From an uncultured Mediterraneibacter sp. (GTDB lineage: Bacteria; Bacillota; Clostridia; Lachnospirales; Lachnospiraceae): a stretch of 64,000 bases of DNA. The number at the start of each line of letters is the position of its first letter. Positions within the stretch are counted from its first letter, which is position 1. Positions 1 through 64,000 of this stretch are shown one piece after another. The notes under the pieces are model-generated. The model was given only the letters and a program-made list of their open reading frames with translations. It was not told the origin of the DNA and did no database searches. A program made the position numbers and the translations under genes. The stretch lies in the NCBI GenBank assembly GCA_944381495.1, contig CALWLJ010000005.1, positions 1-64,000 of the forward strand. The letters are read 5' to 3'.

Positions 1-27
1 TCAGTAAGAATGAGGAGGACTCAGACA

Positions 28-369
28 ATGAAACAGAGAGATGAGAAAAAAGAAACCCGGAAACTTCCCATGAGCCGGAGAGGAAAGCGGTTCATGGTCA
101 TCTATGCGGTGCTGGTACTGATGATGACAGCAGGAGCCACAACCGCATTTGCAGCGGATGATCCTTTGACCGTAATCAATAATCTGTCCGAATTTATTTT
201 TGGGCTGATCCGTGCCATTGGAATGATCCTGCTGGGATTTGGTATTGTACAGATCGGCCTGTCCTTAAAATCCCATGATCCCTCACATAGGGCGAATGGA
301 TTTCTGACACTGGCCGGAGGCGTGATCATCACGTTTGCAAGGGAAATCTTAACACTGATTACTGGATAA
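28..369 (+). CDS. VirB2/TrbC-like small membrane protein of a conjugative element
   Basis: A 113-residue protein with a basic N-terminus, a signal-like hydrophobic segment ending in TTAFAADD (about residues 25-43), and two further hydrophobic segments separated by a short polar loop. This is the layout of VirB2/TrbC pilin-like subunits in Gram-positive conjugative elements, where they are thought to help form the transfer channel. The start at 28 is chosen because GAGGAGG lies just upstream; an ATG at 10 has no such site. The next gene is a VirB6-like fragment, the usual neighbour in Tn1549-type elements. The family is inferred from architecture and context, not from a search. Confidence 0.6.
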   Translation: MKQRDEKKETRKLPMSRRGKRFMVIYAVLVLMMTAGATTAFAADDPLTVINNLSEFIFGLIRAIGMILLGFGIVQIGLSLKSHDPSHRANGFLTLAGGVIITFAREILTLITG

Positions 370-445
370 GGAACATTTAGAGACCGGGCAGATGGGCAGG
401 CTGGAAACGGTCTGTCCTGTTTCTGCCGGAAAGGAGGAATGTGTT

Positions 446-628
446 TTGAGTGATAACTGGATGGTTCAGAACCTTCAGAACGCCCTGGACACATTGAACA
501 GCAAACTGGCGGAAATCTGGCAGATCATTACCCAGTCTCCGGAGAATTTCAAAGGCGGAGACATCTGGAACGTGATCGCCAGTATCCACGGTGCGCTGCA
601 GGCAATCGGTACAGGAATTGACTGCTGA
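446..628 (+). pseudogene. Truncated VirB6/TrbL-like conjugal transfer gene
   Basis: A TTG start at 446 follows a strong AAAGGAGGAATG ribosome site. The reading frame gives the typical N-terminus of the VirB6/TrbL-like channel protein of Tn1549-type elements (NALDTLNSKLAEIWQ, then ITQSPENFKGG). Family members are normally several hundred residues with many membrane helices. Here the frame stops after about 60 residues, just before the first membrane helix should begin. Homology ends near base 611, where the tail of a recombinase starts in another frame. It is a deletion or recombination remnant and cannot encode a working channel. Confidence 0.65.
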
Positions 629-839
629 AAATCTCAATCTCCTTGTGGAGAGGATTGAGGTCTATGACCGCACGGAAACCAATGCCGGGGCAGAACAGAT
701 GATTAAAATCTGTTACCGCTTCGGCGGCTACATAGGGGAACGGGTATTTTCCGCAAAGGTGCTGAAACACCCTTGCAGGAAAAAAGCCTGCCCTCTCAAA
801 GAAAGGAAAGGCTATGGGAAAATATCACTTGTATCTTAG
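612..839 (+). pseudogene. C-terminal remnant of a large serine recombinase
   Basis: In the frame of base 612 the translation reads ELTAENLNLLVERIEVYDR and then IKICYRFGGYIGE. This matches the conserved C-terminal tail of TnpX/Tn1549-type large serine recombinases (L-T-x-E-x-L ... I-x-x-I-x-V ... I-x-I-x-Y-R-F). The catalytic N-terminal resolvase domain and the zinc-ribbon and coiled-coil parts are absent. Family-like sequence runs to about base 741; the rest to the stop at 839 is drift and overlaps the next gene. It adjoins the VirB6-like fragment with no gap, so the two truncated genes mark one recombination junction. Confidence 0.6.
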
Positions 840-981
840 CGAGGAAGAAAGGCAGCTTGTTCTCCACGCTCTGATCGACTTCCGCAACAAGCTGATTGCG
901 GCGGGCAGATATACGGACTGCGTGGACGAGCTGCTGATAAAGGTCATGTACGCAAAGACGAAAAAGATAAAAATACGGTAA
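814..981 (+). CDS. Small conserved mobile-element protein
   Basis: A 55-residue protein (begins MGKYHLYLSEEERQLVLHAL, ends KTKKIKIR) preceded by AAAGAAAGGAAAGGCT. The charged, helix-rich sequence resembles short hypothetical proteins carried next to tnpV in clostridial conjugative elements. Its stop codon overlaps an ATG by TAATG, suggesting translational coupling with the TnpV gene. No function is known to me; a DNA- or protein-binding helper is possible but unproven. Confidence 0.55.
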   Translation: MGKYHLYLSEEERQLVLHALIDFRNKLIAAGRYTDCVDELLIKVMYAKTKKIKIR

Positions 982-995
982 TGGAGGAAATGACA

Positions 996-1370
996 ATGGC
1001 AAAATCAATCTTTGAACAGTTGGGCGGCACTTATGAACAGCAGGGAGATTATCTTCTCCCCTGCCTCACAGTACCAGACGAAAAAGAACAGTCCATAGGC
1101 GTATGGGGGCAGCGGCACTTGCGGTATCTGAAAGAATACCGCAGAGCCACCTACATAACCCTGCTCACAAGCGGCAGGCTGAACGCTTACCTTGCCGACA
1201 TCGACAGGCAGGCGCAGGAGCGTATGGGAAGGCTCACGGAGCAGATGAAACGGGCGCAGGGTATCACGGAGCAGCTAAAGGCGGAAAATGCCTTAGAATG
1301 GGTGCAGAGAATGAATAACATACGGGCGTGTGCGAGGGAGATTGTGGAGAGGGAGATTATTTTTGCATAG
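996..1370 (+). CDS. tnpV: TnpV-type transposon-encoded protein
   Basis: A 124-residue protein with the hallmark TnpV sequence: KSIFEQLGGTYEQQGDYLLP at the start, GVWGQRHLRYLKEYRR in the middle and NNIRACAREIVEREIIFA at the end. TnpV proteins occur on Tn4451-like and related mobile elements; their biochemical role is not established. The start at 996 fits the family start and lies after GGAGGAA; upstream in-frame ATGs at 981 and 990 are alternatives. It appears full length, so it is the most intact gene left in this part of the element. Confidence 0.8.
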   Translation: MAKSIFEQLGGTYEQQGDYLLPCLTVPDEKEQSIGVWGQRHLRYLKEYRRATYITLLTSGRLNAYLADIDRQAQERMGRLTEQMKRAQGITEQLKAENALEWVQRMNNIRACAREIVEREIIFA

Positions 1371-1386
1371 TTAAAAGGTAGGGAAT

Positions 1387-1411
1387 CATCTTCCTAATTG
1401 GTTAGGAGATG
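1387..1411. terminator. Short hairpin after tnpV
   Basis: CATCTTCCTAA and TTAGGAGATG pair around a TTGG loop with one bulged T, 17 bases after the tnpV stop. The following bases (GCTTCTTAATT) are only weakly T-rich, so it may be a poor terminator or an operator hairpin for the LytTR operon. Confidence 0.35.
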
Positions 1412-1452
1412 GCTTCTTAATTATGAAAAATGTACCTCTTATCACTTAACAA

Positions 1453-1480
1453 TTGAGAAAGATTTTTTAGTGCGTATAAT
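1453..1480 (+). promoter_or_regulatory. Sigma-A-type promoter for the LytTR operon
   Basis: TTGAGA and TATAAT are separated by 16 bases and lie about 20 bases before the LytTR gene's start and its AATTGGAGG site. Read directly from the sequence; not tested. Confidence 0.6.
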
Positions 1481-1498
1481 TGTAATTGGAGGTGCAAG

Positions 1499-1933
1499 AT
1501 GAATATTAAGATTGTTGAAGATATAAAAAGTTCTTTTCAGGTAATTATAAAGTGTAAAATAATTAATGAGGAGGTATTTCGTTTAAGGAGACATATTGAA
1601 CTGTTTGATAAAAAGTTATATGCCAAAAAAGATAACGAAATGTTTTTGATTAATTCATCAGATGTTTTGTATTTTGATTCCGTGGATAATCGCACTTTTT
1701 TATATACCAACGATGATGTAATGGAAATAAAACAGAAATTATATGAATTGGAAGATATTCTTTCTGATAAAGATTTTGTTAGAATTTCAAAATCTCAGAT
1801 AGTGAATATAAATCAAATCAGGTCATTAAAACCTGAATTAAATCGCACAATTTTAGTGACATTGTTTAACGGAGAGCGACTTTACATATCCAGAAAATAT
1901 GTAAAAATTATTCGTAATATGTTGTCTATATAG
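1499..1933 (+). CDS. LytTR-family DNA-binding regulator
   Basis: A 144-residue protein. The N-terminal ~45 residues are a short variable region, and the rest is a LytTR domain: the INSSDVLYFDSVDNRTFLYT strand region, the KLYELEDIL helix, then FVRISKSQIVNINQIRSLKP and GERLYISRKYVK. There is no receiver domain. This solitary form is typically paired with a DUF3021 membrane protein that controls it, and the DUF3021-like gene follows 9 bases downstream. Codon usage is much more AT-rich than the chromosomal genes after 5 kb, which fits horizontal transfer with the surrounding element. Confidence 0.9.
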   Translation: MNIKIVEDIKSSFQVIIKCKIINEEVFRLRRHIELFDKKLYAKKDNEMFLINSSDVLYFDSVDNRTFLYTNDDVMEIKQKLYELEDILSDKDFVRISKSQIVNINQIRSLKPELNRTILVTLFNGERLYISRKYVKIIRNMLSI

Positions 1934-1942
1934 GAGGTATTT

Positions 1943-2410
1943 ATGCGAAGTCGTAAAAAGGATATTATTCAGTTCTTTGTATGGATGAGAAATGGAATTG
2001 CTTTTTGCACGTCATGGTTTCTTGTTCTTATTTTAGTTTACAATTATATTTGTGGAAATCAAACGATTTCAACTGTGAACCTAACTAAAATGGTCTTTTT
2101 AGTTATAGGAGGTGTTTTTGTTTTTAATTTGTTTTTTACACACTTGTTGATAACAAAACTCACATTTATAAAGCGATTAACTGGCTTTATGATTGCGATT
2201 AGTATATATGAAAGCTTCTGGTTTTATTATCTGGATTTTTTCTCAGCAGAAGGAGTAATTACTCAATGGATCGTATTTGTAGCGATAATTTTAGCCTTAT
2301 ATCTGATATGTATTGTCATATACCAAAATTACAGCAAAAGGCAAGGAGAACTCTATACGCAAGCATTGCAAAAATATCAAGAAAAAAGGAGCAAAGAACA
2401 TGAAAAGTAA
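1943..2410 (+). CDS. DUF3021-family membrane protein
   Basis: A 155-residue protein with four predicted membrane helices (about residues 17-37, 46-66, 75-97 and 106-128) and a charged C-terminal tail rich in Lys, Gln and Glu. Small four-helix proteins next to a solitary LytTR regulator are the DUF3021 family; in characterised pairs the membrane protein restrains the regulator. It starts 9 bases after the LytTR gene with an AGGAGG site, and its end overlaps the next gene by 11 bases, so the three genes form one operon. Confidence 0.8.
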   Translation: MRSRKKDIIQFFVWMRNGIAFCTSWFLVLILVYNYICGNQTISTVNLTKMVFLVIGGVFVFNLFFTHLLITKLTFIKRLTGFMIAISIYESFWFYYLDFFSAEGVITQWIVFVAIILALYLICIVIYQNYSKRQGELYTQALQKYQEKRSKEHEK

Positions 2411-2975
2411 AAAAGAATTTATTTTAGCATTGCAAGAGCTACGAATAGATAATATCAGAAAACAAAAAAGAGGATTACACTTTATTATGGCATCGGTTTT
2501 TATTTGGATAATTGTTCTGATTATTCATCTATCTCCATTGCCAATTATTAAAAAAAATTTATTTATTTTTTGCTGTTCAACACCATTGACTTTTCTAGCG
2601 TATTTACTTTCATTGATTTTAAAGATAGATTTTCAGAATAAAGGAAATCCGTTGTCAGGATTAGGATTGTTAATTTCGCTTAATCAATTGCTGTACATAC
2701 TTATTGCGATGTGGGTATATGCAGCTATGCCTGAGAAAATGCTGATGGTTTATGCTATGATTTTTGGGGCGCATCTTTTACCATATGGTTGGTTGTATCA
2801 ATCGAAATGCTATTATGCTTTTTCTATCATAATACCATTCGTTGCATTGCTACTTAGTATATACAACTCTACAATTTTAATTGCAGCATTTATGTTTCTC
2901 ATAGAAATAGTCTTTTGTATTTTACTGATTATTGAAAATAAGAAAGATGGGGTGTTCAAAATAGATGAAAAATGA
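2400..2975 (+). CDS. Polytopic membrane protein of the LytTR operon, unknown function
   Basis: A 191-residue protein with about six hydrophobic segments and almost no extramembrane sequence beyond a 20-residue basic N-terminus (KSKKEFILALQELRIDNIRK). It starts inside the end of the DUF3021-like gene after AAGGAG and overlaps the next gene by 11 bases, so it is translationally linked on both sides. I recognise no catalytic motif. The position suggests it is the target or effector of the LytTR/DUF3021 pair, or a permease-like subunit left behind when an ABC exporter was lost. Very AT-rich. Confidence 0.6.
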   Translation: MKSKKEFILALQELRIDNIRKQKRGLHFIMASVFIWIIVLIIHLSPLPIIKKNLFIFCCSTPLTFLAYLLSLILKIDFQNKGNPLSGLGLLISLNQLLYILIAMWVYAAMPEKMLMVYAMIFGAHLLPYGWLYQSKCYYAFSIIIPFVALLLSIYNSTILIAAFMFLIEIVFCILLIIENKKDGVFKIDEK

Positions 2976-3114
2976 ATGGATAATATGCCCTGTCTGTGGC
3001 AATAAAACCCGTGACAGAATTAGAAAAGATACTGTATTAAAGAACTATCCTCTCTACTGTCCTAAATGCAAGCAAGAGACTTTAATCAATGCTAAAGATT
3101 TGTATATTTGCTGA
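2965..3114 (+). CDS. Cysteine-rich KTR protein, altered C-terminus
   Basis: A 49-residue protein with two CxxC knuckles (ICPVCGNKTR and YCPKCKQE), the layout of the Cys-rich KTR family often carried on Tn916- and Tn1549-type elements and presumed to bind zinc. Family members usually continue past LINVK with a short tail; here the sequence departs after LINAK and ends in DLYIC at the point where a histidine-kinase fragment begins. The last few codons therefore probably come from a recombination junction. Function is unknown. Confidence 0.7.
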   Translation: MKNEWIICPVCGNKTRDRIRKDTVLKNYPLYCPKCKQETLINAKDLYIC

Positions 3115-3521
3115 TAAATCTTATTACAGAGAATGCTCCTGCATTGGAAGCAAAAAATTTATCCCCTGAAATTGATTTGCCGCCCCATTCTGTCTATCTC
3201 AATTCTGATTACAGTATGGTGGAAAGGATTTTACAAAATCTACTGACAAATGCGATACGTTATTCATCCGGCGACATAAAAATGAGCTTAAAGCAGGCAA
3301 GGAAAAATAGGGCTATTTTCACGATTGAAAATCCGATAGATAGCAAAACTGAAATAAATCCAACCCGCTTCTTTGAACGATTTTATACAGGGGACGCATC
3401 CAGACACAACAGTGGTACAGGAGTAGGACTTGCGGTTGTAAAGTTACTGACGGATAAATTGGGCGGAAAAGTTTCTGCTGAAATTAAATCCAATGTATTG
3501 GCTGTGACACTCGAAATATAA
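3108..3521 (+). pseudogene. Truncated sensor histidine kinase (ATPase domain only)
   Basis: The frame encodes about 137 residues of a HATPase_c domain: the N-box SMVERILQNLLTNAIRYSSG, then FFERFYTGDASRHNSGTGVGLAVVKLL and a normal C-terminus. The phospho-accepting His region, HAMP and membrane sensor are missing. The frame opens only a few codons upstream, inside the end of the Cys-rich KTR gene. Kinases with this core sense antimicrobial peptides next to BceAB/Lan-type exporters, but none is nearby. It is best read as a remnant; an unregulated short protein from a TTG start is possible. Confidence 0.75.
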
Positions 3522-3551
3522 TAATTTTTCATTCATCTGCCGAACGACGGC

Positions 3552-3580
3552 AAAAATGCTGTCGTACAACAGCATTTTTC
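3552..3580 (+). terminator. Rho-independent terminator
   Basis: A perfect 11-bp stem (AAAAATGCTGT with ACAGCATTTTT, loop CGTACA) lies 30 bases after the kinase remnant and ends in a T run. The A run on the left arm means it could also work in the opposite direction for the convergent kinase-like gene at 3643. Confidence 0.8.
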
Positions 3581-3642
3581 TTACACGTTTGAGTATGGTG
3601 TGAATAATTGGTTCTGTATTAGAGCAGTTTATAAATTATTAC

Positions 3643-4230
3643 TTAACTCTCTTCCAGTTTTGGCAGGATCGATTGCATGGATTCGTCAAATTCCGCATCA
3701 GAAGAGTTGTGGAAGAGAATAAGGTCATGCCCAGCATCAAGTCTTTTCAGCGGTTCGGGAATGGAAAAATCAACACTTTTGATATATTCGTCCCAGTGTT
3801 CCAGCTTCCACGTGTCACGCTCTGAGTTACGTTCTATCATTCTCTGGTGACAGACTTCCGGAGTGGTTACTACCCAGATAACGACCAGCATTGCTCCTTT
3901 TGTGCGGAGCTTTGCACGGAAACGCTCCAAAGTTTCTTCATTGTGGACTTCCTTTGTAAACGGTGCGTTGATCAGGACGATATCGTCATACTCCAGCGCC
4001 TCTACGCCAATATCTACGATTGTTTCATATTCGTAGTCACGGATATTTTCCTCAAAAAATTTTGAGCTTCGGTTGATTTCTTCGCCGGCGACTGCAAACA
4101 CACGATTGGATAAAGGAAGCAAAGTATCTTTATCAAGATAGACGACATGTTTCAGGTTTCTGGCAAGCTGTTTCGAAATATAGGTCTTCCCGCAAGCAGG
4201 AGGAGATGTAACAAGTATCATTTTTTTCAT
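3643..4230 (-). CDS. P-loop nucleotide kinase-like / AAA-type ATPase
   Basis: A 195-residue soluble protein. Residues 1-20 contain a Walker A variant, SPPACGKTYISKQLA, followed by VYLDKDTLLPL where small-molecule kinases place the substrate-binding region. Later come the hydrophobic strand IVLINAPFTKE and the lid-like segment CHQRMIERNSERDTWK. This is the shikimate/gluconate/zeta-toxin fold class of phosphotransferases. The substrate is not apparent. The start at 4230 (MKKMILVTS) is preferred over an upstream in-frame ATG at 4302 because the P-loop normally sits at the very N-terminus. The gene stands alone between two convergent or divergent neighbours. Confidence 0.65.
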   Translation of the reverse strand: MKKMILVTSPPACGKTYISKQLARNLKHVVYLDKDTLLPLSNRVFAVAGEEINRSSKFFEENIRDYEYETIVDIGVEALEYDDIVLINAPFTKEVHNEETLERFRAKLRTKGAMLVVIWVVTTPEVCHQRMIERNSERDTWKLEHWDEYIKSVDFSIPEPLKRLDAGHDLILFHNSSDAEFDESMQSILPKLEES

Positions 4231-4491
4231 AATGTTTTCACGGCAGAAATGCCTGCTCCTTTCCGTTTTATTAGTTTGTCGCTTGATTCTGAAAAAGATC
4301 AAAAGGCAACGGAAGACTGCCCCGTCATCTTTGACAGTTTTATACTAGCATTTTGAAAACGGTCTTACAAGAGTTACAAAACAGTTTATATTTTTATCGT
4401 TTATAAGAATAACTAAAACGAAATAGGAAATCTATCAAAGCCTTTCTGCTTTTTGGTGAACAGAAAAGTTTGCTTAGAATTCTTACTGCGA

Positions 4492-5403
4492 CTACCGTGC
4501 CGTCAGCCGGTACCGGTTTGGGGTGGTGCCATAGCTTCGCCGGAACAGTTTTCCAAAATAGCTTACATTATTGAATCCGCACTGCTCACAGATAGAGGAA
4601 ATGCTCTGTGCCGAGTTGAGCAGCATATATGCCGCGGCAGAGAGTCTGTACTGATTCAGATATTCTGTGGGCGTCTGCGAGAGAAAATCCCGGAAACAGC
4701 GGAAACATTCTCTCTTGCTTGTATTCCCTGCCTTTGCGATCATTTCTACTGTCAGGGGTTCCGGATAATGTCCGTGGATGAAATCCACCATTTGCTGCAT
4801 TCGTTGCTCCCGGAGAAGAAAGGATCTTCTGGCGGGCAGAATTTTCTGTATTGTACGGAATTCATGAAAGAGACTGCGCCAGATCCGGCAGAGCAGCTCT
4901 AATCCATGGAGTTCATAGTCTGTATCCTGTGGATCCAGGGCATGAAAATCCTGAAAAAGATCAAGTATTGTCCGGCTTTTTTTATCTTCCTGTTTAAAGA
5001 AGAGTCCGAAAACCGATGAATGCAGGATCGGAAGAATTATTTTCTTATATATATTGCCGAATACGAGGGAAGAGGAAAAAAAGCCGGGTGAGACCGAAAA
5101 AATGAATAATTCGGCGCCGGGCGTCAGCTGTCTGTAACTGTGCAGAACTTTGGAATTAATGAAAAAGCCGTCTCCTGCTTTCAGGGAAGCTTTTATCATG
5201 GAAGCTGAATCACAAAAGATGTTGTAATCTAATCTCCCATTGAGAACAAGTCCAAACTGGAATTCCGTGTGCCAGTGGCAGTCTACCTCTCCTCCGGAAA
5301 ATTCATTCAGTATGTTGCGGATCCGCGGAACCGGAAAGCCTCCTTCAGGGTAGCCGAATTTCTGCTGTCGGGTTTCATCTATGTCGATTCTTTTGTAACA
5401 CAT
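4492..5403 (-). CDS. AraC-family transcriptional regulator with cupin sensor
   Basis: A 303-residue protein. The N-terminal ~170 residues form an AraC-type cupin sensor (CHWHTEFQFGLVLNGRLDYNI around residues 45-65), and the C-terminal ~100 residues carry two helix-turn-helix units ending in SSICEQCGFNNVSYFGKLFRRSYGTTPNRYR. Such proteins respond to small ligands, often sugars. The start at 5403 follows AAAAGGGAG at good spacing; an in-frame ATG at 5448 lacks one. It is transcribed divergently from the HtrA gene about 190 bases away, so it may control that gene or itself; no operator is obvious. Confidence 0.85.
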   Translation of the reverse strand: MCYKRIDIDETRQQKFGYPEGGFPVPRIRNILNEFSGGEVDCHWHTEFQFGLVLNGRLDYNIFCDSASMIKASLKAGDGFFINSKVLHSYRQLTPGAELFIFSVSPGFFSSSLVFGNIYKKIILPILHSSVFGLFFKQEDKKSRTILDLFQDFHALDPQDTDYELHGLELLCRIWRSLFHEFRTIQKILPARRSFLLREQRMQQMVDFIHGHYPEPLTVEMIAKAGNTSKRECFRCFRDFLSQTPTEYLNQYRLSAAAYMLLNSAQSISSICEQCGFNNVSYFGKLFRRSYGTTPNRYRLTAR

Positions 5404-5590
5404 AAGCAAGTCTCCCTTTTGTGGCGCAACATTGTTATTTTTTGTCACGATTGTTTCTGTTCAAACGGTTTTTTGAATTTTATCATAATATAATGCAGAA
5501 CAGTATAGAAGTCAACGAGAAAATATACAGAAAATAAGCGGGATTTCATACTGTTTTCTGCAAAAAATGCAGAAAAGGAGAGAAAAGATC

Positions 5591-6826
5591 ATGAATGAAT
5601 CTACTGGAAAAAAGAAGTGGGGAACCTTGATTCTTATGGCAGTCATATTTGGTCTGATTGCAGGAGGAATCATGTATGGCGTAAATGCCATTGGGAACAA
5701 AATAAGCAGTGAAAAGAATATTGGGAAAACAGAAACAGTGAATGACGGCGGTTCGGATAACAGCAGTTCTGATGGCAGCGGCGACGGTGCTGTGGGGGAT
5801 GACAGTGTGATCGAAGTGACGAAAAATGCCATGCCTTCTGTTGTTACGATTTCAACAATGTCGGTAGAAGAGATGAGAAATTTCTTCGGAGGTACGCAGC
5901 AGTATCAGGTGGAAGGCGCTGGCACGGGCGTGATCGTCGGAAAGAATGACACAGAGCTTTTGATCGCCACCAACAATCATGTGGTAGAAGGAGCCACCAG
6001 TCTCTCTGTTGGTTTTATTGATGAGAGCAGTGTATCAGGGGAAGTAAAGGGAACCGACGTCAACAACGATCTTGCTGTGGTAGCGGTAAAACTTTCTGAT
6101 ATCTCTACTGATACGATGGGGAAGATTAAGGTGGCTACAGTGGGAAATTCAGACGATCTGCAACTGGGCCAGCAGGTGGTTGCTATTGGGAATGCTATGG
6201 GTTACGGACAGTCTGTCACATGCGGTTATGTCAGTGCTCTGAACCGGAGCTTAAGCCTTACAGACGAAAGTGGAAATACGATTAACTCTACCGGACTGAT
6301 CCAGACAGACGCTGCGATCAATCCGGGCAACAGCGGCGGAGCCCTTCTGAACATGAGCGGGGAGCTGATCGGGATCAATGAAGCAAAGACAGAATCCACA
6401 CCGACCGGAGGATCTGTGGATAATATCGGTTTTGCCATTCCCATTGATAAGGCGGAATCCAGCCTGAAGGAGCTGATGAACCTTCCGACCAGAGAAAAAG
6501 TGGACTCCAGTGAAGCGTCATATCTTGGTATTGAGGGCGAGAGCGTGACTGCAGATGTGACTCAGCTTTACGGTATTCCCGGCGGAGTGATCGTTGCCTC
6601 TGTAGTAAAAGACGGGCCTGCGGATAAAGCAGGGATTAAAGAAAAGGATATTATAACAGAGCTGGACGGCCGCTCCGTGGCGAATATGGAGCAGCTTCGG
6701 GATACGCTCCAGTATTATGCGGCAGGTGAAACGGTAGATATTGTAGTCCAGCGGGCTGACGGCGGAGAATATAAGGCGCAGACGCTGAGCATCACTCTGG
6801 GATCAGCCAAAGATGCAGAGAAATAA
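5591..6826 (+). CDS. htrA: HtrA/DegP-type serine protease with PDZ domain
   Basis: A 411-residue membrane-anchored quality-control protease. A membrane segment lies at about residues 11-30, then a Ser/Gly/Asp-rich linker, a trypsin-like domain with the triad His130 (ATNNHVVEG), Asp160 (DVNNDLAVV) and Ser248 (NPGNSGGAL), and one C-terminal PDZ domain (residues ~320-405). HtrA proteins degrade or refold damaged proteins at the outer face of the membrane. The start at 5591 follows AAAAGGAGAG. Length and domain order match Gram-positive HtrA. It lies alone, convergent with the fructose operon. Confidence 0.93.
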   Translation: MNESTGKKKWGTLILMAVIFGLIAGGIMYGVNAIGNKISSEKNIGKTETVNDGGSDNSSSDGSGDGAVGDDSVIEVTKNAMPSVVTISTMSVEEMRNFFGGTQQYQVEGAGTGVIVGKNDTELLIATNNHVVEGATSLSVGFIDESSVSGEVKGTDVNNDLAVVAVKLSDISTDTMGKIKVATVGNSDDLQLGQQVVAIGNAMGYGQSVTCGYVSALNRSLSLTDESGNTINSTGLIQTDAAINPGNSGGALLNMSGELIGINEAKTESTPTGGSVDNIGFAIPIDKAESSLKELMNLPTREKVDSSEASYLGIEGESVTADVTQLYGIPGGVIVASVVKDGPADKAGIKEKDIITELDGRSVANMEQLRDTLQYYAAGETVDIVVQRADGGEYKAQTLSITLGSAKDAEK

Positions 6827-6880
6827 GAAAAGGATAAGTGGAATATATTATCCCTCTAAGAACGGCGTATCCGCTTTTAT

Positions 6881-7624
6881 CTACTGACATTCGATCAGCA
6901 TATCATTCTTTTCATAGCCTTCGGCAATTTTGTCTGTAAGAATGATGCCTGCATGGAACGGCGCAAAAGTAACTGCGCTGATATTGCCGAATTTTGTACT
7001 GTCCGCCAGAATATAGCACTGTCTGCACTGGCCCATGGCAGTACGTTTGACCTGGGCTTCGCCTGCGTCCGGGGTGGTGAAACCGTCCCGGCGGGTGATA
7101 CCGTTTGTGCCGAAGAATCCTCTGGTGAAATGGTAGCGTTCCAGAGCCTCCATGGCCTGGGGGCCGATGACGGCTTCTGTGGAGCCTTTTAATTCGCCGC
7201 CGATAAGAAAGACCTGTTTCCCAAGGGAGGCAAGCTTCTGGGCATGAGCCACGGCATTGGTCACAAAAGACGCTTTCGTATCGGAAAGATAGTCGATCAT
7301 GCATCCGGTTGTTGTTCCGGCGTCAAGATAGATGAAATCGGTGTCGACGACGAGAGAAGCGGCATATCGGGCGATCTGCCGCTTCTCTGCTGTCTGCACA
7401 TGAATCTTCTGAGAGACAGTAGGCTCCTGAGTGACAAAAGTTCCGTCATTTGTCACAGCGCCGCCAAATACCTTAGTCAGGCGTCCGGCTTTGCTGAGAG
7501 CTGTAATATCCCGGCGCGCAGTAGATTCCGATATTCCCAGAAGATCTGTGATCTCTGCCACGGTAATGCTTTTCTTTTCTTCCAGCAGAGTGAGTATTTT
7601 CTTATATCTTTCTTCTGTTAACAT
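6881..7624 (-). CDS. fruR: DeoR-family regulator of the fructose operon
   Basis: A 247-residue protein with an N-terminal DeoR helix-turn-helix (KSITVAEITDLLGISESTARRD, residues ~18-39) and the DeoR sugar-phosphate sensor domain (YLDAGTTTGCMIDYL, later FFGTNGITRRDGFTTPD). Such proteins bind phosphorylated sugars; the expected effector here is fructose 1-phosphate or a related ester. It is the last gene of a fruK-fruA-deoR run, 64 bases after fruA, whereas in many Firmicutes the regulator comes first. It probably binds the repeats at 10594-10610. Confidence 0.85.
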   Translation of the reverse strand: MLTEERYKKILTLLEEKKSITVAEITDLLGISESTARRDITALSKAGRLTKVFGGAVTNDGTFVTQEPTVSQKIHVQTAEKRQIARYAASLVVDTDFIYLDAGTTTGCMIDYLSDTKASFVTNAVAHAQKLASLGKQVFLIGGELKGSTEAVIGPQAMEALERYHFTRGFFGTNGITRRDGFTTPDAGEAQVKRTAMGQCRQCYILADSTKFGNISAVTFAPFHAGIILTDKIAEGYEKNDMLIECQ

Positions 7625-7688
7625 ATATTTTCTCCTTCTGAAAGCCTTCCGAGAGGTTTCTTCCTCTATTGTACGCCGGTTTTCCGGA

Positions 7689-9602
7689 TTAATCTACTTT
7701 TTTCTTCAGCAGTCCCAGCAGAAGAGCGGAGACTATGGTACCGACAACAAGGGCAAGCAGGTAGAAGAGAGCGTTGCCTACCACGGGGAATACGAAGATT
7801 CCGCCGTGAGGAGCCATAAGTGTGCATCCGAAAGCCATGGAAAGCGCGCCTGCAACAGCTGAACCTGCGATACATGCGGGGAGCACGTGCAGAGGATCAG
7901 ATGCTGCGAAGGGGATGGCTCCTTCTGTGATAAACGCGAGTCCCATGATGAAGTTGGTCGGTCCGGCATCTCTCTCTTCCTTTGTGAATTTGTGTTTAAA
8001 GAGCAGTGTGGCAAGTGCAATTGCGCAGGGAGGAGTCATACCTCCGATCATGACGGCCGCCATGATGTCATAGTTGCCTGCGGCAATAGATGCAGTACCG
8101 AATACATATGCCGCCTTATTAAATGGACCGCCCATATCGATAGCCATCATGCCGCCGAGGATCAGTCCGATCAGAATCTTGCTGGACTCACCCATGTTGG
8201 ACAGACCGGTGTTCAGCGCCGTGTTGATAGCTCCCATAACCGGTTCTACGATAAAGTTCATCAGCAGACCCATGATCAGGATGCCGAATACAGGGTAGAG
8301 AAGTACAGGAGCGATTTTCTCGATGGCCTGGGGGAGTTTGCTGCATACTTTTCGGAGCAGAAGGATAATGTAGCCTGCTGCAAAGCCTGCTACCAGCGCG
8401 CCCAGGAAACCGGACTTTCCGCCGGAGGCGATCATGCCTCCTACGAATCCTACCGCAAGGGCCGGCCGGTCACCGATGGCCATGGCGATGAATCCAGCCA
8501 GTACAGGGAGCATGAATCCGAATGCCGTATCTCCGATCCCTTTAAAGAGTGCGGCAATTGGTGTGATCGTACCGAAGTTCGCCCTTTCGTCCGCCGGAAG
8601 CGCGCTCAGATCAACATTGAGCCCATCAATCAGAAAGGCGATGGCGATCAGAATACCGCCGCCCACAACAAAGGGAAGCATATGAGACACACCATTCATC
8701 AGCTGGGTGTAGATCTGGTGTCCGATCCCTCCGGATTTTCCGCCTGCAGCAGCTGATCCGGCGCTTTCGCCTGTTCCGTGATAGATCGGAACATTACCGG
8801 ACATCGCCTGATCGATCAGCTGGTCCGCTTTGCTGATACCGTCAGATACCTGGCAGACAATAACTTTCTTTCCGTCAAACCGGTCCATGGGAACCTGCGC
8901 GTCGGCGGCCACGATGATGCAGTCTGCGTCCTGGATCTCATCAGCTGTGAGTACGTTTTTCGCTCCGCCGGATCCTCTTGTCTCCACTTTGATAAAGCAA
9001 TTCTTTGCTTTTGCAGCTTTCTCAAGTCCTTCCGCCGCCATATAGGTATGAGCGATGCCGGTAGGGCAGGAGGTGACTGCCAGTAACTTAAAGCTGTTTT
9101 CGGCAGGAGCGTTTGTGTCGGCAAGTCTTTCATCGATATCGCTTTCTTCTTTGTCCGCTTTATCGATAATGGACAGAAATTCATCTACTGTCTTCGCGTT
9201 TCTCAGGTTATTGGCAAAGTCTTCATCCATCATAAGGACGGAAAGTTTGCTGAGTACATCCAGATGAACGTTGTCTTTTGTATTTGGAGCCGCGATCAGG
9301 AACATCAGAGTAACCGGTTTCCCGTCAAGAGCGTCAAAATCAACGCCGTCCTTTATGACCATGGCAGCCAGTCCCGGCTTATCTACAGCATCGCATTTCC
9401 CGTGTGGAATGGCGATCCCTTCTCCTACGCCGGTGGTGCTTTCCTCTTCACGGGCGTATACCTGTCTGCGGTAGGCTTCCCTGTCATTAATTTTTCCACT
9501 TTTAACCATCAGATCTACGATCTGATCCAGCGCTTCGCTTTTTGTCTTTGGATTTCCAGTAAGAGAGATACTTCTCTTATCAAGCAGATCTGTAATCCTC
9601 AT
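7689..9602 (-). CDS. fruA: PTS fructose transporter, EIIABC
   Basis: A 637-residue phosphotransferase permease that takes up fructose while phosphorylating it to fructose 1-phosphate. Domain order is IIA (residues 1-~145, phospho-His in GIAIPHGK), IIB (residues ~170-270, phospho-Cys in AVTSCPTGIAHTYMAAE), a Gly/Ala/Ser-rich linker, and a IIC membrane domain (from ~300) with about nine helices. The start at 9602 is chosen for its GTGAGG site and because MRITDLL is the family N-terminus; an upstream ATG at 9626 is weaker. It lies 45 bases after fruK in one operon. Confidence 0.93.
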   Translation of the reverse strand: MRITDLLDKRSISLTGNPKTKSEALDQIVDLMVKSGKINDREAYRRQVYAREEESTTGVGEGIAIPHGKCDAVDKPGLAAMVIKDGVDFDALDGKPVTLMFLIAAPNTKDNVHLDVLSKLSVLMMDEDFANNLRNAKTVDEFLSIIDKADKEESDIDERLADTNAPAENSFKLLAVTSCPTGIAHTYMAAEGLEKAAKAKNCFIKVETRGSGGAKNVLTADEIQDADCIIVAADAQVPMDRFDGKKVIVCQVSDGISKADQLIDQAMSGNVPIYHGTGESAGSAAAGGKSGGIGHQIYTQLMNGVSHMLPFVVGGGILIAIAFLIDGLNVDLSALPADERANFGTITPIAALFKGIGDTAFGFMLPVLAGFIAMAIGDRPALAVGFVGGMIASGGKSGFLGALVAGFAAGYIILLLRKVCSKLPQAIEKIAPVLLYPVFGILIMGLLMNFIVEPVMGAINTALNTGLSNMGESSKILIGLILGGMMAIDMGGPFNKAAYVFGTASIAAGNYDIMAAVMIGGMTPPCAIALATLLFKHKFTKEERDAGPTNFIMGLAFITEGAIPFAASDPLHVLPACIAGSAVAGALSMAFGCTLMAPHGGIFVFPVVGNALFYLLALVVGTIVSALLLGLLKKKVD

Positions 9603-9647
9603 TTTTACAACCTCACTTTCATTCATACCTTATTTTTGCCGGTGCAT

Positions 9648-10553
9648 TTATATAATCTGTCTGTACAGATCCATGATCTCTTCCTTTGTTGCAAGATATT
9701 CGGAAAAGGCGCTGGCGCTTCCGGCAGAAACACCCATGTAAAAAGCGTGTCTGTAATCTTTCTTTTCCAGCCATCCTGCTGTAAATCCGGCTACCATGGA
9801 ATCACCGGATCCAACTGCGTTTACCAGCGTGCCCCTGGGCGCCGGAGTGTCATAGATACTGCCGTCTTCCGCTACAAGTACCGCTCCTTCTCCTGCCATG
9901 GAGATCAGCACGTTTCTTGCCCCCATGTCCTGCAGCTTCCTGCCGTAGGGAACCACTTCCTCCCTTTTATTCAGTTCTACGCCGAACAGATCTCCCAGCT
10001 CATGGTTGTTAGGTTTGATGAGGAAGGGGTGATATGGGAGCACTTTCTTCAGCAGATCACCTGTGGCATCCACGATACAGGTAACGTCTCTGTCTTTCAG
10101 CTGTTCCAGGATCCTGCTGTAGATATCGTCCGGCATGGTGGCGGGGATACTTCCTGCCAGAACAAGAACATCGCCTGCGGCAAGAGCGTTCAGTTTATTC
10201 ATCAGCTCCTGAGTCTTCTCTCTGCTGATTGACGGCCCCATGCCGTTGATCTCTGTTCCATCGATACTTTTCAGCTTCACATTGATCCGGGAGATTCCTT
10301 CGTCAATACGTATGAAATCAGAGTGTACGCCGATTTCTTCCACTCTTCGGACAATCTCATCGCCCGTGAAGCCTGCGACAAATCCCAACGCTGTGCTGTC
10401 GATCCCCAGGTTTTTCAGGATCGTTGAAACATTGATCCCTTTTCCGCCGGGGAGGAGCAGTTCGGAACTGGTCCTGTTTGTCAGGCCAAGCCTGAAGTCA
10501 TCAACAGAAACAATGTAATCCAGTGAAGGATTAAAAGTAACCGTATAGATCAT
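9648..10553 (-). CDS. fruK: 1-phosphofructokinase
   Basis: A 301-residue PfkB-family kinase that converts fructose 1-phosphate to fructose 1,6-bisphosphate. Family signs are the start MIYTVTFNPSLDYIVSVDDF, the GGKGINVSTILKNLG motif near residue 38 and the C-terminal active-site signature NAVGSGDSMVAGF with the catalytic Asp. The start at 10553 follows GGAGGGAATC; the frame is open further upstream but without a ribosome site. First gene of the fructose operon, so the whole pathway from uptake to glycolysis is encoded together. Confidence 0.93.
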   Translation of the reverse strand: MIYTVTFNPSLDYIVSVDDFRLGLTNRTSSELLLPGGKGINVSTILKNLGIDSTALGFVAGFTGDEIVRRVEEIGVHSDFIRIDEGISRINVKLKSIDGTEINGMGPSISREKTQELMNKLNALAAGDVLVLAGSIPATMPDDIYSRILEQLKDRDVTCIVDATGDLLKKVLPYHPFLIKPNNHELGDLFGVELNKREEVVPYGRKLQDMGARNVLISMAGEGAVLVAEDGSIYDTPAPRGTLVNAVGSGDSMVAGFTAGWLEKKDYRHAFYMGVSAGSASAFSEYLATKEEIMDLYRQII

Positions 10554-10583
10554 TTTGATTCCCTCCATTTCTTTTATGGCTAT

Positions 10584-10612
10584 ATTATAAAACCAAATTC
10601 GGTCAAATTCAA
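10584..10612 (-). promoter_or_regulatory. Fructose operon promoter with overlapping DeoR-type repeats
   Basis: On the minus strand TTGAAT and TATAAT are separated by exactly 17 bases, about 30 bases before fruK. The spacer and -35 region hold two GAATTTG repeats exactly 10 bases apart (one helical turn; plus-strand 10594-10600 and 10604-10610), as expected for a DeoR/FruR operator blocking the promoter. Inferred from sequence pattern. Confidence 0.65.
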
Positions 10613-10735
10613 CCATAATAATTCACATAAATAAAGTTTAAAATTGATGTAGTTTGCACAAAAATGATTTATTTTGAACGAGTTTGAAATTTAATAGGAA
10701 AAGACAAGATGCGGTGTTTTACAGTATCCCCTTTT

Positions 10736-10798
10736 TTAATAAAAACATCCGGGGGATCAGCAGCTGAATCTGTCAGAGCTTCTGATCTCCCGGATGTT
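10736..10798 (-). terminator. Terminator of the glycerol dehydrogenase gene
   Basis: AACATCCGGGGGATCAG pairs with CTGATCTCCCGGATGTT around a ~20-base loop. On the minus strand it is followed by TTTTTATTAAAAAA, so it terminates transcription from 11963. Confidence 0.8.
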
Positions 10799-10868
10799 CT
10801 ATCATCAAAGGGTATAAGGTGTTAATTTTTTGCTCTTGCGTGCAGCGGGCCAAACGGTCATTTATTTT

Positions 10869-11963
10869 TTATCTGGCCAGCGCTTCCTTTCCAAGTGCAT
10901 CAGCTGCTATAATCGCCGCGTAGAGCTGATCGGGCGTTACATCAGACACCATATTATGGATGGATTCGCCTTCCACACAGGACTTCTCGGCGATAACGCG
11001 GATCTCTTCCTCTTTTGTAATGCCGATCTCTTCCAGCGTGACAGGAAGACCGACTTCCATGCAGAACTTCTGGACTTCTTCGAATTCCTTTCTGGGCGCC
11101 CGTTCAAGGACCAGCTGCACCAGAGTACCGAAGGCAACACAGTTTCCGTGAGGAGCACTGTGTCCGCCAAGAGCGGTCAGCCCGTTATAGAAAGAATGAG
11201 CCGTAGCAAGTCCGCCGTTGTCTGCTCCTACGCCGGACAGATATACATTCGCTTCTATGATGGCTTCCAGAGCAGGTGTGACTACATGGCACTCGCAGGC
11301 TTTCTTGGCAGCGGCGCCGTATTCCCTCAATGTGTCATAGCACAGTCTGCACAGAGCCATGGCAGAACGGGTGATGCCGCCAGACTCCAGGCTTGGAGCA
11401 TCCGTGCGCTCGCATGCACGTGCCTCGAAATATGTCCCAAGAGCATCGCCCATGCCTGCTACCAGGAATTTGACCGGAGCATTGGCAATCACTTCACTGT
11501 CTACAATGACCGCTTCCGGATTCTTGGGGTAGAACAGGTAACTGTTGAATGTCTTGTCGTCATTATAGATAACGGAAAGACCGGTACATGGAGCGTCTGT
11601 TGCCACTACAGTAGGAATAATCACGACAGGAAGTTTTTCGTAATAAGCTGTAGCTTTGGCTGTATCGATCGCGGAACCGCCTCCTACGCCTACTACTACA
11701 TTGAGACCGTTTTCTCTGACGATCCTGCGCATTTTATCAATCTCACCGGTACTGGAGATGCCGCCAAATATCTCATACTGACGGGTATCGTCAGTGCCTT
11801 CAAAGCTTTTTTCGATTTTATCGTGGGTCATTTTATATCCGCTTCTGGAACAGATGAAAAGCCATTTATTTCCGAGACTTGTCATTTCCTTGTGAAACTG
11901 GAGCAGGGAATCTTTCCCCTGTACGTATTTCTGAGGTGCGCGCATCATTCTAAGTCTAAGCAT
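10869..11963 (-). CDS. gldA: Glycerol dehydrogenase
   Basis: A 364-residue metal-dependent dehydrogenase oxidising glycerol to dihydroxyacetone with NAD+. The NAD-binding GVGGGSAIDTAKA is near residue 93, IPTVVATDAPC follows, and the metal ligands are the Asp in GMGDALGTYFEA and the His residues in ATAHSFYNG and HSAPHGNCVAFG. Length matches GldA. It has a strong AAAGGAGGA site and its own terminator, so it is monocistronic. In fermenters it can run in either direction as a redox valve; the direction here is not shown. Confidence 0.9.
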   Translation of the reverse strand: MLRLRMMRAPQKYVQGKDSLLQFHKEMTSLGNKWLFICSRSGYKMTHDKIEKSFEGTDDTRQYEIFGGISSTGEIDKMRRIVRENGLNVVVGVGGGSAIDTAKATAYYEKLPVVIIPTVVATDAPCTGLSVIYNDDKTFNSYLFYPKNPEAVIVDSEVIANAPVKFLVAGMGDALGTYFEARACERTDAPSLESGGITRSAMALCRLCYDTLREYGAAAKKACECHVVTPALEAIIEANVYLSGVGADNGGLATAHSFYNGLTALGGHSAPHGNCVAFGTLVQLVLERAPRKEFEEVQKFCMEVGLPVTLEEIGITKEEEIRVIAEKSCVEGESIHNMVSDVTPDQLYAAIIAADALGKEALAR

Positions 11964-12026
11964 TGTAAAGTCCTCCTTTTATCCAGATTGGAAAAATTGT
12001 AAAAACATAAAAAGAACATATACTCT

Positions 12027-12105
12027 GGAACAATAAGAAAAAGATATAAATAAAAATAGGATTAAGCAGAAAATTATGAGCAATCTATATCTTTTTCTTT
12101 GTTCC
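12027..12105. repeat. Inverted repeat with ~37-base loop
   Basis: GGAACAATAAGAAAAAGATA (12027-) recurs in inverted form as TATATCTTTTTCTTTGTTCC (12086-12105), about 20 bp with a two-base difference. It lies between gldA and a response-regulator remnant. It is A/T-rich with no T run placed for termination, so it may be an old insertion footprint or a regulatory stem. Confidence 0.5.
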
Positions 12106-12187
12106 AATGAAAAAATAGCACTGGGGGAGAATACTGTCAATGACCTGAAGAAAACTGCGAAAAAACCGGCATTGTGTACAGAATGCG

Positions 12188-12403
12188 GTGAAAAAGAAAT
12201 GCTTTTCCATTGATTCTATATCAAAGGATAATGCCAGCTATATGATTATTGTGCCAGACCGGGGAAAAGGTCATGAGATCCGTTCAAGTAATGTGAAATC
12301 CAGGATTCATTCCCTGAAAAACAAAATCCAGGACGGAAGCGGGCTGTTCCATACGGTAAGAGGTGTGGGATACAAATTTGAGGATGATATGACAAAAATG
12401 TAA
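12188..12403 (+). pseudogene. Remnant of an OmpR-family response regulator
   Basis: The last ~30 residues read SGLFHTVRGVGYKFEDD, the diagnostic end of a winged-helix OmpR/PhoB output domain, and VKSRIHSLKNKI matches the preceding helix. The receiver domain and most of the DNA-binding domain are gone and there is no good ribosome site. No partner kinase is nearby. It is a decayed fragment. Confidence 0.6.
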
Positions 12404-12485
12404 GACAAATGCAAGGCGGTTGTCAGGTTTTTATCTGAATGCGGTGATATGATAGGTGCATACAAAAGAAGACGAGGTGACTGCT

Positions 12486-13625
12486 GTGGGAGTTTATAAA
12501 GATGTTATCCTGCAGGCCGTGATCGCTTTTCCTGTCATTGCCTGCATCATTACTTTGCCCTATATATTGTATAACTATCATAAGTATGGATCTGTGCTGA
12601 GTATACGGATCCTGATTGTGTATTCTTTTATCCTTTATCTGATCTGTGCATACTTTCTGGTGATCCTTCCCCTTCCGTCTATAGAAGAAGTGGAGGCCAT
12701 GACCGGACCGGGAGTCCAGCTGATTCCCTTTCAGTTTGTCCGGGATATCGTGAAAGAGTCCAGCGCCCGTCTTTCGGATCCTGTGAGCTGGCTGACTCTG
12801 GTCAATAATAAGGCGCTGTTTCAGGTTGTGTTCAATGTGATCATGACGGTTCCTTTCGGAGTGTATCTGCGCTATTATTTCCGGTGCGGGCTGAGAAAAA
12901 CAGTTTTGTTTTCCTTTCTTCTGTCGCTGTTTTTTGAGCTGACCCAGCTTTCCGGACTGTATTTTATCTATCCCAGAGGATACCGGATCTTTGATGTAGA
13001 TGATCTGATGGCAAATACCCTGGGAGGAGCTGCAGGGTATTTTGGGGTGAAACCGTTCCTTGGGATACTGCCTTCACGGGAAGAGATGGATATGGCAAGC
13101 TTCCGCAGGGGCAGAGACGTCTCAGTGGCAAGAAGAATGCTGGCGTTTCTGATCGACCTTCCGGCGGCGGGGCTGTATACGGCTGTATTGTCAGCTGTGT
13201 TACCGTTTACAGCGAGAGGAAAGTGCGGGGTGATCTGGCTTTCCTACTATATCTTTACTTCACTTATCATGAAAGGTGCTACTGTTGGTAAAAAGCTGAT
13301 GAAGATACGGGTGGGGAAAACCAGGGGGATTTACGGTCAGGAACCGTGCTGGCATCAGTATGTGATCCGATACTGCGGACTCTGGGCAGTTCTGTATCTG
13401 GTCCCGTCTCTTGTCCTGATGGCTGTGACTGCATGGACAGAAGCAACAGGAAGGAATCTTGCAGACAGATTGGCGGTTCAGGGAATGTTTTCCGGCATCT
13501 GGTTTTTCTTTCTGCTGTTTGAGCTGGTCAGGATGATGATGCACCGGCCGCTGTTTTATGAGAAGCTGTCCGGAACACAAATAATAAGCACCATCGACGG
13601 AGGAAAAAACGAAGAGAAAGAATGA
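12486..13625 (+). CDS. VanZ-like / RDD two-domain membrane protein
   Basis: A 379-residue integral membrane protein. The N-terminal half is VanZ-like: helices, then VIMTVPFGVYLRYYF and FFELTQLSGLYFIYPRGYRIFDVDDLMANTLGG. The C-terminal half is an RDD domain: ARRMLAFLIDLPAAGLY, GATVGKKLMKIRV and LADRLAVQG. VanZ proteins are linked to low-level teicoplanin resistance; RDD domains are of uncertain transport role. The GTG start at 12486 has GAGGTG just upstream; an in-frame GTG at 12456 is the alternative. It stands alone with a strong terminator. Confidence 0.8.
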   Translation: MGVYKDVILQAVIAFPVIACIITLPYILYNYHKYGSVLSIRILIVYSFILYLICAYFLVILPLPSIEEVEAMTGPGVQLIPFQFVRDIVKESSARLSDPVSWLTLVNNKALFQVVFNVIMTVPFGVYLRYYFRCGLRKTVLFSFLLSLFFELTQLSGLYFIYPRGYRIFDVDDLMANTLGGAAGYFGVKPFLGILPSREEMDMASFRRGRDVSVARRMLAFLIDLPAAGLYTAVLSAVLPFTARGKCGVIWLSYYIFTSLIMKGATVGKKLMKIRVGKTRGIYGQEPCWHQYVIRYCGLWAVLYLVPSLVLMAVTAWTEATGRNLADRLAVQGMFSGIWFFFLLFELVRMMMHRPLFYEKLSGTQIISTIDGGKNEEKE

Positions 13626-13668
13626 CGGTCATCATCAGCGCAGGAAACAGAAAGTGCAGAATTGTATC

Positions 13669-13707
13669 AGCCGGTTATAGGTTCAGCCTATAACCGGCTA
13701 TCTTTTA
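13669..13707 (+). terminator. Rho-independent terminator
   Basis: A perfect 13-bp stem, AGCCGGTTATAGG with CCTATAACCGGCT around TTCAG, followed by ATCTTTTAT, 44 bases after the VanZ-RDD gene. Confidence 0.85.
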
Positions 13708-13807
13708 TATGCATTAGTAAATCATTATCTGCTGTGTTAGGATAAGAAAGTAATCAGCAGATAGCAGTTGCTTAAGAGCATCAGAATGAAGCATGGAGGA
13801 GAAGAGG

Positions 13808-15133
13808 ATGACAGAGATAAAAAGAGATATAAGAAATTCAGATAACTGGAGTTTTGAAACAAAGCAGGTACACATCGGACAGGAAAAGCCGGATCCTGTT
13901 ACAGGCGCCCGGGCTGTACCCATATATGCGACCACATCCTTTGTCTTTGATGACTGCCGGCATGCGGAGGATCTGTTTGCCCTGCGGGATGCGGGAAACA
14001 TCTACGGCAGACTGAATAATCCAACGGAGGATGTATTTGAGAGACGGATCGCGGCGCTGGAAGGCGGAACTGCCGCTCTGGCTGCCGCATCCGGGGCGGC
14101 GGCCATTACCTATACGTTTCAGGCGCTTGCCGGAGCCGGAGAACATATTGTGGCGTCAAAGACTATCTATGGCGGAACATACAACCTGCTGGCTCATACT
14201 CTTCCGCAGACAAGCGGGATTACGGCTACATTTGTGGATCCGGACGAAGAGGGAGCTTTTGAGGCGGCGATCCGGGAAAACACGAAGGCAATTTTTGCGG
14301 AGACACTGGGCAATCCTAATTCCAATGTGGCGGATCTGGAGAAGCTGGCGGAGATTGCTCACAGGCACGGGATCCCTCTTGTGATCGATTCCACATTTGC
14401 AACGCCTTACCTGGTGCGTCCCATTGAGTATGGCGCGGATATTGTCATTCACTCCGCTACGAAATTCATCGGCGGGCATGGAACAGCGCTGGGAGGCGTC
14501 ATTGTGGACAGCGGTAAGTTTGACTGGAAAGCATCGGGAAAATATCCCTGGATTTCTGAGCCGAACCCCAGCTATCATGGAGTTTCATTTTGTGAGGCGG
14601 CTCCGGATGCGTCATTTGTAACATATGTCCGGGCAGTGCTTCTGAGGGATACCGGGGCGACAATTTCACCATTTCATGCGTTCCTTCTTCTTCAGGGACT
14701 GGAAACGTTGTCTCTTCGTGTGGAGCGCCACGTGGAAAATGCCTTGAAGATCGTCAGTTATCTGGCGGCTCATCCTCAGGTGGAGGCAGTCCATCATCCG
14801 TCTCTCGAGAGCGAGTCCACGCATCTTCTGTATAAGAAATACCTGCCTCAGGGAGGCGGCTCTATTTTTACATTTGAGATCAAAGGAGATGCTGAGACGG
14901 CAAAGAGGTTCATCGACCAGCTGCCTGTCTTTTCTCTGCTGGCAAATGTGGCGGATGTCAAATCACTGGTGATCCATCCGGCTACAACGACACACAGCCA
15001 GTGTACTCCGGAAGAGCTGCGGGAGCAGGGCATCCGGCCGAATACGATCCGTCTTTCCATCGGGATCGAGAAGGCGGAGGATCTGATCGCTGCACTTGAC
15101 GCGGCATTTGAGGCGGTACAGAATCAGCCGTAA
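13808..15133 (+). CDS. metY: O-acetylhomoserine sulfhydrylase (aminocarboxypropyltransferase)
   Basis: A 441-residue PLP enzyme of the Cys/Met metabolism family that makes homocysteine from O-acetylhomoserine and sulfide. Seen are FETKQVHIGQEKPDPVTGAR at the N-terminus, YGRLNNPTEDVFERRIAALEGG and the PLP-lysine motif HSATKFIGGHGTALGG. The length and the long EPNPSYHGVSF loop fit MetY rather than the ~380-residue gamma-synthases or lyases. The start at 13808 follows GGAGGAGAAG. It lies 90 bases before cysK, consistent with a joint role in sulfide assimilation. No SAM riboswitch is visible upstream. Confidence 0.88.
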   Translation: MTEIKRDIRNSDNWSFETKQVHIGQEKPDPVTGARAVPIYATTSFVFDDCRHAEDLFALRDAGNIYGRLNNPTEDVFERRIAALEGGTAALAAASGAAAITYTFQALAGAGEHIVASKTIYGGTYNLLAHTLPQTSGITATFVDPDEEGAFEAAIRENTKAIFAETLGNPNSNVADLEKLAEIAHRHGIPLVIDSTFATPYLVRPIEYGADIVIHSATKFIGGHGTALGGVIVDSGKFDWKASGKYPWISEPNPSYHGVSFCEAAPDASFVTYVRAVLLRDTGATISPFHAFLLLQGLETLSLRVERHVENALKIVSYLAAHPQVEAVHHPSLESESTHLLYKKYLPQGGGSIFTFEIKGDAETAKRFIDQLPVFSLLANVADVKSLVIHPATTTHSQCTPEELREQGIRPNTIRLSIGIEKAEDLIAALDAAFEAVQNQP

Positions 15134-15223
15134 CAGAGTATGATTCGGACGGAATAATAATATTTCAGAAGTGATATACTGCCGGATAAGGCAGAATATG
15201 CAGAAACAGAAGGAGGAAGAAAG

Positions 15224-16153
15224 ATGTCACATTATTATAACAGTGCACTGGAACTGATCGGCAATACTCCGCTGGTGGAAGTGTCTAATATTGAAAAGAG
15301 CGAGGAGATGCAGGCGAAGATACTGGTGAAGCTGGAGTATCTGAATCCAGCAGGAAGCATAAAGGACCGCGCTGCAAAGGCGATGATCGAAGATGCGGAA
15401 GAAAAAGGACTTCTGAAAAAAGGTACGGTGATCATTGAACCTACGTCGGGAAATACAGGAATCGGTCTGGCGGCAATTGCTGCTGTCAGGGGATACAGGA
15501 TCATCCTTACCATGCCCGAGACCATGAGCGTAGAGCGGCGGAATATCCTGAAAGCGTATGGAGCCGAGCTGGTACTGACAGAAGGAGCGAAAGGCATGAA
15601 AGGTGCGATCGAGAAAGCAGAAGAGCTTGCCCGGGAGATCCCGGACAGCTTTATTCCCGGACAGTTTGTCAATCCTGCAAATCCGGCCGCCCACAGAGCG
15701 ACAACAGGGCCGGAGATCTGGAAGGATACGGATGGAAAAGTGGATATCCTTGTAGCTGGAGTAGGAACCGGCGGTACCATTACCGGGGCAGGAGAATATC
15801 TGAAAGAGATGAACCCGGCAGTACAGATCGTGGCTGTTGAGCCCGAAGGATCACCGGTGCTGTCAGAGGGAAAGGCCGGGAAACATGGCATCCAGGGAAT
15901 CGGAGCAGGATTTGTACCGGACGTGCTGAACACTTCCGTATATGACACAGTGCTCAGGGTAAAAGAAGACGAAGCCTATGCGGCAGCAAAGCTGCTGGCG
16001 AGAAAAGAGGGCGTTCTGGTGGGAATCTCCTCCGGAGCAGCTCTTCACGGAGCAATCAAACTGGCAAAACAGCCTGAAAACAGAGGGAAGGTTATTGTGG
16101 CGGTCCTGCCCGATTCCGGAGACAGGTATTACTCCACACCGCTGTTTGGATAA
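15224..16153 (+). CDS. cysK: Cysteine synthase A
   Basis: A 309-residue PLP enzyme (O-acetylserine sulfhydrylase) that makes cysteine from O-acetylserine and sulfide. Motifs: the PLP lysine in [11 protein letters not shown] (near residue 45), the substrate loop [12 protein letters not shown], the phosphate-binding [12 protein letters not shown], and SSGAALHGA near the end. Length and order are normal for CysK. It follows metY in the same orientation behind an AAGGAGGAAG site. Downstream begins the palindromic-repeat region. Confidence 0.93.
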
Positions 16154-16246
16154 TAGCGTTTTTTCAGAAAGCATCCAGAAACGGGGCGGATGATTGGCGT
16201 CACGTATTCTGGGAAAAGGAGACAGCTGTGCGATGTTCCGTTCCAT

Positions 16247-16376
16247 AATCCGGAAAATCTAACAGGCCGAAGAGATGTTTAAAAGCAAACCGGCGCGCAG
16301 GGCAACTCACTCCGCTCAAACAATCCCTGCGCGCCGATTAACAACATCTCTCCGCCCTTAAGATTTTCAGCGGATT
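16247..16376. repeat. Palindromic element A (conserved-loop family 1)
   Basis: A ~130-base imperfect palindrome. The inner stem is a perfect 12 bp (CGGCGCGCAGGG / CCCTGCGCGCCG, 16289-16336), and complementarity continues outward through AGAGATGTT/AACATCTCT and GAAAATCT/AGATTTTC to AATCC/GGATT. The 22-base apical loop (CAACTCACTCCGCTCA...) recurs almost unchanged, as its reverse complement, in the loop of element B, though the stems differ. It lies after cysK and has no T run, so it is not simply a terminator. Confidence 0.7.
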
Positions 16377-16476
16377 CTTCCAAAGTCACATCTCCCGGCC
16401 GTCTCCTTCCCCCAGAAAGTATACTCAAATCGTCCGCCCCGCTTCCTGCACTGTCCAAATTGGAAATGCTGTTGCC

Positions 16477-16565
16477 TAAACAGGCCACAGCGCAAACTGG
16501 CGCGGCTTGGAGTTCTTACCATTTGTAAGACTTCCGGGCCGCGCCTCTTGTTTCCGGGCTGTTTA
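16477..16565. repeat. Palindromic element C (inverted partner of D)
   Basis: An ~89-base palindrome: TAAACAG/CTGTTTA at the base, GGCGCGGC/GCCGCGCC in the middle, GTTCTTAC/GTAAGAC at the top and a CATTT loop. Its core (about 16500-16554) reappears as a reverse complement at 18429-18483 with only about four differences in 55 bases. The two copies thus flank the Rpn-type nuclease gene as inverted repeats about 1.9 kb apart. Confidence 0.75.
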
Positions 16566-16589
16566 TCCGCTGACTTCCGTCCTGAACAG

Positions 16590-16858
16590 ACTAGAAAACA
16601 GAGCTGATCTCGAAAACCTTTCTGCGGAGATGGAGATGGTGGACGGGTGCCTTCGAAAGGGTATTAGTTAAACTTAGAGTTCCGGGGATAGACGTTAGGG
16701 CTGGCGGTGAGATTGTCTGAACGAAGTGAGTTGCTCGCCGCCAGTCCTTGTATTTAGTCTGTCTCCGGAGCTCTTAGTTTTAACTTATACCCTGGAGCGG
16801 AGCCCGGATGCCATCTCCCTCCCCGCAGAATACGTTTTGAAAATCCCGCTGTTTTCGG
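16590..16858. repeat. Large palindromic element B (conserved-loop family 1)
   Basis: A ~270-base imperfect palindrome that could fold into one long hairpin. Arms match through GAAAACAG, TCTGCGG, GGAGATGG, AGGGTAT-AGTTAAA, CCGGGGATAGAC and CTGGCGGTGAG with their complements. The apical loop (ATTGTCTGAACGAAGTGAG...) is the reverse complement of element A's loop with 19 of 22 positions equal. It ends about 40 bases beyond the stop of the Rpn-type gene, so it lies in that gene's 3' region. No reading frame of note inside. Confidence 0.75.
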
Positions 16859-16896
16859 ATGTTTAATCATCGAAGTTATTGCGCTAAACAGCCATT

Positions 16897-17928
16897 TTAC
16901 ATCACCGTGATCTCCGGACACTGCTCCATAAACTGTTGAAGCGAATCCGCCCGGGCAGCTGTCTTATTCCATCTTCTCAGAGTCTCCAGATTTGTCTCTC
17001 TCATGATCCTCTGCTGGATCTTTTCGGGAACAGGCCCTAACTCAGACAGCAGATAGACCACTTCTTCCGCCTTGCTTTCTCTCCGGGTGGCCTGAACATC
17101 ATATCCTTCGAAATTATCCAATAACATTGTAAATTCCCTCCGTTCTATCCGGTCGGTGAACTCTGTCACCTCTTCCGTCGGAACATTCAGCTTGTACAGC
17201 AGTACCGCGATGATTGATGATATGAGCTTCAGGACGGACTCGGGAGAATTCTGGCTTATATTTTCCAGATACTCCTCGGGAATGTCCTTAAACTTCTTAA
17301 AGTCCGACGCATTCCTTAGCTTGTCCACGAGCATGATCAGGGAAAGTTCGTCTCCTTTTTCGATCAGTTCCTGGTCCGTGTACTTCTGAAGGGGTACTAC
17401 CAGATACTGAAAGCTCGGGATGTAATCACCCAATACATCGCTGAGAAAGACTCTGTCCCTGAAATCCCGGGCCGCTGTCCAGTTGTCTGTCCCGTCATAA
17501 AATACAATGGGAAGTATAGGCGGATACTGAAAACTTTTTGTCTTCGTGATTCCCGGATGTAGCGTTTCCTGATCCTTTGCATATTCGTCCAGGATCATTA
17601 CTACATACCGGAGGATGCGGAATGACATATCGTAATGCACCGATGACTGATGTTCAATCAGTGCGATCACATACAGGACGATCACCTTTCCGTCCCTTTT
17701 GATCCGGATCTTCTTTACAGAGTCCGAATCTCTTTCCTCCTGCCAGAGCCATAGAAAACGCTCCGACATATCCTCGATATCTTCCGGCTGCACATCCTTC
17801 AGCATATCGATCCCCACATACCCACGCAAAAACTGGGCGCAGAGGAACGGGTCGTCAAAGATCTTCTTTGAGCTGCTGTCTCTAGTCTTCGTGTTCCGTA
17901 TGCTGTTGTTCCTTTTGCCTTTTGCCAT
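16897..17928 (-). CDS. Rpn/YhgA-like PD-(D/E)XK nuclease or transposase-like protein
   Basis: A 343-residue protein of the Rpn family (recombination-promoting nuclease / putative PD-(D/E)XK transposase). Diagnostic are KIFDDPFLCAQFLRGYVGIDML near residue 22, the nuclease strand pair around VIVLYVIALIEHQSSVHYDMSFRILRY with the Glu-x-Gln-Ser active-site segment, and PPILPIVFYDGTDNW. The C-terminal ~120 residues are helical. Characterised Rpn proteins cut DNA and raise RecA-independent recombination. The start at 17928 follows AAAGGAGAAGC. It sits alone inside a cluster of six palindromic elements; a role in spreading them is an inference. Confidence 0.8.
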   Translation of the reverse strand: MAKGKRNNSIRNTKTRDSSSKKIFDDPFLCAQFLRGYVGIDMLKDVQPEDIEDMSERFLWLWQEERDSDSVKKIRIKRDGKVIVLYVIALIEHQSSVHYDMSFRILRYVVMILDEYAKDQETLHPGITKTKSFQYPPILPIVFYDGTDNWTAARDFRDRVFLSDVLGDYIPSFQYLVVPLQKYTDQELIEKGDELSLIMLVDKLRNASDFKKFKDIPEEYLENISQNSPESVLKLISSIIAVLLYKLNVPTEEVTEFTDRIERREFTMLLDNFEGYDVQATRRESKAEEVVYLLSELGPVPEKIQQRIMRETNLETLRRWNKTAARADSLQQFMEQCPEITVM

Positions 17929-18088
17929 AGCTTCTCCTTTCGTAACTGAGAATGTACAGGCAAAAGACAAATTCCAATTACTCTTTCTACATTTCTATTG
18001 TAACAATCCAATAATAGAAAAACAAGAAGATTGGACGTTTCTGCCGTTAACATTCTCCTGGGCCGCACTGTTCCCCATGTCTCAGTAT

Positions 18089-18232
18089 CCAGCTAAACGG
18101 CGCTGTATTGTCACGAAGACCCGTAACAGAGCGCCGGTACTTAGGCCGTGTCCTTTGCGGCCTTACGTGTCCGCTGCGCTATGTTCCGAGCGTAAGCGTG
18201 GTCGCCGGGATAATACAGCGCCGTTGTAGCGG
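18089..18232. repeat. Palindromic element E (conserved-loop family 2, expanded loop)
   Basis: CCAGCTAAACGGCGCTGTAT at the left pairs with ATACAGCGCCGTTGTAGCGG at the right. The loop starts with CACGAAGACCCGTAACAGAG, the same as element F apart from two bases, but then holds about 70 extra bases between two CGCCGG copies. It lies upstream of the Rpn-type gene. Confidence 0.7.
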
Positions 18233-18240
18233 ACGTTTGA

Positions 18241-18430
18241 ACACAAATGAACAGTAGCATTTAGATGCTTTGTTTCTCCATCAAACTGAACATGAATTTC
18301 GCAGCCGAACGGCCATGAATTTCTGAAAGGGATACAAGATATCTGTTTCCCATCGAGCGTATGAATCTCCTGGACGGATCCGCTCTGATCTGTTGATGTA
18401 AGCGCATTATACTTCAGTTCCCGGCAGAAA
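18241..18430 (-). other. Stop-free coding-like stretch, possible gene remnant
   Basis: Reading the minus strand from 18430 gives 62 codons without a stop (begins FCRELKYNALTSTDQSGS, includes FRNSWPFGCEIHVQFDGE). The composition looks protein-like, but there is no start, no ribosome site, and both ends run into palindromic elements D and E. I do not recognise the family. It may be a fragment of a gene broken by the repeats, or chance. Confidence 0.3.
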
Positions 18431-18496
18431 ACAAGAGGCGCGGCTCGGAAGTCTTACAAATGGTAAGAATTTCAAGCTGCGCCGATTTGTGTTCTG
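18425..18496. repeat. Palindromic element D (inverted partner of C)
   Basis: A ~72-base palindrome with AGTCTTAC-AAATG-GTAAGAAT at its tip and GGCGCGGCT/AGCTGCGCC below, flanked by CAGAA/TTCTG. It is the reverse complement of the core of element C with about four changes in 55 bases, several of which keep pairing by G-T wobble. It stands on the far side of the nuclease gene from C. Confidence 0.75.
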
Positions 18497-18510
18497 GACT
18501 ATTCAGGCCT

Positions 18511-18607
18511 GTTTCCGGTATCCAGCTGTCAAGGCGGTGTGTTGTCACGAAGGCCCGTAGCAGAGCGCCGGGACAACACACCGCCTTTACAGCGGCCCCC
18601 CGGAAAC
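18511..18607. repeat. Palindromic element F (conserved-loop family 2)
   Basis: A ~97-base palindrome: GTTTCCGG/CCGGAAAC at the base and AAGGCGGTGTGTTGTC / GACAACACACCGCCTT as a perfect stem. Its loop (ACGAAGGCCCGTAGCAGAG...) matches that of element E. The stem sequence differs from E yet stays complementary, so the two copies show compensatory change. It ends about 75 bases before the gene at 18683. Confidence 0.75.
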
Positions 18608-18682
18608 AAATGAACTATATCCCTCTTCCCGCTATGAAAGATCATCGAATTATGCTAGAATGGTTTTACCAGGAGGTCTGTT

Positions 18683-20002
18683 ATGAAAAGAAAGAGAGCT
18701 GCCGCTGCTGTCATGCTCGCACTTTTGGCTGGCGTGACGGCCTATGGCATACACAGCCTGAGAGAATGGATTGAAGCGGACCAGGATGAAGGCAAAGTTG
18801 TTCTGGAGGAAGAAATGGCTAACAGCAGCGGGGATGACAATACAGAGGCCGGGAACGGTGAATCATATGCAAACGGAGCGGCTGAGGATGGAGAAGCAGA
18901 AGATCAGTGGGAAAAGGGGTATGATCTTCCGATCAGCGATGGGGACAGAGCAGAGGCGGAATCGGACTGCAGAGCAGTGATGGACTCTGTTTCGGACTTG
19001 TATCAGCGGGCTGCTGCGGGAGTGGAAGCAGGATCAGATGTGGTCCTGACAGATGAAATGCTGGAACAGATGAAAGCAGTCATTGGAAAAACAGGAGTTT
19101 CGGCCCTTACATCGGAGGCCTATTCTGTTATGGAAAACTATGAGCAGATGGACCGGTTCCTGAGGGACAGCATGGCAGAAAAAGAAGGAACGGCTGTGCT
19201 GTATGAGATTTCATCCGGAGGCAGTGTTGGTAGAAGAGAATATACATTTGACGGAGAAGAGATGTATCTTCTGTCTGTAGATGGCGTCTGGAACAGCAGT
19301 GGTCAGCCGGTTATCTCTTATATTTCCCTCAGCAGGATCCGACAGTGGGACTATACGGGGAAAGGCTGGTTCGGCTATGAACTGTGCGTGCCCCAACCGC
19401 CGGAGGTCAGCGAGATTGTGGACGGCAGCAGGCTGCTGCGGGTCCTGCCTATGTCAGAAGAGAACAGAGAACTTTCTGAAAAATATGTCTCTGCCATTGG
19501 ATATCAGGGAAACAATCTCCTTTGTTCCAACTGGGATGCAGAAAACATGGAAGTATTGGATTACAATGGCTTATATGAGTATCTGTATGCAATGAAATAC
19601 GGGGAACGGTATGATCCGGGCGAGGACAGGACGGAGATCCCGGCAGCGGATTTTGAGAGCCTGATCACGGAATATCTGCCTGTCTCAGCGGAGCAGCTCA
19701 GAGAGTGGGCGTCCTATGATGATGAAGAAGGAACATATGCGTGGGCCAGTATTGTATGTAGTTATACACCATCCACTTTCAGTTTATCTCTGCCTGAAGT
19801 GACGGCAGTCCGGGAGAATGAGGACGGCACTATGACGCTGACAGTAGACGCTGTAAATGAGAAGGTATCTTATGATGACACGGTGATCACTCATGAATTG
19901 ACCATCCGTCCTGAAGACGACGGAAGTTTTCAGTATTTGGGAAATAAAATACGAAACGGGGGGATACAGGATATACCTGAGTATCAGTACCGTATAAAAT
20001 AA
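18683..20002 (+). CDS. Exported or membrane-anchored protein of unknown function
   Basis: A 439-residue protein. Residues 1-25 form an uncleaved-looking signal anchor (basic KRKR then a hydrophobic run), followed by ~60 residues rich in Glu, Asp, Gly and Asn, then a compact domain with many Trp/Tyr residues (GVWNSSGQPVISYISLS, GKGWFGYELCVPQPPEV). There is no catalytic motif I recognise. The start follows CCAGGAGGTC. It lies 42 bases before another protein of the same general build, so the two probably work together at the cell surface. Related proteins seem confined to Lachnospiraceae in my recollection; that is not checked. Confidence 0.65.
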   Translation: MKRKRAAAAVMLALLAGVTAYGIHSLREWIEADQDEGKVVLEEEMANSSGDDNTEAGNGESYANGAAEDGEAEDQWEKGYDLPISDGDRAEAESDCRAVMDSVSDLYQRAAAGVEAGSDVVLTDEMLEQMKAVIGKTGVSALTSEAYSVMENYEQMDRFLRDSMAEKEGTAVLYEISSGGSVGRREYTFDGEEMYLLSVDGVWNSSGQPVISYISLSRIRQWDYTGKGWFGYELCVPQPPEVSEIVDGSRLLRVLPMSEENRELSEKYVSAIGYQGNNLLCSNWDAENMEVLDYNGLYEYLYAMKYGERYDPGEDRTEIPAADFESLITEYLPVSAEQLREWASYDDEEGTYAWASIVCSYTPSTFSLSLPEVTAVRENEDGTMTLTVDAVNEKVSYDDTVITHELTIRPEDDGSFQYLGNKIRNGGIQDIPEYQYRIK

Positions 20003-20044
20003 GAGGACGGGAAAACAGTTTTTAAAAGGTGTGATGAAGCAGAC

Positions 20045-20983
20045 ATGTTGAAAAAAGTTTTAAAGATCATTTTGATCGTTGCTGCTGTCAGTGCAGCGGT
20101 CCTTTTCGTTTTATATGGAATTTTTATTTATGTATTGAACTATATGGTACATACCGTTGACCGTCAGGAATCCCCTGACGGTCAGTATTCCATTCTGCTC
20201 CAGTCTGTAGGGTCTCCCGTGTTTTTCAGCGCGGCAGACGGCAGGCTGGTGCTGAGGGAAGGAAAAAAAGTAATTGTGAAATATGATTTCAGCCTGTATG
20301 ATGACGGCGGCTCGATCAGACCTTCCGTATGGCAGGTAGACTGGGAAGAGAATCAGGTTGTGGTGATCCTTTCCGGAGCGGAGCAGGACGATATGCAGAT
20401 CACCCTGGGATTTGACGGGGCGGCAGACAGCAAGTCCGTCAGCTCTGAAAGGGATGAAGACAATATGCAGCAGGAGGACAGCGCTGCCGGAGATGAGACG
20501 GAAGAAGGAACCGGCGGAAACGGAGCGGCAGGAGGAGGCAGTCATTACTATATGCAGGGAGACGGCGGAAGAGATGAGAGTATGGATCCCGGCACGGGCA
20601 GTCTGCAGGGGAGCGACGATCTCTCAGAGTATTATCAGAAGATCAGAGACGGATATATGGCTGTCTATGACAGGATCTTCCGGGAGCAGGACGACAGTTT
20701 CTTCGAGAGTTATGATGCAAAAGGAAATCTTCGGATCATCCTTCATGAAGATGACAGGAAGGTGGAGTATCTGATGTATGACCGGGAGTCTGAAAACGGG
20801 AAATGTGGACTGTATGTATATTATTCTGTTCAGAAGAATGAAGACGGATCCTGGTCGCCTGCGGACGCTCGGATCCTGGATATGTACGCGTGGGTCTACG
20901 ACTCTGGAGCCGTGATCAGCAGCGGCAAGACTGCCTGGGCGTATCCAGGCACAGAGGAGTATCGGGAAGCCACGGGAGAATAG
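20045..20983 (+). CDS. Membrane-anchored protein of unknown function
   Basis: A 312-residue protein with one N-terminal membrane helix (residues ~7-33), an outer domain of about 100 residues beginning HTVDRQESPDGQYSILLQSV, a low-complexity Glu/Gly/Asp linker (residues ~135-190) and a second domain (SEYYQKIRDGYMAVYDRIF onward). No recognised motif. It follows the gene at 18683 and precedes a Lon-like ATPase by 65 bases, all in one orientation. A surface role is inferred from topology only. Confidence 0.65.
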   Translation: MLKKVLKIILIVAAVSAAVLFVLYGIFIYVLNYMVHTVDRQESPDGQYSILLQSVGSPVFFSAADGRLVLREGKKVIVKYDFSLYDDGGSIRPSVWQVDWEENQVVVILSGAEQDDMQITLGFDGAADSKSVSSERDEDNMQQEDSAAGDETEEGTGGNGAAGGGSHYYMQGDGGRDESMDPGTGSLQGSDDLSEYYQKIRDGYMAVYDRIFREQDDSFFESYDAKGNLRIILHEDDRKVEYLMYDRESENGKCGLYVYYSVQKNEDGSWSPADARILDMYAWVYDSGAVISSGKTAWAYPGTEEYREATGE

Positions 20984-21048
20984 ATTGTCTCCGGGAGGGT
21001 TTTATGATAAACTATGGAAAAATCAGATGATAAGACAGGGAGGAAATT

Positions 21049-22533
21049 ATGCCAGTTTTTGATTTTAACAGTACACCGGATACAGAAAAACATTCTGTAT
21101 GTACCTATGAAATATTTTATTCCAACGAATCACAGCCTTCCGCAGAACATCCCATCCTTGTGCTGGATAACAGCAGAGGAAAACTGGGCCATCATTCCAG
21201 CGGCATGTTCACCAATCCGGTCAAGCGGACGGCGTTCGAAGTTCAGACGGAAGAAGGGACGGTCAGCGCGGATATCCTGCAGCTTGACGCGAGATTTGTC
21301 AGTCTTCTGAAATGGCTGGGAGAGAACCATATCAATGTGCGGCTTTCCGGCGCTGAGCGGGAGGACGGTTATGCAGTGTACAAGATACGGGAGATCGCAT
21401 TCGGAGGAGGAAAAAAGCTTTCCGCTGAAGATGGTTTCCTCCAGTTTATGATCGAGCGTTTGCTTTCCAGCGACGCACCAACCGAAGAGTTGCCAGATGA
21501 AGACGAGGAAGAATCCGGGGACAGCATGAAACTGACAAGTATCCAGAGTATTACAGACTTTATTACCTGTGCGGGAAGAACACTGCCGGATAATATCAGG
21601 CTCTGGGCAAGAAGAAATCTGGCGGTAGCCAAGTCTCACGAAGTTTCTCAGGAAGAGAGGCGCCATGCTCAGAGAGCTCTGTCCATTATGATGAATATTC
21701 AGTGGAAGGGAAACTATTTCGAGGCGATTGATCCAGATGAGGCCAGGAGAATACTGGATGAGGAACTCTATGGGATGGAACAGGTGAAGCAGAGGATCAT
21801 TGAGACGATCATTCAGATCAACCGTACTCACACGCTGCCGGCTTATGGACTTCTGCTGATCGGCCCGGCAGGGACAGGAAAGTCCCAGATTGCCTATGCG
21901 GTGGCGAGGATCCTGAAGCTGCCATGGACCACCCTCGATATGAGTTCCATCAACGATCCCGAACAGCTGACAGGAAGCTCCCGAATCTATGCCAATGCAA
22001 AGCCGGGGATCATTATGGATGCGTTCTCCATGGCGGGAGAGTCCAATCTGGTGTTTATTATCAATGAGCTGGACAAGGCGGCTTCCGGCAAAGGAAACGG
22101 CAACCCGGCTGATGTCCTTCTGACTCTGCTGGATAACCTTGGATTTACTGACAATTATATTGAGTGTATGATTCCTACGGTAGGTGTTTATCCCATTGCA
22201 ACAGCCAATGATAAGGACCAGATCAGCGCTCCCCTCATGTCAAGATTTGCGGTGATCGAGATCCCTGATTATACTCCCGAGGAGAAGAAGGTGATCTTTT
22301 CCAGATTTGCTCTTCCGAAAGTGCTGAAGAGGATCGGTATGCGGGAGGATGAATGTATCCTGACACCCGATGGATTGGATGCGGTTATCGATCTGCACAG
22401 AAATACCAGCGGGATCCGTGATCTGGAACAGGCGGCGGAGCACATCGCGGCGAACGCTCTGTACCAGATTGAAGTGGGACATGTGAAATCAGTGGCTTTT
22501 GATGCTGCGATGGTGAGAGAGCTGCTGTCCTGA
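21049..22533 (+). CDS. Lon-like AAA+ ATPase lacking the protease domain
   Basis: A 494-residue protein. Residues 1-~135 form a domain I do not recognise, then an acidic linker (EELPDEDEEESGD). From ~160 the sequence follows Lon: the helical segment with RALSIMMNIQWKGNYF, then EARRILDEELYGMEQVKQRI, Walker A GPAGTGKS (272-279), a Walker B-like FIINELDK (336-343, Asn339 where Asp is usual) and the sensor ATAND. The protein ends after the AAA+ lid, so Lon's Ser-Lys protease is absent. It may act as an unfoldase or remodeller for an unknown target. Start follows AGGGAGGAAATT. Confidence 0.8.
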   Translation: MPVFDFNSTPDTEKHSVCTYEIFYSNESQPSAEHPILVLDNSRGKLGHHSSGMFTNPVKRTAFEVQTEEGTVSADILQLDARFVSLLKWLGENHINVRLSGAEREDGYAVYKIREIAFGGGKKLSAEDGFLQFMIERLLSSDAPTEELPDEDEEESGDSMKLTSIQSITDFITCAGRTLPDNIRLWARRNLAVAKSHEVSQEERRHAQRALSIMMNIQWKGNYFEAIDPDEARRILDEELYGMEQVKQRIIETIIQINRTHTLPAYGLLLIGPAGTGKSQIAYAVARILKLPWTTLDMSSINDPEQLTGSSRIYANAKPGIIMDAFSMAGESNLVFIINELDKAASGKGNGNPADVLLTLLDNLGFTDNYIECMIPTVGVYPIATANDKDQISAPLMSRFAVIEIPDYTPEEKKVIFSRFALPKVLKRIGMREDECILTPDGLDAVIDLHRNTSGIRDLEQAAEHIAANALYQIEVGHVKSVAFDAAMVRELLS

Positions 22534-22685
22534 ACATACCCGTAGTTTGTATCTCAAATAATACAAGACTTTGTTAAAAAAATCACTAGGAAAATATTTT
22601 CTCCCATGGTATCATAAATAAGAAAAAAGTACAGGAACGATGTGCCTGGAAAAATTAAAAAATGATAGTTATGGAGGAAAAAACG

Positions 22686-24134
22686 TTGAAGTACGCAGAC
22701 GCAAATGTAATCAAGATCAAACATGCGGTTTTGGAAGAGGTAGCGCGGCTTGCATTTGACGGAGAGCTTGAGGAGCGCAAGGATGAAATTCCCTTTAAAC
22801 TGATCCCGGGACCTACACCCCAGTTTCGCTGCTGTATCTACAAAGAAAGGGAAATCATCAGGCAGCGTGTCCGGCTGGCGGAGGGGAAAGCGCCGGGAGT
22901 GACGGATGACGGTAATGTGATCCAGGTGATCAACTCAGCTTGTGAGGACTGTCCGATTTCCAGCTATACGGTTACAGAGAACTGTCAGAACTGCCTTGGC
23001 AAGGCGTGTATGAATGCATGTAAGTTTGGAGCAATCGAGATGGGACGCCACCGTACTCATATTGATCCGTCAAAATGTAAGGAGTGCGGAAAATGTGCGG
23101 ATGCCTGTCCATATAATGCTATTGCTCATCTGAAGAGACCTTGTAAGTTCAGCTGTCCGGTTGATGCGATCTCTTATGACGAGTATGGTATTTCCGTGAT
23201 CGACGATGAAAAGTGTATCCGCTGCGGAAAATGTATCCACAGCTGTCCTTTTGGTGCAATCGCTTCCAAAACATACATGGTACCTGTGATCAAGGCGATT
23301 CAGTCCGGAAAGCATGTTTATGCCATGCTGGCGCCGGCTACAGAGGGCCAGTTCGGTGCAGAGATCACGATGGCCAGCTGGAAAAAGGCTATGAAAGAGA
23401 TTGGTTTTACAGATTTTGTAGAAGTTGGACTTGGGGGAGATCTTACTGCAAAATCCGAAGCAGAGGAGTGGCGTGAAGCTTATGCAGAAGGCAAGAAGAA
23501 AGTGACTTCCTGCTGTCCGGGATTTGTCAATATGGTTCGGAAGCATTTCCCGGAACTGAGCGATGCAGTTTCAACTACAGTATCTCCTATGTGCGGTGTT
23601 TCCCGTATGATCAAGGCGAAGGATCCGGATGCTGTAACTGTATTTATCGGGCCCTGTATTGCGAAGAAGTCTGAGGTAGTGGATCAGAAGATCGAGGGGA
23701 ATGCGGATTATGCCATGACATACAGTGAGATTCGCGCAATGATGAGAGCGAAGGGAGTATCGCTGGAGCCGGTGGAGAATACATATCAGGAAGCATCTGT
23801 ATTTGGAAAGAGATTCGGAAACTCCGGCGGTGTTACCGCAGCAGTTCTGGAAAGCCTGAAAGAGTCCGGAAATAATGTTGATATCAAGGTCTGCAAGGCC
23901 AACGGCGCTGCAGAATGTAAGAAAGCTCTTCTGCTCATGAAGGTGGGCAGACTTCCGGAAGACTTTATCGAAGGTATGGCATGTGACGGCGGATGTGTGG
24001 GCGGCCCCAGTTCCTTTAAGGATCAGATGATGGCAAAGAAATCCAGAGACGCTCTGATCAAGGAGGCGGATGACAGAGGAATCTATGACAACCTGAGCAA
24101 TTATGATGAGGATTCCTTCTCCATGCACAGATAA
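22686..24134 (+). CDS. Monomeric [FeFe] hydrogenase, group B-like
   Basis: A ~482-residue iron-sulfur protein. It has an N-terminal region with PTPQFRCCIYKEREI, a run of [4Fe-4S] ligands (CEDCPISSYTVTENCQNC, CKECGKCADACPYNAI, CIRCGKCIHSCPFGAI), then the H-cluster motifs TSCCPGFV, GPCIAKKSE and CDGGCVGGP. These variants fit group B [FeFe] hydrogenases, whose physiological role (H2 evolution or sensing) is poorly settled. The TTG at 22686 is preferred because GGAGG lies 8 bases before it; in-frame ATGs at 22662 and 22671 lack a site. Monocistronic with a strong terminator; maturation genes are not in the window. Confidence 0.88.
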   Translation: MKYADANVIKIKHAVLEEVARLAFDGELEERKDEIPFKLIPGPTPQFRCCIYKEREIIRQRVRLAEGKAPGVTDDGNVIQVINSACEDCPISSYTVTENCQNCLGKACMNACKFGAIEMGRHRTHIDPSKCKECGKCADACPYNAIAHLKRPCKFSCPVDAISYDEYGISVIDDEKCIRCGKCIHSCPFGAIASKTYMVPVIKAIQSGKHVYAMLAPATEGQFGAEITMASWKKAMKEIGFTDFVEVGLGGDLTAKSEAEEWREAYAEGKKKVTSCCPGFVNMVRKHFPELSDAVSTTVSPMCGVSRMIKAKDPDAVTVFIGPCIAKKSEVVDQKIEGNADYAMTYSEIRAMMRAKGVSLEPVENTYQEASVFGKRFGNSGGVTAAVLESLKESGNNVDIKVCKANGAAECKKALLLMKVGRLPEDFIEGMACDGGCVGGPSSFKDQMMAKKSRDALIKEADDRGIYDNLSNYDEDSFSMHR

Positions 24135-24164
24135 GATTTTGTCTGCTTAGTTTATAGGATTATT

Positions 24165-24219
24165 AAATATAAAGTTGTACTGTTTTTTGCGATGAAAAGC
24201 AGTATAACTTTATATTTTT
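24165..24219 (+). terminator. Terminator of the hydrogenase gene
   Basis: A 17-bp stem, AATATAAAGTTGTACTG with CAGTATAACTTTATATT (one G-T pair), and a run of T residues, starting about 30 bases after the stop. Confidence 0.85.
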
Positions 24220-24375
24220 ACATAAAAACAAGTTTTTATATTTAGAAAAAATATGAATTGTATTGAAAGTTGTTCTGTTGTATAGTTTATTTGTAATGAT
24301 ATTCTATTGAAATGACGGTCAGTTGCCGGTACAGATGAAAGGCACCAGTAATTTATGGCCGGGAAAGGATAGCGG

Positions 24376-25458
24376 ATGAGCAAAAAATATGAAGAGATCA
24401 TCCTGTGGGTGCAGAAGCAGATTGATAGTGGCGTTCTCCGCTATAAAGACAAACTTCCGCCGGAGAAGGATCTCATGGAGAAGTTTAACGTCAGCCGCCA
24501 GACGGTCCGCCGGGCGCTGAAGACGCTTGGGGACGAGGGCGTAGTGGAGAGCCGCCGGGGCAGCGGTACATATGTCTGTGAGAAGAAGAGAGTCCGTTCC
24601 GGAAGAGAGGTCAGGATTGCGGCTATGCTCACATGTGCAGATACGTACATTTTTCCATCCATACTGAAAGGAATGGAAGAGATCTTTTCCGAGGCGGGTT
24701 GTGTACTGCAGATCTCAGTGACGGACAACGCGGTGGAAAAGGAACGGATGATACTCAGAGAGTTCCTCCGGAACCGCTCGATCGATGGGCTGATCGCGGA
24801 AACAGTGCGCAGCGGCCTGCCGAATCCCAATCTGGAGCTGTACCGGGAAATGGAAAAGGCTGGTATTCCGGTCCTGTTCATCAACAGTTTCTACCGGGAG
24901 CTGGACTGCCCTCATGTGAGCATGGATGACAGCAGGGCAGGTTATCTGGCGGCCAGACATCTGCTGGAGTGCGGGCATACAAGGATAGGCGGTATCTTCA
25001 AGGCTGACGATGGCCAGGGACATCTCCGTTATGCCGGGTATACCCGGGCGCTTATGGAAAGGGACATCAAAGTGAAAGGAAGCAATATCATATGGATGGA
25101 TTCGGAAGAAATCCATGAGATGGAGGGCGAGGGCAGCAGGATCCTGAAAAGACTGGAGGATTGTACGGCCTGTGTCTGCTACAACGATGAGATTGCATAC
25201 CGGCTTGTGTCTCTTTTAAGAAATGAGGGAAAGAGGATACCTGACGATCTGTCGATTGTAGGAATAGATAATTCAAGTCTGGCGCGGTTCTGTATGGTTC
25301 CCCTGACTTCAGTGAACAACCCGGCGGAAGAGCTGGGAAGGACAGCGGCGGAACAGATGATCCGGTGTGTGACAGGAGGGGAACCTATGGAGACAATAGA
25401 ACTCAAACCGGAGCTGGTAATCCGGCAGTCCGTGCGTGTAGTCAGTGAGCTGAGTTGA
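24376..25458 (+). CDS. araR: AraR-type regulator (GntR DNA-binding, LacI-type sensor)
   Basis: A 360-residue protein. The N-terminal 70 residues are a GntR winged helix (KLPPEKDLMEKFNVSRQTVR, then GVVESRRGSGTYV), joined to a LacI/periplasmic-binding-type sensor (PHVSMDDSRAGYLAARHLLECGHTRIG, VCYNDEIAYRLV, VGIDNSSLARF). This fusion is the AraR architecture, which represses arabinose genes and is released by L-arabinose. It sits first in an araR-araD-araA-kinase run, 68 bases before araD. I could not find a convincing AraR operator upstream, so the ligand assignment rests on architecture and context. Confidence 0.88.
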   Translation: MSKKYEEIILWVQKQIDSGVLRYKDKLPPEKDLMEKFNVSRQTVRRALKTLGDEGVVESRRGSGTYVCEKKRVRSGREVRIAAMLTCADTYIFPSILKGMEEIFSEAGCVLQISVTDNAVEKERMILREFLRNRSIDGLIAETVRSGLPNPNLELYREMEKAGIPVLFINSFYRELDCPHVSMDDSRAGYLAARHLLECGHTRIGGIFKADDGQGHLRYAGYTRALMERDIKVKGSNIIWMDSEEIHEMEGEGSRILKRLEDCTACVCYNDEIAYRLVSLLRNEGKRIPDDLSIVGIDNSSLARFCMVPLTSVNNPAEELGRTAAEQMIRCVTGGEPMETIELKPELVIRQSVRVVSELS

Positions 25459-25526
25459 TCAGGAAATGACAGACGGAACGGACAGAAAGGCGGATGAAAT
25501 GAAGGGAGCAGAAAGGAGAAGATATC

Positions 25527-26237
25527 ATGCTGGAACAGCTAAAGAAAGAAGTATATGAGGCGAACATGCTTCTGCCGAAGTATGGTCTTGTAACATTTAC
25601 ATGGGGAAATGTAAGCGGGATTGACAGAGAAAAGGGACTTTTCGTCATTAAGCCAAGCGGCGTGGAATATGAGAAGCTGACGCCCGATGATATGGTAGTG
25701 GTGGATCTGGAAGGAAATAAAGTTGAGGGAAGGTATAACCCGTCTTCCGACACACCCACCCACGTGGTGCTGTACAACCGTTTCCCTCAGATCGGAGGCG
25801 TGGTGCATACCCATTCATCCTGGGCAACCAGCTGGGCCCAGGCCGGGAGAGATATCCCTTGTTATGGAACAACCCATGCGGACTATATGTATGGAGAGAT
25901 CCCCTGTGTCCGTAATCTGACAAGGGAGGAGATCGAGGAAGCATATGAGAGAAATACAGGAGTCCTGATCGCTGACGAATTTGAACTGCGTCACAAGGAC
26001 TACAATGCGGTCCCGGCTGTGCTCTGCAAGAATCATGGTGTTTTTACCTGGGGAAAGGATGCTCACGAGGCGGTACATAATGCCGTAGTAGTGGAAGAGG
26101 TGGCGAAGATGGCGGCCAGATGTGAGATGATCAATCCAGAAGTGCAGCCGGCTCCTCAGGAACTTCAGGATAAGCACTATTACAGAAAACACGGGGCAAA
26201 TGCTTATTACGGCCAGAAACTTACAAGTTTTGAATAA
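25527..26237 (+). CDS. araD: L-ribulose-5-phosphate 4-epimerase
   Basis: A 236-residue class II aldolase-family enzyme that converts L-ribulose 5-phosphate to D-xylulose 5-phosphate, the last step of arabinose entry into the pentose phosphate pool. Motifs: [37 protein letters not shown], and the zinc ligands in [17 protein letters not shown] and [10 protein letters not shown]. Length is normal. AGAAAGGAGAAG precedes the start, and araA follows after 27 bases. Confidence 0.93.
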
Positions 26238-26264
26238 AAATTATAGATTCAGGAGGAAAAAATA

Positions 26265-27764
26265 ATGCTGAAAAGAAAAAATTACAAATTCTGGTTCTGC
26301 ACCGGATCGCAGGACCTGTACGGAGACGAATGCCTTGCACTTGTGGCAGAACATTCCAGGATTATCGTGGACAGGCTCAATGAGTCCGGTGTACTCCCAT
26401 ATGAGGTGGTGTGGAAGCCTACTCTGATCACAAATGAGCTGATCCGCAGAACGTTCAACGAGGCCAATATGGACGAGAACTGTGCCGGCGTCATCACATG
26501 GATGCACACATTTTCACCGGCAAAGTCCTGGATCCTTGGTCTTCAGGAATACAGAAAGCCGCTGCTTCATCTGCATACTCAGTTCAACCGTGAGATTCCC
26601 TATGATACCATTGATATGGATTTCATGAATGAGAATCAGTCTGCTCACGGCGGCCGCGAGTTCGGGCACATTTTCACAAGGATGGGAATCGAACGCAAGG
26701 TGGTGGTCGGACACTGGTCTGACAGCAGAGTGCAGGAGAAGATTGCGTCATGGATGCGTACGGCTGTGGGCGTGATCGAGAGCAGCCATGTCCGTGTTAT
26801 GAGAGTTGCCGATAATATGAGAAATGTGGCCGTGACGGACGGAGACAAGGTGGAGGCTCAGATCAAATTCGGCTGGGAGGTAGACGCCTACCCGGTAAAT
26901 GAGATCGCAGAAGCTGTGGAAGATGTCAAAGACGGGGAGGTCAATGCGCTGGTAGATGAATACTATGACACTTATGATATCCTCCTTGAAGGAAGGGACC
27001 CGGAGGAGTTCCGCCGTCATGTAGCTGTACAGGCACAGATCGAGATCGGGTTCGAGCGTTTCCTGGAGGACAAAAACTATCAGGCTATCGTTACACACTT
27101 CGGTGATCTGGGCAGCCTGAAGCAGCTGCCAGGACTTGCCATCCAGAGACTTATGCAGAAAGGATACGGTTTCGGAGCAGAAGGAGACTGGAAGACCGCG
27201 GCTATGCTCCGCATCATGAAGATCATGACAGAAGGCATGAAAGACGCGAAGGGTACCTCATTTATGGAGGATTACACTTATAATCTTGTTCCGGGGAAAG
27301 AAGGGATCCTTCAGGCACATATGCTTGAGGTGTGCCCGACCATCGCGGACGGTCCCATCAGCATAAAAGTACAGCCCCTTTCCATGGGGGACCGGGAGGA
27401 TCCGGCACGTCTGGTATTTACGGCGAAGGAGGGCCCGGCGGTTGCGACATCGCTGATCGACCTGGGCGACCGGTTCCGCCTGATTATCAATAATGTAAAC
27501 TGTAAGAAGACTGAGAAGCCTATGCCTAAGCTTCCGGTGGCGACAGCGTTCTGGACGCCGGAGCCGGATCTGGCTACAGGAGCAGAGGCATGGATCCTCA
27601 GCGGAGGAGCCCACCACACGGCATTCTCCTATGATCTGACAGCGGAGCAAATGGGAGACTGGGCAGACATGATGGGCATTGAGGCGGTGTTCATTGATAA
27701 GGATACCACTATCCGGGGACTGAAAAATGAACTGAGATGGAACGAGATCGCTTACAGGAAATAG
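26265..27764 (+). CDS. araA: L-arabinose isomerase
   Basis: A 499-residue manganese-dependent isomerase converting L-arabinose to L-ribulose. Family signs: FWFCTGSQDLYGDECL at the start, CAGVITWMHTFSPAK, HLHTQFNREIPYDTIDMDFMNENQSAHGGREFG (read in two parts), GFGAEGDWKTAAML, and the His-containing SGGAHHTAFSY near the C-terminus. Length is the usual ~500 residues. It has an AGGAGGAAA site and lies within the arabinose operon. Confidence 0.95.
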   Translation: MLKRKNYKFWFCTGSQDLYGDECLALVAEHSRIIVDRLNESGVLPYEVVWKPTLITNELIRRTFNEANMDENCAGVITWMHTFSPAKSWILGLQEYRKPLLHLHTQFNREIPYDTIDMDFMNENQSAHGGREFGHIFTRMGIERKVVVGHWSDSRVQEKIASWMRTAVGVIESSHVRVMRVADNMRNVAVTDGDKVEAQIKFGWEVDAYPVNEIAEAVEDVKDGEVNALVDEYYDTYDILLEGRDPEEFRRHVAVQAQIEIGFERFLEDKNYQAIVTHFGDLGSLKQLPGLAIQRLMQKGYGFGAEGDWKTAAMLRIMKIMTEGMKDAKGTSFMEDYTYNLVPGKEGILQAHMLEVCPTIADGPISIKVQPLSMGDREDPARLVFTAKEGPAVATSLIDLGDRFRLIINNVNCKKTEKPMPKLPVATAFWTPEPDLATGAEAWILSGGAHHTAFSYDLTAEQMGDWADMMGIEAVFIDKDTTIRGLKNELRWNEIAYRK

Positions 27765-27880
27765 GCATTTGCAGTTTTCACCCGAATCGCGGGGAAGCGT
27801 TAAGAAGATCAATGTTATAGGCATGAGGCCGGGAGGCATCCGGGAAGGACTCATGGCTTGGTGACAGGCAGGAGGCAGAA

Positions 27881-29485
27881 ATGAGAAAGAGAGAAGAGAT
27901 CAGAAGAGCAATAGAGGAAGGACAGGCAGTGCTGGGAATCGAGTTCGGATCCACAAGGATCAAGGCGGTGCTGATCGATGAGGACAGTTCGCCTGTGGCA
28001 TCCGGAAGTTATGACTGGGAAAACAGATATGTGGATCACATCTGGACTTACGATATGGAGGATATCCAGAAAGGTCTTCAGGGCTGCTACCGTGCTCTGA
28101 AGCGTGATGTGGCGGAAAAATACGGAGTAAGACTGACTCGGCTGGCGGCAATGGGCGTCAGCGCCATGATGCACGGCTACCTGGCTTTTGACGGGGATGA
28201 TCGTCTTCTTGTTCCTTTCCGGACATGGAGAAATACCATTACCGGCGAGGCTTCGGAGAAGCTGTCCGCTCTGTTTTCCTATCACATTCCGCAGAGATGG
28301 AGCATTGCCCACCTTTATCAGGCAATTCTGAACGGAGAGGAACATGTGAAGGATGTCCGGTTTATCACGACCCTGGCCGGGTATATACACTGGGTCCTTA
28401 CCGGAGAAAAAGTGCTTGGCAGCGGTGACGCATCAGGCATGTTCCCCATAGATACGGTTACGAAGGATTATAATGCGCGGATGCTGGATCAGTTTGATGA
28501 TCTGGTGGCGGAGAAGGGGCTCCCGTGGAAAATCCGCGATATTCTGCCCAAAGTCCTTCTGGCAGGGGAGGACGCCGGAAAACTGACGAAAGCGGGCGCT
28601 CTGTTCCTGGATCCGGAAGGGGAACTGGAAGCAGGCGTCCCGCTGTGCCCGCCGGAAGGTGACGCCGGGACCGGGATGGCAGCTACCAACAGTGTGGCGG
28701 TCCGTACCGGCAATGTGTCTGCCGGGACAAGCGTGTTTGCCATGGCTGTTCTTGAGAAAGAGCTGTCACGGCCATATGAGGAGATTGATCTGGTCACAAC
28801 CCCATCCGGAGATCTGGTAGCCATGGTCCACTGTAATAACTGCACCTCGGATCTGAACGCATGGGCAGGGCTGTTCAAAGAGTTTGCCGACTGTATGGGC
28901 ATGGATGCGGATATGGACCGTATATTCTCTGTCCTGTACAACAAGGCGCTGGAGGGAGACGCAGACTGCGGCGGACTGCTGGCGTACAACTATTTTTCCG
29001 GAGAGCATATCACCGGGTTTGAGGAAGGAAGGCCTCTGTTTGTCCGCTCGCCTGAGAGCCGGTTTGATCTGGCCAACTTCATGAGAGTACATCTGTATAC
29101 ATCGCTGGGCGCCCTGAAGACCGGCATGGACATCCTGCTGAAAAAGGAGGATGTAAAACTGGACAAAATGATGGGACACGGAGGACTGTTCAAGACGAAG
29201 GGGGTAGGTCAGAGGATCCTTGCAGCGGCCATTGACACACCGGTCTGGGTGATGGAGACCGCAGGTGAAGGCGGCGCATGGGGAATCGCTCTGCTGGCGG
29301 ATTATATGGTGCGCAGAGAGTCAGGAGAGACCCTTACCGCCTATCTGGCTGACAAAGTCTTCCGCGACGCAGTGGGAACCGGCATGGATCCGGTTCCGGA
29401 GGATGTGGAAGGTTACGAGAAGTTTATGGAGAAATACCGCGAGGGGCTTGTGATCGAACGGGCGGCGGTAGATGCGGGTATTTGA
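27881..29485 (+). CDS. FGGY-family sugar kinase, likely L-ribulokinase
   Basis: A 534-residue FGGY kinase. The phosphate-binding [15 protein letters not shown] is near residue 19, [11 protein letters not shown] and [13 protein letters not shown] shape the sugar site, and [16 protein letters not shown]-like sequence ([15 protein letters not shown]) near residue 465 marks the ATP site. By position after araD and araA it should phosphorylate L-ribulose. It belongs to the divergent ATPase-like branch found in clostridial arabinose operons rather than classical AraB, so the substrate is an inference. It begins 116 bases after araA, and a terminator follows. Confidence 0.8.
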
Positions 29486-29517
29486 TTCCCGGTTTGATAT
29501 CTGACATACATTGATAC

Positions 29518-29593
29518 GGCCTGTCAGTGGCAGAAGGCGGATCATGGACATGATCTATGTGAACTTTCTGCTGCTGACAGGCCAATTGTTTTT
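29518..29593 (+). terminator. Terminator of the arabinose operon
   Basis: GGCCTGTCAGTGGCAGAA pairs with TTTCTGCTGCTGACAGGCC, with an inner GATCAT/ATGATC stem, and is followed by AATTGTTTTT, 32 bases after the kinase stop. Confidence 0.8.
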
Positions 29594-29635
29594 GAGAGTC
29601 AGTGGTAGGCGGAGATGTTTATCTTTATTCCGGCT

Positions 29636-30508
29636 TCAGTCGCATATTTCGCTCAGCGGCCGGATGCTGTACCCCATTTCTTCCCATTTCGTCAGCAGTT
29701 CATCCATGATCTCGGCATTGGTGCTGCTGGTGCTGTGGAGCAGAACAATGGCGCCTGGGTGGATCCTTCCCAGCAGTTTGTCAAAGGCTTCCTCCCTGGA
29801 GGGCTGGTCATCCTGGTACCAGTCCACATAAGCCAGACTCCAGAAAAAGGTCTTGTAGCCCAGTTCCTGCGCCATCTTAAGATTCGTTTCACTGTATTTT
29901 CCCTGAGGCGGCCGGTAGAACTTTGTCATTTCCTGGCCGGTTGCTTCTTTGTAGGCGTTCTCTACATATTCCAGTTCTTCCTGAAAGGTCTCTACAGTGG
30001 AGATCTGCGACATATCCGGGTGATGCCAGGTGTGATTGCCAACGGTGTGCCCTTCTTCCGCCATGCGTCGGATCAGTTCCGGTTCTGAGTCTATGTATGT
30101 GCCGACCACGAAGAAAGTAGCGGAGACATTGTGCTTTTTCAGCGCGTCCAGGATGGGATCTGTGTTTCCGTTTTCATAACCTGCGTCGAAGGTAAGATAC
30201 AGGACCTTTTCTTCCGTGTCCTCTGCGTAATAGGCGTCATACTGAGCCAGTTCCTGGATCGTGGCGTTGCCAACGGGCGTACATCCTTCCTCCTGGAAAC
30301 TGAGTCCCCAGTTTCCTTCTGCGGAAACTGCTACAGACATATTATTGCTTTTGCTGCCGTATTGATTTGAAATGTATCCGACAGCTGCTCCGGCGGCATA
30401 GAAGCAGATAAAGAGCAGAAGCGTGAAAGCGGCGCCTCGGGTAAGGATATATTTTTTCAGAAAGGGAAGGGCCTTATTGTAAATGAGTCTGGATAACGTT
30501 TTTTTCAT
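29636..30508 (-). CDS. PdaA-like polysaccharide (peptidoglycan) deacetylase
   Basis: A 290-residue protein with an N-terminal membrane helix (residues ~24-45) and a NodB-type deacetylase domain: YLTFDAGYENGNTDPIL (Asp ligand region), NHTWHHPDMSQ (metal-binding His pair), YRPPQGKYSE and, near the end, GAIVLLHSTSSTN. The TFDAGYEN form is typical of PdaA, which prepares muramic delta-lactam in spore cortex, so a sporulation role is plausible. Transcribed convergently to the arabinose operon and divergently from the HAD gene. Confidence 0.85.
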   Translation of the reverse strand: MKKTLSRLIYNKALPFLKKYILTRGAAFTLLLFICFYAAGAAVGYISNQYGSKSNNMSVAVSAEGNWGLSFQEEGCTPVGNATIQELAQYDAYYAEDTEEKVLYLTFDAGYENGNTDPILDALKKHNVSATFFVVGTYIDSEPELIRRMAEEGHTVGNHTWHHPDMSQISTVETFQEELEYVENAYKEATGQEMTKFYRPPQGKYSETNLKMAQELGYKTFFWSLAYVDWYQDDQPSREEAFDKLLGRIHPGAIVLLHSTSSTNAEIMDELLTKWEEMGYSIRPLSEICD

Positions 30509-30655
30509 AGATTTTGCACGGTTTTCTGTTTTGTAGATATATATGAGAAAACAGGGAAAAACATGCGTATCGCCATTGGATGTGAGTGGACATTTGAAAG
30601 AAAGAGTGATAAAGTGTTAGAGGAAATTCAGTAAGAAACCACAGGAGAGTGCAGA

Positions 30656-31450
30656 ATGGAAAGAGCAGTCTTATTTTTTGACATAGACGGGACAATCTTG
30701 AGCGAGATAACCCGTACAGTGCCTGAAAGTGCTGTGACAGCCCTGAAGGCGGCTCAGGCGGCGGGACACCTGCTGTTTATCAATACAGGGAGGACGGTGA
30801 GCAGTCTTCCGGCAGAGATAACCCGGATCGGATTCGACGGCTATCTGTGCGGATGCGGAACATATCTGATCTTCCGGGATCAGCTCATATTCTCACGGTC
30901 CATTGATGAAAAGAGAGGCAGAGCGATCATTCGGAAGGCGGGCGAGTGCAACGTGGGCTGTGTGGCCGAAGGAATCGAAGACGTCTACTTCCCGGAGAGG
31001 ATGACCCGGTTCGATGATATGGAGCAGTCCAGGAGATATTTCCGGAACAGGGGAATGGGAATAGAGAAACCTCTCGAGCGGGGCGGATTTACTTTTGATA
31101 AAGTGTTTATCTACAGTGATGACAGAAGTGATCTGGACAGATTTTTTGCCTTTGTCTCGGAAGATATGGATGTCATAGACCGGGGCGGCGGAGCCTATGA
31201 GATCGTCCAGAAGGGATATTCCAAGGCTACGGCCTGCGAATATATTTTAAAGAAACTGGACATCCCAAAGGAAAGGGCTTATGTGTTCGGCGACAGCGGC
31301 AATGACCTGCCGATGTTTGAATATGCGGATCACGCTATCGCTATGGGAAAACATGCGGCTGTCCTTGAACCATATACTGAGTTTGTGACGCGGACCGTAG
31401 AGGACGGCGGCATCGCCTATGCGCTCCGGCATTATGGACTGATCAACTGA
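30656..31450 (+). CDS. Cof-type HAD hydrolase
   Basis: A 264-residue HAD phosphatase of the Cof (IIB cap) type. Motif I FFDIDGTI is near residue 8, motif II FINTGRT near 42, a cap domain follows, then the conserved Lys (GYSKATACEYILKKL) and motif IV VFGDSGNDLPMFEYADHAIAMG. Such enzymes dephosphorylate sugar phosphates or flavin precursors; the substrate is not predictable from sequence. The start follows CACAGGAGAG. It precedes the D-hydroxyacid dehydrogenase by 65 bases. Confidence 0.88.
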   Translation: MERAVLFFDIDGTILSEITRTVPESAVTALKAAQAAGHLLFINTGRTVSSLPAEITRIGFDGYLCGCGTYLIFRDQLIFSRSIDEKRGRAIIRKAGECNVGCVAEGIEDVYFPERMTRFDDMEQSRRYFRNRGMGIEKPLERGGFTFDKVFIYSDDRSDLDRFFAFVSEDMDVIDRGGGAYEIVQKGYSKATACEYILKKLDIPKERAYVFGDSGNDLPMFEYADHAIAMGKHAAVLEPYTEFVTRTVEDGGIAYALRHYGLIN

Positions 31451-31515
31451 TTGGAGCAATACGGTTTGCAGTATTATTGAAATACAGGCAGTAAAGAAAG
31501 AAGGCAGAGTGATTT

Positions 31516-32499
31516 ATGAGGATTTTTGTTTATAATTACAGAGAGTTTGACGAGGCAGAGTATTTTCAGAAGTTTTCAAAGGAGTACGGTGTGGAACTGG
31601 GGATCACGACGGAACTTCCTACTCTGGAAAATGCTCATCTGGCCGCAGGGTATGAGTATATCAGTATCATCACTTCTAAGATAGACGCCCGGCTTATGGA
31701 GCGGTTTCATGAGATTGGGGTGAAGATGATCTCCACCCGTACCGTCGGGTTTGATCATGTGGATTTGGATGCAGCAAGAAAGTTCGGAATTCAGGTAAGC
31801 AACGTGTCTTATTCTCCGGAGTGTGTGGCTGACTATACAGTTATGCTCATGCTTATGTCTGTCAGGAAGATGAAGCGGATCATGCAGCGGGAGGAGATCA
31901 ATGATTTTTCACTGCCCGGTATCCAGGGAAGGGAGCTCCCTAACTTTACAGTGGGCGTTCTGGGAACAGGAAGAATCGGACGCTCGGTGATCCGTGATCT
32001 GTCTGGTTTTGGCTGCAGGATCCTGGCCTATGATAAGTATGAGAACGAGTCTGTGAAAGCACATGCCCAGTATGCAGATCTGGAGACTATTTTCCGTGAG
32101 TGCGACCTGATCACCCTCCATATGCCTCTGGAAGAGGAAAATTTCCATCTCCTGGACGAAGACGCTTTCAGGAAAATGAAAGATGGTGTTGTGATCGTCA
32201 ATACTGCAAGAGGAGGACTGATCGATACCAAGGCGCTGATCAGCGCACTGGAATCAGGCAAGGTAGGCGCTGCAGGTCTTGATGTGATCGAAGATGAGTT
32301 TGGAATGTATTATTATGACTTGAAATCCGATGTGCTGAGCAAACGGGATCTCTATATCCTCAGAGGATTCCCTAACGTGATCGTGACGCCCCATATGGCA
32401 TTCTATACTGATCAGGCAGTCAGCGATATGGTAAAACATTCTATTGAGAGCTGTATGCTGAGAGCAGAGGGAAAGGAAGATCCGTGGGCAGTTCTGTGA
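31516..32499 (+). CDS. D-2-hydroxyacid dehydrogenase (D-lactate dehydrogenase, VanH-like)
   Basis: A 327-residue NAD-dependent dehydrogenase reducing 2-keto acids such as pyruvate to D-lactate. Seen are ISTRTVGFDHVDLDAA, SPECVADYTVMLMLMSVRKMKR, the Rossmann motif GVLGTGRIGRSVI, the catalytic Arg in VNTARGGLIDT, the Glu in LDVIEDEFGMYYYD and the His in VTPHMAFYT. From memory, the body resembles VanH of glycopeptide-resistance operons, but no van gene is adjacent, so fermentative D-lactate production is the simpler reading. A hairpin repeat lies just after it. Confidence 0.85.
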   Translation: MRIFVYNYREFDEAEYFQKFSKEYGVELGITTELPTLENAHLAAGYEYISIITSKIDARLMERFHEIGVKMISTRTVGFDHVDLDAARKFGIQVSNVSYSPECVADYTVMLMLMSVRKMKRIMQREEINDFSLPGIQGRELPNFTVGVLGTGRIGRSVIRDLSGFGCRILAYDKYENESVKAHAQYADLETIFRECDLITLHMPLEEENFHLLDEDAFRKMKDGVVIVNTARGGLIDTKALISALESGKVGAAGLDVIEDEFGMYYYDLKSDVLSKRDLYILRGFPNVIVTPHMAFYTDQAVSDMVKHSIESCMLRAEGKEDPWAVL

Positions 32500-32521
32500 G
32501 TTGTCAAAGATGGGAGAAAAA

Positions 32522-32584
32522 GGGACAGGTACTTTTTTCTCCCATTTTCAGAATTTTCTGTAAACAAGGAAAAGTACCTGTCCC
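32522..32584. repeat. Hairpin repeat with GGGACAGGTAC ends (copy 1), likely bidirectional terminator
   Basis: GGGACAGGTACTTTT and AAAAGTACCTGTCCC form a perfect 15-bp outer stem around a ~33-base loop. A second copy with the same ends but a different middle lies at 48897. It sits between convergent genes (D-hydroxyacid dehydrogenase and aroB), where it could end transcription in both directions. Confidence 0.75.
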
Positions 32585-32596
32585 GGAACAGATTGT

Positions 32597-33652
32597 TTAT
32601 ACAAGGGCTGTACCTGTGAAAAAGTTAATATCGGTAGGATAAACATAACTGTCGCCGATGGATTTCAGCAGGACAACATTCAGATTTCCATTCAGATTTT
32701 TCTTATCCAGTTTTATGGCTCCTGTCAGATCGGACAGCGGCAGTCCGCAGGAGAACGGAAGACCGTAGATTTTAAGAGCTTTCTGGATCTTTTCGGCACA
32801 GCCGGGCTCGGTCAGGCCTTTTTCTTCTGACATTTTTGTAATCTGGAACATGCCGATCCCCACGGCTTCTCCGTGGCTCTCTCTGTTGTAATGATAATAC
32901 TGCTCGATGGTGTGTGCCAGAGTATGTCCGAAGTTCAGAAGCATTCGTTCACCTGTGTCGAACTGATCGGCCTCAACTACAACTCGCTTGATATCCACAC
33001 ATCTGGAGATGACGGATACCAGATCAGGCTTCAGGTCTTCGAAGGAACTGCGGCTGCACAGAGTTTCGAAGAGCTCTGCATCCTTGATACATCCGTATTT
33101 GATGACTTCACCCATGCCGTCACTGATAAAATGCGCGGGGAGAGTGTTCAGCACATCCGGGTCGATCAGGACCAGTTTCGGATGGAAGAAAGCGCCCACA
33201 AGATTTTTCCCTTCCGGCAGATCCACGGCCACCTTGCCGCCAACGGATGAATCCACCTGTGCCAGGAGAGAAGTTGGGATCTGTACCAGTTTGACTCCAC
33301 GCAGATAACTGGCCGCGGCAAAGCCTGCGAGATCACCGATGACTCCTCCGCCCAGCGCGATGACCAGGTCGCTCCGGGTCAGCCCCGCTTCCAGAAATGC
33401 CGAATATATCCTGGGAAGAGTATCGAAACTTTTGGTAGGTTCTCCGTGGGGAAGAACAAGGCTGTGACACTCATATTCTTTGAGAGAATCCGTAACGGTT
33501 TTACCATATAAGGGGAATACATTGTCGTCGGAAACGATCATGATCCGTTTTCCGTGAAATACCTGGGAAATGTATTCTCCCGCTTTTGCAAGAATCCCAT
33601 TTTGGATAAAAATGGGATAGGAGTTCTCACCTAAATTAACAGTTAATTTCAT
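32597..33652 (-). CDS. aroB: 3-dehydroquinate synthase
   Basis: A 351-residue enzyme of the shikimate pathway that cyclises DAHP to 3-dehydroquinate using NAD+ and a metal ion. Motifs: the DDNVFPLYG region, LALGGGVIGDLAGFAAASYLRG (split over residues ~92-115), PTSLLAQVDSSVGGKVAVDLPEGKNLVG (in part), and metal ligands in LNFGHTLAHTIEQ and SHGEAVGIGM. Length is normal. It follows aroF by 60 bases in the same direction, so the first two steps of aromatic synthesis are co-transcribed. Confidence 0.94.
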   Translation of the reverse strand: MKLTVNLGENSYPIFIQNGILAKAGEYISQVFHGKRIMIVSDDNVFPLYGKTVTDSLKEYECHSLVLPHGEPTKSFDTLPRIYSAFLEAGLTRSDLVIALGGGVIGDLAGFAAASYLRGVKLVQIPTSLLAQVDSSVGGKVAVDLPEGKNLVGAFFHPKLVLIDPDVLNTLPAHFISDGMGEVIKYGCIKDAELFETLCSRSSFEDLKPDLVSVISRCVDIKRVVVEADQFDTGERMLLNFGHTLAHTIEQYYHYNRESHGEAVGIGMFQITKMSEEKGLTEPGCAEKIQKALKIYGLPFSCGLPLSDLTGAIKLDKKNLNGNLNVVLLKSIGDSYVYPTDINFFTGTALV

Positions 33653-33712
33653 AATTATTCTCCTTTGGTCAGAAAATGCCGGGAAAAAGAATCTGTTCCC
33701 TTTTCCGGAAAT

Positions 33713-34726
33713 TTACAGAATTTTACCTACAACTTCTGCAATCTGCTTCACCTGTTTCAGCAGGGTATCGTATTTCTCCGGCTTCAGTGACTGGGCGCCG
33801 TCGCAGAGTGCACATTCCGGATTGTTATGGACTTCGATCATGAGTCCGTCTGCCCCGGCTGCTACAGCGGCTTTGGCCATAGGTTCTACAAGCCACCATT
33901 TACCGCCGGCGTGGCTGGGATCGATGACAACAGGCAGATGTGTCTTCTTGTGGAGGACGGGGATGCTCTGCAGGTCAAGGGTATTTCTTGTATATGTTTC
34001 GAAGGTGCGGATTCCGCGCTCGCAGAGGATGACATTTTCGTTTCCGGACGCCATGATATACTCTGCGGACATGATCCATTCTTCGTAGGTGGCGTTGAGT
34101 CCGCGCTTCAGAAGGATGGGACGGTCTACCTGTCCCAGCTGTTTGAGCAGGTCAAAGTTCTGCATATTGCGGGCGCCGATCTGGATCAGGTCCACCTTCT
34201 CGTTGAAAACATCCAGGTACTGAGGAGACATGAGCTCGGTGACGATGGGAAGTCCCACTTCCTCTTTTACTTTGCAGAGGATATCGAGTCCTTCCAGTCC
34301 CAGTCCCTGGAAGGAATAGGGGCTTGTCCTGGGCTTGAATGCTCCGCCGCGGAGCAGGTTAGCCCCTGAGGCTTTGGCTGCCTTCGCGATCTCCAGCACC
34401 TGCTCGAAAGATTCTACAGAACAGGGGCCGGCGATCAGTCCCATGTGGCCTCCGCCGATCTTTACGCCGGATACGTCGATGATGGAATCCTCCGGGTGAA
34501 ATGCACGGTTTGCCAGCTTATATGGCTCCTGTACATGCATGACTTTGTCCACGCTGCTGTCAACTTCGAACAGTCTGGGATCCAGACGGGTGGTATCGCC
34601 GATGCAGCCGATGATGGTCATTTCTGTACCGCGGACCACGTGAGTGTCAAGTCCACGGTTTTTTACAAGGTTTTCCACTCGGGTAATATTTTCTTCCGTG
34701 GTGTGTGGTTTTAGCACAATGATCAT
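33713..34726 (-). CDS. aroF: DAHP synthase with N-terminal ferredoxin-like regulatory domain
   Basis: A 337-residue 3-deoxy-7-phosphoheptulonate synthase, the first enzyme of the shikimate pathway. Residues 1-~70 form a ferredoxin-like domain (MIIVLKPHTTEENITRVEN) of the type that mediates feedback inhibition in type I-beta enzymes. The barrel carries MGLIAGPCSVES, GGAFKPRTSPYSFQG, QIGARNMQNFDLL and VIDPSHAGGKWWLV. It is first in the aroF-aroB pair. A dyad lies about 50 bases upstream (34777-34812), but no T-box was found. Confidence 0.93.
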   Translation of the reverse strand: MIIVLKPHTTEENITRVENLVKNRGLDTHVVRGTEMTIIGCIGDTTRLDPRLFEVDSSVDKVMHVQEPYKLANRAFHPEDSIIDVSGVKIGGGHMGLIAGPCSVESFEQVLEIAKAAKASGANLLRGGAFKPRTSPYSFQGLGLEGLDILCKVKEEVGLPIVTELMSPQYLDVFNEKVDLIQIGARNMQNFDLLKQLGQVDRPILLKRGLNATYEEWIMSAEYIMASGNENVILCERGIRTFETYTRNTLDLQSIPVLHKKTHLPVVIDPSHAGGKWWLVEPMAKAAVAAGADGLMIEVHNNPECALCDGAQSLKPEKYDTLLKQVKQIAEVVGKIL

Positions 34727-34776
34727 TTCAGTATTCCTCCAATATGAAAAATATGATAATATAGTTCAAGAATAAG

Positions 34777-34812
34777 TTCGCACTGTAAAATTTTAACTAT
34801 TTAAAGTGCGAA
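34777..34812. promoter_or_regulatory. Short dyad upstream of aroF
   Basis: TTCGCACT and AGTGCGAA form an 8-bp dyad around a 20-base AT-rich centre, between the divergent aroF and ClC genes. The centre and lack of a T run argue for a protein-binding site rather than a terminator. The binding protein is unknown. Confidence 0.35.
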
Positions 34813-34853
34813 AACATAAATATCATAAAACATCGATAACCGAATGTCAACGG

Positions 34854-34881
34854 TTTTCCGAATGGCGCGGACTGAACTGTT
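34854..34881 (+). repeat. ~28-base repeat ahead of the ClC gene
   Basis: TTTTCCGAATGGCGCGGACT followed by GAACTGTT; the same 28 bases with two changes occur at 37932-37959, and a shorter variant at 36542-36565. All three lie 20-30 bases before a start codon on the plus strand. Confidence 0.6.
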
Positions 34882-34908
34882 ACTGCAAAGGGATGAAAGA
34901 GGGAAAAG

Positions 34909-36477
34909 ATGAAAAAGAATACTTCATATACAATACGTAGAGTAAAAAGACTTCCGGTCATACTGATCGGGGAGGGACTACTGGTAGGAGCAGTGGGAGG
35001 GCTTGCGGTTCTCTTGTACCGGCTGGCTCTGACCCTGGCAGGAAACTGGCTCAATGAGATCCTCACCTTTATAAATGGAAGTCCTGCTCGTATTGCAGGC
35101 TGGTTCCTCGTACTGCTCCTGATGGCGGTACTTGTGGGAAAGCTTGTGAAATGGGAGCCCATGATCTCGGGAAGCGGAATTCCGCAAGTAGAGGGAGAAA
35201 TACTCGGAAAGCTGCCGGAGAATTGGAAAAAAGTACTGCCTGCTAAGTTCCTGGGAGGCTTTCTTTGCATTCTGGGCGGATTATCGCTTGGACGTGAGGG
35301 CCCGTCTATCCAGCTGGGAGCCATGACCGGACAGGGAATCGCCCGGGTGCTGGACCGGGGGAAAACAGAGGAACATTATCTGATGACCTGTGGAGCCAGC
35401 GCCGGTCTGGCAGCGGCATTTCACGCGCCTCTGGCAGGCATGATGTTCGCCCTGGAGGAAATCCACAAAGGATTTTCAGCCAGCATCCTTGTGGCTGTGA
35501 TGACCGCTTCCGTGACGGCTGACTTTATTTCCTCTCACATCATCGGCATTGATCCGGTCTTTCAGTTTCAGCTGGTTCACGAGCTGCCCCAGGATCACTA
35601 CTGGATGATCCTGGTCCTGGGAGTGATCCTGGGTATCCTGGGCGCCTTCTATAACTGGTTTATGCTTACTGCTCAGAAGCTGTACAAGAAGTCTGCATTC
35701 CTGGGGGTGACCGGAAGGATCGTGATCGCATTTCTTGCAGCCGGAATCATGGGGCTGATCATGCCGTCAGTGCTGGGCAGCGGGAATAATCTGATTGTCT
35801 CGCTGACTGCCGGAGAGATGACCCTGGGACTGATTCTGGTGACATTTGTGGTCAAACTTGCATTCTCGGCAGTAAGTTTCGGCTCTGGGGCGCCGGGAGG
35901 TATTTTTTTCCCGCTGCTGATCCTGGGAGCCATGATCGGCGGGGCATTTGCTCTGACCGGAGTGGAGTTCTTCGGACTGGATCCAATTTATATCAACAAC
36001 TTTGTGCTGCTGGCTATGGCAGGTTATTTTACAGCGATAGTGCGGGCGCCTATTACAGGGATCATTCTTCTCTTTGAAATGTCCGGCACTGTGGATCAGA
36101 TGCTGTCTCTTGCCATTGTATCTGTGACGGCTTATATTACGGCTACGCTGCTGAAGTCCCGGCCCATTTACGAGAGTCTGCTGGACCGCATCCTGGATGG
36201 AAAGCGGGATGAAAACCGCGAAAACAGTCCGGGAGGTCAGAAAGTACTGAACGAATTTGTGATCATGAGCGGATCAGCGCTGGAAGGGAAAAAAGTAATG
36301 GATGTAGAGTGGCCCGGACGGTGTCTTCTTGTCGCATTGGAAAGGGAAGGAAAAGAGATGATTCCCCGGGGAAAGACCGGTTTGATGGCAGGAGACAGAC
36401 TGACCGTCATATCAGATGAGAGAGATGCCGCATATGTACATGACAAATTGGAAAACTTATGTTATACTTCACTTTAG
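34909..36477 (+). CDS. ClC-type chloride channel/antiporter with TrkA-C domain
   Basis: A 522-residue membrane protein with the three ClC ion-path motifs: GSGIPQVEG (~residue 87), GREGPSIQLG with the gating Glu (~residue 127), and GSGAPGGIFFPLL (~residue 325). About twelve helices are followed by a cytoplasmic TrkA-C-like domain (residues ~435-520, including ALEGKKVMDVEWPGRCLLV). ClC proteins with a gating Glu are usually Cl-/H+ or F-/H+ antiporters; the canonical GSGIP rather than GNGIP form points to chloride. Monocistronic. Confidence 0.92.
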   Translation: MKKNTSYTIRRVKRLPVILIGEGLLVGAVGGLAVLLYRLALTLAGNWLNEILTFINGSPARIAGWFLVLLLMAVLVGKLVKWEPMISGSGIPQVEGEILGKLPENWKKVLPAKFLGGFLCILGGLSLGREGPSIQLGAMTGQGIARVLDRGKTEEHYLMTCGASAGLAAAFHAPLAGMMFALEEIHKGFSASILVAVMTASVTADFISSHIIGIDPVFQFQLVHELPQDHYWMILVLGVILGILGAFYNWFMLTAQKLYKKSAFLGVTGRIVIAFLAAGIMGLIMPSVLGSGNNLIVSLTAGEMTLGLILVTFVVKLAFSAVSFGSGAPGGIFFPLLILGAMIGGAFALTGVEFFGLDPIYINNFVLLAMAGYFTAIVRAPITGIILLFEMSGTVDQMLSLAIVSVTAYITATLLKSRPIYESLLDRILDGKRDENRENSPGGQKVLNEFVIMSGSALEGKKVMDVEWPGRCLLVALEREGKEMIPRGKTGLMAGDRLTVISDERDAAYVHDKLENLCYTSL

Positions 36478-36541
36478 ACGGCGCCGGAAGGGGTGAAGTT
36501 CTGCCCTTTTTTATGAAGAATCCGCTTTTTATAAAATATTA

Positions 36542-36565
36542 ACCGGCGCGGGACTGAACAGTAAC
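36542..36565 (+). repeat. Variant of the pre-start repeat ahead of pyrH
   Basis: ACCGGCGCGGGACTGAACAG followed by TAAC matches the GGCGCGGACTGAACTGTTAC part of the repeat at 34854. It lies 20 bases before the pyrH start. Confidence 0.45.
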
Positions 36566-36584
36566 ATAAAGGAGCCATACAGTT

Positions 36585-37280
36585 ATGAAAAGAGTATTAT
36601 TGAAGCTGAGCGGCGAGGCGCTGGCTGGAGAGAAGAAGACCGGATTTGACGAGGCTACATGCATCGGCGTGGCAAAGCAGGTAAAGCAGCTTGTGGACGA
36701 TGGGATACAGGTTGCCATCGTGACCGGAGGGGGCAACTTCTGGCGCGGCAGGACCAGCGAGACGATCGACCGGACAAAGGCGGACCAGATCGGGATGCTT
36801 GCAACAGTGATGAACTGCATTTATGTATCTGATATTTTCCGCCATGTAGGGATGAAGACAGAAGTATTCACTCCTTTTGTATGCGGTGCGTTTACTACAT
36901 TATTTTCCAAGGATGCGGCGCTGGCTGCCCTGGAAGAGGGAAAGGTGATCTTTTTTGCAGGCGGGACAGGCCATCCCTATTTTTCTACAGATACAGGAGC
37001 GGTTCTTAGAGCAATTGAGATTGAGGCAGACGCTATGCTTCTTGCGAAGGCCATCGACGGCATCTATGACAGCGATCCGAAGGTGAATCCGGCGGCTGTA
37101 AAATATGATGAGATCTCTATTCAGGAAGTGATCGATAAGAAACTGGCGGCTGTGGATCTGACCGCATCGATCCTCTGCCTTGAGAATAAGATGCCCATGC
37201 TGGTGTTTGGACTGAACGAAGAAAACAGCATCGTTGAGACCATGAGCGGCAATTTTACGGGAACAAAAGTCACAGTATAG
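36585..37280 (+). CDS. pyrH: UMP kinase
   Basis: A 231-residue hexameric kinase that phosphorylates UMP to UDP. Motifs: VLLKLSGEALAG at the start, VTGGGNFWRGR, DQIGMLATVMN, FAGGTGHPYFSTDTGAVLRA and DGIYDSDPKVNPAA. Length is normal. AAAGGAG precedes the start. It is followed after 12 bases by frr, the conserved bacterial pair. Confidence 0.96.
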   Translation: MKRVLLKLSGEALAGEKKTGFDEATCIGVAKQVKQLVDDGIQVAIVTGGGNFWRGRTSETIDRTKADQIGMLATVMNCIYVSDIFRHVGMKTEVFTPFVCGAFTTLFSKDAALAALEEGKVIFFAGGTGHPYFSTDTGAVLRAIEIEADAMLLAKAIDGIYDSDPKVNPAAVKYDEISIQEVIDKKLAAVDLTASILCLENKMPMLVFGLNEENSIVETMSGNFTGTKVTV

Positions 37281-37292
37281 GAGGAACATGAC

Positions 37293-37844
37293 ATGAATGA
37301 AAAAATAAAACCTTATGACGAGAAAATGACGAAGACGATCAACAACCTTGACGGAGAATTGGCTACTATCCGGGCAGGACGTGCAAATCCCCATGTGCTG
37401 GACAAGCTTAGCGTGGATTACTATGGAGCACCGACACCAATCCAGCAGGTGGCTAATGTGTCTGTTCCAGAGGCGCGTATGATCCAGATCCAGCCCTGGG
37501 AGAAGAGCATGCTTAAGGCGATCGAGAAGGCAATCCTGACGTCCGATATCGGTATCAACCCCACCAACGACGGAAATTCCATCCGGCTGGTGTTCCCGGA
37601 ACTGACAGGTGAGCGGAGAAAAGAACTTGCCAAAGACGTGAAGAAGAAAGGCGAGGCAGCTAAGGTTGCAGTCCGCAATATCCGCCGGGACGGCAACGTT
37701 GCTTTCAAAAAGTTGAAAGGAACAGAGATCTCCGAGGACGGTATCAAGGATCTGGAAGACGAACTGCAGAAGATCACAGATAAGTACATTGAGAAAGTGG
37801 ACAAGATGGTCGAGGCAAAATCAAAGGAGATCATGACAGTATAG
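37293..37844 (+). CDS. frr: Ribosome recycling factor
   Basis: A 183-residue protein that, with EF-G, splits terminated ribosomes. Signatures: IRAGRANPHVLDKLSVDYYGAPTPIQQVAN, in two parts, WEKSMLKAIEKAIL, and the C-terminal helix with IRRDGNVAFKKLKG and DKYIEKVDKMVEAKSKEIM. Length and motifs are standard. AGGAGG precedes the start, and a terminator follows. Confidence 0.96.
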   Translation: MNEKIKPYDEKMTKTINNLDGELATIRAGRANPHVLDKLSVDYYGAPTPIQQVANVSVPEARMIQIQPWEKSMLKAIEKAILTSDIGINPTNDGNSIRLVFPELTGERRKELAKDVKKKGEAAKVAVRNIRRDGNVAFKKLKGTEISEDGIKDLEDELQKITDKYIEKVDKMVEAKSKEIMTV

Positions 37845-37856
37845 ACGGAAAAATAT

Positions 37857-37896
37857 AACAGAAGGGGGCCTGTATTACCTGGCTTCCTTCTGTTTT
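37857..37896 (+). terminator. Terminator after frr
   Basis: AACAGAAGGGGGCC pairs with GGCTTCCTTCTGTT (two G-T pairs) around TGTATTACCT, then TTCC. It ends the pyrH-frr unit. Confidence 0.7.
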
Positions 37897-37922
37897 CCGT
37901 GTAGAGAAACTGCATTTTCGTT

Positions 37923-37959
37923 ACAGTTCAGTTTTCCGAATGGCGCTGGCTGAACTGTT
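37923..37959 (+). repeat. Pre-start repeat ahead of uppS, forming a hairpin
   Basis: TTTTCCGAATGGCGCTGGCT then GAACTGTT is the second copy of the repeat at 34854. Here an upstream ACAGTTCAG pairs with CTGAACTGT, so the repeat can form a 9-bp hairpin 30 bases before the uppS start. Confidence 0.6.
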
Positions 37960-37988
37960 CGTATTTAATCATTAAGAGAGGGAAGAAT

Positions 37989-38699
37989 ATGAAAGTACCG
38001 CAGCATATTGCCATTATACTGGATGGGAACGGCCGCTGGGCCAAGGCAAAAGGAATGCCGAGAAATTACGGTCACGCCCAGGGCAGCAAGAATGTGGAAC
38101 GCATCTGTGAAGAAGCGTGGCGCATGGGAATTAAATATCTGACCGTTTACGCATTTTCCACAGAAAACTGGAGCCGTCCGAAGAGTGAGGTGGATGCACT
38201 GATGAGCCTGCTTCGGAATTATATGAAGACCTGTCTGAAGACGGCGGCGAAAAATGATATGAAAGTCCGTGTCATCGGAGATATCAGGCCGTTGGATGAG
38301 GATATTAAGAAGAGAATACGGGAGCTGGAGGAAGCAACAGTGAATAACGGCGGGCTGAACTTTACGATAGCCCTCAATTACGGAAGCCGTGACGAGATCA
38401 CCCGCGCCGCCAGGAAGCTGGCCGCAGACTGTGCCGACGGAAAGCTGGATCCAGAGCAGATCGATGAAAAAGTTTTCGAGTCCTATCTGGATACCCACGG
38501 GATCCCGGATCCGGATCTGATGATCCGCACCAGCGGTGAGCAGCGGTTGTCGAACTACCTGCTCTGGCAGCTGGCATATTCGGAATTTTATTTTACAGAT
38601 GTGCCATGGCCTGACTTTACGAAGGAAGAACTTGTCAAAGCAATAGAAGAATATAACCACAGAAAAAGACGTTTCGGCGGGGTAGAGGAGGAATCATAA
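37989..38699 (+). CDS. uppS: Isoprenyl transferase (undecaprenyl diphosphate synthase)
   Basis: A 236-residue cis-prenyltransferase making the C55 lipid carrier for peptidoglycan. Motifs: HIAIILDGNGRWAKAKGMPR with the catalytic Asp, GHAQGSKNVERI, LTVYAFSTENWSRP, NYGSRDEITRA and the end motif DLMIRTSGEQRLSNYLLWQ. Length is normal. First gene of a uppS-cdsA-dxr-rseP unit; its stop overlaps the cdsA start by one base. Confidence 0.95.
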   Translation: MKVPQHIAIILDGNGRWAKAKGMPRNYGHAQGSKNVERICEEAWRMGIKYLTVYAFSTENWSRPKSEVDALMSLLRNYMKTCLKTAAKNDMKVRVIGDIRPLDEDIKKRIRELEEATVNNGGLNFTIALNYGSRDEITRAARKLAADCADGKLDPEQIDEKVFESYLDTHGIPDPDLMIRTSGEQRLSNYLLWQLAYSEFYFTDVPWPDFTKEELVKAIEEYNHRKRRFGGVEEES

Positions 38700-39511
38700 T
38701 GTTTAAAACAAGGCTGTTAAGCGGTATTCTGCTTGTGATCATCGCTCTGATCACCCTGATCATGGGAGGCAATCTCCTCTTTGCCGTCCTGCTGGCAATC
38801 AGCCTGATCGGTATGACCGAGCTCTATCGGGTTTTTTCAATGGAAAAGAAAGCTCCGGGGATCATAGGATATATTTTCGCTGTGGGCTATTATGCTCTCG
38901 TTTATTTTGAACCGATTCTGCCCGGGGAAAAGCTGAACTGGTTCATGCTGCTCTTTATGGCTTATCTGGTCTGCCAGATGGCGGTGCTTGTATTTGCCTA
39001 CCCCAAATATAACACACAGCAGATTATGGCTGCTTTCTTCGGACTGTTCTATGTAGCGGTCATGCTGTCCTACATTTACCAGACAAGGATCCTGCCGGGC
39101 GGCGTCTACACAGTTTGGCTCGTGTTCGTCTGCTCCTGGGGATGTGATACATGCGCCTACTGCGTGGGAATGCTGATCGGAAAGCACAAGATGGCTCCCA
39201 TACTGAGCCCGAAGAAATCGATCGAGGGCGGGATCGGAGGTATCCTTGGAGCCGCGCTTATCGGAGTGCTCTATGGACTGGCCATCAATTACTGGGGAGA
39301 TGCCGGAGTAAATGTACTGTCCTATGCTCTGATCGGGGCTGCAGGAGGCGCAATCTCCCAGGTGGGCGATCTGGCAGCATCTGCTATTAAGAGATATCAC
39401 AATATCAAGGATTACGGCACTTTGATTCCCGGACATGGTGGAATTCTGGACCGGTTTGACAGTGTGATCTTTACAGCGCCCATTATTTTTTATCTGGCTG
39501 TCTTATTCTGA
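38699..39511 (+). CDS. cdsA: Phosphatidate cytidylyltransferase
   Basis: A 270-residue integral membrane enzyme making CDP-diacylglycerol for phospholipid synthesis. It has about seven helices and the CDS signature near the C-terminus: SQVGDLAASAIKRYHNIKDYG then IPGHGGILDRFDSVIF. CSWGCDTCAYCVGMLIGKHK and LSPKKSIEGGIGG are also typical. It overlaps uppS and precedes dxr by 89 bases. Confidence 0.95.
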   Translation: MFKTRLLSGILLVIIALITLIMGGNLLFAVLLAISLIGMTELYRVFSMEKKAPGIIGYIFAVGYYALVYFEPILPGEKLNWFMLLFMAYLVCQMAVLVFAYPKYNTQQIMAAFFGLFYVAVMLSYIYQTRILPGGVYTVWLVFVCSWGCDTCAYCVGMLIGKHKMAPILSPKKSIEGGIGGILGAALIGVLYGLAINYWGDAGVNVLSYALIGAAGGAISQVGDLAASAIKRYHNIKDYGTLIPGHGGILDRFDSVIFTAPIIFYLAVLF

Positions 39512-39600
39512 CTGTTCAGCGAAATATAATGAAAGAATAGCGTTGCTTATTTTTCTCCGTATCAGAATCGGATAGAATCAATAGGATCAAGAGGTGACTT

Positions 39601-40743
39601 ATGAAGAAAATAGCAGTACTTGGTTCCACAGGTTCCATTGGCACTCAGACGCTGGAAATCGTGCGGACCAACGGCGATATACAGGTGACAGCCCTTGCGG
39701 CGGGAAGGAATATTACGCTTCTGGAGGAACAGATCCGGGAGTTCCGGCCCGGCCTGGCGGCTGTATGGGAGGAAGAACGGGCGGCGGAATTACGCGGCCG
39801 TGTCCGGGATCTGGATGTCAGAATCGTGTCCGGAATGGACGGACTGCTGGCAGTGGCGGCAGAGACGGATTCTGAGATCCTGGTGACTGCTATCGTGGGA
39901 ATGATCGGGATCCTTCCTACAATCGAGGCAATTAAAGCAGGTAAGGATATTGCCCTTGCCAATAAGGAAACACTGGTGACGGCCGGACATATCATTATCC
40001 CGCTGGCAGAGGAATATCATGTGTCCATTCTGCCGGTTGACAGCGAGCACAGCGCCATATTCCAGTCACTCCAGGGCGGGCAGAGAAAGGCTCTTCACAA
40101 GATTCTGCTGACTGCCTCCGGCGGACCTTTCCGGGGAAAGAAGCGGGAAGAGTTGGAAAATATTCAGGTGGAAGATGCTCTGAAGCATCCGAACTGGTCA
40201 ATGGGACGCAAGATTACCATTGATTCTTCTACCATGGTAAATAAAGGTCTGGAAGTCATCGAGGCAAAATGGCTGTTTGGAGTAAAAGTGGATCAGATCC
40301 AGGTGGTCGTGCAGCCGCAGAGTATTATCCATTCTATGGTGGAGTATGAAGACGGAGCGGTGATCGCCCAGCTGGGGACGCCGGATATGAAGCTGCCAAT
40401 CCAGTATGCACTCTATTATCCGGAGAGAAGATATCTTCCGGGAGAGCGCCTTGATTTTGCAGCCCTGACGGAGATTACTTTTGAGAAGCCGGATATGGAT
40501 ACATTTTACGGACTGAAACTTGCCTATGATGCGGGAAGAAAGGGCGGATCGCTTCCTACCGTGCTCAATGCGGCAAATGAAAGAGCCGTGGCCATGTTTT
40601 TGGACAGGAAGATCCGCTATCTGCAGATCCCTGAGATCATCCAGGCATGCATGGAGGAACACAGAAATATCGAATCTCCTACCGTAGAAGAGATACTAAA
40701 GACCGAACAGGAGACATATGAATTTATAAAAAAAAGGTGGTAA
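39601..40743 (+). CDS. dxr: 1-deoxy-D-xylulose-5-phosphate reductoisomerase
   Basis: A 380-residue NADPH enzyme of the MEP isoprenoid pathway, supplying precursors for UppS. Motifs: VLGSTGSIGTQTLEI, ALANKETLVTAGHII, LPVDSEHSAIFQSLQG, LTASGGPFRGK and KITIDSSTMVNKGLEVIEAKWLFG in part. Length is normal. AAGAGGTGAC precedes the start, and the stop lies 3 bases before rseP. Confidence 0.95.
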   Translation: MKKIAVLGSTGSIGTQTLEIVRTNGDIQVTALAAGRNITLLEEQIREFRPGLAAVWEEERAAELRGRVRDLDVRIVSGMDGLLAVAAETDSEILVTAIVGMIGILPTIEAIKAGKDIALANKETLVTAGHIIIPLAEEYHVSILPVDSEHSAIFQSLQGGQRKALHKILLTASGGPFRGKKREELENIQVEDALKHPNWSMGRKITIDSSTMVNKGLEVIEAKWLFGVKVDQIQVVVQPQSIIHSMVEYEDGAVIAQLGTPDMKLPIQYALYYPERRYLPGERLDFAALTEITFEKPDMDTFYGLKLAYDAGRKGGSLPTVLNAANERAVAMFLDRKIRYLQIPEIIQACMEEHRNIESPTVEEILKTEQETYEFIKKRW

Positions 40744-40746
40744 TGC

Positions 40747-41778
40747 ATGGGTATTATTATTGCAATTCTGCTGTTTAGCTTCATAATTATCTTTCATGAG
40801 ATGGGGCATTTTCTGCTTGCCAAGGCAAACGGAATCCGGGTGGATGAATTTTCTCTTGGCCTTGGCCCGACTCTGATCGGCAAAGAGATCGGCGGGACAA
40901 AGTTCTCGATCAAGCTGCTGCCCTTTGGCGGCGCCTGCATGATGGGGGAGGATGAGACAACGGATACAGATCCGAAGAGTTTCAACAACAAATCTGTCTG
41001 GGCCCGGATTTCCGTTATTGCTGCAGGACCTGTTTTCAACCTGATCCTGGCCTGGATCATGAGTGTGATCATCATCCTGGCAGCTGGATATACTACTGCT
41101 GAAATCGGGGAGGTCACTCCAGGGTATTCCGCGGAAGAGCAAGGTATGCAGGCGGGAGATGTGATCAAGGAGATCAACGGAAGGAACGTTCACATCTGGG
41201 ATGACCTGCGTCTGTATACAGCTGCTCATCCCAATGAGAGCTCTTACGAGATCGTCTATGAGAGAGACGGAGAGGAACATACGGTTCAGCTGGAGCTGCG
41301 CCAGAAGGAAGGCGATGTTTCGCCGCTGCTGGGATTTGTCAGTGCGGGAACCGTTCGTCCCGGGATCCTGGGTTCCCTGGAATATGGAACCTACACAGTG
41401 AAATACTGGATCACCTATACTATTGAAAGTCTCAGGATGATCGTGACTGGACAGGTGGGGCTCAATGATCTCTCAGGGCCGGTTGGTATCGTAGGTATGG
41501 TGGACGAAGTATATCAGGCGGCTGCTCCGGCAGGAGCTCTTGTGATCCTTCTGAACCTGATGAACTTCGGTGTGCTGATCTCGGCAAACCTGGGAGTATT
41601 GAATCTGCTGCCGATCCCGGCTCTGGATGGAGGAAGGCTTGTCTTCCTTATCATAGAAGCCGTAAGAAGGAAGCGTATCCCGCCGGAGAAGGAAGGAATG
41701 GTTCATTTCGCCGGTTTTGCAGCTCTGATGCTGCTGATGATCGTGGTTATGTGCAACGATATCATAAAGTTATTCTAA
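40747..41778 (+). CDS. rseP: Site-2 (RIP) zinc metalloprotease
   Basis: A 343-residue membrane protease that cleaves substrates within the membrane, such as anti-sigma factors. The zinc motif HEMGH is at residues 17-21 in the first helix, a PDZ domain lies at about 110-180 (GYSAEEQGMQAGDVIKEING), and NLLPIPALDGGRLVF carries the third zinc ligand. Length fits the short Gram-positive form. It ends the uppS-cdsA-dxr-rseP unit. Confidence 0.94.
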   Translation: MGIIIAILLFSFIIIFHEMGHFLLAKANGIRVDEFSLGLGPTLIGKEIGGTKFSIKLLPFGGACMMGEDETTDTDPKSFNNKSVWARISVIAAGPVFNLILAWIMSVIIILAAGYTTAEIGEVTPGYSAEEQGMQAGDVIKEINGRNVHIWDDLRLYTAAHPNESSYEIVYERDGEEHTVQLELRQKEGDVSPLLGFVSAGTVRPGILGSLEYGTYTVKYWITYTIESLRMIVTGQVGLNDLSGPVGIVGMVDEVYQAAAPAGALVILLNLMNFGVLISANLGVLNLLPIPALDGGRLVFLIIEAVRRKRIPPEKEGMVHFAGFAALMLLMIVVMCNDIIKLF

Positions 41779-41830
41779 AAAACAGATTCCGCATATATTA
41801 TTTAGAGAAGTTTAGTTTGCGGAGAGTGTT

Positions 41831-43096
41831 ATGAGCCATATCAGGGCAATGCAGAATGATGCGACAGAGAAAGGACGTCTGCAGATCAACATCACATCAA
41901 CAGTCAATTCAAGGCCGGTATCAGATGCGCAGATTGCGATTTCCTATACGGGAGTGCCGGAAAGTACACTGGAAAGGCTGACTACAGATTCTTCCGGACA
42001 GACGGAGACCATTGAGCTGGATGCGCCTCCGGAAGAGTGGAGTCTTGATCCGGAAAATGAGAGACAGCCTTATTCGGAATATACTTTCGATATCAGTGCG
42101 CCGGGATTTGAGCCGGTGAGTATCGCGGGAGCAGAGATCCTTGCGAATACAAAGGCAATACAGAATGTCAGGATGAGACCCAGTGATACGGGCGGGGAAG
42201 AGGAAGAAGTGTTCGTCATCCCCGCCCATACTTTATACGGAGATTATCCGCCTAAGATTGCGGAAGATGAGATTAAACCTACCAATGAGTCTGGGGAGAT
42301 CGTCCTGAGCAGAGTAGTAGTGCCGGAGTACATCGTGGTCCATGACGGTTCGCCCAGAGACAGTACGGCCAGTAATTATTATGTGAAGTATAAGGACTAT
42401 ATTAAAAATGTGGCTTCCAGTGAGATTTATGCCACCTGGCCGGAGAATACCATACGGGCAAATGTGCTGGCCATCATGTCCTTTACCCTGAACCGTGTAT
42501 ACACCGAATGGTACAGAAACCGTGGATACGACTTTACCATTACATCCTCCACTGCCTTCGATCACAAATGGATCCCGGAGAGAAATATCTACGAGTCCAT
42601 TTCCGTGATCGTAGATGAACTCTTTGGAAATTATCTTTCCAGGCCGAATGTACGTCAGCCTATCCTGACCCAGTACTGTGACGGCAGGAGAGTCAGCTGC
42701 CCTAACTGGATGACGCAGTGGGGATCCAAGGAACTGGGAGACCGGGGCTATTCTGCCATCGAGATCCTGCGCTACTTTTACGGGGATGACATGTACATCA
42801 ACACGGCACAGGAAATCTCGGGAATCCCTTCGTCATGGCCCGGGTACACGCTGGAGGAGGGCTCATCCGGCCAGAAGGTCCGCCAGATGCAGGAACAGCT
42901 GAATGTGATCGCGGGAGCTTATCCGGCTCTTCCGAAGATCAATGCGGACGGAATATACGGCCCTGCTACTGAGGCGGCTGTGCGTGAGTTCCAGTCTGTA
43001 TTCGGCCTTCCGGTCACCGGAAAGGTGGACTATGCCACCTGGTATAAGATATCAGAGATTTATGTGGGGGTTTCCAGGATTGCCGAGCTGACATGA
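41831..43096 (+). CDS. SleC-like spore cortex-lytic / peptidoglycan-binding protein
   Basis: A 421-residue protein. Residues ~15-115 resemble a carboxypeptidase-regulatory-like beta domain (GRLQINITSTVNSRPVSDAQ), the middle (~200-320) has NVLAIMSFTLNRVYTEWYR, ITSSTAFDHKWIPERNIYES and QYCDGRRVSCPNWMTQWGS as in clostridial SleC, and residues ~335-405 form a peptidoglycan-binding repeat (EGSSGQKVRQMQEQLNVIA, DGIYGPATEAAVREFQ). SleC degrades spore cortex during germination. I see no signal peptide. The assignment is by motif memory and implies a spore-forming host. Confidence 0.75.
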   Translation: MSHIRAMQNDATEKGRLQINITSTVNSRPVSDAQIAISYTGVPESTLERLTTDSSGQTETIELDAPPEEWSLDPENERQPYSEYTFDISAPGFEPVSIAGAEILANTKAIQNVRMRPSDTGGEEEEVFVIPAHTLYGDYPPKIAEDEIKPTNESGEIVLSRVVVPEYIVVHDGSPRDSTASNYYVKYKDYIKNVASSEIYATWPENTIRANVLAIMSFTLNRVYTEWYRNRGYDFTITSSTAFDHKWIPERNIYESISVIVDELFGNYLSRPNVRQPILTQYCDGRRVSCPNWMTQWGSKELGDRGYSAIEILRYFYGDDMYINTAQEISGIPSSWPGYTLEEGSSGQKVRQMQEQLNVIAGAYPALPKINADGIYGPATEAAVREFQSVFGLPVTGKVDYATWYKISEIYVGVSRIAELT

Positions 43097-43183
43097 TGAG
43101 TTTACATGATGACCCTGCTTTTATATTTCCTGACACAAGGGCTTCGGAGCCGGTCAGAATAATAAAGCAGAGAAAGGAGCAGA

Positions 43184-44413
43184 ATGAGCAGACGAAGACG
43201 TAAGAGAAAGAAATGGGGAAAAAGTGCCGCGGTTATCTGTACACTGGCAGTTCTCTGCCTGGGCGGCGCGGCAGTGGTCAGGATACTCCCGGATGTGATC
43301 GATGAGACCCGGGAGACATTTCAGAGCGCTGTCCCGCAGCAGGCGGAGTTCCCGGAGCTTACGGTGACAGAGGAGGAAGTGTCAGGCAGCTTTTATTTTG
43401 ACTGCCTGACAGAGGAGGAGCAGACGGTCTACCGAGAGCTTCTTCAGGGAGTGAACGGGATGGAGGAGACGATCCGGCTTCACGCCGGAAACAGCATGGA
43501 TACGGCGAAAGTCTATGAATACCTTCTGTACGACAGACCGGAGCTCTTCTGGTGCGACGGCAGTTCCAGGATGACGGTTTATCCTGATTATACAGAATTT
43601 TCTCCCGGATATACATGCAGCCGGGAAACAAGGGACAGCCGACAGGCGGAGATTGACAGCGCCGCAGAGCAGTGCCTGGCAGGAATGCCGGCAGATTCCT
43701 CGGAGTATGAGCGGATCCGTTATGTCTATGAGTATCTGGTGGATACAGTTGATTATGATCAGGAGGCGCCGGACGACCAGAACATATACAGCGCGCTGGT
43801 CGGAAAGCGTTCTGTATGCGCCGGGTATTCCAGGGCGGCTCAGTTTCTTCTTGGCAGAACGGGGATCCGCTGTATCTATGTTACGGGAACTGTAGCCGGA
43901 CAAAGCGCTCATGCGTGGAATATCGTCAGCTGCGGCGGAAACTGGTATCAGATGGATGTGACATTTGGAGACCCGGTTTTCCTGGAAGAGGAGAGCGGGG
44001 AACATCTGTCAGCTGACAGTATTAATTATGATTATCTCTGCTGTACAGATGAGGAAATCATGATAGACCATTTGCAGGATGATTTCGTTGAGTATCCGGC
44101 CTGTGTATCTGATGATCTGAATTATTATAAGATGAATGGAATGTATTATAATGACTATGATCCACAGACAGTGCTTCAGGCCATGGATCAAAGCATCTAT
44201 GCCGGAGAAGAGTCGTTCGTATGCAAATTTCAGGAAGGAGAAGTATACAAGGAGGCGAGAGAAGGTGTAATTCGCGACCTTCTTCCCAGAGCCGCACAGA
44301 ATCTGGCTTCGTATTACAGTCTGAGCAGTGTGAAGTATACCTATTCCCCGGATGACAGCCACTGCAAGATCACGATTTTTTGGGATTATGGAGAAGGAAA
44401 AAAGGATAAATAA
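43184..44413 (+). CDS. Membrane-anchored transglutaminase-like protein
   Basis: A 409-residue protein with a very basic N-terminus, one membrane helix (residues ~12-32) and an extracytoplasmic domain holding a transglutaminase-like fold: catalytic Cys in GKRSVCAGYSRAAQFLL (~residue 210), His in GQSAHAWNIVSCGGNWYQ and Asp in QMDVTFGDP. In bacteria such domains act as peptidases or cross-linkers at the cell surface. AGAAAGGAGC precedes the start. The C-terminal ~120 residues are unassigned. Confidence 0.8.
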   Translation: MSRRRRKRKKWGKSAAVICTLAVLCLGGAAVVRILPDVIDETRETFQSAVPQQAEFPELTVTEEEVSGSFYFDCLTEEEQTVYRELLQGVNGMEETIRLHAGNSMDTAKVYEYLLYDRPELFWCDGSSRMTVYPDYTEFSPGYTCSRETRDSRQAEIDSAAEQCLAGMPADSSEYERIRYVYEYLVDTVDYDQEAPDDQNIYSALVGKRSVCAGYSRAAQFLLGRTGIRCIYVTGTVAGQSAHAWNIVSCGGNWYQMDVTFGDPVFLEEESGEHLSADSINYDYLCCTDEEIMIDHLQDDFVEYPACVSDDLNYYKMNGMYYNDYDPQTVLQAMDQSIYAGEESFVCKFQEGEVYKEAREGVIRDLLPRAAQNLASYYSLSSVKYTYSPDDSHCKITIFWDYGEGKKDK

Positions 44414-44488
44414 CAGAGAAAAGCGAAACAAATGAATTGAAATGAATAATTATGAGAAAAATTTGCATAATTATAACAAAACTTACGG

Positions 44489-44517
44489 TTGAAAAATGTG
44501 CTCAGTTGTAGTATAAT
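44489..44517 (+). promoter_or_regulatory. Promoter of carAB
   Basis: TTGAAA, a 17-base spacer and a perfect TATAAT, about 95 bases before the carA start. Confidence 0.75.
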
Positions 44518-44535
44518 TTCTACAATTTGAGAATG

Positions 44536-44572
44536 AGGGCGCTCTGGATCAAAAGACTCCAAGAGTGCCTTT
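44536..44572 (+). promoter_or_regulatory. Leader hairpin of carAB, possible attenuator
   Basis: AGGGCGCTCTGGA pairs with TCCAAGAGTGCCTT (two G-T pairs and one bulge) and is followed by TTTCC. It lies ~20 bases after the -10 box and 40 bases before carA, in the transcribed leader. A PyrR consensus is not clearly present. Confidence 0.45.
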
Positions 44573-44612
44573 CCTATGCAAATTGAAATTTACAAAAGGA
44601 AAGGGTGGACAC

Positions 44613-45683
44613 ATGAAGGCGTTTCTTATATTGGAAGACGGCACTGTCTTTACAGGGACAGGCATCGGCTCGTCGAGAGACTGTATCAGCGAGATCGTGT
44701 TTAACACATCTATGACAGGTTATCTGGAGGTACTTACTGACCCTTCCTATGCGGGACAGGCAGTTGTCATGACCTACCCGCTGATCGGAAATTATGGAAT
44801 CACGCCGGACATGGAATCAAAGAAGGCATGGCCGGACGGATATATTGTAAGAGAGTTGTCCAGGATGCCCAGCAATTTCAGGTGTGAGGGCACGATCCAG
44901 GATTTCCTGGAAAGTCAGGATATCCCGGGAATTGCAGGTATTGATACCCGGGCGCTTACCAAGATCCTGAGAGAAAAGGGAACGATGAACGGGATGATCA
45001 CCAGAAATGAAAACTATGATCTGGATGAGATCCTTCCGAAACTCAGAGCATATACGGTAGGGGATGTTGTCTCCAAAGTAACATGCAGCGAGAAATATGT
45101 TCTCGAGGGTTCAGGAAAGAAGGTCGCTCTCCTTGATCTGGGAGCGAAGAACAACATCGCCAAGTCTTTAAACAAACGTGGCTGCGAAGTGACTGTTTAT
45201 CCGGCCCACACAACCGCGGAAGAAATCATTTCATCAAACCCCGACGGTATCATGCTTTCCAATGGACCTGGAGATCCGGCGGACTGCACATCTATTATTG
45301 AAGAAATCAGAAAACTATACAATACAGACATACCGATTTTTGCTATCTGTCTTGGGCACCAGCTCATGGCTCTGGCTACCGGTGCGTCTACGCACAAGCT
45401 GAAATACGGCCACAGAGGCGGAAATCACCCGGTTAAAGATCTGCAGACAGGAAGAGTATATATTTCATCTCAGAATCACGGCTATGTGGTCGACGATGAG
45501 AGTGTAGATCCAAAGGTTGCTGTGCCGGCGTTCAGAAATGTGAATGACGGAACCAATGAGGGACTTTCTTATGTAGGAAAGAATATCTTCACGGTTCAGT
45601 TCCATCCGGAGGCCTGCCCCGGACCGCAGGATTCCGGCTACCTGTTTGACAGATTTATTGAGATGATGGGAGGAGCGAAATAA
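44613..45683 (+). CDS. carA: Carbamoyl-phosphate synthase, small (glutaminase) subunit
   Basis: A 356-residue subunit that hydrolyses glutamine and passes ammonia to CarB for arginine and pyrimidine synthesis. The N-terminal half begins KAFLILEDGTVFTGTGIGS; the class I amidotransferase half has SNGPGDPADC, the catalytic Cys in FAICLGHQLMALA and the His/Glu pair in VQFHPEACPGP. The start at 44613 follows AAAGGGTGG; the frame is open to 44565. The stop overlaps carB's ATG (TAATG). Confidence 0.95.
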   Translation: MKAFLILEDGTVFTGTGIGSSRDCISEIVFNTSMTGYLEVLTDPSYAGQAVVMTYPLIGNYGITPDMESKKAWPDGYIVRELSRMPSNFRCEGTIQDFLESQDIPGIAGIDTRALTKILREKGTMNGMITRNENYDLDEILPKLRAYTVGDVVSKVTCSEKYVLEGSGKKVALLDLGAKNNIAKSLNKRGCEVTVYPAHTTAEEIISSNPDGIMLSNGPGDPADCTSIIEEIRKLYNTDIPIFAICLGHQLMALATGASTHKLKYGHRGGNHPVKDLQTGRVYISSQNHGYVVDDESVDPKVAVPAFRNVNDGTNEGLSYVGKNIFTVQFHPEACPGPQDSGYLFDRFIEMMGGAK

Positions 45684-48600
45684 TGCCTAGAGATTTAAGT
45701 ATAAAAAAGGTACTGGTCATCGGTTCCGGTCCGATCGTCATCGGACAGGCAGCGGAGTTTGACTATGCGGGAACACAGGCATGCCGTTCTCTGAAAGAGG
45801 AAGGGCTTGAGGTCGTGCTGCTGAATTCCAACCCGGCGACCATTATGACAGACAAAGACATTGCGGACCGCGTTTACATCGAGCCCCTTACCGTTGAAGT
45901 AGTGGAGCAGCTGATCCTGAAGGAGAAGCCGGACAGCGTTCTCCCCACACTGGGCGGCCAGGCTGGTCTGAATCTTGCCATGGAGCTGGAGGAGGCAGGC
46001 TTTCTGAAGGAGAATGGAGTGCGCCTGATCGGAACTACATCTGAAACGATCAAGAAGGCAGAGGACCGTCTGGAGTTCAAGGCTACCATGGAGAAGATCG
46101 GTGAGCCGGTGGCCGCGTCTCTGGTCGTTGAGAATGTAGAAGATGGTCTGGCTTTTGCCAACAAGATCGGATATCCTGTAGTGCTGCGTCCGGCTTATAC
46201 GCTGGGAGGCAGCGGCGGCGGTATCGCTCATGATTCCCACCAGCTGGTTGAGATCCTGGAAAACGGTCTCCGTCTCTCCCGTGTGGGACAGGTTCTTGTG
46301 GAGCGCTGCATCGCCGGTTGGAAAGAGATCGAGTACGAGGTAATGCGTGACAGTGCAGGAAACTGTATCACCGTATGTAACATGGAAAATATTGATCCGG
46401 TTGGTGTTCATACCGGAGACAGTATTGTTGTGGCTCCATCTCAGACGCTGGGTGACAAAGAGTACCAGATGCTGCGTACTTCCGCGCTGAATATTATCAG
46501 TGAGCTGAATATTACCGGAGGATGTAATGTGCAGTACGCACTGAATCCGGATTCCTTTGAATACTGTGTTATCGAGGTAAATCCCCGTGTCAGCCGTTCT
46601 TCTGCACTGGCTTCTAAAGCAACCGGATATCCTATCGCAAAAGTGGCGGCGAAGATTGCCCTCGGATATACCCTGGATGAGATCAAGAATGCCATCACTC
46701 AGAAAACTTATGCAAGCTTTGAGCCAATGCTGGATTATGTTGTAGTGAAGATGCCGCGTCTTCCCTTCGACAAGTTCATCAGCGCCAAGAGGACGCTGAC
46801 GACACAGATGAAGGCTACCGGAGAGGTTATGAGCATCTGCGACAACTTTGAAGGTGCGCTGATGAAGGCAATCCGCTCTCTGGAACAGCATGTGGACTGC
46901 CTGATGTCCTATGACTTTACAGGTCTCTCAAAAGAAGAGCTGCTGGAAGAACTGGCTATTGTAGACGATATGAGGATCTGGAGGATTGCAGAGGCGGTCC
47001 GCAGAGGAATTGACTACGATACCATTTACAATATTACAAAGATTGATCGATGGTTTATCGACAAGATCGCCATTATTACGGAGATGGAGCATGCGCTTCA
47101 GACAGAGGAGCTGACTCCGGAACTGCTGAAAGAGGCAAAACGGATTGAGTTCCCGGATAACGTGATCGCCCGGCTTACCGGAAAGACAGAACGTGAGATC
47201 CATGATATGCGTCATGCCAACGGCATTGTAGCAGCATATAAAATCGTTGATACCTGTGCGGCGGAGTTCGCAGCGGAGACACCTTATTACTATTCTGTAT
47301 ACGGCAGTGAGAATGAGGTGGAGAAGACCGAAGGAAAGAAAAAGGTTCTTGTTCTTGGATCCGGCCCGATCCGTATCGGACAGGGGATCGAGTTCGACTT
47401 TTGCTCTGTACATTGTACATGGGCGTTTGCAAAAGAAGGATTTGAGACCATTATCGTAAATAACAACCCGGAGACAGTAAGTACGGACTTCGATATCGCG
47501 GATAAGCTGTATTTCGAGCCTCTTACTCCGGAGGATGTGGAGAGCATCGTGGATATCGAGAAGCCGGACGGGGCGGTAGTTCAGTTCGGAGGACAGACAG
47601 CCATCAAGCTGACCGAGTCACTGATGAAGATGGGTGTGCCGATCCTTGGAACTTCCGCGGAGAACGTGGATAAGGCAGAGGACCGCGAGCTGTTCGATGA
47701 GATCCTGGAAGAGTGTGAGATCCCCCGTCCTACAGGAGGAACTGTATTTACTGCGGAAGAGGCAAAAGAAGTGGCCAACCGTCTGGGATATCCTGTACTG
47801 GTGCGTCCTTCCTACGTGCTGGGCGGACAGGGCATGCAGATCGCGATCAACGATAATGATGTGGATCAGTTTATCGGCATCATTAACCGGATCGCTCAGG
47901 ATCACCCGATCCTGGTGGACAAGTACCTCCAGGGCAAGGAGATCGAGGTAGATGCAGTGTGCGACGGAACCGATATCCTGATCCCGGGTATCATGGAGCA
48001 TATCGAGCGTGCAGGTATCCACTCCGGAGACAGTATCTCTGTTTATCCGGCACAGAGCCTGACCGAGGGAGCAAAGGCAAAAATCGCCGAGTATACGAGA
48101 AGACTGGCCAAGTCACTCCACGTGATCGGTATGATCAATATTCAGTTCATCGTCTGCGGCGAGGAGGATGTGTATGTCATCGAGGTTAACCCGCGTTCCA
48201 GCCGTACTGTGCCGTATATCAGCAAGGTGACTGGAATTCCGATCGTGCCCCTTGCAACGCAGGTGATCATTGGAAAGAAGATCCGCGACCTGGGCTATAC
48301 GCCGGGACTGCAGCCTGAGGCGGACTACGTGGCAGTGAAGATGCCCGTATTCTCCTTCGAGAAGATCCGCGGCGCTGATGTCAGCCTTGGACCGGAGATG
48401 AAGTCCACCGGAGAGTGTCTGGGAATTGCGAAGACATTTGACGAGGCTCTTTATAAGGCATTCCTTGGTGCAGGCATCAAGCTGCCCAAGTTCAAGAACA
48501 TGATCATGACTGTCCGCGACGAGGATCAGCCTGAGGCGGTGGAGATCGGACGCAGATTTGCAAATATCGGCTACCATATCTTCGCTACAAGCGGAACTGC

Positions 48601-48883
48601 CCGCGCACTCAACGAAGCCGGAGTGAAGGCAACACCGGTCCGCAAGATCGAGCAGGAGTCACCGAATCTTCTCGACCTGATCCTGGGACACAAGATCGAT
48701 CTGGTCATCGACATCCCGGCCCAGGGTGTAGAGCACTCCAAGGATGGATTTGTCATCCGGAGAAATGCAATTGAGACCGGCGTGAACGTGCTGACTGCCA
48801 TCGACACGGCAAGAGCGCTGATCACAAGTCTTGAAAATACAGATATCAAGAAGCTTACGCTGATTGATATTGCCAAGCTGTAA
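45683..48883 (+). CDS. carB: Carbamoyl-phosphate synthase, large subunit
   Basis: A 1066-residue synthetase that builds carbamoyl phosphate from bicarbonate, ammonia and two ATP. It shows the internal duplication of CarB: KKVLVIGSGPIVIGQAAEFD at the start and KKVLVLGSGPIRIGQGIEFD about 555 residues later, each with an ATP-grasp domain (VVLRPAYTLGGSGGGIA and VLVRPSYVLGGQGMQIA). The last ~130 residues form the MGS-like allosteric domain. Length is normal. Translationally coupled to carA. Confidence 0.96.
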   Translation: MPRDLSIKKVLVIGSGPIVIGQAAEFDYAGTQACRSLKEEGLEVVLLNSNPATIMTDKDIADRVYIEPLTVEVVEQLILKEKPDSVLPTLGGQAGLNLAMELEEAGFLKENGVRLIGTTSETIKKAEDRLEFKATMEKIGEPVAASLVVENVEDGLAFANKIGYPVVLRPAYTLGGSGGGIAHDSHQLVEILENGLRLSRVGQVLVERCIAGWKEIEYEVMRDSAGNCITVCNMENIDPVGVHTGDSIVVAPSQTLGDKEYQMLRTSALNIISELNITGGCNVQYALNPDSFEYCVIEVNPRVSRSSALASKATGYPIAKVAAKIALGYTLDEIKNAITQKTYASFEPMLDYVVVKMPRLPFDKFISAKRTLTTQMKATGEVMSICDNFEGALMKAIRSLEQHVDCLMSYDFTGLSKEELLEELAIVDDMRIWRIAEAVRRGIDYDTIYNITKIDRWFIDKIAIITEMEHALQTEELTPELLKEAKRIEFPDNVIARLTGKTEREIHDMRHANGIVAAYKIVDTCAAEFAAETPYYYSVYGSENEVEKTEGKKKVLVLGSGPIRIGQGIEFDFCSVHCTWAFAKEGFETIIVNNNPETVSTDFDIADKLYFEPLTPEDVESIVDIEKPDGAVVQFGGQTAIKLTESLMKMGVPILGTSAENVDKAEDRELFDEILEECEIPRPTGGTVFTAEEAKEVANRLGYPVLVRPSYVLGGQGMQIAINDNDVDQFIGIINRIAQDHPILVDKYLQGKEIEVDAVCDGTDILIPGIMEHIERAGIHSGDSISVYPAQSLTEGAKAKIAEYTRRLAKSLHVIGMINIQFIVCGEEDVYVIEVNPRSSRTVPYISKVTGIPIVPLATQVIIGKKIRDLGYTPGLQPEADYVAVKMPVFSFEKIRGADVSLGPEMKSTGECLGIAKTFDEALYKAFLGAGIKLPKFKNMIMTVRDEDQPEAVEIGRRFANIGYHIFATSGTARALNEAGVKATPVRKIEQESPNLLDLILGHKIDLVIDIPAQGVEHSKDGFVIRRNAIETGVNVLTAIDTARALITSLENTDIKKLTLIDIAKL

Positions 48884-48896
48884 AAATTTTATTTCA

Positions 48897-48963
48897 GGGG
48901 ACAGGTACTTTTTTCGGCCGGATTCAGAGTATTCTAAATCCGCCGGGACAAGGTACCTGTCCT
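48897..48963. repeat. Hairpin repeat with GGGACAGGTAC ends (copy 2), carAB terminator
   Basis: GGGGACAGGTACTTTTTTCG ... AAGGTACCTGTCC forms an outer stem, with an inner stem CGGATT/AATCCG, followed by TCTCTTTTT. Its ends match copy 1 at 32522, but the middle does not. It lies 14 bases after carB. Confidence 0.75.
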
Positions 48964-49103
48964 CTCTTTTTCTGCCAAAATCTTCTCCTTGTTTTCCCCT
49001 CTGTATATCCCGTATAATGAAGTCTACTCTGACGGCCGTCAGGCCGACAGAAAAAGATATTGTGGAAGCGGAGTGTCTGCTTCTGCCAGAAAGGAATAAA
49101 CAT

Positions 49104-50339
49104 ATGAAAAAAGTATTCAGAAGTCTTCCCTTCCGGCTTGTCCTGGGAGTAGCGTCAGGCATTGTGGCAGGACAATTCTGCGGTGCAGCTGTAGACATGG
49201 GAACAGGTGTGATACAAAGTACAGGCCATGGCCTGATGAATGTGGCAGTGTCTGTAAGATTTATCCTGTCAGAGTTGATCAATTTTTGTATTCCTCTGAT
49301 TATCATTGGCTTTATTGCCCCATCTATAACAAGACTTGGAAAGAATGCATCTCGGATGCTTGGTGTTGCTTTGCTTTGTGCATACGTCTCTTCCATTTTG
49401 GCGGCGCTGCTGTCTATGGCGGCAGGATATGGCCTGATACCGCATTTGTCCATTGTCCCTCGGACGGATGGCCTGAAAGAGCTGCCGGAACTGGTTTTTC
49501 AGCTTGAGATTCCGCAGATTATGCCGGTCATGAGTGCTTTGGTATTGTCTGTGCTGACTGGTCTTGCAGTCACATGGATAAATGCCCCGACGATGATAAA
49601 ATTTCTGGATGAGTTTCAGAAGATCGTGCTGGAAATCGTAAAGAGGGTGGTGATTCCGGTGCTCCCCGTATTCATCGGTTTTACCTTTTGGACTCTGTCT
49701 TATGAAGGAACAATTACAAGGCAGCTTCCCGTGTTTATAAAAATCGTGGCAATTGTGATCCTGGGTCATTTCCTGTGGCTGGCAGTATTGTATATAGCGG
49801 CAGGGATCTATTCCCGACGAAATCCTTTCCAGGTCATTAGGTACTATGGCCCTGCCTATATCACGGCAGTGGGGACAATGTCTTCTGCGGCAACCCTGGC
49901 GGTAGCTCTGAGGTGTGCAAAAAGGTCGGAACCGGCTCTGAGGGATGATATGGTTGAGTTCGGTATTCCTCTTTTTGCCAATATTCATCTGTGCGGTTCT
50001 GTATTGACGGAAGTGTTTTTCGTAATGACAGTATCCAGGATCCTTTATGGAAATATACCATCTCCTGGAAGTATGATCTTGTTTTGTCTTCTTCTGGGCG
50101 TGTTTGCCATTGGCGCTCCTGGAGTCCCGGGAGGAACAGTTATGGCTTCTCTTGGACTGATCACCGGAATTCTGGGATTTGACAGTTCAGGGACTGCTCT
50201 GATGCTGACAATCTTTGCGCTGCAGGATAGTTTCGGAACGGCATGCAATATCACCGGAGACGGGGCGCTGACTCTCATACTTTCAGGTTATGCGGAAAAA
50301 CATCGGATCCGGAAGCAGGAGAGGAGGACGGAACTGTAA
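49104..50339 (+). CDS. Dicarboxylate/amino acid:cation symporter (SDF family)
   Basis: A 411-residue membrane transporter of the SDF/DAACS family, which imports amino acids or dicarboxylates with Na+ or H+. Signs: the serine-rich re-entrant loop AVGTMSSAATLAVALR (~residue 258), GVPGGTVMASLG, and the transport-core segment FGTACNITGDGALTLILSG where glutamate transporters have NMDGT. The ligand cannot be fixed; the closest named types are SstT and GltP-like. Start at 49104 follows AAAGGAATAA. Monocistronic. Confidence 0.85.
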   Translation: MKKVFRSLPFRLVLGVASGIVAGQFCGAAVDMGTGVIQSTGHGLMNVAVSVRFILSELINFCIPLIIIGFIAPSITRLGKNASRMLGVALLCAYVSSILAALLSMAAGYGLIPHLSIVPRTDGLKELPELVFQLEIPQIMPVMSALVLSVLTGLAVTWINAPTMIKFLDEFQKIVLEIVKRVVIPVLPVFIGFTFWTLSYEGTITRQLPVFIKIVAIVILGHFLWLAVLYIAAGIYSRRNPFQVIRYYGPAYITAVGTMSSAATLAVALRCAKRSEPALRDDMVEFGIPLFANIHLCGSVLTEVFFVMTVSRILYGNIPSPGSMILFCLLLGVFAIGAPGVPGGTVMASLGLITGILGFDSSGTALMLTIFALQDSFGTACNITGDGALTLILSGYAEKHRIRKQERRTEL

Positions 50340-50416
50340 AAAATATGGGAGGACAGAGAAAAAAGATATTGGAGTCGGAATAGGTAACTTTTTTGAAATA
50401 AAACAGACTGCGGAAA

Positions 50417-50445
50417 TTGTAATCCAGGGAAAGATTGTCTAAAAT
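50417..50445 (+). promoter_or_regulatory. Promoter of the phosphoketolase gene
   Basis: TTGTAA, a 17-base spacer and TAAAAT, with a TTAGGAGG ribosome site ahead of the start at 50488. Confidence 0.55.
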
Positions 50446-50487
50446 ATAACACAAAACATAGAAAAAATTTCTTAGGAGGAATGACAG

Positions 50488-52902
50488 ATGTCAGAGCAGA
50501 ATGTTGTAGAAAGACAGCCGGTCACGGAAGACTATCTGAAAAAGATGGATGCCTACTGGCGCGCGGCAAACTATCTGGGAGCAGCTCAGCTGTATCTGCT
50601 GGATAATCCCCTTCTCCGCCAGCCGCTGACCATGGAACATGTTAAGAAAAAGATCGTAGGACACTGGGGGACCGTCCCGGGACAGAACTTTGTCTATGTC
50701 CACCTGAACCGTGTTATCAAGAAATATGACCAGGATTTGATCCTGATCTCAGGGCCGGGCCACGGCGGAAATTTCTTCGTGGCGAACACCTATCTTGAGG
50801 GAACATACAGCGAGGTATATCCCAACATCGGAGAGGACATGGACGGACTGAAGAAACTATGTAAGCAGTTCTCCTTCCCGGGCGGTATCTCCAGCCATGT
50901 GGCGCCGGAAACACCGGGATCGATTAATGAGGGAGGCGAGCTGGGATATTCTCTGGCCCACTCTTTCGGAGCTGTATTTGACAACCCGGATCTGATCGCT
51001 GCATGTATCGTAGGCGACGGAGAGGCAGAGACAGGCCCTCTGGCGACGTCCTGGCAGTGCAATAAGTTCCTGAACCCGATCAATGACGGTGCGGTGCTGC
51101 CTATCCTTCACCTGAACGGATATAAGATCAGCAATCCCACGATCCTTGCCCGCATCACTCACGAGGAACTGGAACATTTCCTGGACGGATGCGGATGGAA
51201 GCCTTATTTCGTAGAGACAGAGGATGACGGAAGCGATCACATGGCAATGCACAGGAAAATGGCGGCGGCTCTTGACCAGTGTATGGATGAGATCAAAGCC
51301 ATCCAGAAAAATGCAAGGGAAAATAACGATACAAGAAGACCGAAATGGCCGATGATCGTTCTGCGCACGCCTAAGGGATGGACCGGGCCGAAGACAGTGG
51401 ACGGACAGCAGATCGAAAATTCCTTCCGGGCACATCAGGTTCCCATCATGATGGACAAGCCGGAACATCTTCAGATGCTCAAAGACTGGCTGATGAGTTA
51501 TCATCCGGAAGAACTGTTTGATGAGAATGGAAGACTGATCCCTGAGCTGAAGGAACTGGCTCCGAAGGGAGACAGAAGGATCGGCTCCAATCCTCATGCA
51601 AACGGCGGTAAGCTGCTCAGAGACCTGCGGCTCCCCGATTTCCGTGATTACGCGGTGGACGTGCCGGCTCCCGGCGCTGTAGAGGCTCAGGATATGATCG
51701 AGCTGGGAGGATTTGTGAGAGATATCTTTAAACTCAATGAAGAGGCCCGCAATTTCCGTATCTTCGGACCGGATGAGACGATGTCAAACCGTCTTGGAAA
51801 GGTATTTGAGGCTACGAACAGAGACTGGAACAATGAGAAATATGACTCTGACGAGTTCCTCGCTCCGGATGGACGAGTCATGGATTCCATGCTCAGCGAG
51901 CACATGTGCGAGGGATGGCTGGAAGGATATCTGCTGACAGGACGTCATGGATTCTTCGCAAGCTACGAAGCATTTATCCGGGTAGTGGATTCTATGTGCG
52001 CTCAGCATGCAAAATGGCTGAAGGTGTGCAATCAGCTCCCATGGAGACAGTCCATCGCATCCCTGAACCTGATCCTTTCTTCCAATGTATGGCAGCAGGA
52101 TCACAATGGTTTCACCCATCAGGATCCGGGATTCCTGGAGCATATCGCCAATAAAAAGGCAGATGTAGTCCGGCTGTATCTTCCGCCGGATGCCAACTGT
52201 CTGCTGTCCTGCTTTGACCACTGCATCCGCAGCAGAGACTATGTAAATGTAATCGTAGCCTCCAAGCATCCGAGACAGCAGTGGCTGACCATGGACCAGG
52301 CTGTAAAACACTGCACTCAGGGAATCGGTATCTGGGAGTGGGCAAGCAATGATCAGGGACAGGAGCCGGATATCGTCATGGCATGCTGTGGAGATACACC
52401 TACTCTGGAGACGCTTGCAGCTGTAACCATTCTGAGAGAGGCCCTTCCTGAACTGAAGATCCGTGTGATCAACGTGGTGGATCTGATGAAGCTGGAGCCT
52501 CACACAAAGCATCCTCACGGTCTTACCGATGCGGAGTATGACGCACTGTTTACCAAGGATAAGCCCATCATCTTTGCTTTCCACGGCTACCATACTCTGA
52601 TCCATGAGCTGACCTACCGGAGGACAAACCGGAACATCCATGTATACGGATACAAAGAAGAAGGAACCATCACGACCCCCTTCGACATGCGCGTCCAGAA
52701 TGAGATCGACCGGTTCCATCTTGTAAAGAATGCCATCCGTTTCCTGCCGCAGCTGGGCAACAGGGGCGCTTATCTGATCCAGGAGATGAATGACAAGCTT
52801 GTGGAGCACAAACAGTATATCCATGAGTACGGAATCGACATGCCCGAGATCCGTGAATGGAAATGGCATGTGCCTGAAGAAAATGAAAATCTTACAGTTT
52901 GA
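50488..52902 (+). CDS. xfp: Xylulose-5-phosphate/fructose-6-phosphate phosphoketolase
   Basis: An 804-residue thiamine-diphosphate enzyme that splits xylulose 5-phosphate (or fructose 6-phosphate) with phosphate to acetyl phosphate plus a shorter sugar phosphate. Motifs: [59 protein letters not shown], the ThDP-binding [14 protein letters not shown] and the C-terminal [18 protein letters not shown]-like stretch ([18 protein letters not shown]). Length is normal. It offers an acetyl-phosphate route for pentoses from the arabinose genes. The stop abuts the convergent AraC-like gene with no gap. Confidence 0.95.
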
Positions 52903-53964
52903 TTACTGCTTTATTTTCCTGCGGAACTGCGCCGGTGTCACCCGGTGCCGTTCCGCAAATATTTTATAGAAATATCCTTTGTTGTGATACCCTACTTTCC
53001 GGGCAATCTCATCGATCTTCATGTCAGTATCCCGGAGCAGGGATTCGGCTCTTTCCAGCCGCCGGGCCTGCAGATATTCCGTATAGGTCAGCCCGGTCTG
53101 GCTCTTCAGGAGACGGTTGAAATAATCATCCTGAAAATGAAATTCTTCCGACAGCATCCGGATAGAGATATCCTGGAGATGCCGGTCTATAAATCCGGAG
53201 ATTTCTTCAAAAAGAATCCAGGCCATTTCTTTTTTCAGCTTCTTAGAAAGTGAAAATTCGTATTGAGTGCTCAGCAGACGGAACATCCGAAGAAGCAGTC
53301 CCTGGCAGATGATCGGGGACGCTTCGTCATGCCGGAGCAGTTCCCCAAGCAGAGTAACCAGCGTCTGATCCATATCATTTTCCCGGGACGGATCCACTTC
53401 CTGGCGGAGATGAAAATGCAGGTACTGCTGGACATTTTTCTGTTCCAGAAGCGCCATGTTCAGAAAAGCGGCGATACCTGGGGTATTCAGTCTCTTCTTC
53501 ATGACATCATCGAAAATATCCGGCGTGATCCCGAGAAAAAGAATCGTGGCAGAGGTACCGTCCAGGATTTCCTGATGCATGCAGTTCCGGTCGATCAGAC
53601 AGAGTTCTCCTCTTGAAAATGTAAACTCACTGTCCATGATCTTCTGACGATATTCCCCGTCTATGATATAAAATAGCTCCAGATATTCGTGAGAGTGCAT
53701 CTGTGTTCGGGTTGTTGGAATATAGTCTGCTTCAAAAGTAAAGGGCTCTTCCCTGGGAAGCAAGGTGGCGGACAGAGTTTTTCCGTCGTGAAGTTCTCAG
53801 AGCAGGGCGAAAAGGTGTTCATTTCCGGAAACGGGCCAGGGCTTCCGCTCTTCATCACATGCCGAATATTCCGGACAGAGGATCCGAAAGCGGGAGAGAA
53901 TATCAGGTATATTCTGTGTGTTTCCAGTATGAATCAGTTCGTGACAGAGCGATTTCAGCGTCAT
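52903..53964 (-). pseudogene. AraC-family regulator interrupted by an in-frame TGA
   Basis: Read from the ATG at 53964 (with AAAGGAGA just upstream), the frame gives 55 residues, MTLKSLCHELIHTGNTQ to NEHLFALL, then TGA at 53797-53799, then continues without a shift into ELHDGKTLSATLLPREEP and a full AraC regulator. That part has a cupin sensor (MHSHEYLELFYIIDGEYRQK) and the helix-turn-helix pair ending IDEIARKVGYHNKGYFYKIF and RVTPAQFRRK. The total of 353 codons is a normal AraC size. The gene is either freshly broken, restarted at the TTG at 53763 (no good ribosome site seen), or read through. It faces the van-type set across ~290 bases. Confidence 0.75.
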
Positions 53965-54080
53965 AGATTGTCTCCTTTCCGACAGGATATGCTATTATTT
54001 TACGATTATTTGAAGAATCTGACAATATGTGTTCCGTAAAGTATTCTCATTAACATCCATCTTTTTGCTACTGTTTACAT

Positions 54081-54100
54081 GGTCTCGGACATCCGAGACC
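54081..54100. promoter_or_regulatory. Perfect dyad upstream of the van-type operon
   Basis: GGTCTCGGA-CA-TCCGAGACC, a perfect 9-bp inverted repeat around CA, extended by T/A on each side. It lies ~150 bases before the ligase gene and ~115 bases upstream of the AraC-like gene. It has no T run, so an operator is likelier than a terminator. Confidence 0.55.
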
Positions 54101-54250
54101 AGTTGAACAACATCTTCAGTTTTTGTTCATGATTCAGAAAGAAATTTTCTGAAAATCTTAAAGATTTATGTCATTATTCGTTCGAAAACATTAAATTTTC
54201 ACTGATAACATTATTACATCGCTAAAAAGCATACAAAGGAGAGATAAGAA

Positions 54251-55363
54251 ATGACAGAGACAAAAGTAGATGCTGGGAATATGGAAATTTCAGAGAAAAT
54301 GAAAAATGCAGAAGATAATGGGAGAAAAAGAGTGGCGGTACTTTTCGGAGGCTGTTCCACAGAGTATGAAGTATCCCTTCAGTCCGCTTATGCGGTCATT
54401 ACAAGTCTGGATACCGGGCGTTATGAGCCGGTTCTGATCGGGATCGAGAGGACAAGCGGACAATGGTATCTCTATCGTGGTGAACCTGCCGCAATCCCCG
54501 ATGACAGATGGTATTCCCCGGAAACATGCACTCCGGTCTGCGTGTCCACGGACCGCAGGCTTCACGGTATCTGTGTAAAGGAGAAAGAGGGCATCCGGAA
54601 GATATCTCTTGACGCTGCATTCCCGGTACTTCACGGGAAAAACGGAGAGGACGGAACCGTTCAGGGCGTGTTCGAGCTTGCAGGAATTCCGGTTGTGGGC
54701 TGCGGCCTGCTGGGATCAGCAGTAGGAATGGATAAGGAGCTGGCCCACCGGATCGCAGCGGCGGCGGGAGTCCGGGTCCCGGCTTCCATTACAGTGCGCA
54801 GGCCCTATGAGGCGGAGAGGCTAAAAAAGGATGCAGGAGAGCTTGGTTATCCTCTTTTTGTAAAGCCGGTCCGTGCCGGTTCTTCTTTTGGGATAACAAG
54901 AGTCAGCACATCGGAAGACCTCATCCCTGCGGTGGAAGACGCCTTTAAACATGACGACGAAGTGATCCTGGAAGAGCAGATCCGGGGATTTGAGGTGGGA
55001 TGTGCTGTAATGGGAAATGAGACTCTGACCATTGGAGAGGTAGATGAGATCGAGCTGTCGGAAGGATTCTTTGACTATGAAGAAAAATATACGCTGAAAA
55101 CGTCATCGATCCATGTCCCGGCACGGATCCCTGAAGAAACCGCTGCCAGGATCAAGCATACTGCAGAGACCATCTACCGGGCGCTGAAGTGCAGAGATTT
55201 CACAAGGGTAGACATGTTCCTTACCCCGGAAGGAAAGATTTACTTTAATGAAGTGAATACGATTCCTGGATTTACTGCTCACAGCCGTTATCCCGGAATG
55301 ATGAAAGCAGCCGGGATCTCCTTTAAAGAACTGGTGGAGCGTCTGATTGAAATGGAGGTGTAG
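54251..55363 (+). CDS. vanG: D-Ala-D-Ser-type ligase, VanG-like
   Basis: A 370-residue ATP-grasp ligase. From about residue 25 it follows VanG closely: RVAVLFGGCSTEYEVSLQSAYAV, FPVLHGKNGEDGTVQGVFELAGIPVVGC in part, YPLFVKPVRAGSSFGITRV, ELSEGFFDYEEKYTLK and NEVNTIPGFTAHSRYPGMM. The EKYTLK loop is that of the VanC/VanE/VanG D-Ser group, not of housekeeping D-Ala-D-Ala ligases. Product D-Ala-D-Ser lowers vancomycin affinity of the cell-wall precursor. The N-terminal ~20 residues are an extra; start follows AAAGGAGAG. First of four tightly packed genes. Confidence 0.88.
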   Translation: MTETKVDAGNMEISEKMKNAEDNGRKRVAVLFGGCSTEYEVSLQSAYAVITSLDTGRYEPVLIGIERTSGQWYLYRGEPAAIPDDRWYSPETCTPVCVSTDRRLHGICVKEKEGIRKISLDAAFPVLHGKNGEDGTVQGVFELAGIPVVGCGLLGSAVGMDKELAHRIAAAAGVRVPASITVRRPYEAERLKKDAGELGYPLFVKPVRAGSSFGITRVSTSEDLIPAVEDAFKHDDEVILEEQIRGFEVGCAVMGNETLTIGEVDEIELSEGFFDYEEKYTLKTSSIHVPARIPEETAARIKHTAETIYRALKCRDFTRVDMFLTPEGKIYFNEVNTIPGFTAHSRYPGMMKAAGISFKELVERLIEMEV

Positions 55364-55365
55364 AA

Positions 55366-56055
55366 ATGGGTCGGGTTTATATCCAGTCTGAAAACAGACG
55401 AAAAGAATATAAAGAAAGCAGGGAGGTTCCGCTGGGCACGGTTATGCTGGGAGATTTCTTTTCAAAGGACAGAGAACCTCTGGGAGAACGTCTTATGCTG
55501 GTCAATGCTTCTCATCCCATCCCGCAGCCTATGAACCGGCCGTCTCTCATTCCTGTTTGTGATGAATATCCTGAAATCCTTATGGAGGAGACTGCGGCAC
55601 AGGCGCTGAAAAGATTGCTCCGGGATATCGGAAGCGGCGGCCGGATCGTTCCTGTCAGCGGCTGGCGTTCCCATGAGGAACAGCAGAAGATATGGGATGA
55701 TACAGCGGCTGAAAGAGGAATTGATTTTACAAGAAAGTATGTGGCGGTTCCGGGATGCAGCGAGCATGAGACAGGACTTGCCATTGATCTGGCTGAGAAC
55801 GCGCCGGACATTGATTTTATTTGTCCCGAATTCCCCGAGACCGGGATCTGCGGACTGTTCCGAAGGATGGCGCCATATTATGGATTTGTCCTGAGATATC
55901 CGAAAGATAAGCAGGATGTTACCGGAATCGGAAATGAGCCCTGGCATTTCCGCTATGTAGGTATGCCTCACGCTCTGATCATGCAACGGGAAGGTCTGGT
56001 CCTGGAGGAATACGTGGACTGGCTGGAAAAAGGAGGAAGACAGAAAGGAGCGTGA
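55366..56055 (+). CDS. vanXY: VanXY/VanY-type D,D-peptidase
   Basis: A 229-residue zinc peptidase of the VanY/VanX family. The metal motif is GCSEHETGLAIDLAE (~residues 127-141) and the catalytic Glu and third ligand are in NEPWHFRYVG (~residue 188); VSGWRSHEEQQKIW is also conserved. VanXY enzymes remove D-Ala-D-Ala dipeptides and terminal D-Ala so that D-Ser-ending precursors dominate. It has no signal peptide, as for cytoplasmic VanXY. It begins 2 bases after the ligase gene and ends 6 bases before the next, so it belongs to the same operon. Confidence 0.85.
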   Translation: MGRVYIQSENRRKEYKESREVPLGTVMLGDFFSKDREPLGERLMLVNASHPIPQPMNRPSLIPVCDEYPEILMEETAAQALKRLLRDIGSGGRIVPVSGWRSHEEQQKIWDDTAAERGIDFTRKYVAVPGCSEHETGLAIDLAENAPDIDFICPEFPETGICGLFRRMAPYYGFVLRYPKDKQDVTGIGNEPWHFRYVGMPHALIMQREGLVLEEYVDWLEKGGRQKGA

Positions 56056-56061
56056 TTCCGC

Positions 56062-57123
56062 ATGAAGATCAGGCGGACAGGCGTGGGAAGAGGCGGAGAG
56101 GAGTATGCCGGGGTCGACTGGTTCCGGATGGCGGCTGCGGTAATGGTGATTGCAATCCATACGGCGCCTTTTTCCGGGATCAGCAGTACGGCAGATCAGC
56201 TCGTGACCTATGGAGCCTGCAGAGTGGCGGTTCCCTTTTTCTTTATGACAACCGGATACTTTGTGCTTGGATCCTGGATGAAGAGCGGATTCCGCCAGAC
56301 CGGACGCGCTGCGGGTTCTTTGAAAAAGACATTGAAACTGTATCTTGCGGCTGTGATCCTGTACTTTCCCGTGAGTATCTATGCGGGAAATGTGCCGGAC
56401 AGTCCTGGAAAACTTCTGAAGGATCTGATATTTGACGGAACCTTCTATCACCTCTGGTATTTCCCGGCGGTACTGATCGGGTCAGTTCTGGTCATGCTTC
56501 TCCTTCGCGCCATGAGCCTGAGAAAAGTGATGGCTGTGACTTTTCTCCTCTATCTGCTTGGACTGGGCGGAGACAGCTGGTACGGCCTTGCGGCAGATGT
56601 ACCCGGGATGGAAACGTTTTACAGGGCTCTGTTCACAGTCAGCAGTTACACGAGAAACGGGATCTTCTTTGCTCCGTTTTTCCTGGCGCTGGGAGTATGG
56701 ATCCGGAAGGAAGGATGCCCTGAAAGGAGCAAGCGGGCAAGCCTGACAGGCGGCCTGGCAGTCAGTCTGTGTCTGATGCTGGCAGAAGGATACATCAGTT
56801 TTTACTTTAATCTTCAAAGGCATAATAGCATGTATCTGTTTCTGCCGCCGGTCATGTACTGCCTGTTTCAGCTCCTTTTGATGATGCCTGGAAAAGCGCC
56901 CCGCTGGACAAGAGATATATCTATGCTGGTCTACATCATCCATCCCGCAGTGCTGATCCTTCTGAGAGGGGCCGCGGGAGCGACGGGAATGACAGAACTT
57001 ATGGTGGGAAATCCTATGATACAGTTTCTGACAGTATCAGCGGCATCGCTGGCGGCAGCGGCGGCTATCGGGACCGGAATGAAATATTTGCCGAGAATAA
57101 GGCGGAATGGAGAGAAAACATGA
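56062..57123 (+). CDS. vanTm: Membrane acyltransferase-3 protein equivalent to the VanT N-terminal half
   Basis: A 353-residue protein with about ten membrane helices of the acyltransferase-3 type, starting EEYAGVDWFRMAAAVMVIAIHTAPFSG and continuing GACRVAVPFFFMTTGYFVLG. In VanT enzymes this domain is the N-terminal half of one polypeptide and is thought to bring L-serine to the racemase. Here it is its own gene whose TGA overlaps the ATG of the racemase gene (ATGA). That order and overlap point to the serine racemase system working as two subunits. Confidence 0.8.
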   Translation: MKIRRTGVGRGGEEYAGVDWFRMAAAVMVIAIHTAPFSGISSTADQLVTYGACRVAVPFFFMTTGYFVLGSWMKSGFRQTGRAAGSLKKTLKLYLAAVILYFPVSIYAGNVPDSPGKLLKDLIFDGTFYHLWYFPAVLIGSVLVMLLLRAMSLRKVMAVTFLLYLLGLGGDSWYGLAADVPGMETFYRALFTVSSYTRNGIFFAPFFLALGVWIRKEGCPERSKRASLTGGLAVSLCLMLAEGYISFYFNLQRHNSMYLFLPPVMYCLFQLLLMMPGKAPRWTRDISMLVYIIHPAVLILLRGAAGATGMTELMVGNPMIQFLTVSAASLAAAAAIGTGMKYLPRIRRNGEKT

Positions 57124-58241
57124 ACAACAGAAAAGGTCGGGCCTGGATCGAACTGAACAGAGAGAACCTTCTGCACAATGCCGGAGAATTCCGCAGGATC
57201 ACTGGACCCAGCTGTATCCTTATGCCTGCGGTCAAAGCAAACGCCTATGGACACGGCATGATCCAGACCGCGGAAATATTGAAGGAAGCAGGTATCCAGG
57301 ATTTCTGTGTGGCTTCCGCAGAAGAGGGGATCCTGCTTAGAAAGTCAGGTATGAAAGGAGAGATCCTTGTCCTGGGATATACATACCCGGAAATGTTTCC
57401 TGAGCTAGAGAAATATCATTTGACTCAGACCGTGGTAGACGAGTCTTATGCAAAGGTACTGTCGGAATATGGGAAAAATCTTGCAGTGCATGTGGCAGTG
57501 GATACCGGAATGCACCGGCTTGGAATACCTTCTGCGGATATTGAAAGGATAGCAGGACTCTGGAGTCTCCCGGGGATATCGATTACAGGGATTTTTTCTC
57601 ATTTGTGTGTATCGGATGGAGTGACGGAAGAGGACATCAGATATACGGAAGAACAGATTTCCAGGTTTCGTTCCGTCGAAAGGATTCTGCGTGAGAAAGG
57701 AATCTGCGGCTTCCGGACTCATATACAGGGGAGTTATGGGATCCTGAATTATCCAGAAGAAAAGTTTGACTGCGCACGTCCGGGGATTGCGCTCTACGGT
57801 GTGCTCAGTACGTCCGAAGACCATGTGAAAGCTGAGACAGAGCTGCGTCCGGTCCTCTCATTGAAAGCCCGGGTAGAATGTATTAAGACACTGGAATCCG
57901 GAGAAGGGGCAGGATATGGACTGACTTATACGGCTGCAAGCAGGAGGAAGATTGCTATTGTTTCCATAGGCTACGCAGACGGGATCCCCCGCAGCCTGTC
58001 CAACAGGGGCGCTGCTCTGCTGAGGGGAAGAAAAGTTCCTGTGATCGGAAGAATCTGTATGGATCAGCTGACACTGGACGTGACGGATGTTCCGTATGCA
58101 GTGCCGGGAGATGAGGCTGTATTCATAGGAAGGTCAGGCAGCCTGCAGCTGACTGCAGAAGATATGGCTGCCCAGGCGGGGACTATCTCCAACGAGATTC
58201 TGAGCAGGCTGGGTGAACGTCCGGACAGGATCATCGTTTAA
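57120..58241 (+). CDS. vanTr: PLP serine/alanine racemase equivalent to the VanT C-terminal half
   Basis: A 373-residue fold-type III racemase. The PLP lysine is in MPAVKANAYGHGM (~residue 39); RPGIALYG and IGYADGIPRSLSNRG are further family motifs. Near the C-terminus alanine racemases have GTINYE with an active-site Tyr; here it is GTISNE with Asn358. VanT serine racemases carry Asn at this place, so D-serine production is likely. It would supply the ligase at 54251. It is translationally coupled to the membrane half. Whether it also serves as the housekeeping alanine racemase cannot be told. Confidence 0.82.
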   Translation: MNNRKGRAWIELNRENLLHNAGEFRRITGPSCILMPAVKANAYGHGMIQTAEILKEAGIQDFCVASAEEGILLRKSGMKGEILVLGYTYPEMFPELEKYHLTQTVVDESYAKVLSEYGKNLAVHVAVDTGMHRLGIPSADIERIAGLWSLPGISITGIFSHLCVSDGVTEEDIRYTEEQISRFRSVERILREKGICGFRTHIQGSYGILNYPEEKFDCARPGIALYGVLSTSEDHVKAETELRPVLSLKARVECIKTLESGEGAGYGLTYTAASRRKIAIVSIGYADGIPRSLSNRGAALLRGRKVPVIGRICMDQLTLDVTDVPYAVPGDEAVFIGRSGSLQLTAEDMAAQAGTISNEILSRLGERPDRIIV

Positions 58242-58264
58242 GGCCGGAAATACATTTTCGTTTT

Positions 58265-58338
58265 TTAGGTAAAAAGTCCCCGGACGGGGCATCAAAGAAG
58301 CAGAATGTATCCTGCAAAATGATGCTCTGTCCGGGGAC
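58265..58338 (-). terminator. Terminator of pyrG
   Basis: GTCCCCGGAC / GTCCGGGGAC with GGGCATCA / TGATGCTC inside. On the minus strand it is followed by TTTTTACCTAAAAAA. It lies between convergent genes and may also slow transcription of the van-type operon from the other side. Confidence 0.8.
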
Positions 58339-58363
58339 CAATCTTTATCTGGAAATAGAAATC

Positions 58364-59980
58364 TTATTTCCTGTCTTCGTTTTTCTTCTTAAGTGCTGCC
58401 TCTACAAATCCCTTGAACAGCGGATGAGGCCGGTTGGGGCGTGACTTCAGCTCAGGATGAGCCTGGGTGGCAATGAACCAGGGATGTGAAGGAATCTCGA
58501 TCATCTCTACGATCCGGTTGTCAGGTGAAAGGCCACACAGGGACATGCCGTTTTCTTCCAGAACTTCACGATAGTCGTTGTTGACTTCGTAGCGGTGGCG
58601 GTGACGTTCACTGATCTCTTTTGTCCCGTAAAGTCTGTAGGCAAGGGAACCTTCCTTGAGGACACATGGATAAGCGCCGAGACGGAGAGTACCGCCGATG
58701 TTTTCCACGCCGATCTGATCTTCCATAATGTGGATGACCGGGTGTGTCGTATCCGGTTTAAGCTCCATGCTGTGGGCGTCATTGTATCCCACAACATCGC
58801 GGGCAAATTCTATAATGGCAAGCTGCATGCCAAGGCAGAGCCCGAGGAAGGGAATATTATGAGTGCGGGCATATTTGATGGCTTCGATCTTGCCTTCGAT
58901 TCCTCTGTGACCGAATCCGCCGGGAACAAGGATACCACTGACGTCACTGAAGATTTCATCTGCATTATCCGGAGTAACAGTCTCGGAATCCACCCATTTG
59001 ATATTTACAGTTGTATGACTGTATATGCCGCCGTGCTTCAAAGCTTCAACCACACTGATGTATGCGTCGTGAAGCTGGATATATTTTCCAACCAGAGCAA
59101 CAGTGACTTCCTGAGTAGGATGGCGCAGGTTGTCGACCATCTCTGTCCAGTCTTTCAGATCTGGTTCCGGGCAGTCCAGATGGAGGCATTCGCATACGAC
59201 CTGAGCCAGATGCTCCTTCTCCATTGCGAGAGGCGCCTCATAAAGATACTCCACGTCAAGATTCTGAAGAACATGACTTGCAGGCAGATTGCAGAACAGG
59301 GAAATCTTATCTTTCATCGCTGTGCTCAGAGGATATTCGGAACGGCATACGATGATGTCAGGCTGAATTCCCATTCCCTGAAGTTCCTTGACGCTGGCCT
59401 GGGTAGGTTTCGTCTTCATCTCCTGAGATGCTCTCAGATAAGGGATCAGGGTAACATGGATCAGGATCACATTTTCCCGGCCCTTTTCATGCTGGAACTG
59501 GCGGATAGACTCCAGGAAAGGCTGGCTTTCGATGTCGCCGACAGTCCCGCCGACTTCTATGATAGCGATTTCTGTGTCTTCTGCAGCAGGATTGCGGTAG
59601 AAGCGGCTCTTGATCTCGTTGGTGATGTGCGGAATGACTTGAACAGTGCCTCCCCCAAAATCTCCCCTCCGTTCCTTCTGCAGGACAGACCAGTAGATCT
59701 TTCCAGTGGTTACGTTGGAATTCTTCGTCAGACTTTCGTCAATAAATCTTTCATAATGCCCCAGATCCAGATCGGTCTCTGCTCCGTCGTCTGTGACAAA
59801 TACTTCTCCGTGCTGTACCGGGTTCATGGTTCCGGGATCGATGTTGATATAGGGATCAAATTTCTGCATGGTGACGGTATATCCGCGGGCCTTCAGGAGC
59901 CTTCCAAGGGATGCGGCGGTGATCCCTTTCCCGAGACCGGATACTACGCCTCCTGTGACGAATACATATTTTACTGCCAT
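58364..59980 (-). CDS. pyrG: CTP synthase
   Basis: A 538-residue enzyme converting UTP to CTP with glutamine. The synthetase domain begins [20 protein letters not shown] and has [13 protein letters not shown] and [14 protein letters not shown]; the amidotransferase half carries GGFGHRG, the catalytic Cys in [17 protein letters not shown] and the His/Glu pair near [13 protein letters not shown] (here IATQAHPE). The start at 59980 follows AGGAGGAGAG; the frame is open for another 57 codons upstream without support. Length is normal. Confidence 0.95.
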
Positions 59981-60091
59981 GTGCTCTCCTCCTTCGTGCA
60001 AGACATCTTCGTTCTCAATCGAAGTTTCTGAACAGAAATACCAGAACGGATCCGTGCAAAAACTTCGGATAAAAAGTTTCTGAAAATAATT

Positions 60092-60125
60092 ATTACAGCC
60101 CTGCCGCCTTTGGCCGGGCTGTAAT
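60092..60125 (-). terminator. Hairpin between the DUF1846 gene and pyrG
   Basis: ATTACAGCCC/GGGCTGTAAT with an inner GGC/GCC pairing; on the minus strand AATTATTTTC follows. Likely a terminator for the DUF1846 gene, about 90 bases after its stop. Confidence 0.6.
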
Positions 60126-60212
60126 AAAAATACTTTCCAAGTATACACCACTTAAAACGGAAATTACAATATATTTTTTTGTATTTCTGAAAAACATGCT
60201 GTTTCAAGGGCA

Positions 60213-61691
60213 TCAGTGATACAGATGATCATGTTCATATACTGCCTCACATGTAAGCTGCACGCCCAGTTTTTTGAAAATCTTGATATCCACATCCGAG
60301 AGCATGACCGAGGTATGCGCCTGACAGCCATCCAGCTTGGGAAGCTGAGAAAGCGCAAGACGCGCATCTTCGTTTACAGCAGCACTTGCAGAGAGTGCGA
60401 TCAGAACCTCATCCGTATGGAGACGAGGGTTTTTGCTTTTCAGGTAATCTACTTTCAGTTTCTGGATCGGCTCAATGGATTCCGGTGAGATGATATGCAG
60501 ATCGTGATCCAGTCCTGCAAGGTCCTTCAGCACATTCAGGATGAGTGCTGCAGAAGCGCCGAGCAGATTTGTTGTTTTTCCTGTGATGATCCTTCCATCG
60601 TGAAGTTCAAGTGCAGCGGCGGGGCCTCCGGTTTCCCGGGCACGTTCCTGCGCTCTGACCGCTACTTTCCTGTCGGAGACAGAGATTCCGGCCATGTTCA
60701 TAAGCAGTTCGATTTTCTGCGCTTCCTTATCAGAAGTCTCACCCTTGAGAAGAGCATTCAGCGCGGCATAATATCTGCGGATGATCTCCTGGCAGGATGC
60801 CTCCCGGCATATGTCGTCGTCACAGATACATTTCCCTGCCATGTTAACTCCCATGTCGGTTGGAGATTTGTACGGGCTCTTCCCATAAATCCTTTCGAAT
60901 ATAGTATTCAGAACCGGAAAGATTTCCACATCGCGGTTATAATTTACGGTTGTCTCTCCATATGCCTCCAGATGGAAGGGATCGATCATATTCACATCAT
61001 TCAGATCAGCAGTAGCTGCTTCATAGGCAAGATTGACGGGATGCTTCAGCGGCAGGTTCCAGATGGGGAAGGTCTCGAACTTTGCATAGCCGGCGCGGAT
61101 CCCTCTTTTATGTTCGTGGTAGAGCTGAGAAAGGCAGGTGGCCATCTTACCGCTTCCAGGTCCGGGAGCAGTGACGATCACAAGTGGTCTGGATGTAACG
61201 ATATAATCGTTTTTCCCGTAGCCCTCATCACTTATGATCAGCGGAATATTTGACGGATATCCGGAGATAATATAATGTACATAAACGGGAATGTTCAGGG
61301 ATTCAAGTCTGTTCTTAAAATGAACAGCACTTTCCTGTCCGGAAAACTGAGTGATCACCACGCTGCCAACGTAGAGTCCCTGTTCGCGATAGGTCTCGAT
61401 CAGGCGGAGTACGTCAGAGTCGTATGTGATCCCCAGATCGCCGCGTACTTTGTTCTTTTCAATATCCTTTGCACTGATTGCGATGATGATCTCAGCCTGG
61501 CTGCTCAGTTCCTTCAGGAGTCTCAGTTTGCTGTCCGGGGCAAAACCGGGCAGCACTCTGGAAGCGTGGTAATCATCAAAAAGTTTGCCTCCAAATTCCA
61601 GATAAAGTTTGTTGTCGAACTGTCCGATCCGCTCGCGGATATGCTCGGACTGCATCTTCAGATACTTCTCATTGTCAAAACCGATTTTCAA
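60213..61691 (-). CDS. DUF1846-family protein
   Basis: A ~492-residue cytoplasmic protein of the widely conserved DUF1846 family. Matching stretches: KLYLEFGGKLFDDYHASRVLPGF, RGDLGITYDSDVLRLI, VIVTAPGPGSGKMATCLSQ, KFETFPIWNLPLKHPVNLAYEAATADLNDVNMIDPFHLEAYGETTVNYNRDVEIFPVL (in parts) and SPTDMGVNMAG. The biochemical role is unknown; a nucleotide-binding role is suggested by the GPGSGK loop. The TTG at 61691 is preferred because GGGGGAT lies 8 bases before it and the family start is close; an ATG at 61706 is the alternative. Confidence 0.85.
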   Translation of the reverse strand: MKIGFDNEKYLKMQSEHIRERIGQFDNKLYLEFGGKLFDDYHASRVLPGFAPDSKLRLLKELSSQAEIIIAISAKDIEKNKVRGDLGITYDSDVLRLIETYREQGLYVGSVVITQFSGQESAVHFKNRLESLNIPVYVHYIISGYPSNIPLIISDEGYGKNDYIVTSRPLVIVTAPGPGSGKMATCLSQLYHEHKRGIRAGYAKFETFPIWNLPLKHPVNLAYEAATADLNDVNMIDPFHLEAYGETTVNYNRDVEIFPVLNTIFERIYGKSPYKSPTDMGVNMAGKCICDDDICREASCQEIIRRYYAALNALLKGETSDKEAQKIELLMNMAGISVSDRKVAVRAQERARETGGPAAALELHDGRIITGKTTNLLGASAALILNVLKDLAGLDHDLHIISPESIEPIQKLKVDYLKSKNPRLHTDEVLIALSASAAVNEDARLALSQLPKLDGCQAHTSVMLSDVDIKIFKKLGVQLTCEAVYEHDHLYH

Positions 61692-61788
61692 TGTTTTATC
61701 CCCCATTTCAGACTTAATACGTAACTTCTACACCAGACAAGTATACTATAACAGAGCGCGGTTTTACAATATTTTCATAATCTTTTTG

Positions 61789-61817
61789 TTGATTTATGGA
61801 AAGGCTGTACTTATAAT
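61789..61817 (+). promoter_or_regulatory. Promoter of ftsH
   Basis: TTGATT, a 17-base spacer and a perfect TATAAT, about 30 bases before the ftsH start and its GGGAGG site. Confidence 0.7.
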
Positions 61818-61846
61818 GATAATAGTTGATTTATGGGAGGCGAAGG

Positions 61847-64000
61847 ATGGATAACCAGAATAAAAACAATAATTCCAACAATAACCGGCAGGGTTGGGGG
61901 ATCATCCTCTTTACGACCCTGCTGGTCACTTTTGTTGTTATGGCTTTATATTCTCTTATGCAGGGAAATGATCCGGAAGAGATCAGTTATGACGAATTTC
62001 TGGAACTGGTCGATGATGGAAAAGTGGCAGAAGTCAATCTGGGCAGCAACGCAATCTATATTACGCTGAAGGATGATGCCGGACAGAATGGGCAGAACGC
62101 GGATGCACAGAAAGACACTACGCAGGAAAATGACCAGAACACTGATCAGAACGGCGGACTGAATTCTGATCAAAGTCAGAAGGAAAGCCAGACGACGGAT
62201 CAGGGGACAGATCAAAATGGAGGAGTCAGCTCGCTGTTTCAGCGGTTGGAGCATCAGTCCGGAGACAGCAGTGATCCGGATTATTACACCGGATATGTCA
62301 GCGATGACACTCTGCCTCAGAGACTGGAAGATGCAGGAGTTAAGTTCGGCAGCGAAGTGCCGGATACGATGAGTTCACTGCTGTTTGAGCTTTTTGTGAC
62401 ATTGATCCTGCCTATCGCGCTTTTGGCGATTCTTTTCAGTTTCCTTATGCGCAGGATGACAAAGGGCGGCGGCATGATGGGAATCGGAAAGAGCAATGCC
62501 AAGGTATACATGGAGAAGGAAACGGGGGTTACATTTCAGGATGTTGCCGGACAGGACGAGGCAAAGGAATCGCTTCAGGAAGTGGTGGATTTCCTTCACA
62601 ATCCGGGAAAATACAGCGGAATAGGAGCGAGGCTTCCGAAGGGGGCGCTGCTTGTAGGCCCTCCGGGAACCGGAAAGACTCTCCTTGCCAAGGCGGTTGC
62701 CGGAGAGGCAAAGGTACCGTTTTTCTCATTGTCAGGCTCGGCATTTGTTGAGATGTACGTCGGCGTGGGAGCTTCTCGTGTCCGTGATCTTTTTAAACAG
62801 GCTCAGCAGATGGCTCCATGTATTGTATTTATTGATGAGATTGACGCTATCGGAAAGACCCGTGATACTATGATGGGCGGCAATGATGAACGTGAGCAGA
62901 CACTGAATCAGCTTCTTGCTGAGATGGACGGATTTGACACGAACAAAGGTCTGCTGATCCTGGCGGCAACGAACCGTCCGGAGGTTCTCGATCCGGCTCT
63001 GCTCAGACCAGGACGTTTTGACCGCCGGATTATCGTAGATAAGCCTGATCTGAAAGGAAGGATCGATGTCCTGAAGGTTCATGCAAAGGATGTCCGTATG
63101 GATGAAAGTGTAGATTTGGAAGCGATTGCCCTGGCTACATCCGGTGCAGTTGGATCTGATCTGGCCAATATGATCAATGAAGCGGCAATCAATGCCGTGA
63201 AGAACGGCAGACAGGTAGTTACACAGAAAGATCTGTTTGAAGCAGTTGAAGTGGTCCTTGTCGGAAAAGAAAAGAAAGACAGGATCATGAGCGAAGAAGA
63301 GAGGAGAATTGTTTCATATCATGAAGTGGGACACGCTCTTGTAACTGCACTTCAGAAAAATACAGAGCCGGTGCAGAAAATTACGATTGTTCCCAGAACG
63401 ATGGGAGCTCTCGGATATGTAATGCAGACACCGGAGGAGGAGAAGTTCCTGAACACAAAGAAGGAACTGGAAGCTATGATTGTTGTTGCACTTGGCGGCC
63501 GTGCTGCTGAGGAGATTGTATTTGACACAGTTACAACAGGAGCTGCAAATGATATTGAGCAGGCGACTAAGATCGCGAGAGCGATGATCACACAGTACGG
63601 TATGTCTGACCGATTCGGCCTGATGGGGCTGGAGTCTGTACAGAACCGTTATCTTGACGGAAGACCGGTATTAAATTGTGGAGATGCGACTGCCGGGGAA
63701 ATTGATGAAGAAGTAATGCGGATGCTGAAAGCAGCATATGAGGAGGCGAAGAGTCTGCTTGCCGATAACAGAGAGGCGCTGGATAAGATCGCTGCCTTCC
63801 TTATTGAAAAAGAGACCATTACAGGCAAGGAATTTATGAAGATATTCCGTGAGGTAAAAGGAATTCCTGAACCGGAAGAAGGCGAGGATAAGGAGAACCA
63901 CAGGGCCGGACGCATCCTGATGAAACCGGTGCCTTCAGAAGATAATGCCGAGGCCGGCGTACAGTCTACGTCTGAGGAAAGAAAGGTCGGGAAAAGTGAT
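61847..64000 (+). CDS. ftsH: ATP-dependent zinc metalloprotease FtsH, 5' part
   Basis: The gene runs off the window after 718 codons with no stop. Order: membrane helix at residues ~21-41, an outer domain with a Gln/Asn/Asp-rich run at ~79-126, a second helix (~185-207), the AAA module with GPPGTGKT (~residue 271), Walker [13 protein letters not shown] and the second-region [22 protein letters not shown] (in part), then the zinc motif HEVGH (~492). FtsH degrades misfolded and regulatory membrane proteins. HEVGH in place of the common HEAGH keeps both His and the Glu. The low-complexity outer insertion is unusual. Confidence 0.95.

Follow-up and report, generated by a model that had tools for sequence, protein, structure and literature searches.

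We consider it likely that the six long palindromes surrounding an Rpn-like gene in the window (the whole 64-kb stretch of DNA analysed) are MITE-like repeats copied in trans by a putative transposase, and that the gene is independent of them. The palindromes are dispersed in the genome, share termini and differ between sister species at orthologous sites; one of them contains a covarying fold, which in a relative from another genus (G223) lies within an element with terminal inverted repeats and target duplications; and a general linkage to Rpn genes is lacking. The window contains an A-C-B unit, a solo E element and a D-F unit (Table 1), which are probably what is left of three insertions of a single mosaic family, D being equivalent to C and F to a core-deleted E. 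The members of this family appear to be hairpin-long, protein-free elements, and we call their behaviour MITE-like because of their short terminal inverted repeats, their many dispersed intergenic copies, their presence or absence in sister species and the 8-bp target duplications in the relative, in which an E-core element has been amplified. A DDE-type transposase encoded elsewhere in the cell probably copied them in trans.

The palindromes in the window and in related genomes

All six long imperfect hairpins of the original prediction were recovered by folding at the positions given there, and the four 150-nt windows with the lowest energy in the 64 kb all overlap these hairpins. Strand-symmetric arm-pairing scores were 60.4 for A, 56.3 for B, 18.7 for C, 18.5 for D, 28.1 for E and 27.4 for F, as compared with 100 random window segments per length, which gave a mean of 7.8 (maximum 18.9) at 90 nt, 11.2 (19.1) at 170 nt and 15.9 (23.0) at 300 nt. 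A, B, E and F thus scored above all controls; C and D scored slightly below the best of the 100 controls, yet they recur as a family. The palindromes are real, mostly above chance and without specificity for the Rpn gene, and only mechanical reading frames in the ORF list of the window run across them. Two of them are longer than first noted: the outer arms of A lie at 16178-16200 and 16423-16445, and B extends to the terminus CTAAACAGCCA at 16884-16894.

With regard to the proposed pairing of the elements, each pair needed some correction. C and D are indeed copies (85%), but mutually inverted; F is a hairpin of the E type that has lost its core between a pair of GCCGG repeats, as judged against an E copy from another place in the same genome; and A and B have end motifs and the hairpin tip in common but differ in their mid-stems. 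The stretch 18259-18424 is non-palindromic and belongs to a conserved leader upstream of Rpn homologues, which was matched in G052, G024, G023, G007 and G038, with a shorter match in G056.

Table 1 Features of the palindrome cluster in the window
Feature	Position	Strand	Remarks
Unit 1, A-C-B mosaic palindromic unit	16139..16894	+	Ends CCGCTGTTTGG and CTAAACAGCCA (exact)
Module A, hairpin of ~300 nt, approximate bounds	16160..16462	+	16247-16376 is the inner part only
Module C, hairpin of ~90 nt	16474..16565	+	Tip CTTAC-5 nt-GTAAG
Module B, hairpin of ~330 nt	16566..16894	+	Shortened copies without the inner part occur elsewhere
Rpn-like gene, PF04754 Transposase_31, 343 aa, open frame	16897..17928	-	E 3.7e-22
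Solo E element	18066..18258	+	Ends CACTGTTC...TGAACAGTAGC
E core (model R1), covarying fold	18098..18223	+	Alignment row L066:2351-2476
GNRA tetraloop of the E core, GTAA in the window copy	18192..18195	+	GNRA in 40/40 aligned cores
Conserved leader upstream of Rpn homologues	18251..18424	-	First bases overlap E
Module D, C reversed	18425..18509	-	Sequence comparison
Module F, core-deleted E-type hairpin	18510..18619	+	Comparison with an E copy

The suggestion that the palindromes form a dispersed, non-autonomous-looking repeat family has held up, both by copies across the genome of origin (G000; Mediterraneibacter, Lachnospiraceae) and by differing presence in related genomes. Modules were found in 38 of 39 fetched G000 regions (window included), 24 of which carry at least two module types, and the merged pieces amount to 8 of A, 21 of B, 21 of C/D and 32 of E/F. 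BLAST searches of this genome with the two sides of the gene gave 60 and 66 matches, overlapping and self-matches included. The mosaic recurs in the order E-C-B or A-C-B with TGGCTGTTTAG...CTAAACAGCCA-like ends; A-C-B is seen again at C19:45.6 kb and C6:19.6 kb, and A-C at C15:5.3 kb. Both terminal inverted repeats (TGGCTGTTTAG/CTAAACAGCCA) were present in 13 of 18 copies of the window family in a permissive search that allowed up to 3 differences in 11 positions. The left end of unit 1, CCGCTGTTTGG, which lies inside the 3' end of cysK, has 3 differences from TGGCTGTTTAG. The window's own family showed no target duplication in 13 copies (direct-repeat score 4.1, control 3.9). A phage or plasmid origin was rejected, the composite being unmatched in phage or plasmid records; the G223 element likewise had no match in plasmids, and two DNA patterns had no exact match in viral contigs.

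In the sister species Ca. M. stercoripullorum (G052), such units stand at orthologous sites but differ in which modules are present and which are lost. Five element sites lie in two 20-kb stretches of G000: one carries E in both genomes and four differ, by deletion of the 64-nt tip of F, by an E that lacks its inner arms at a GTCC repeat, by reduction of a unit and the adjacent gene to fused ends, and by absence of a short B-C. Four further sites, chosen because they differ, show B absent, E absent, A opposite another unit, and E-C plus an A-type end opposite a short B with the same ends on both. At the cysK locus G052 is without the Rpn gene, E and D-F, and the E element is missing from the upstream region of the Rpn gene in G052. 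At the thiC locus G052 has E-C-A-Rpn, where G000 has E-C and a remnant of the Rpn gene. The difference at C10:25.6 kb is either an insertion in G000 or a deletion in G052, while E is found in both genomes at C6:40.9 kb, and also at G052 C53 / G000 C27 and C11. From these allele comparisons, inserted long palindromes would decay mostly through internal deletions bounded by short direct repeats, and module exchange between copies together with such deletion may give rise to the mosaics. Units can also serve as endpoints of gene loss.

The Rpn gene

The original prediction joined gene and palindromes in one system, in which the palindromes would be cut or mobilised by the PD-(D/E)XK protein and would move together with the gene. 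That the six palindromes form a system under the control of this gene is highly improbable, Rpn as driver being disfavoured by the co-occurrence and proximity tests. Of 58 genomes of the genus, 42 gave a match with the composite probe, and 22 of these have no PF04754 match; both occurred in 20 genomes, the probe only in 22, PF04754 only in 5 and neither in 11 (Fisher P 0.38), a count that covers PF04754, which is narrower than the whole PD-(D/E)XK/Rpn superfamily. Elements frequent in genomes with no related Rpn gene had been named as evidence against a joint system, and this is largely what the 22 of 58 genomes present. The genome of origin has 3 PF04754 matches against modules in 38 fetched regions. 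E cores lay within 1.5 kb of an Rpn gene in only 2 of 80 Rpn loci of relatives (three hits), and A, B, C and E modules were unmatched in the 2.2-3.5-kb Rpn stretches of G024, G023, G007, G038, G056 (two) and G041.

The mean hairpin percentile beside Rpn genes was not significantly different from that beside other ORFs (69 scorable of the 80 loci). There is nevertheless a slight tail excess of strong hairpins, which fits an Rpn-driven system, the fraction of Rpn loci below percentile 0.1 being 0.145 on the 5' side, 0.188 on the 3' side and 0.217 on either, where ~0.1 is expected. The block missing at cysK in G052 also fits such a system. Moreover, in two species, at different loci (cysK in G000, thiC in G052), a unit terminates 2 nt away from the stop codon of the Rpn gene, and at L182 two E copies in direct repeat enclose an Rpn gene; the spacing at two loci and the L182 layout could mean a linkage between Rpn gene and unit. 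In the best reading, the Rpn gene is accessory and volatile, stands apart from the repeats and lies between two units. A striking layout around one nuclease gene can thus be the local density of a genome-wide repeat.

The E core

The E core folds into a structure with strong covariation and a GNRA loop, compensatory change being seen in 27 of 43 pairs, a value reached in 0 of 500 shuffles. Of 299 Lachnospiraceae genomes, each from a different genus, 96 contain it, and it sits at the tip of stems that vary by locus. A known RNA family was rejected for it by both strict and relaxed searches: the Rfam 15 covariance models gave no match at gathering threshold in the window and 12 further loci, and the relaxed search gave three weak matches to microRNA hairpins, which fall on A and F and not on E. 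With regard to the strand, arm alignment of own-genome copies gave a mixed picture by module, with 94 G.T against 43 A.C for B, 39 against 32 for C, 27 against 49 for E in window orientation and 8 against 16 for A. The genus-wide E alignment with folded structure was clear and gave 56 minor G.T against 20 A.C, and the other strand's own fold 20 G.T against 51 A.C. The two E tests disagree; we place more trust in the genus-wide one because its pairs stem from a structural alignment, although the folding program has its own bias toward G.T over A.C. Since the E core is retained at the tip as a strand-specific fold, it probably has a role for the element itself, which it may serve as single-stranded RNA or DNA.

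The strong covariation and the GNRA loop would also suit leader or terminator structures selected for host gene expression and not mobile, as would the many units that adjoin gene ends and the E elements in 28 of 40 ileS leaders examined. This explanation is very unlikely. Orientation toward flanking genes showed no clear preference (14, 11, 10 and 8 of 43 clusters, counted with heuristic ORFs, one cluster having no upstream ORF), so that a fixed gene orientation was dismissed; two oppositely oriented E copies stand in 20 of the 40 ileS leaders; and the differing presence in the sister species, like the terminal inverted repeats and target duplications in G223, speaks against it. Across many species the ileS leader offers long palindromes at one and the same orthologous site, a natural series in which stem turnover, compensatory change and palindrome deletion can be measured.

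All 10 fetched E-core copies of G223 lie inside a hairpin element of ~272 bp, with the terminal inverted repeats GGGTGTCAAAAGCC/GGCTTTTGACACCC present in 10 of 10 copies with at most 2 substitutions. Between the two 8-bp flanks of a copy, 6-8 positions agree (mean 7.4 of 8), as compared with 4.2 for cross-copy pairs. It should be underlined that this clear transposon signature belongs to another genus and to the E core only, since the window family shows no target duplication and its ends were sought permissively. A fairly unlikely possibility is that the E core is itself a Lachnospiraceae-wide mobile module, a strand-specific, GNRA-capped RNA or single-stranded DNA of ~95 nt at the tip of locus-specific inverted repeats, a position explained by a mode of insertion that either targets the apex of hairpins already there or turns the flanking DNA into an inverted duplicate by snap-back copying. 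If so, the E core would be a type of element that makes or rides palindromes, independent of the surrounding transposon ends.

Comparison with known systems

In titles and abstract openings of the open-access literature, nothing recognisably on these elements was found under palindromes, MITEs or structured RNAs of Lachnospiraceae, Clostridia or Blautia, nor under Rpn with palindromes or broader topics. A highly covarying element with no Rfam match in a third of the sampled Lachnospiraceae genera is a sizeable unannotated part of common gut bacteria, and the E core joins MITE-type transposition with conserved single-strand folds, subjects that are usually separate.

REP, BIME and REPIN elements with their TnpA_REP (RAYT) protein are likewise extragenic palindromes with modules in mosaics. 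BIMEs are described as a mosaic of palindromes, which the present units resemble, and one third of rayt genes as directly associated with BIMEs (PMC2817692). Mobilisation by such a Y1 (HUH) protein acting on single-stranded hairpins would agree with the conserved single-strand fold and with the finding that 37 of 58 genus genomes have Y1_Tnp matches whose open frames are RAYT-sized (246-309 aa). We nevertheless judge it very unlikely: the 8-bp target duplications of G223 are at odds with Y1 single-strand transposition, and G014, G024 and G030 carry elements with no Y1 match. The proximity test lent a RAYT/Y1 driver no support, with 0 E cores in 24 Y1_Tnp loci (163 kb), a test of the E core only that covered flanks of up to ~4 kb for 20 RAYT-sized genes and of 1.5 kb for 4 IS200-type genes, some stretches being cut short by contig ends. 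Finally, the REP palindrome is 20-40 nt long with a GTAG or CGTC foot (PMC3733652), whereas the modules here measure 90-330 nt, and GTAG varies among copies of the E core.

The enclosed gene belongs by profile to the Rpn family (PF04754, Transposase_31), of which RpnA-E of E. coli are members, but no general association of this family with the palindromes was found here. Long palindromes are unstable and undergo deletion between short direct repeats; likewise, the shortened forms here end at short repeats (GTCC, GCCGG), and this instability explains F, short B and the lost E copies. The likely MITE-like reading agrees with MITEs in that the elements are short, protein-free and dispersed and have terminal inverted repeats, with 8-bp target duplications in G223. 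In contrast to MITEs, the whole element is here a near-perfect hairpin with a covarying, GNRA-capped core at its tip, and the copies in the window combine as many as three hairpins in a mosaic. The partner transposase is here a putative one, neither of the profiles surveyed (PF01797, PF04754) being tied to the palindrome family.

Palindromic modules and the Rpn-like gene

Folding and arm pairing recovered all six palindromic modules (A–F) where the original prediction had placed them around the Rpn-like gene, and the arms paired more strongly than those of random window segments, especially for A, B, E and F. As first delimited, A and B are the inner portions of longer hairpins. C and D are copies in opposite orientation, and F is an E-type element without the E core (the covarying fold with a GNRA loop inside E), which was apparently lost between two GCCGG repeats. 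Module order and unit ends across the genome indicate that the window holds an A-C-B unit, a solo E and a partial C-E unit. The proposal that gene and palindromes form one system was not supported: the likeliest account is that members of a mosaic family of MITE-like palindromic repeats inserted densely here and decayed, around an Rpn gene that is itself unrelated and volatile.

Features of the palindrome-rich locus (window positions)
Feature	Positions	Strand	Description
Unit A-C-B	16139-16894		defined by module order and unit ends
Rpn-like gene	16897-17928	minus	PF04754 (Transposase_31, Rpn/YhgA-like), E 3.7e-22
Solo E	18066-18258
Conserved leader	18251-18424		precedes Rpn homologues; has a motif near CAGCCGAACGGCCATGAATTTCTGA
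Partial C-E unit (D-F)	18425-18619

The leader with its motif also occurs in several species (loci L100, L112, L113 and L115–L117), and it could be a promoter or an RNA leader.

With regard to linkage, tested with PF04754 as the Rpn profile, an element query (composite probe; up to 10 candidate places per genome scored) matched 42 of 58 genus genomes and the profile 25. Both were present in 20 genomes, elements only in 22, the gene only in 5 and neither in 11, a co-occurrence that is not significant across these genomes (Fisher P 0.38). Among the best 80 of 101 Rpn loci of relatives (flanks up to 10 kb, 1.31 Mb), the model of the E core, which is blind to A, B and C, gave 8 hits in 7 loci; three hits, in two loci (L182 and L153, the latter from the sister species), lay within 1.5 kb of the Rpn gene. 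Scoring was possible for 69 of these 80 loci, and there the hairpins next to Rpn genes were on average no stronger than those next to other ORFs: mean percentiles were 0.455 (5' side; P 0.22), 0.446 (3' side; P 0.13) and 0.469 (either side; P 0.47). The shares below percentile 0.1, however, came to 0.145, 0.188 and 0.217, respectively, somewhat more than the roughly 0.1 expected. L182, from another genome, has an Rpn gene between two directly repeated E elements (9529-11252), which have flanking sequence in common as well.

Dispersion and turnover of the repeats

BLAST searches of the own genome, G000 (3.19 Mb, 39 contigs), with the two flanks of the Rpn gene gave 60 and 66 matches, counting self-matches and palindromes matching on both strands. 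Of 39 merged regions, 38 carried modules, counting the one in the window (the remaining region was included for its Rpn gene), and 24 had at least two module types. The merged pieces comprised at least 8 of A, 21 of B, 21 of C/D and 32 of E/F, lower bounds for the genome, as at most 30 loci from each search were taken; C11:94.7 kb and C27:10.0 kb, with an identical E copy and identical flanks, may be one site assembled twice. The modules recurred as E (reversed)-C-B or A-C-B at similar spacing, with unit termini similar to TGGCTGTTTAG and CTAAACAGCCA. No clear preference in flanking-gene orientation was seen around 43 clusters (14/11/10/8, by heuristic ORFs; the upstream ORF was missing at one).

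Two further hairpin repeats were noted. The one at C6:35694-35876 (L233:9695-9877) is a separate family with at least 31 further places in the sister species, many at contig ends, and is thus probably a common repeat that breaks assembly; the other, long and strong, at C10:25993-26173 (L235:10994-11174), also has copies there. In addition, a 3-3.4-kb segment (E, a leader-like piece, C) is common to G000:C32 (L037), G052:C45 (L101) and G025:C31 (L102) at 96-98% identity and may have been transferred recently.

The closest relative of G000 is this sister species, Ca. M. stercoripullorum (G052; genus Mediterraneibacter). At its cysK locus the outer A arms and the right end of B are retained, without the Rpn gene, E, leader and D-F. 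At the thiC locus it carries E-C-A plus a leader and its open Rpn gene, and G000 carries E-C and an Rpn remnant. This remnant resembles the G052 gene (91% over 195 nt, and 87% over 122 nt for the upstream piece) more than the window locus (77% over 235 nt, about 50 nt of B included, and 76% over 121 nt for the upstream piece), indicating that two Rpn paralogues existed, each beside palindromes. In both, unit end CTAAACAGCCA lies 2 nt short of the Rpn stop codon.

In two 20-kb stretches of G000, four of five element sites differed from G052, the fifth (C6:40.9 kb) having E in both. At one further place in these stretches, that of the C10:25993-26173 repeat, the orthologous G052 site has a C-E unit instead. 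Four more sites, selected for differing contents, were aligned, and E is common to G052 C53 and G000 C27 and C11. A gene that by visual inspection of its sequence looks like rhaD lies next to an E-C-B unit (G000:C10:17.1-18.5 kb) and is missing in G052, which has fused element ends in its place (C118:600-760), showing that units can be gene-loss endpoints.

A probable strand-specific fold in the E core

What remains of interest is the E core, its role and its mode of insertion. It is a covarying, probably strand-specific fold found across Lachnospiraceae at the tips of locus-specific palindromes. With one genome taken per genus, 96 of 299 in the family, the own genome counted, matched its model. 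The core capped a stem of perfect or near-perfect pairing in 7 of 9 family-wide loci inspected (in the other two, L123 and L127, the inspected stretch did not include it), and stem sequences were unrelated from locus to locus.

An alignment of 40 cores picked from 59 distinct ones has 43 pairs, 27 of them changed on both sides. Paired cells amounted to 97.0%, compared with 81.5% after shuffling. The covariation score was 0.448, compared with 0.157 when shuffled (0 of 500 shuffles as high) and 0.05-0.10 for slid structures; the margin over the slid structures is partly built in, since this alignment also supplied the structure. The loop after CCGAGC was GNRA in all 40 cores, in seven variants. 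Minor pairs on the window's plus strand were 56 G.T to 20 A.C, and in the other strand's own fold 20 to 51; this reversal speaks for a fold of one specific strand, although own-genome E copies, counted without structural alignment, gave the opposite direction (27 to 49). No Rfam family matched the core.

E elements also lie in the ileS leader of Mediterraneibacter species (L093, L096, L257-L296), presumably a T-box by its appearance, between its terminator and the ribosome-binding site. At least one copy was found in 28 of 40 loci examined (one, L272, truncated to 108 bases) and two oppositely oriented copies in 20. For the 48 of 50 hits used (22 antisense, 26 sense; two weak ones dropped), comparing species in pairs showed the two left arms to differ more from each other than either did from its own partner arm in 187 of 231 pairs and 208 of 325 pairs, respectively, indicating that the stems turn over, yet stay complementary at a fixed site. 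Elsewhere, G167:C21 (L310) has a tandem array of three E-core elements, repeating every 187 bp.

Signatures of mobility

RAYT-sized Y1 genes occur in 37 of the 58 genus genomes, and no E core was found near any of 24 Y1 genes examined. In the window's own family, end motifs were seen and no target duplication was found, a pattern that may reflect older copies. In G223, a relative from another genus, the ten E-core copies examined define an element of about 272 bp, a single long hairpin with inverted ends of the GGGTGTCAAAAGCC type. At a fixed offset, its 8-base flanks agree at 6-8 of 8 positions (mean 7.4), compared with 4.2 when the left flank of one copy is set against the right flank of another. 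Such 8-base duplications with GGGTGTCAAAAGCC-type ends are reminiscent of ISL3-type transposases.
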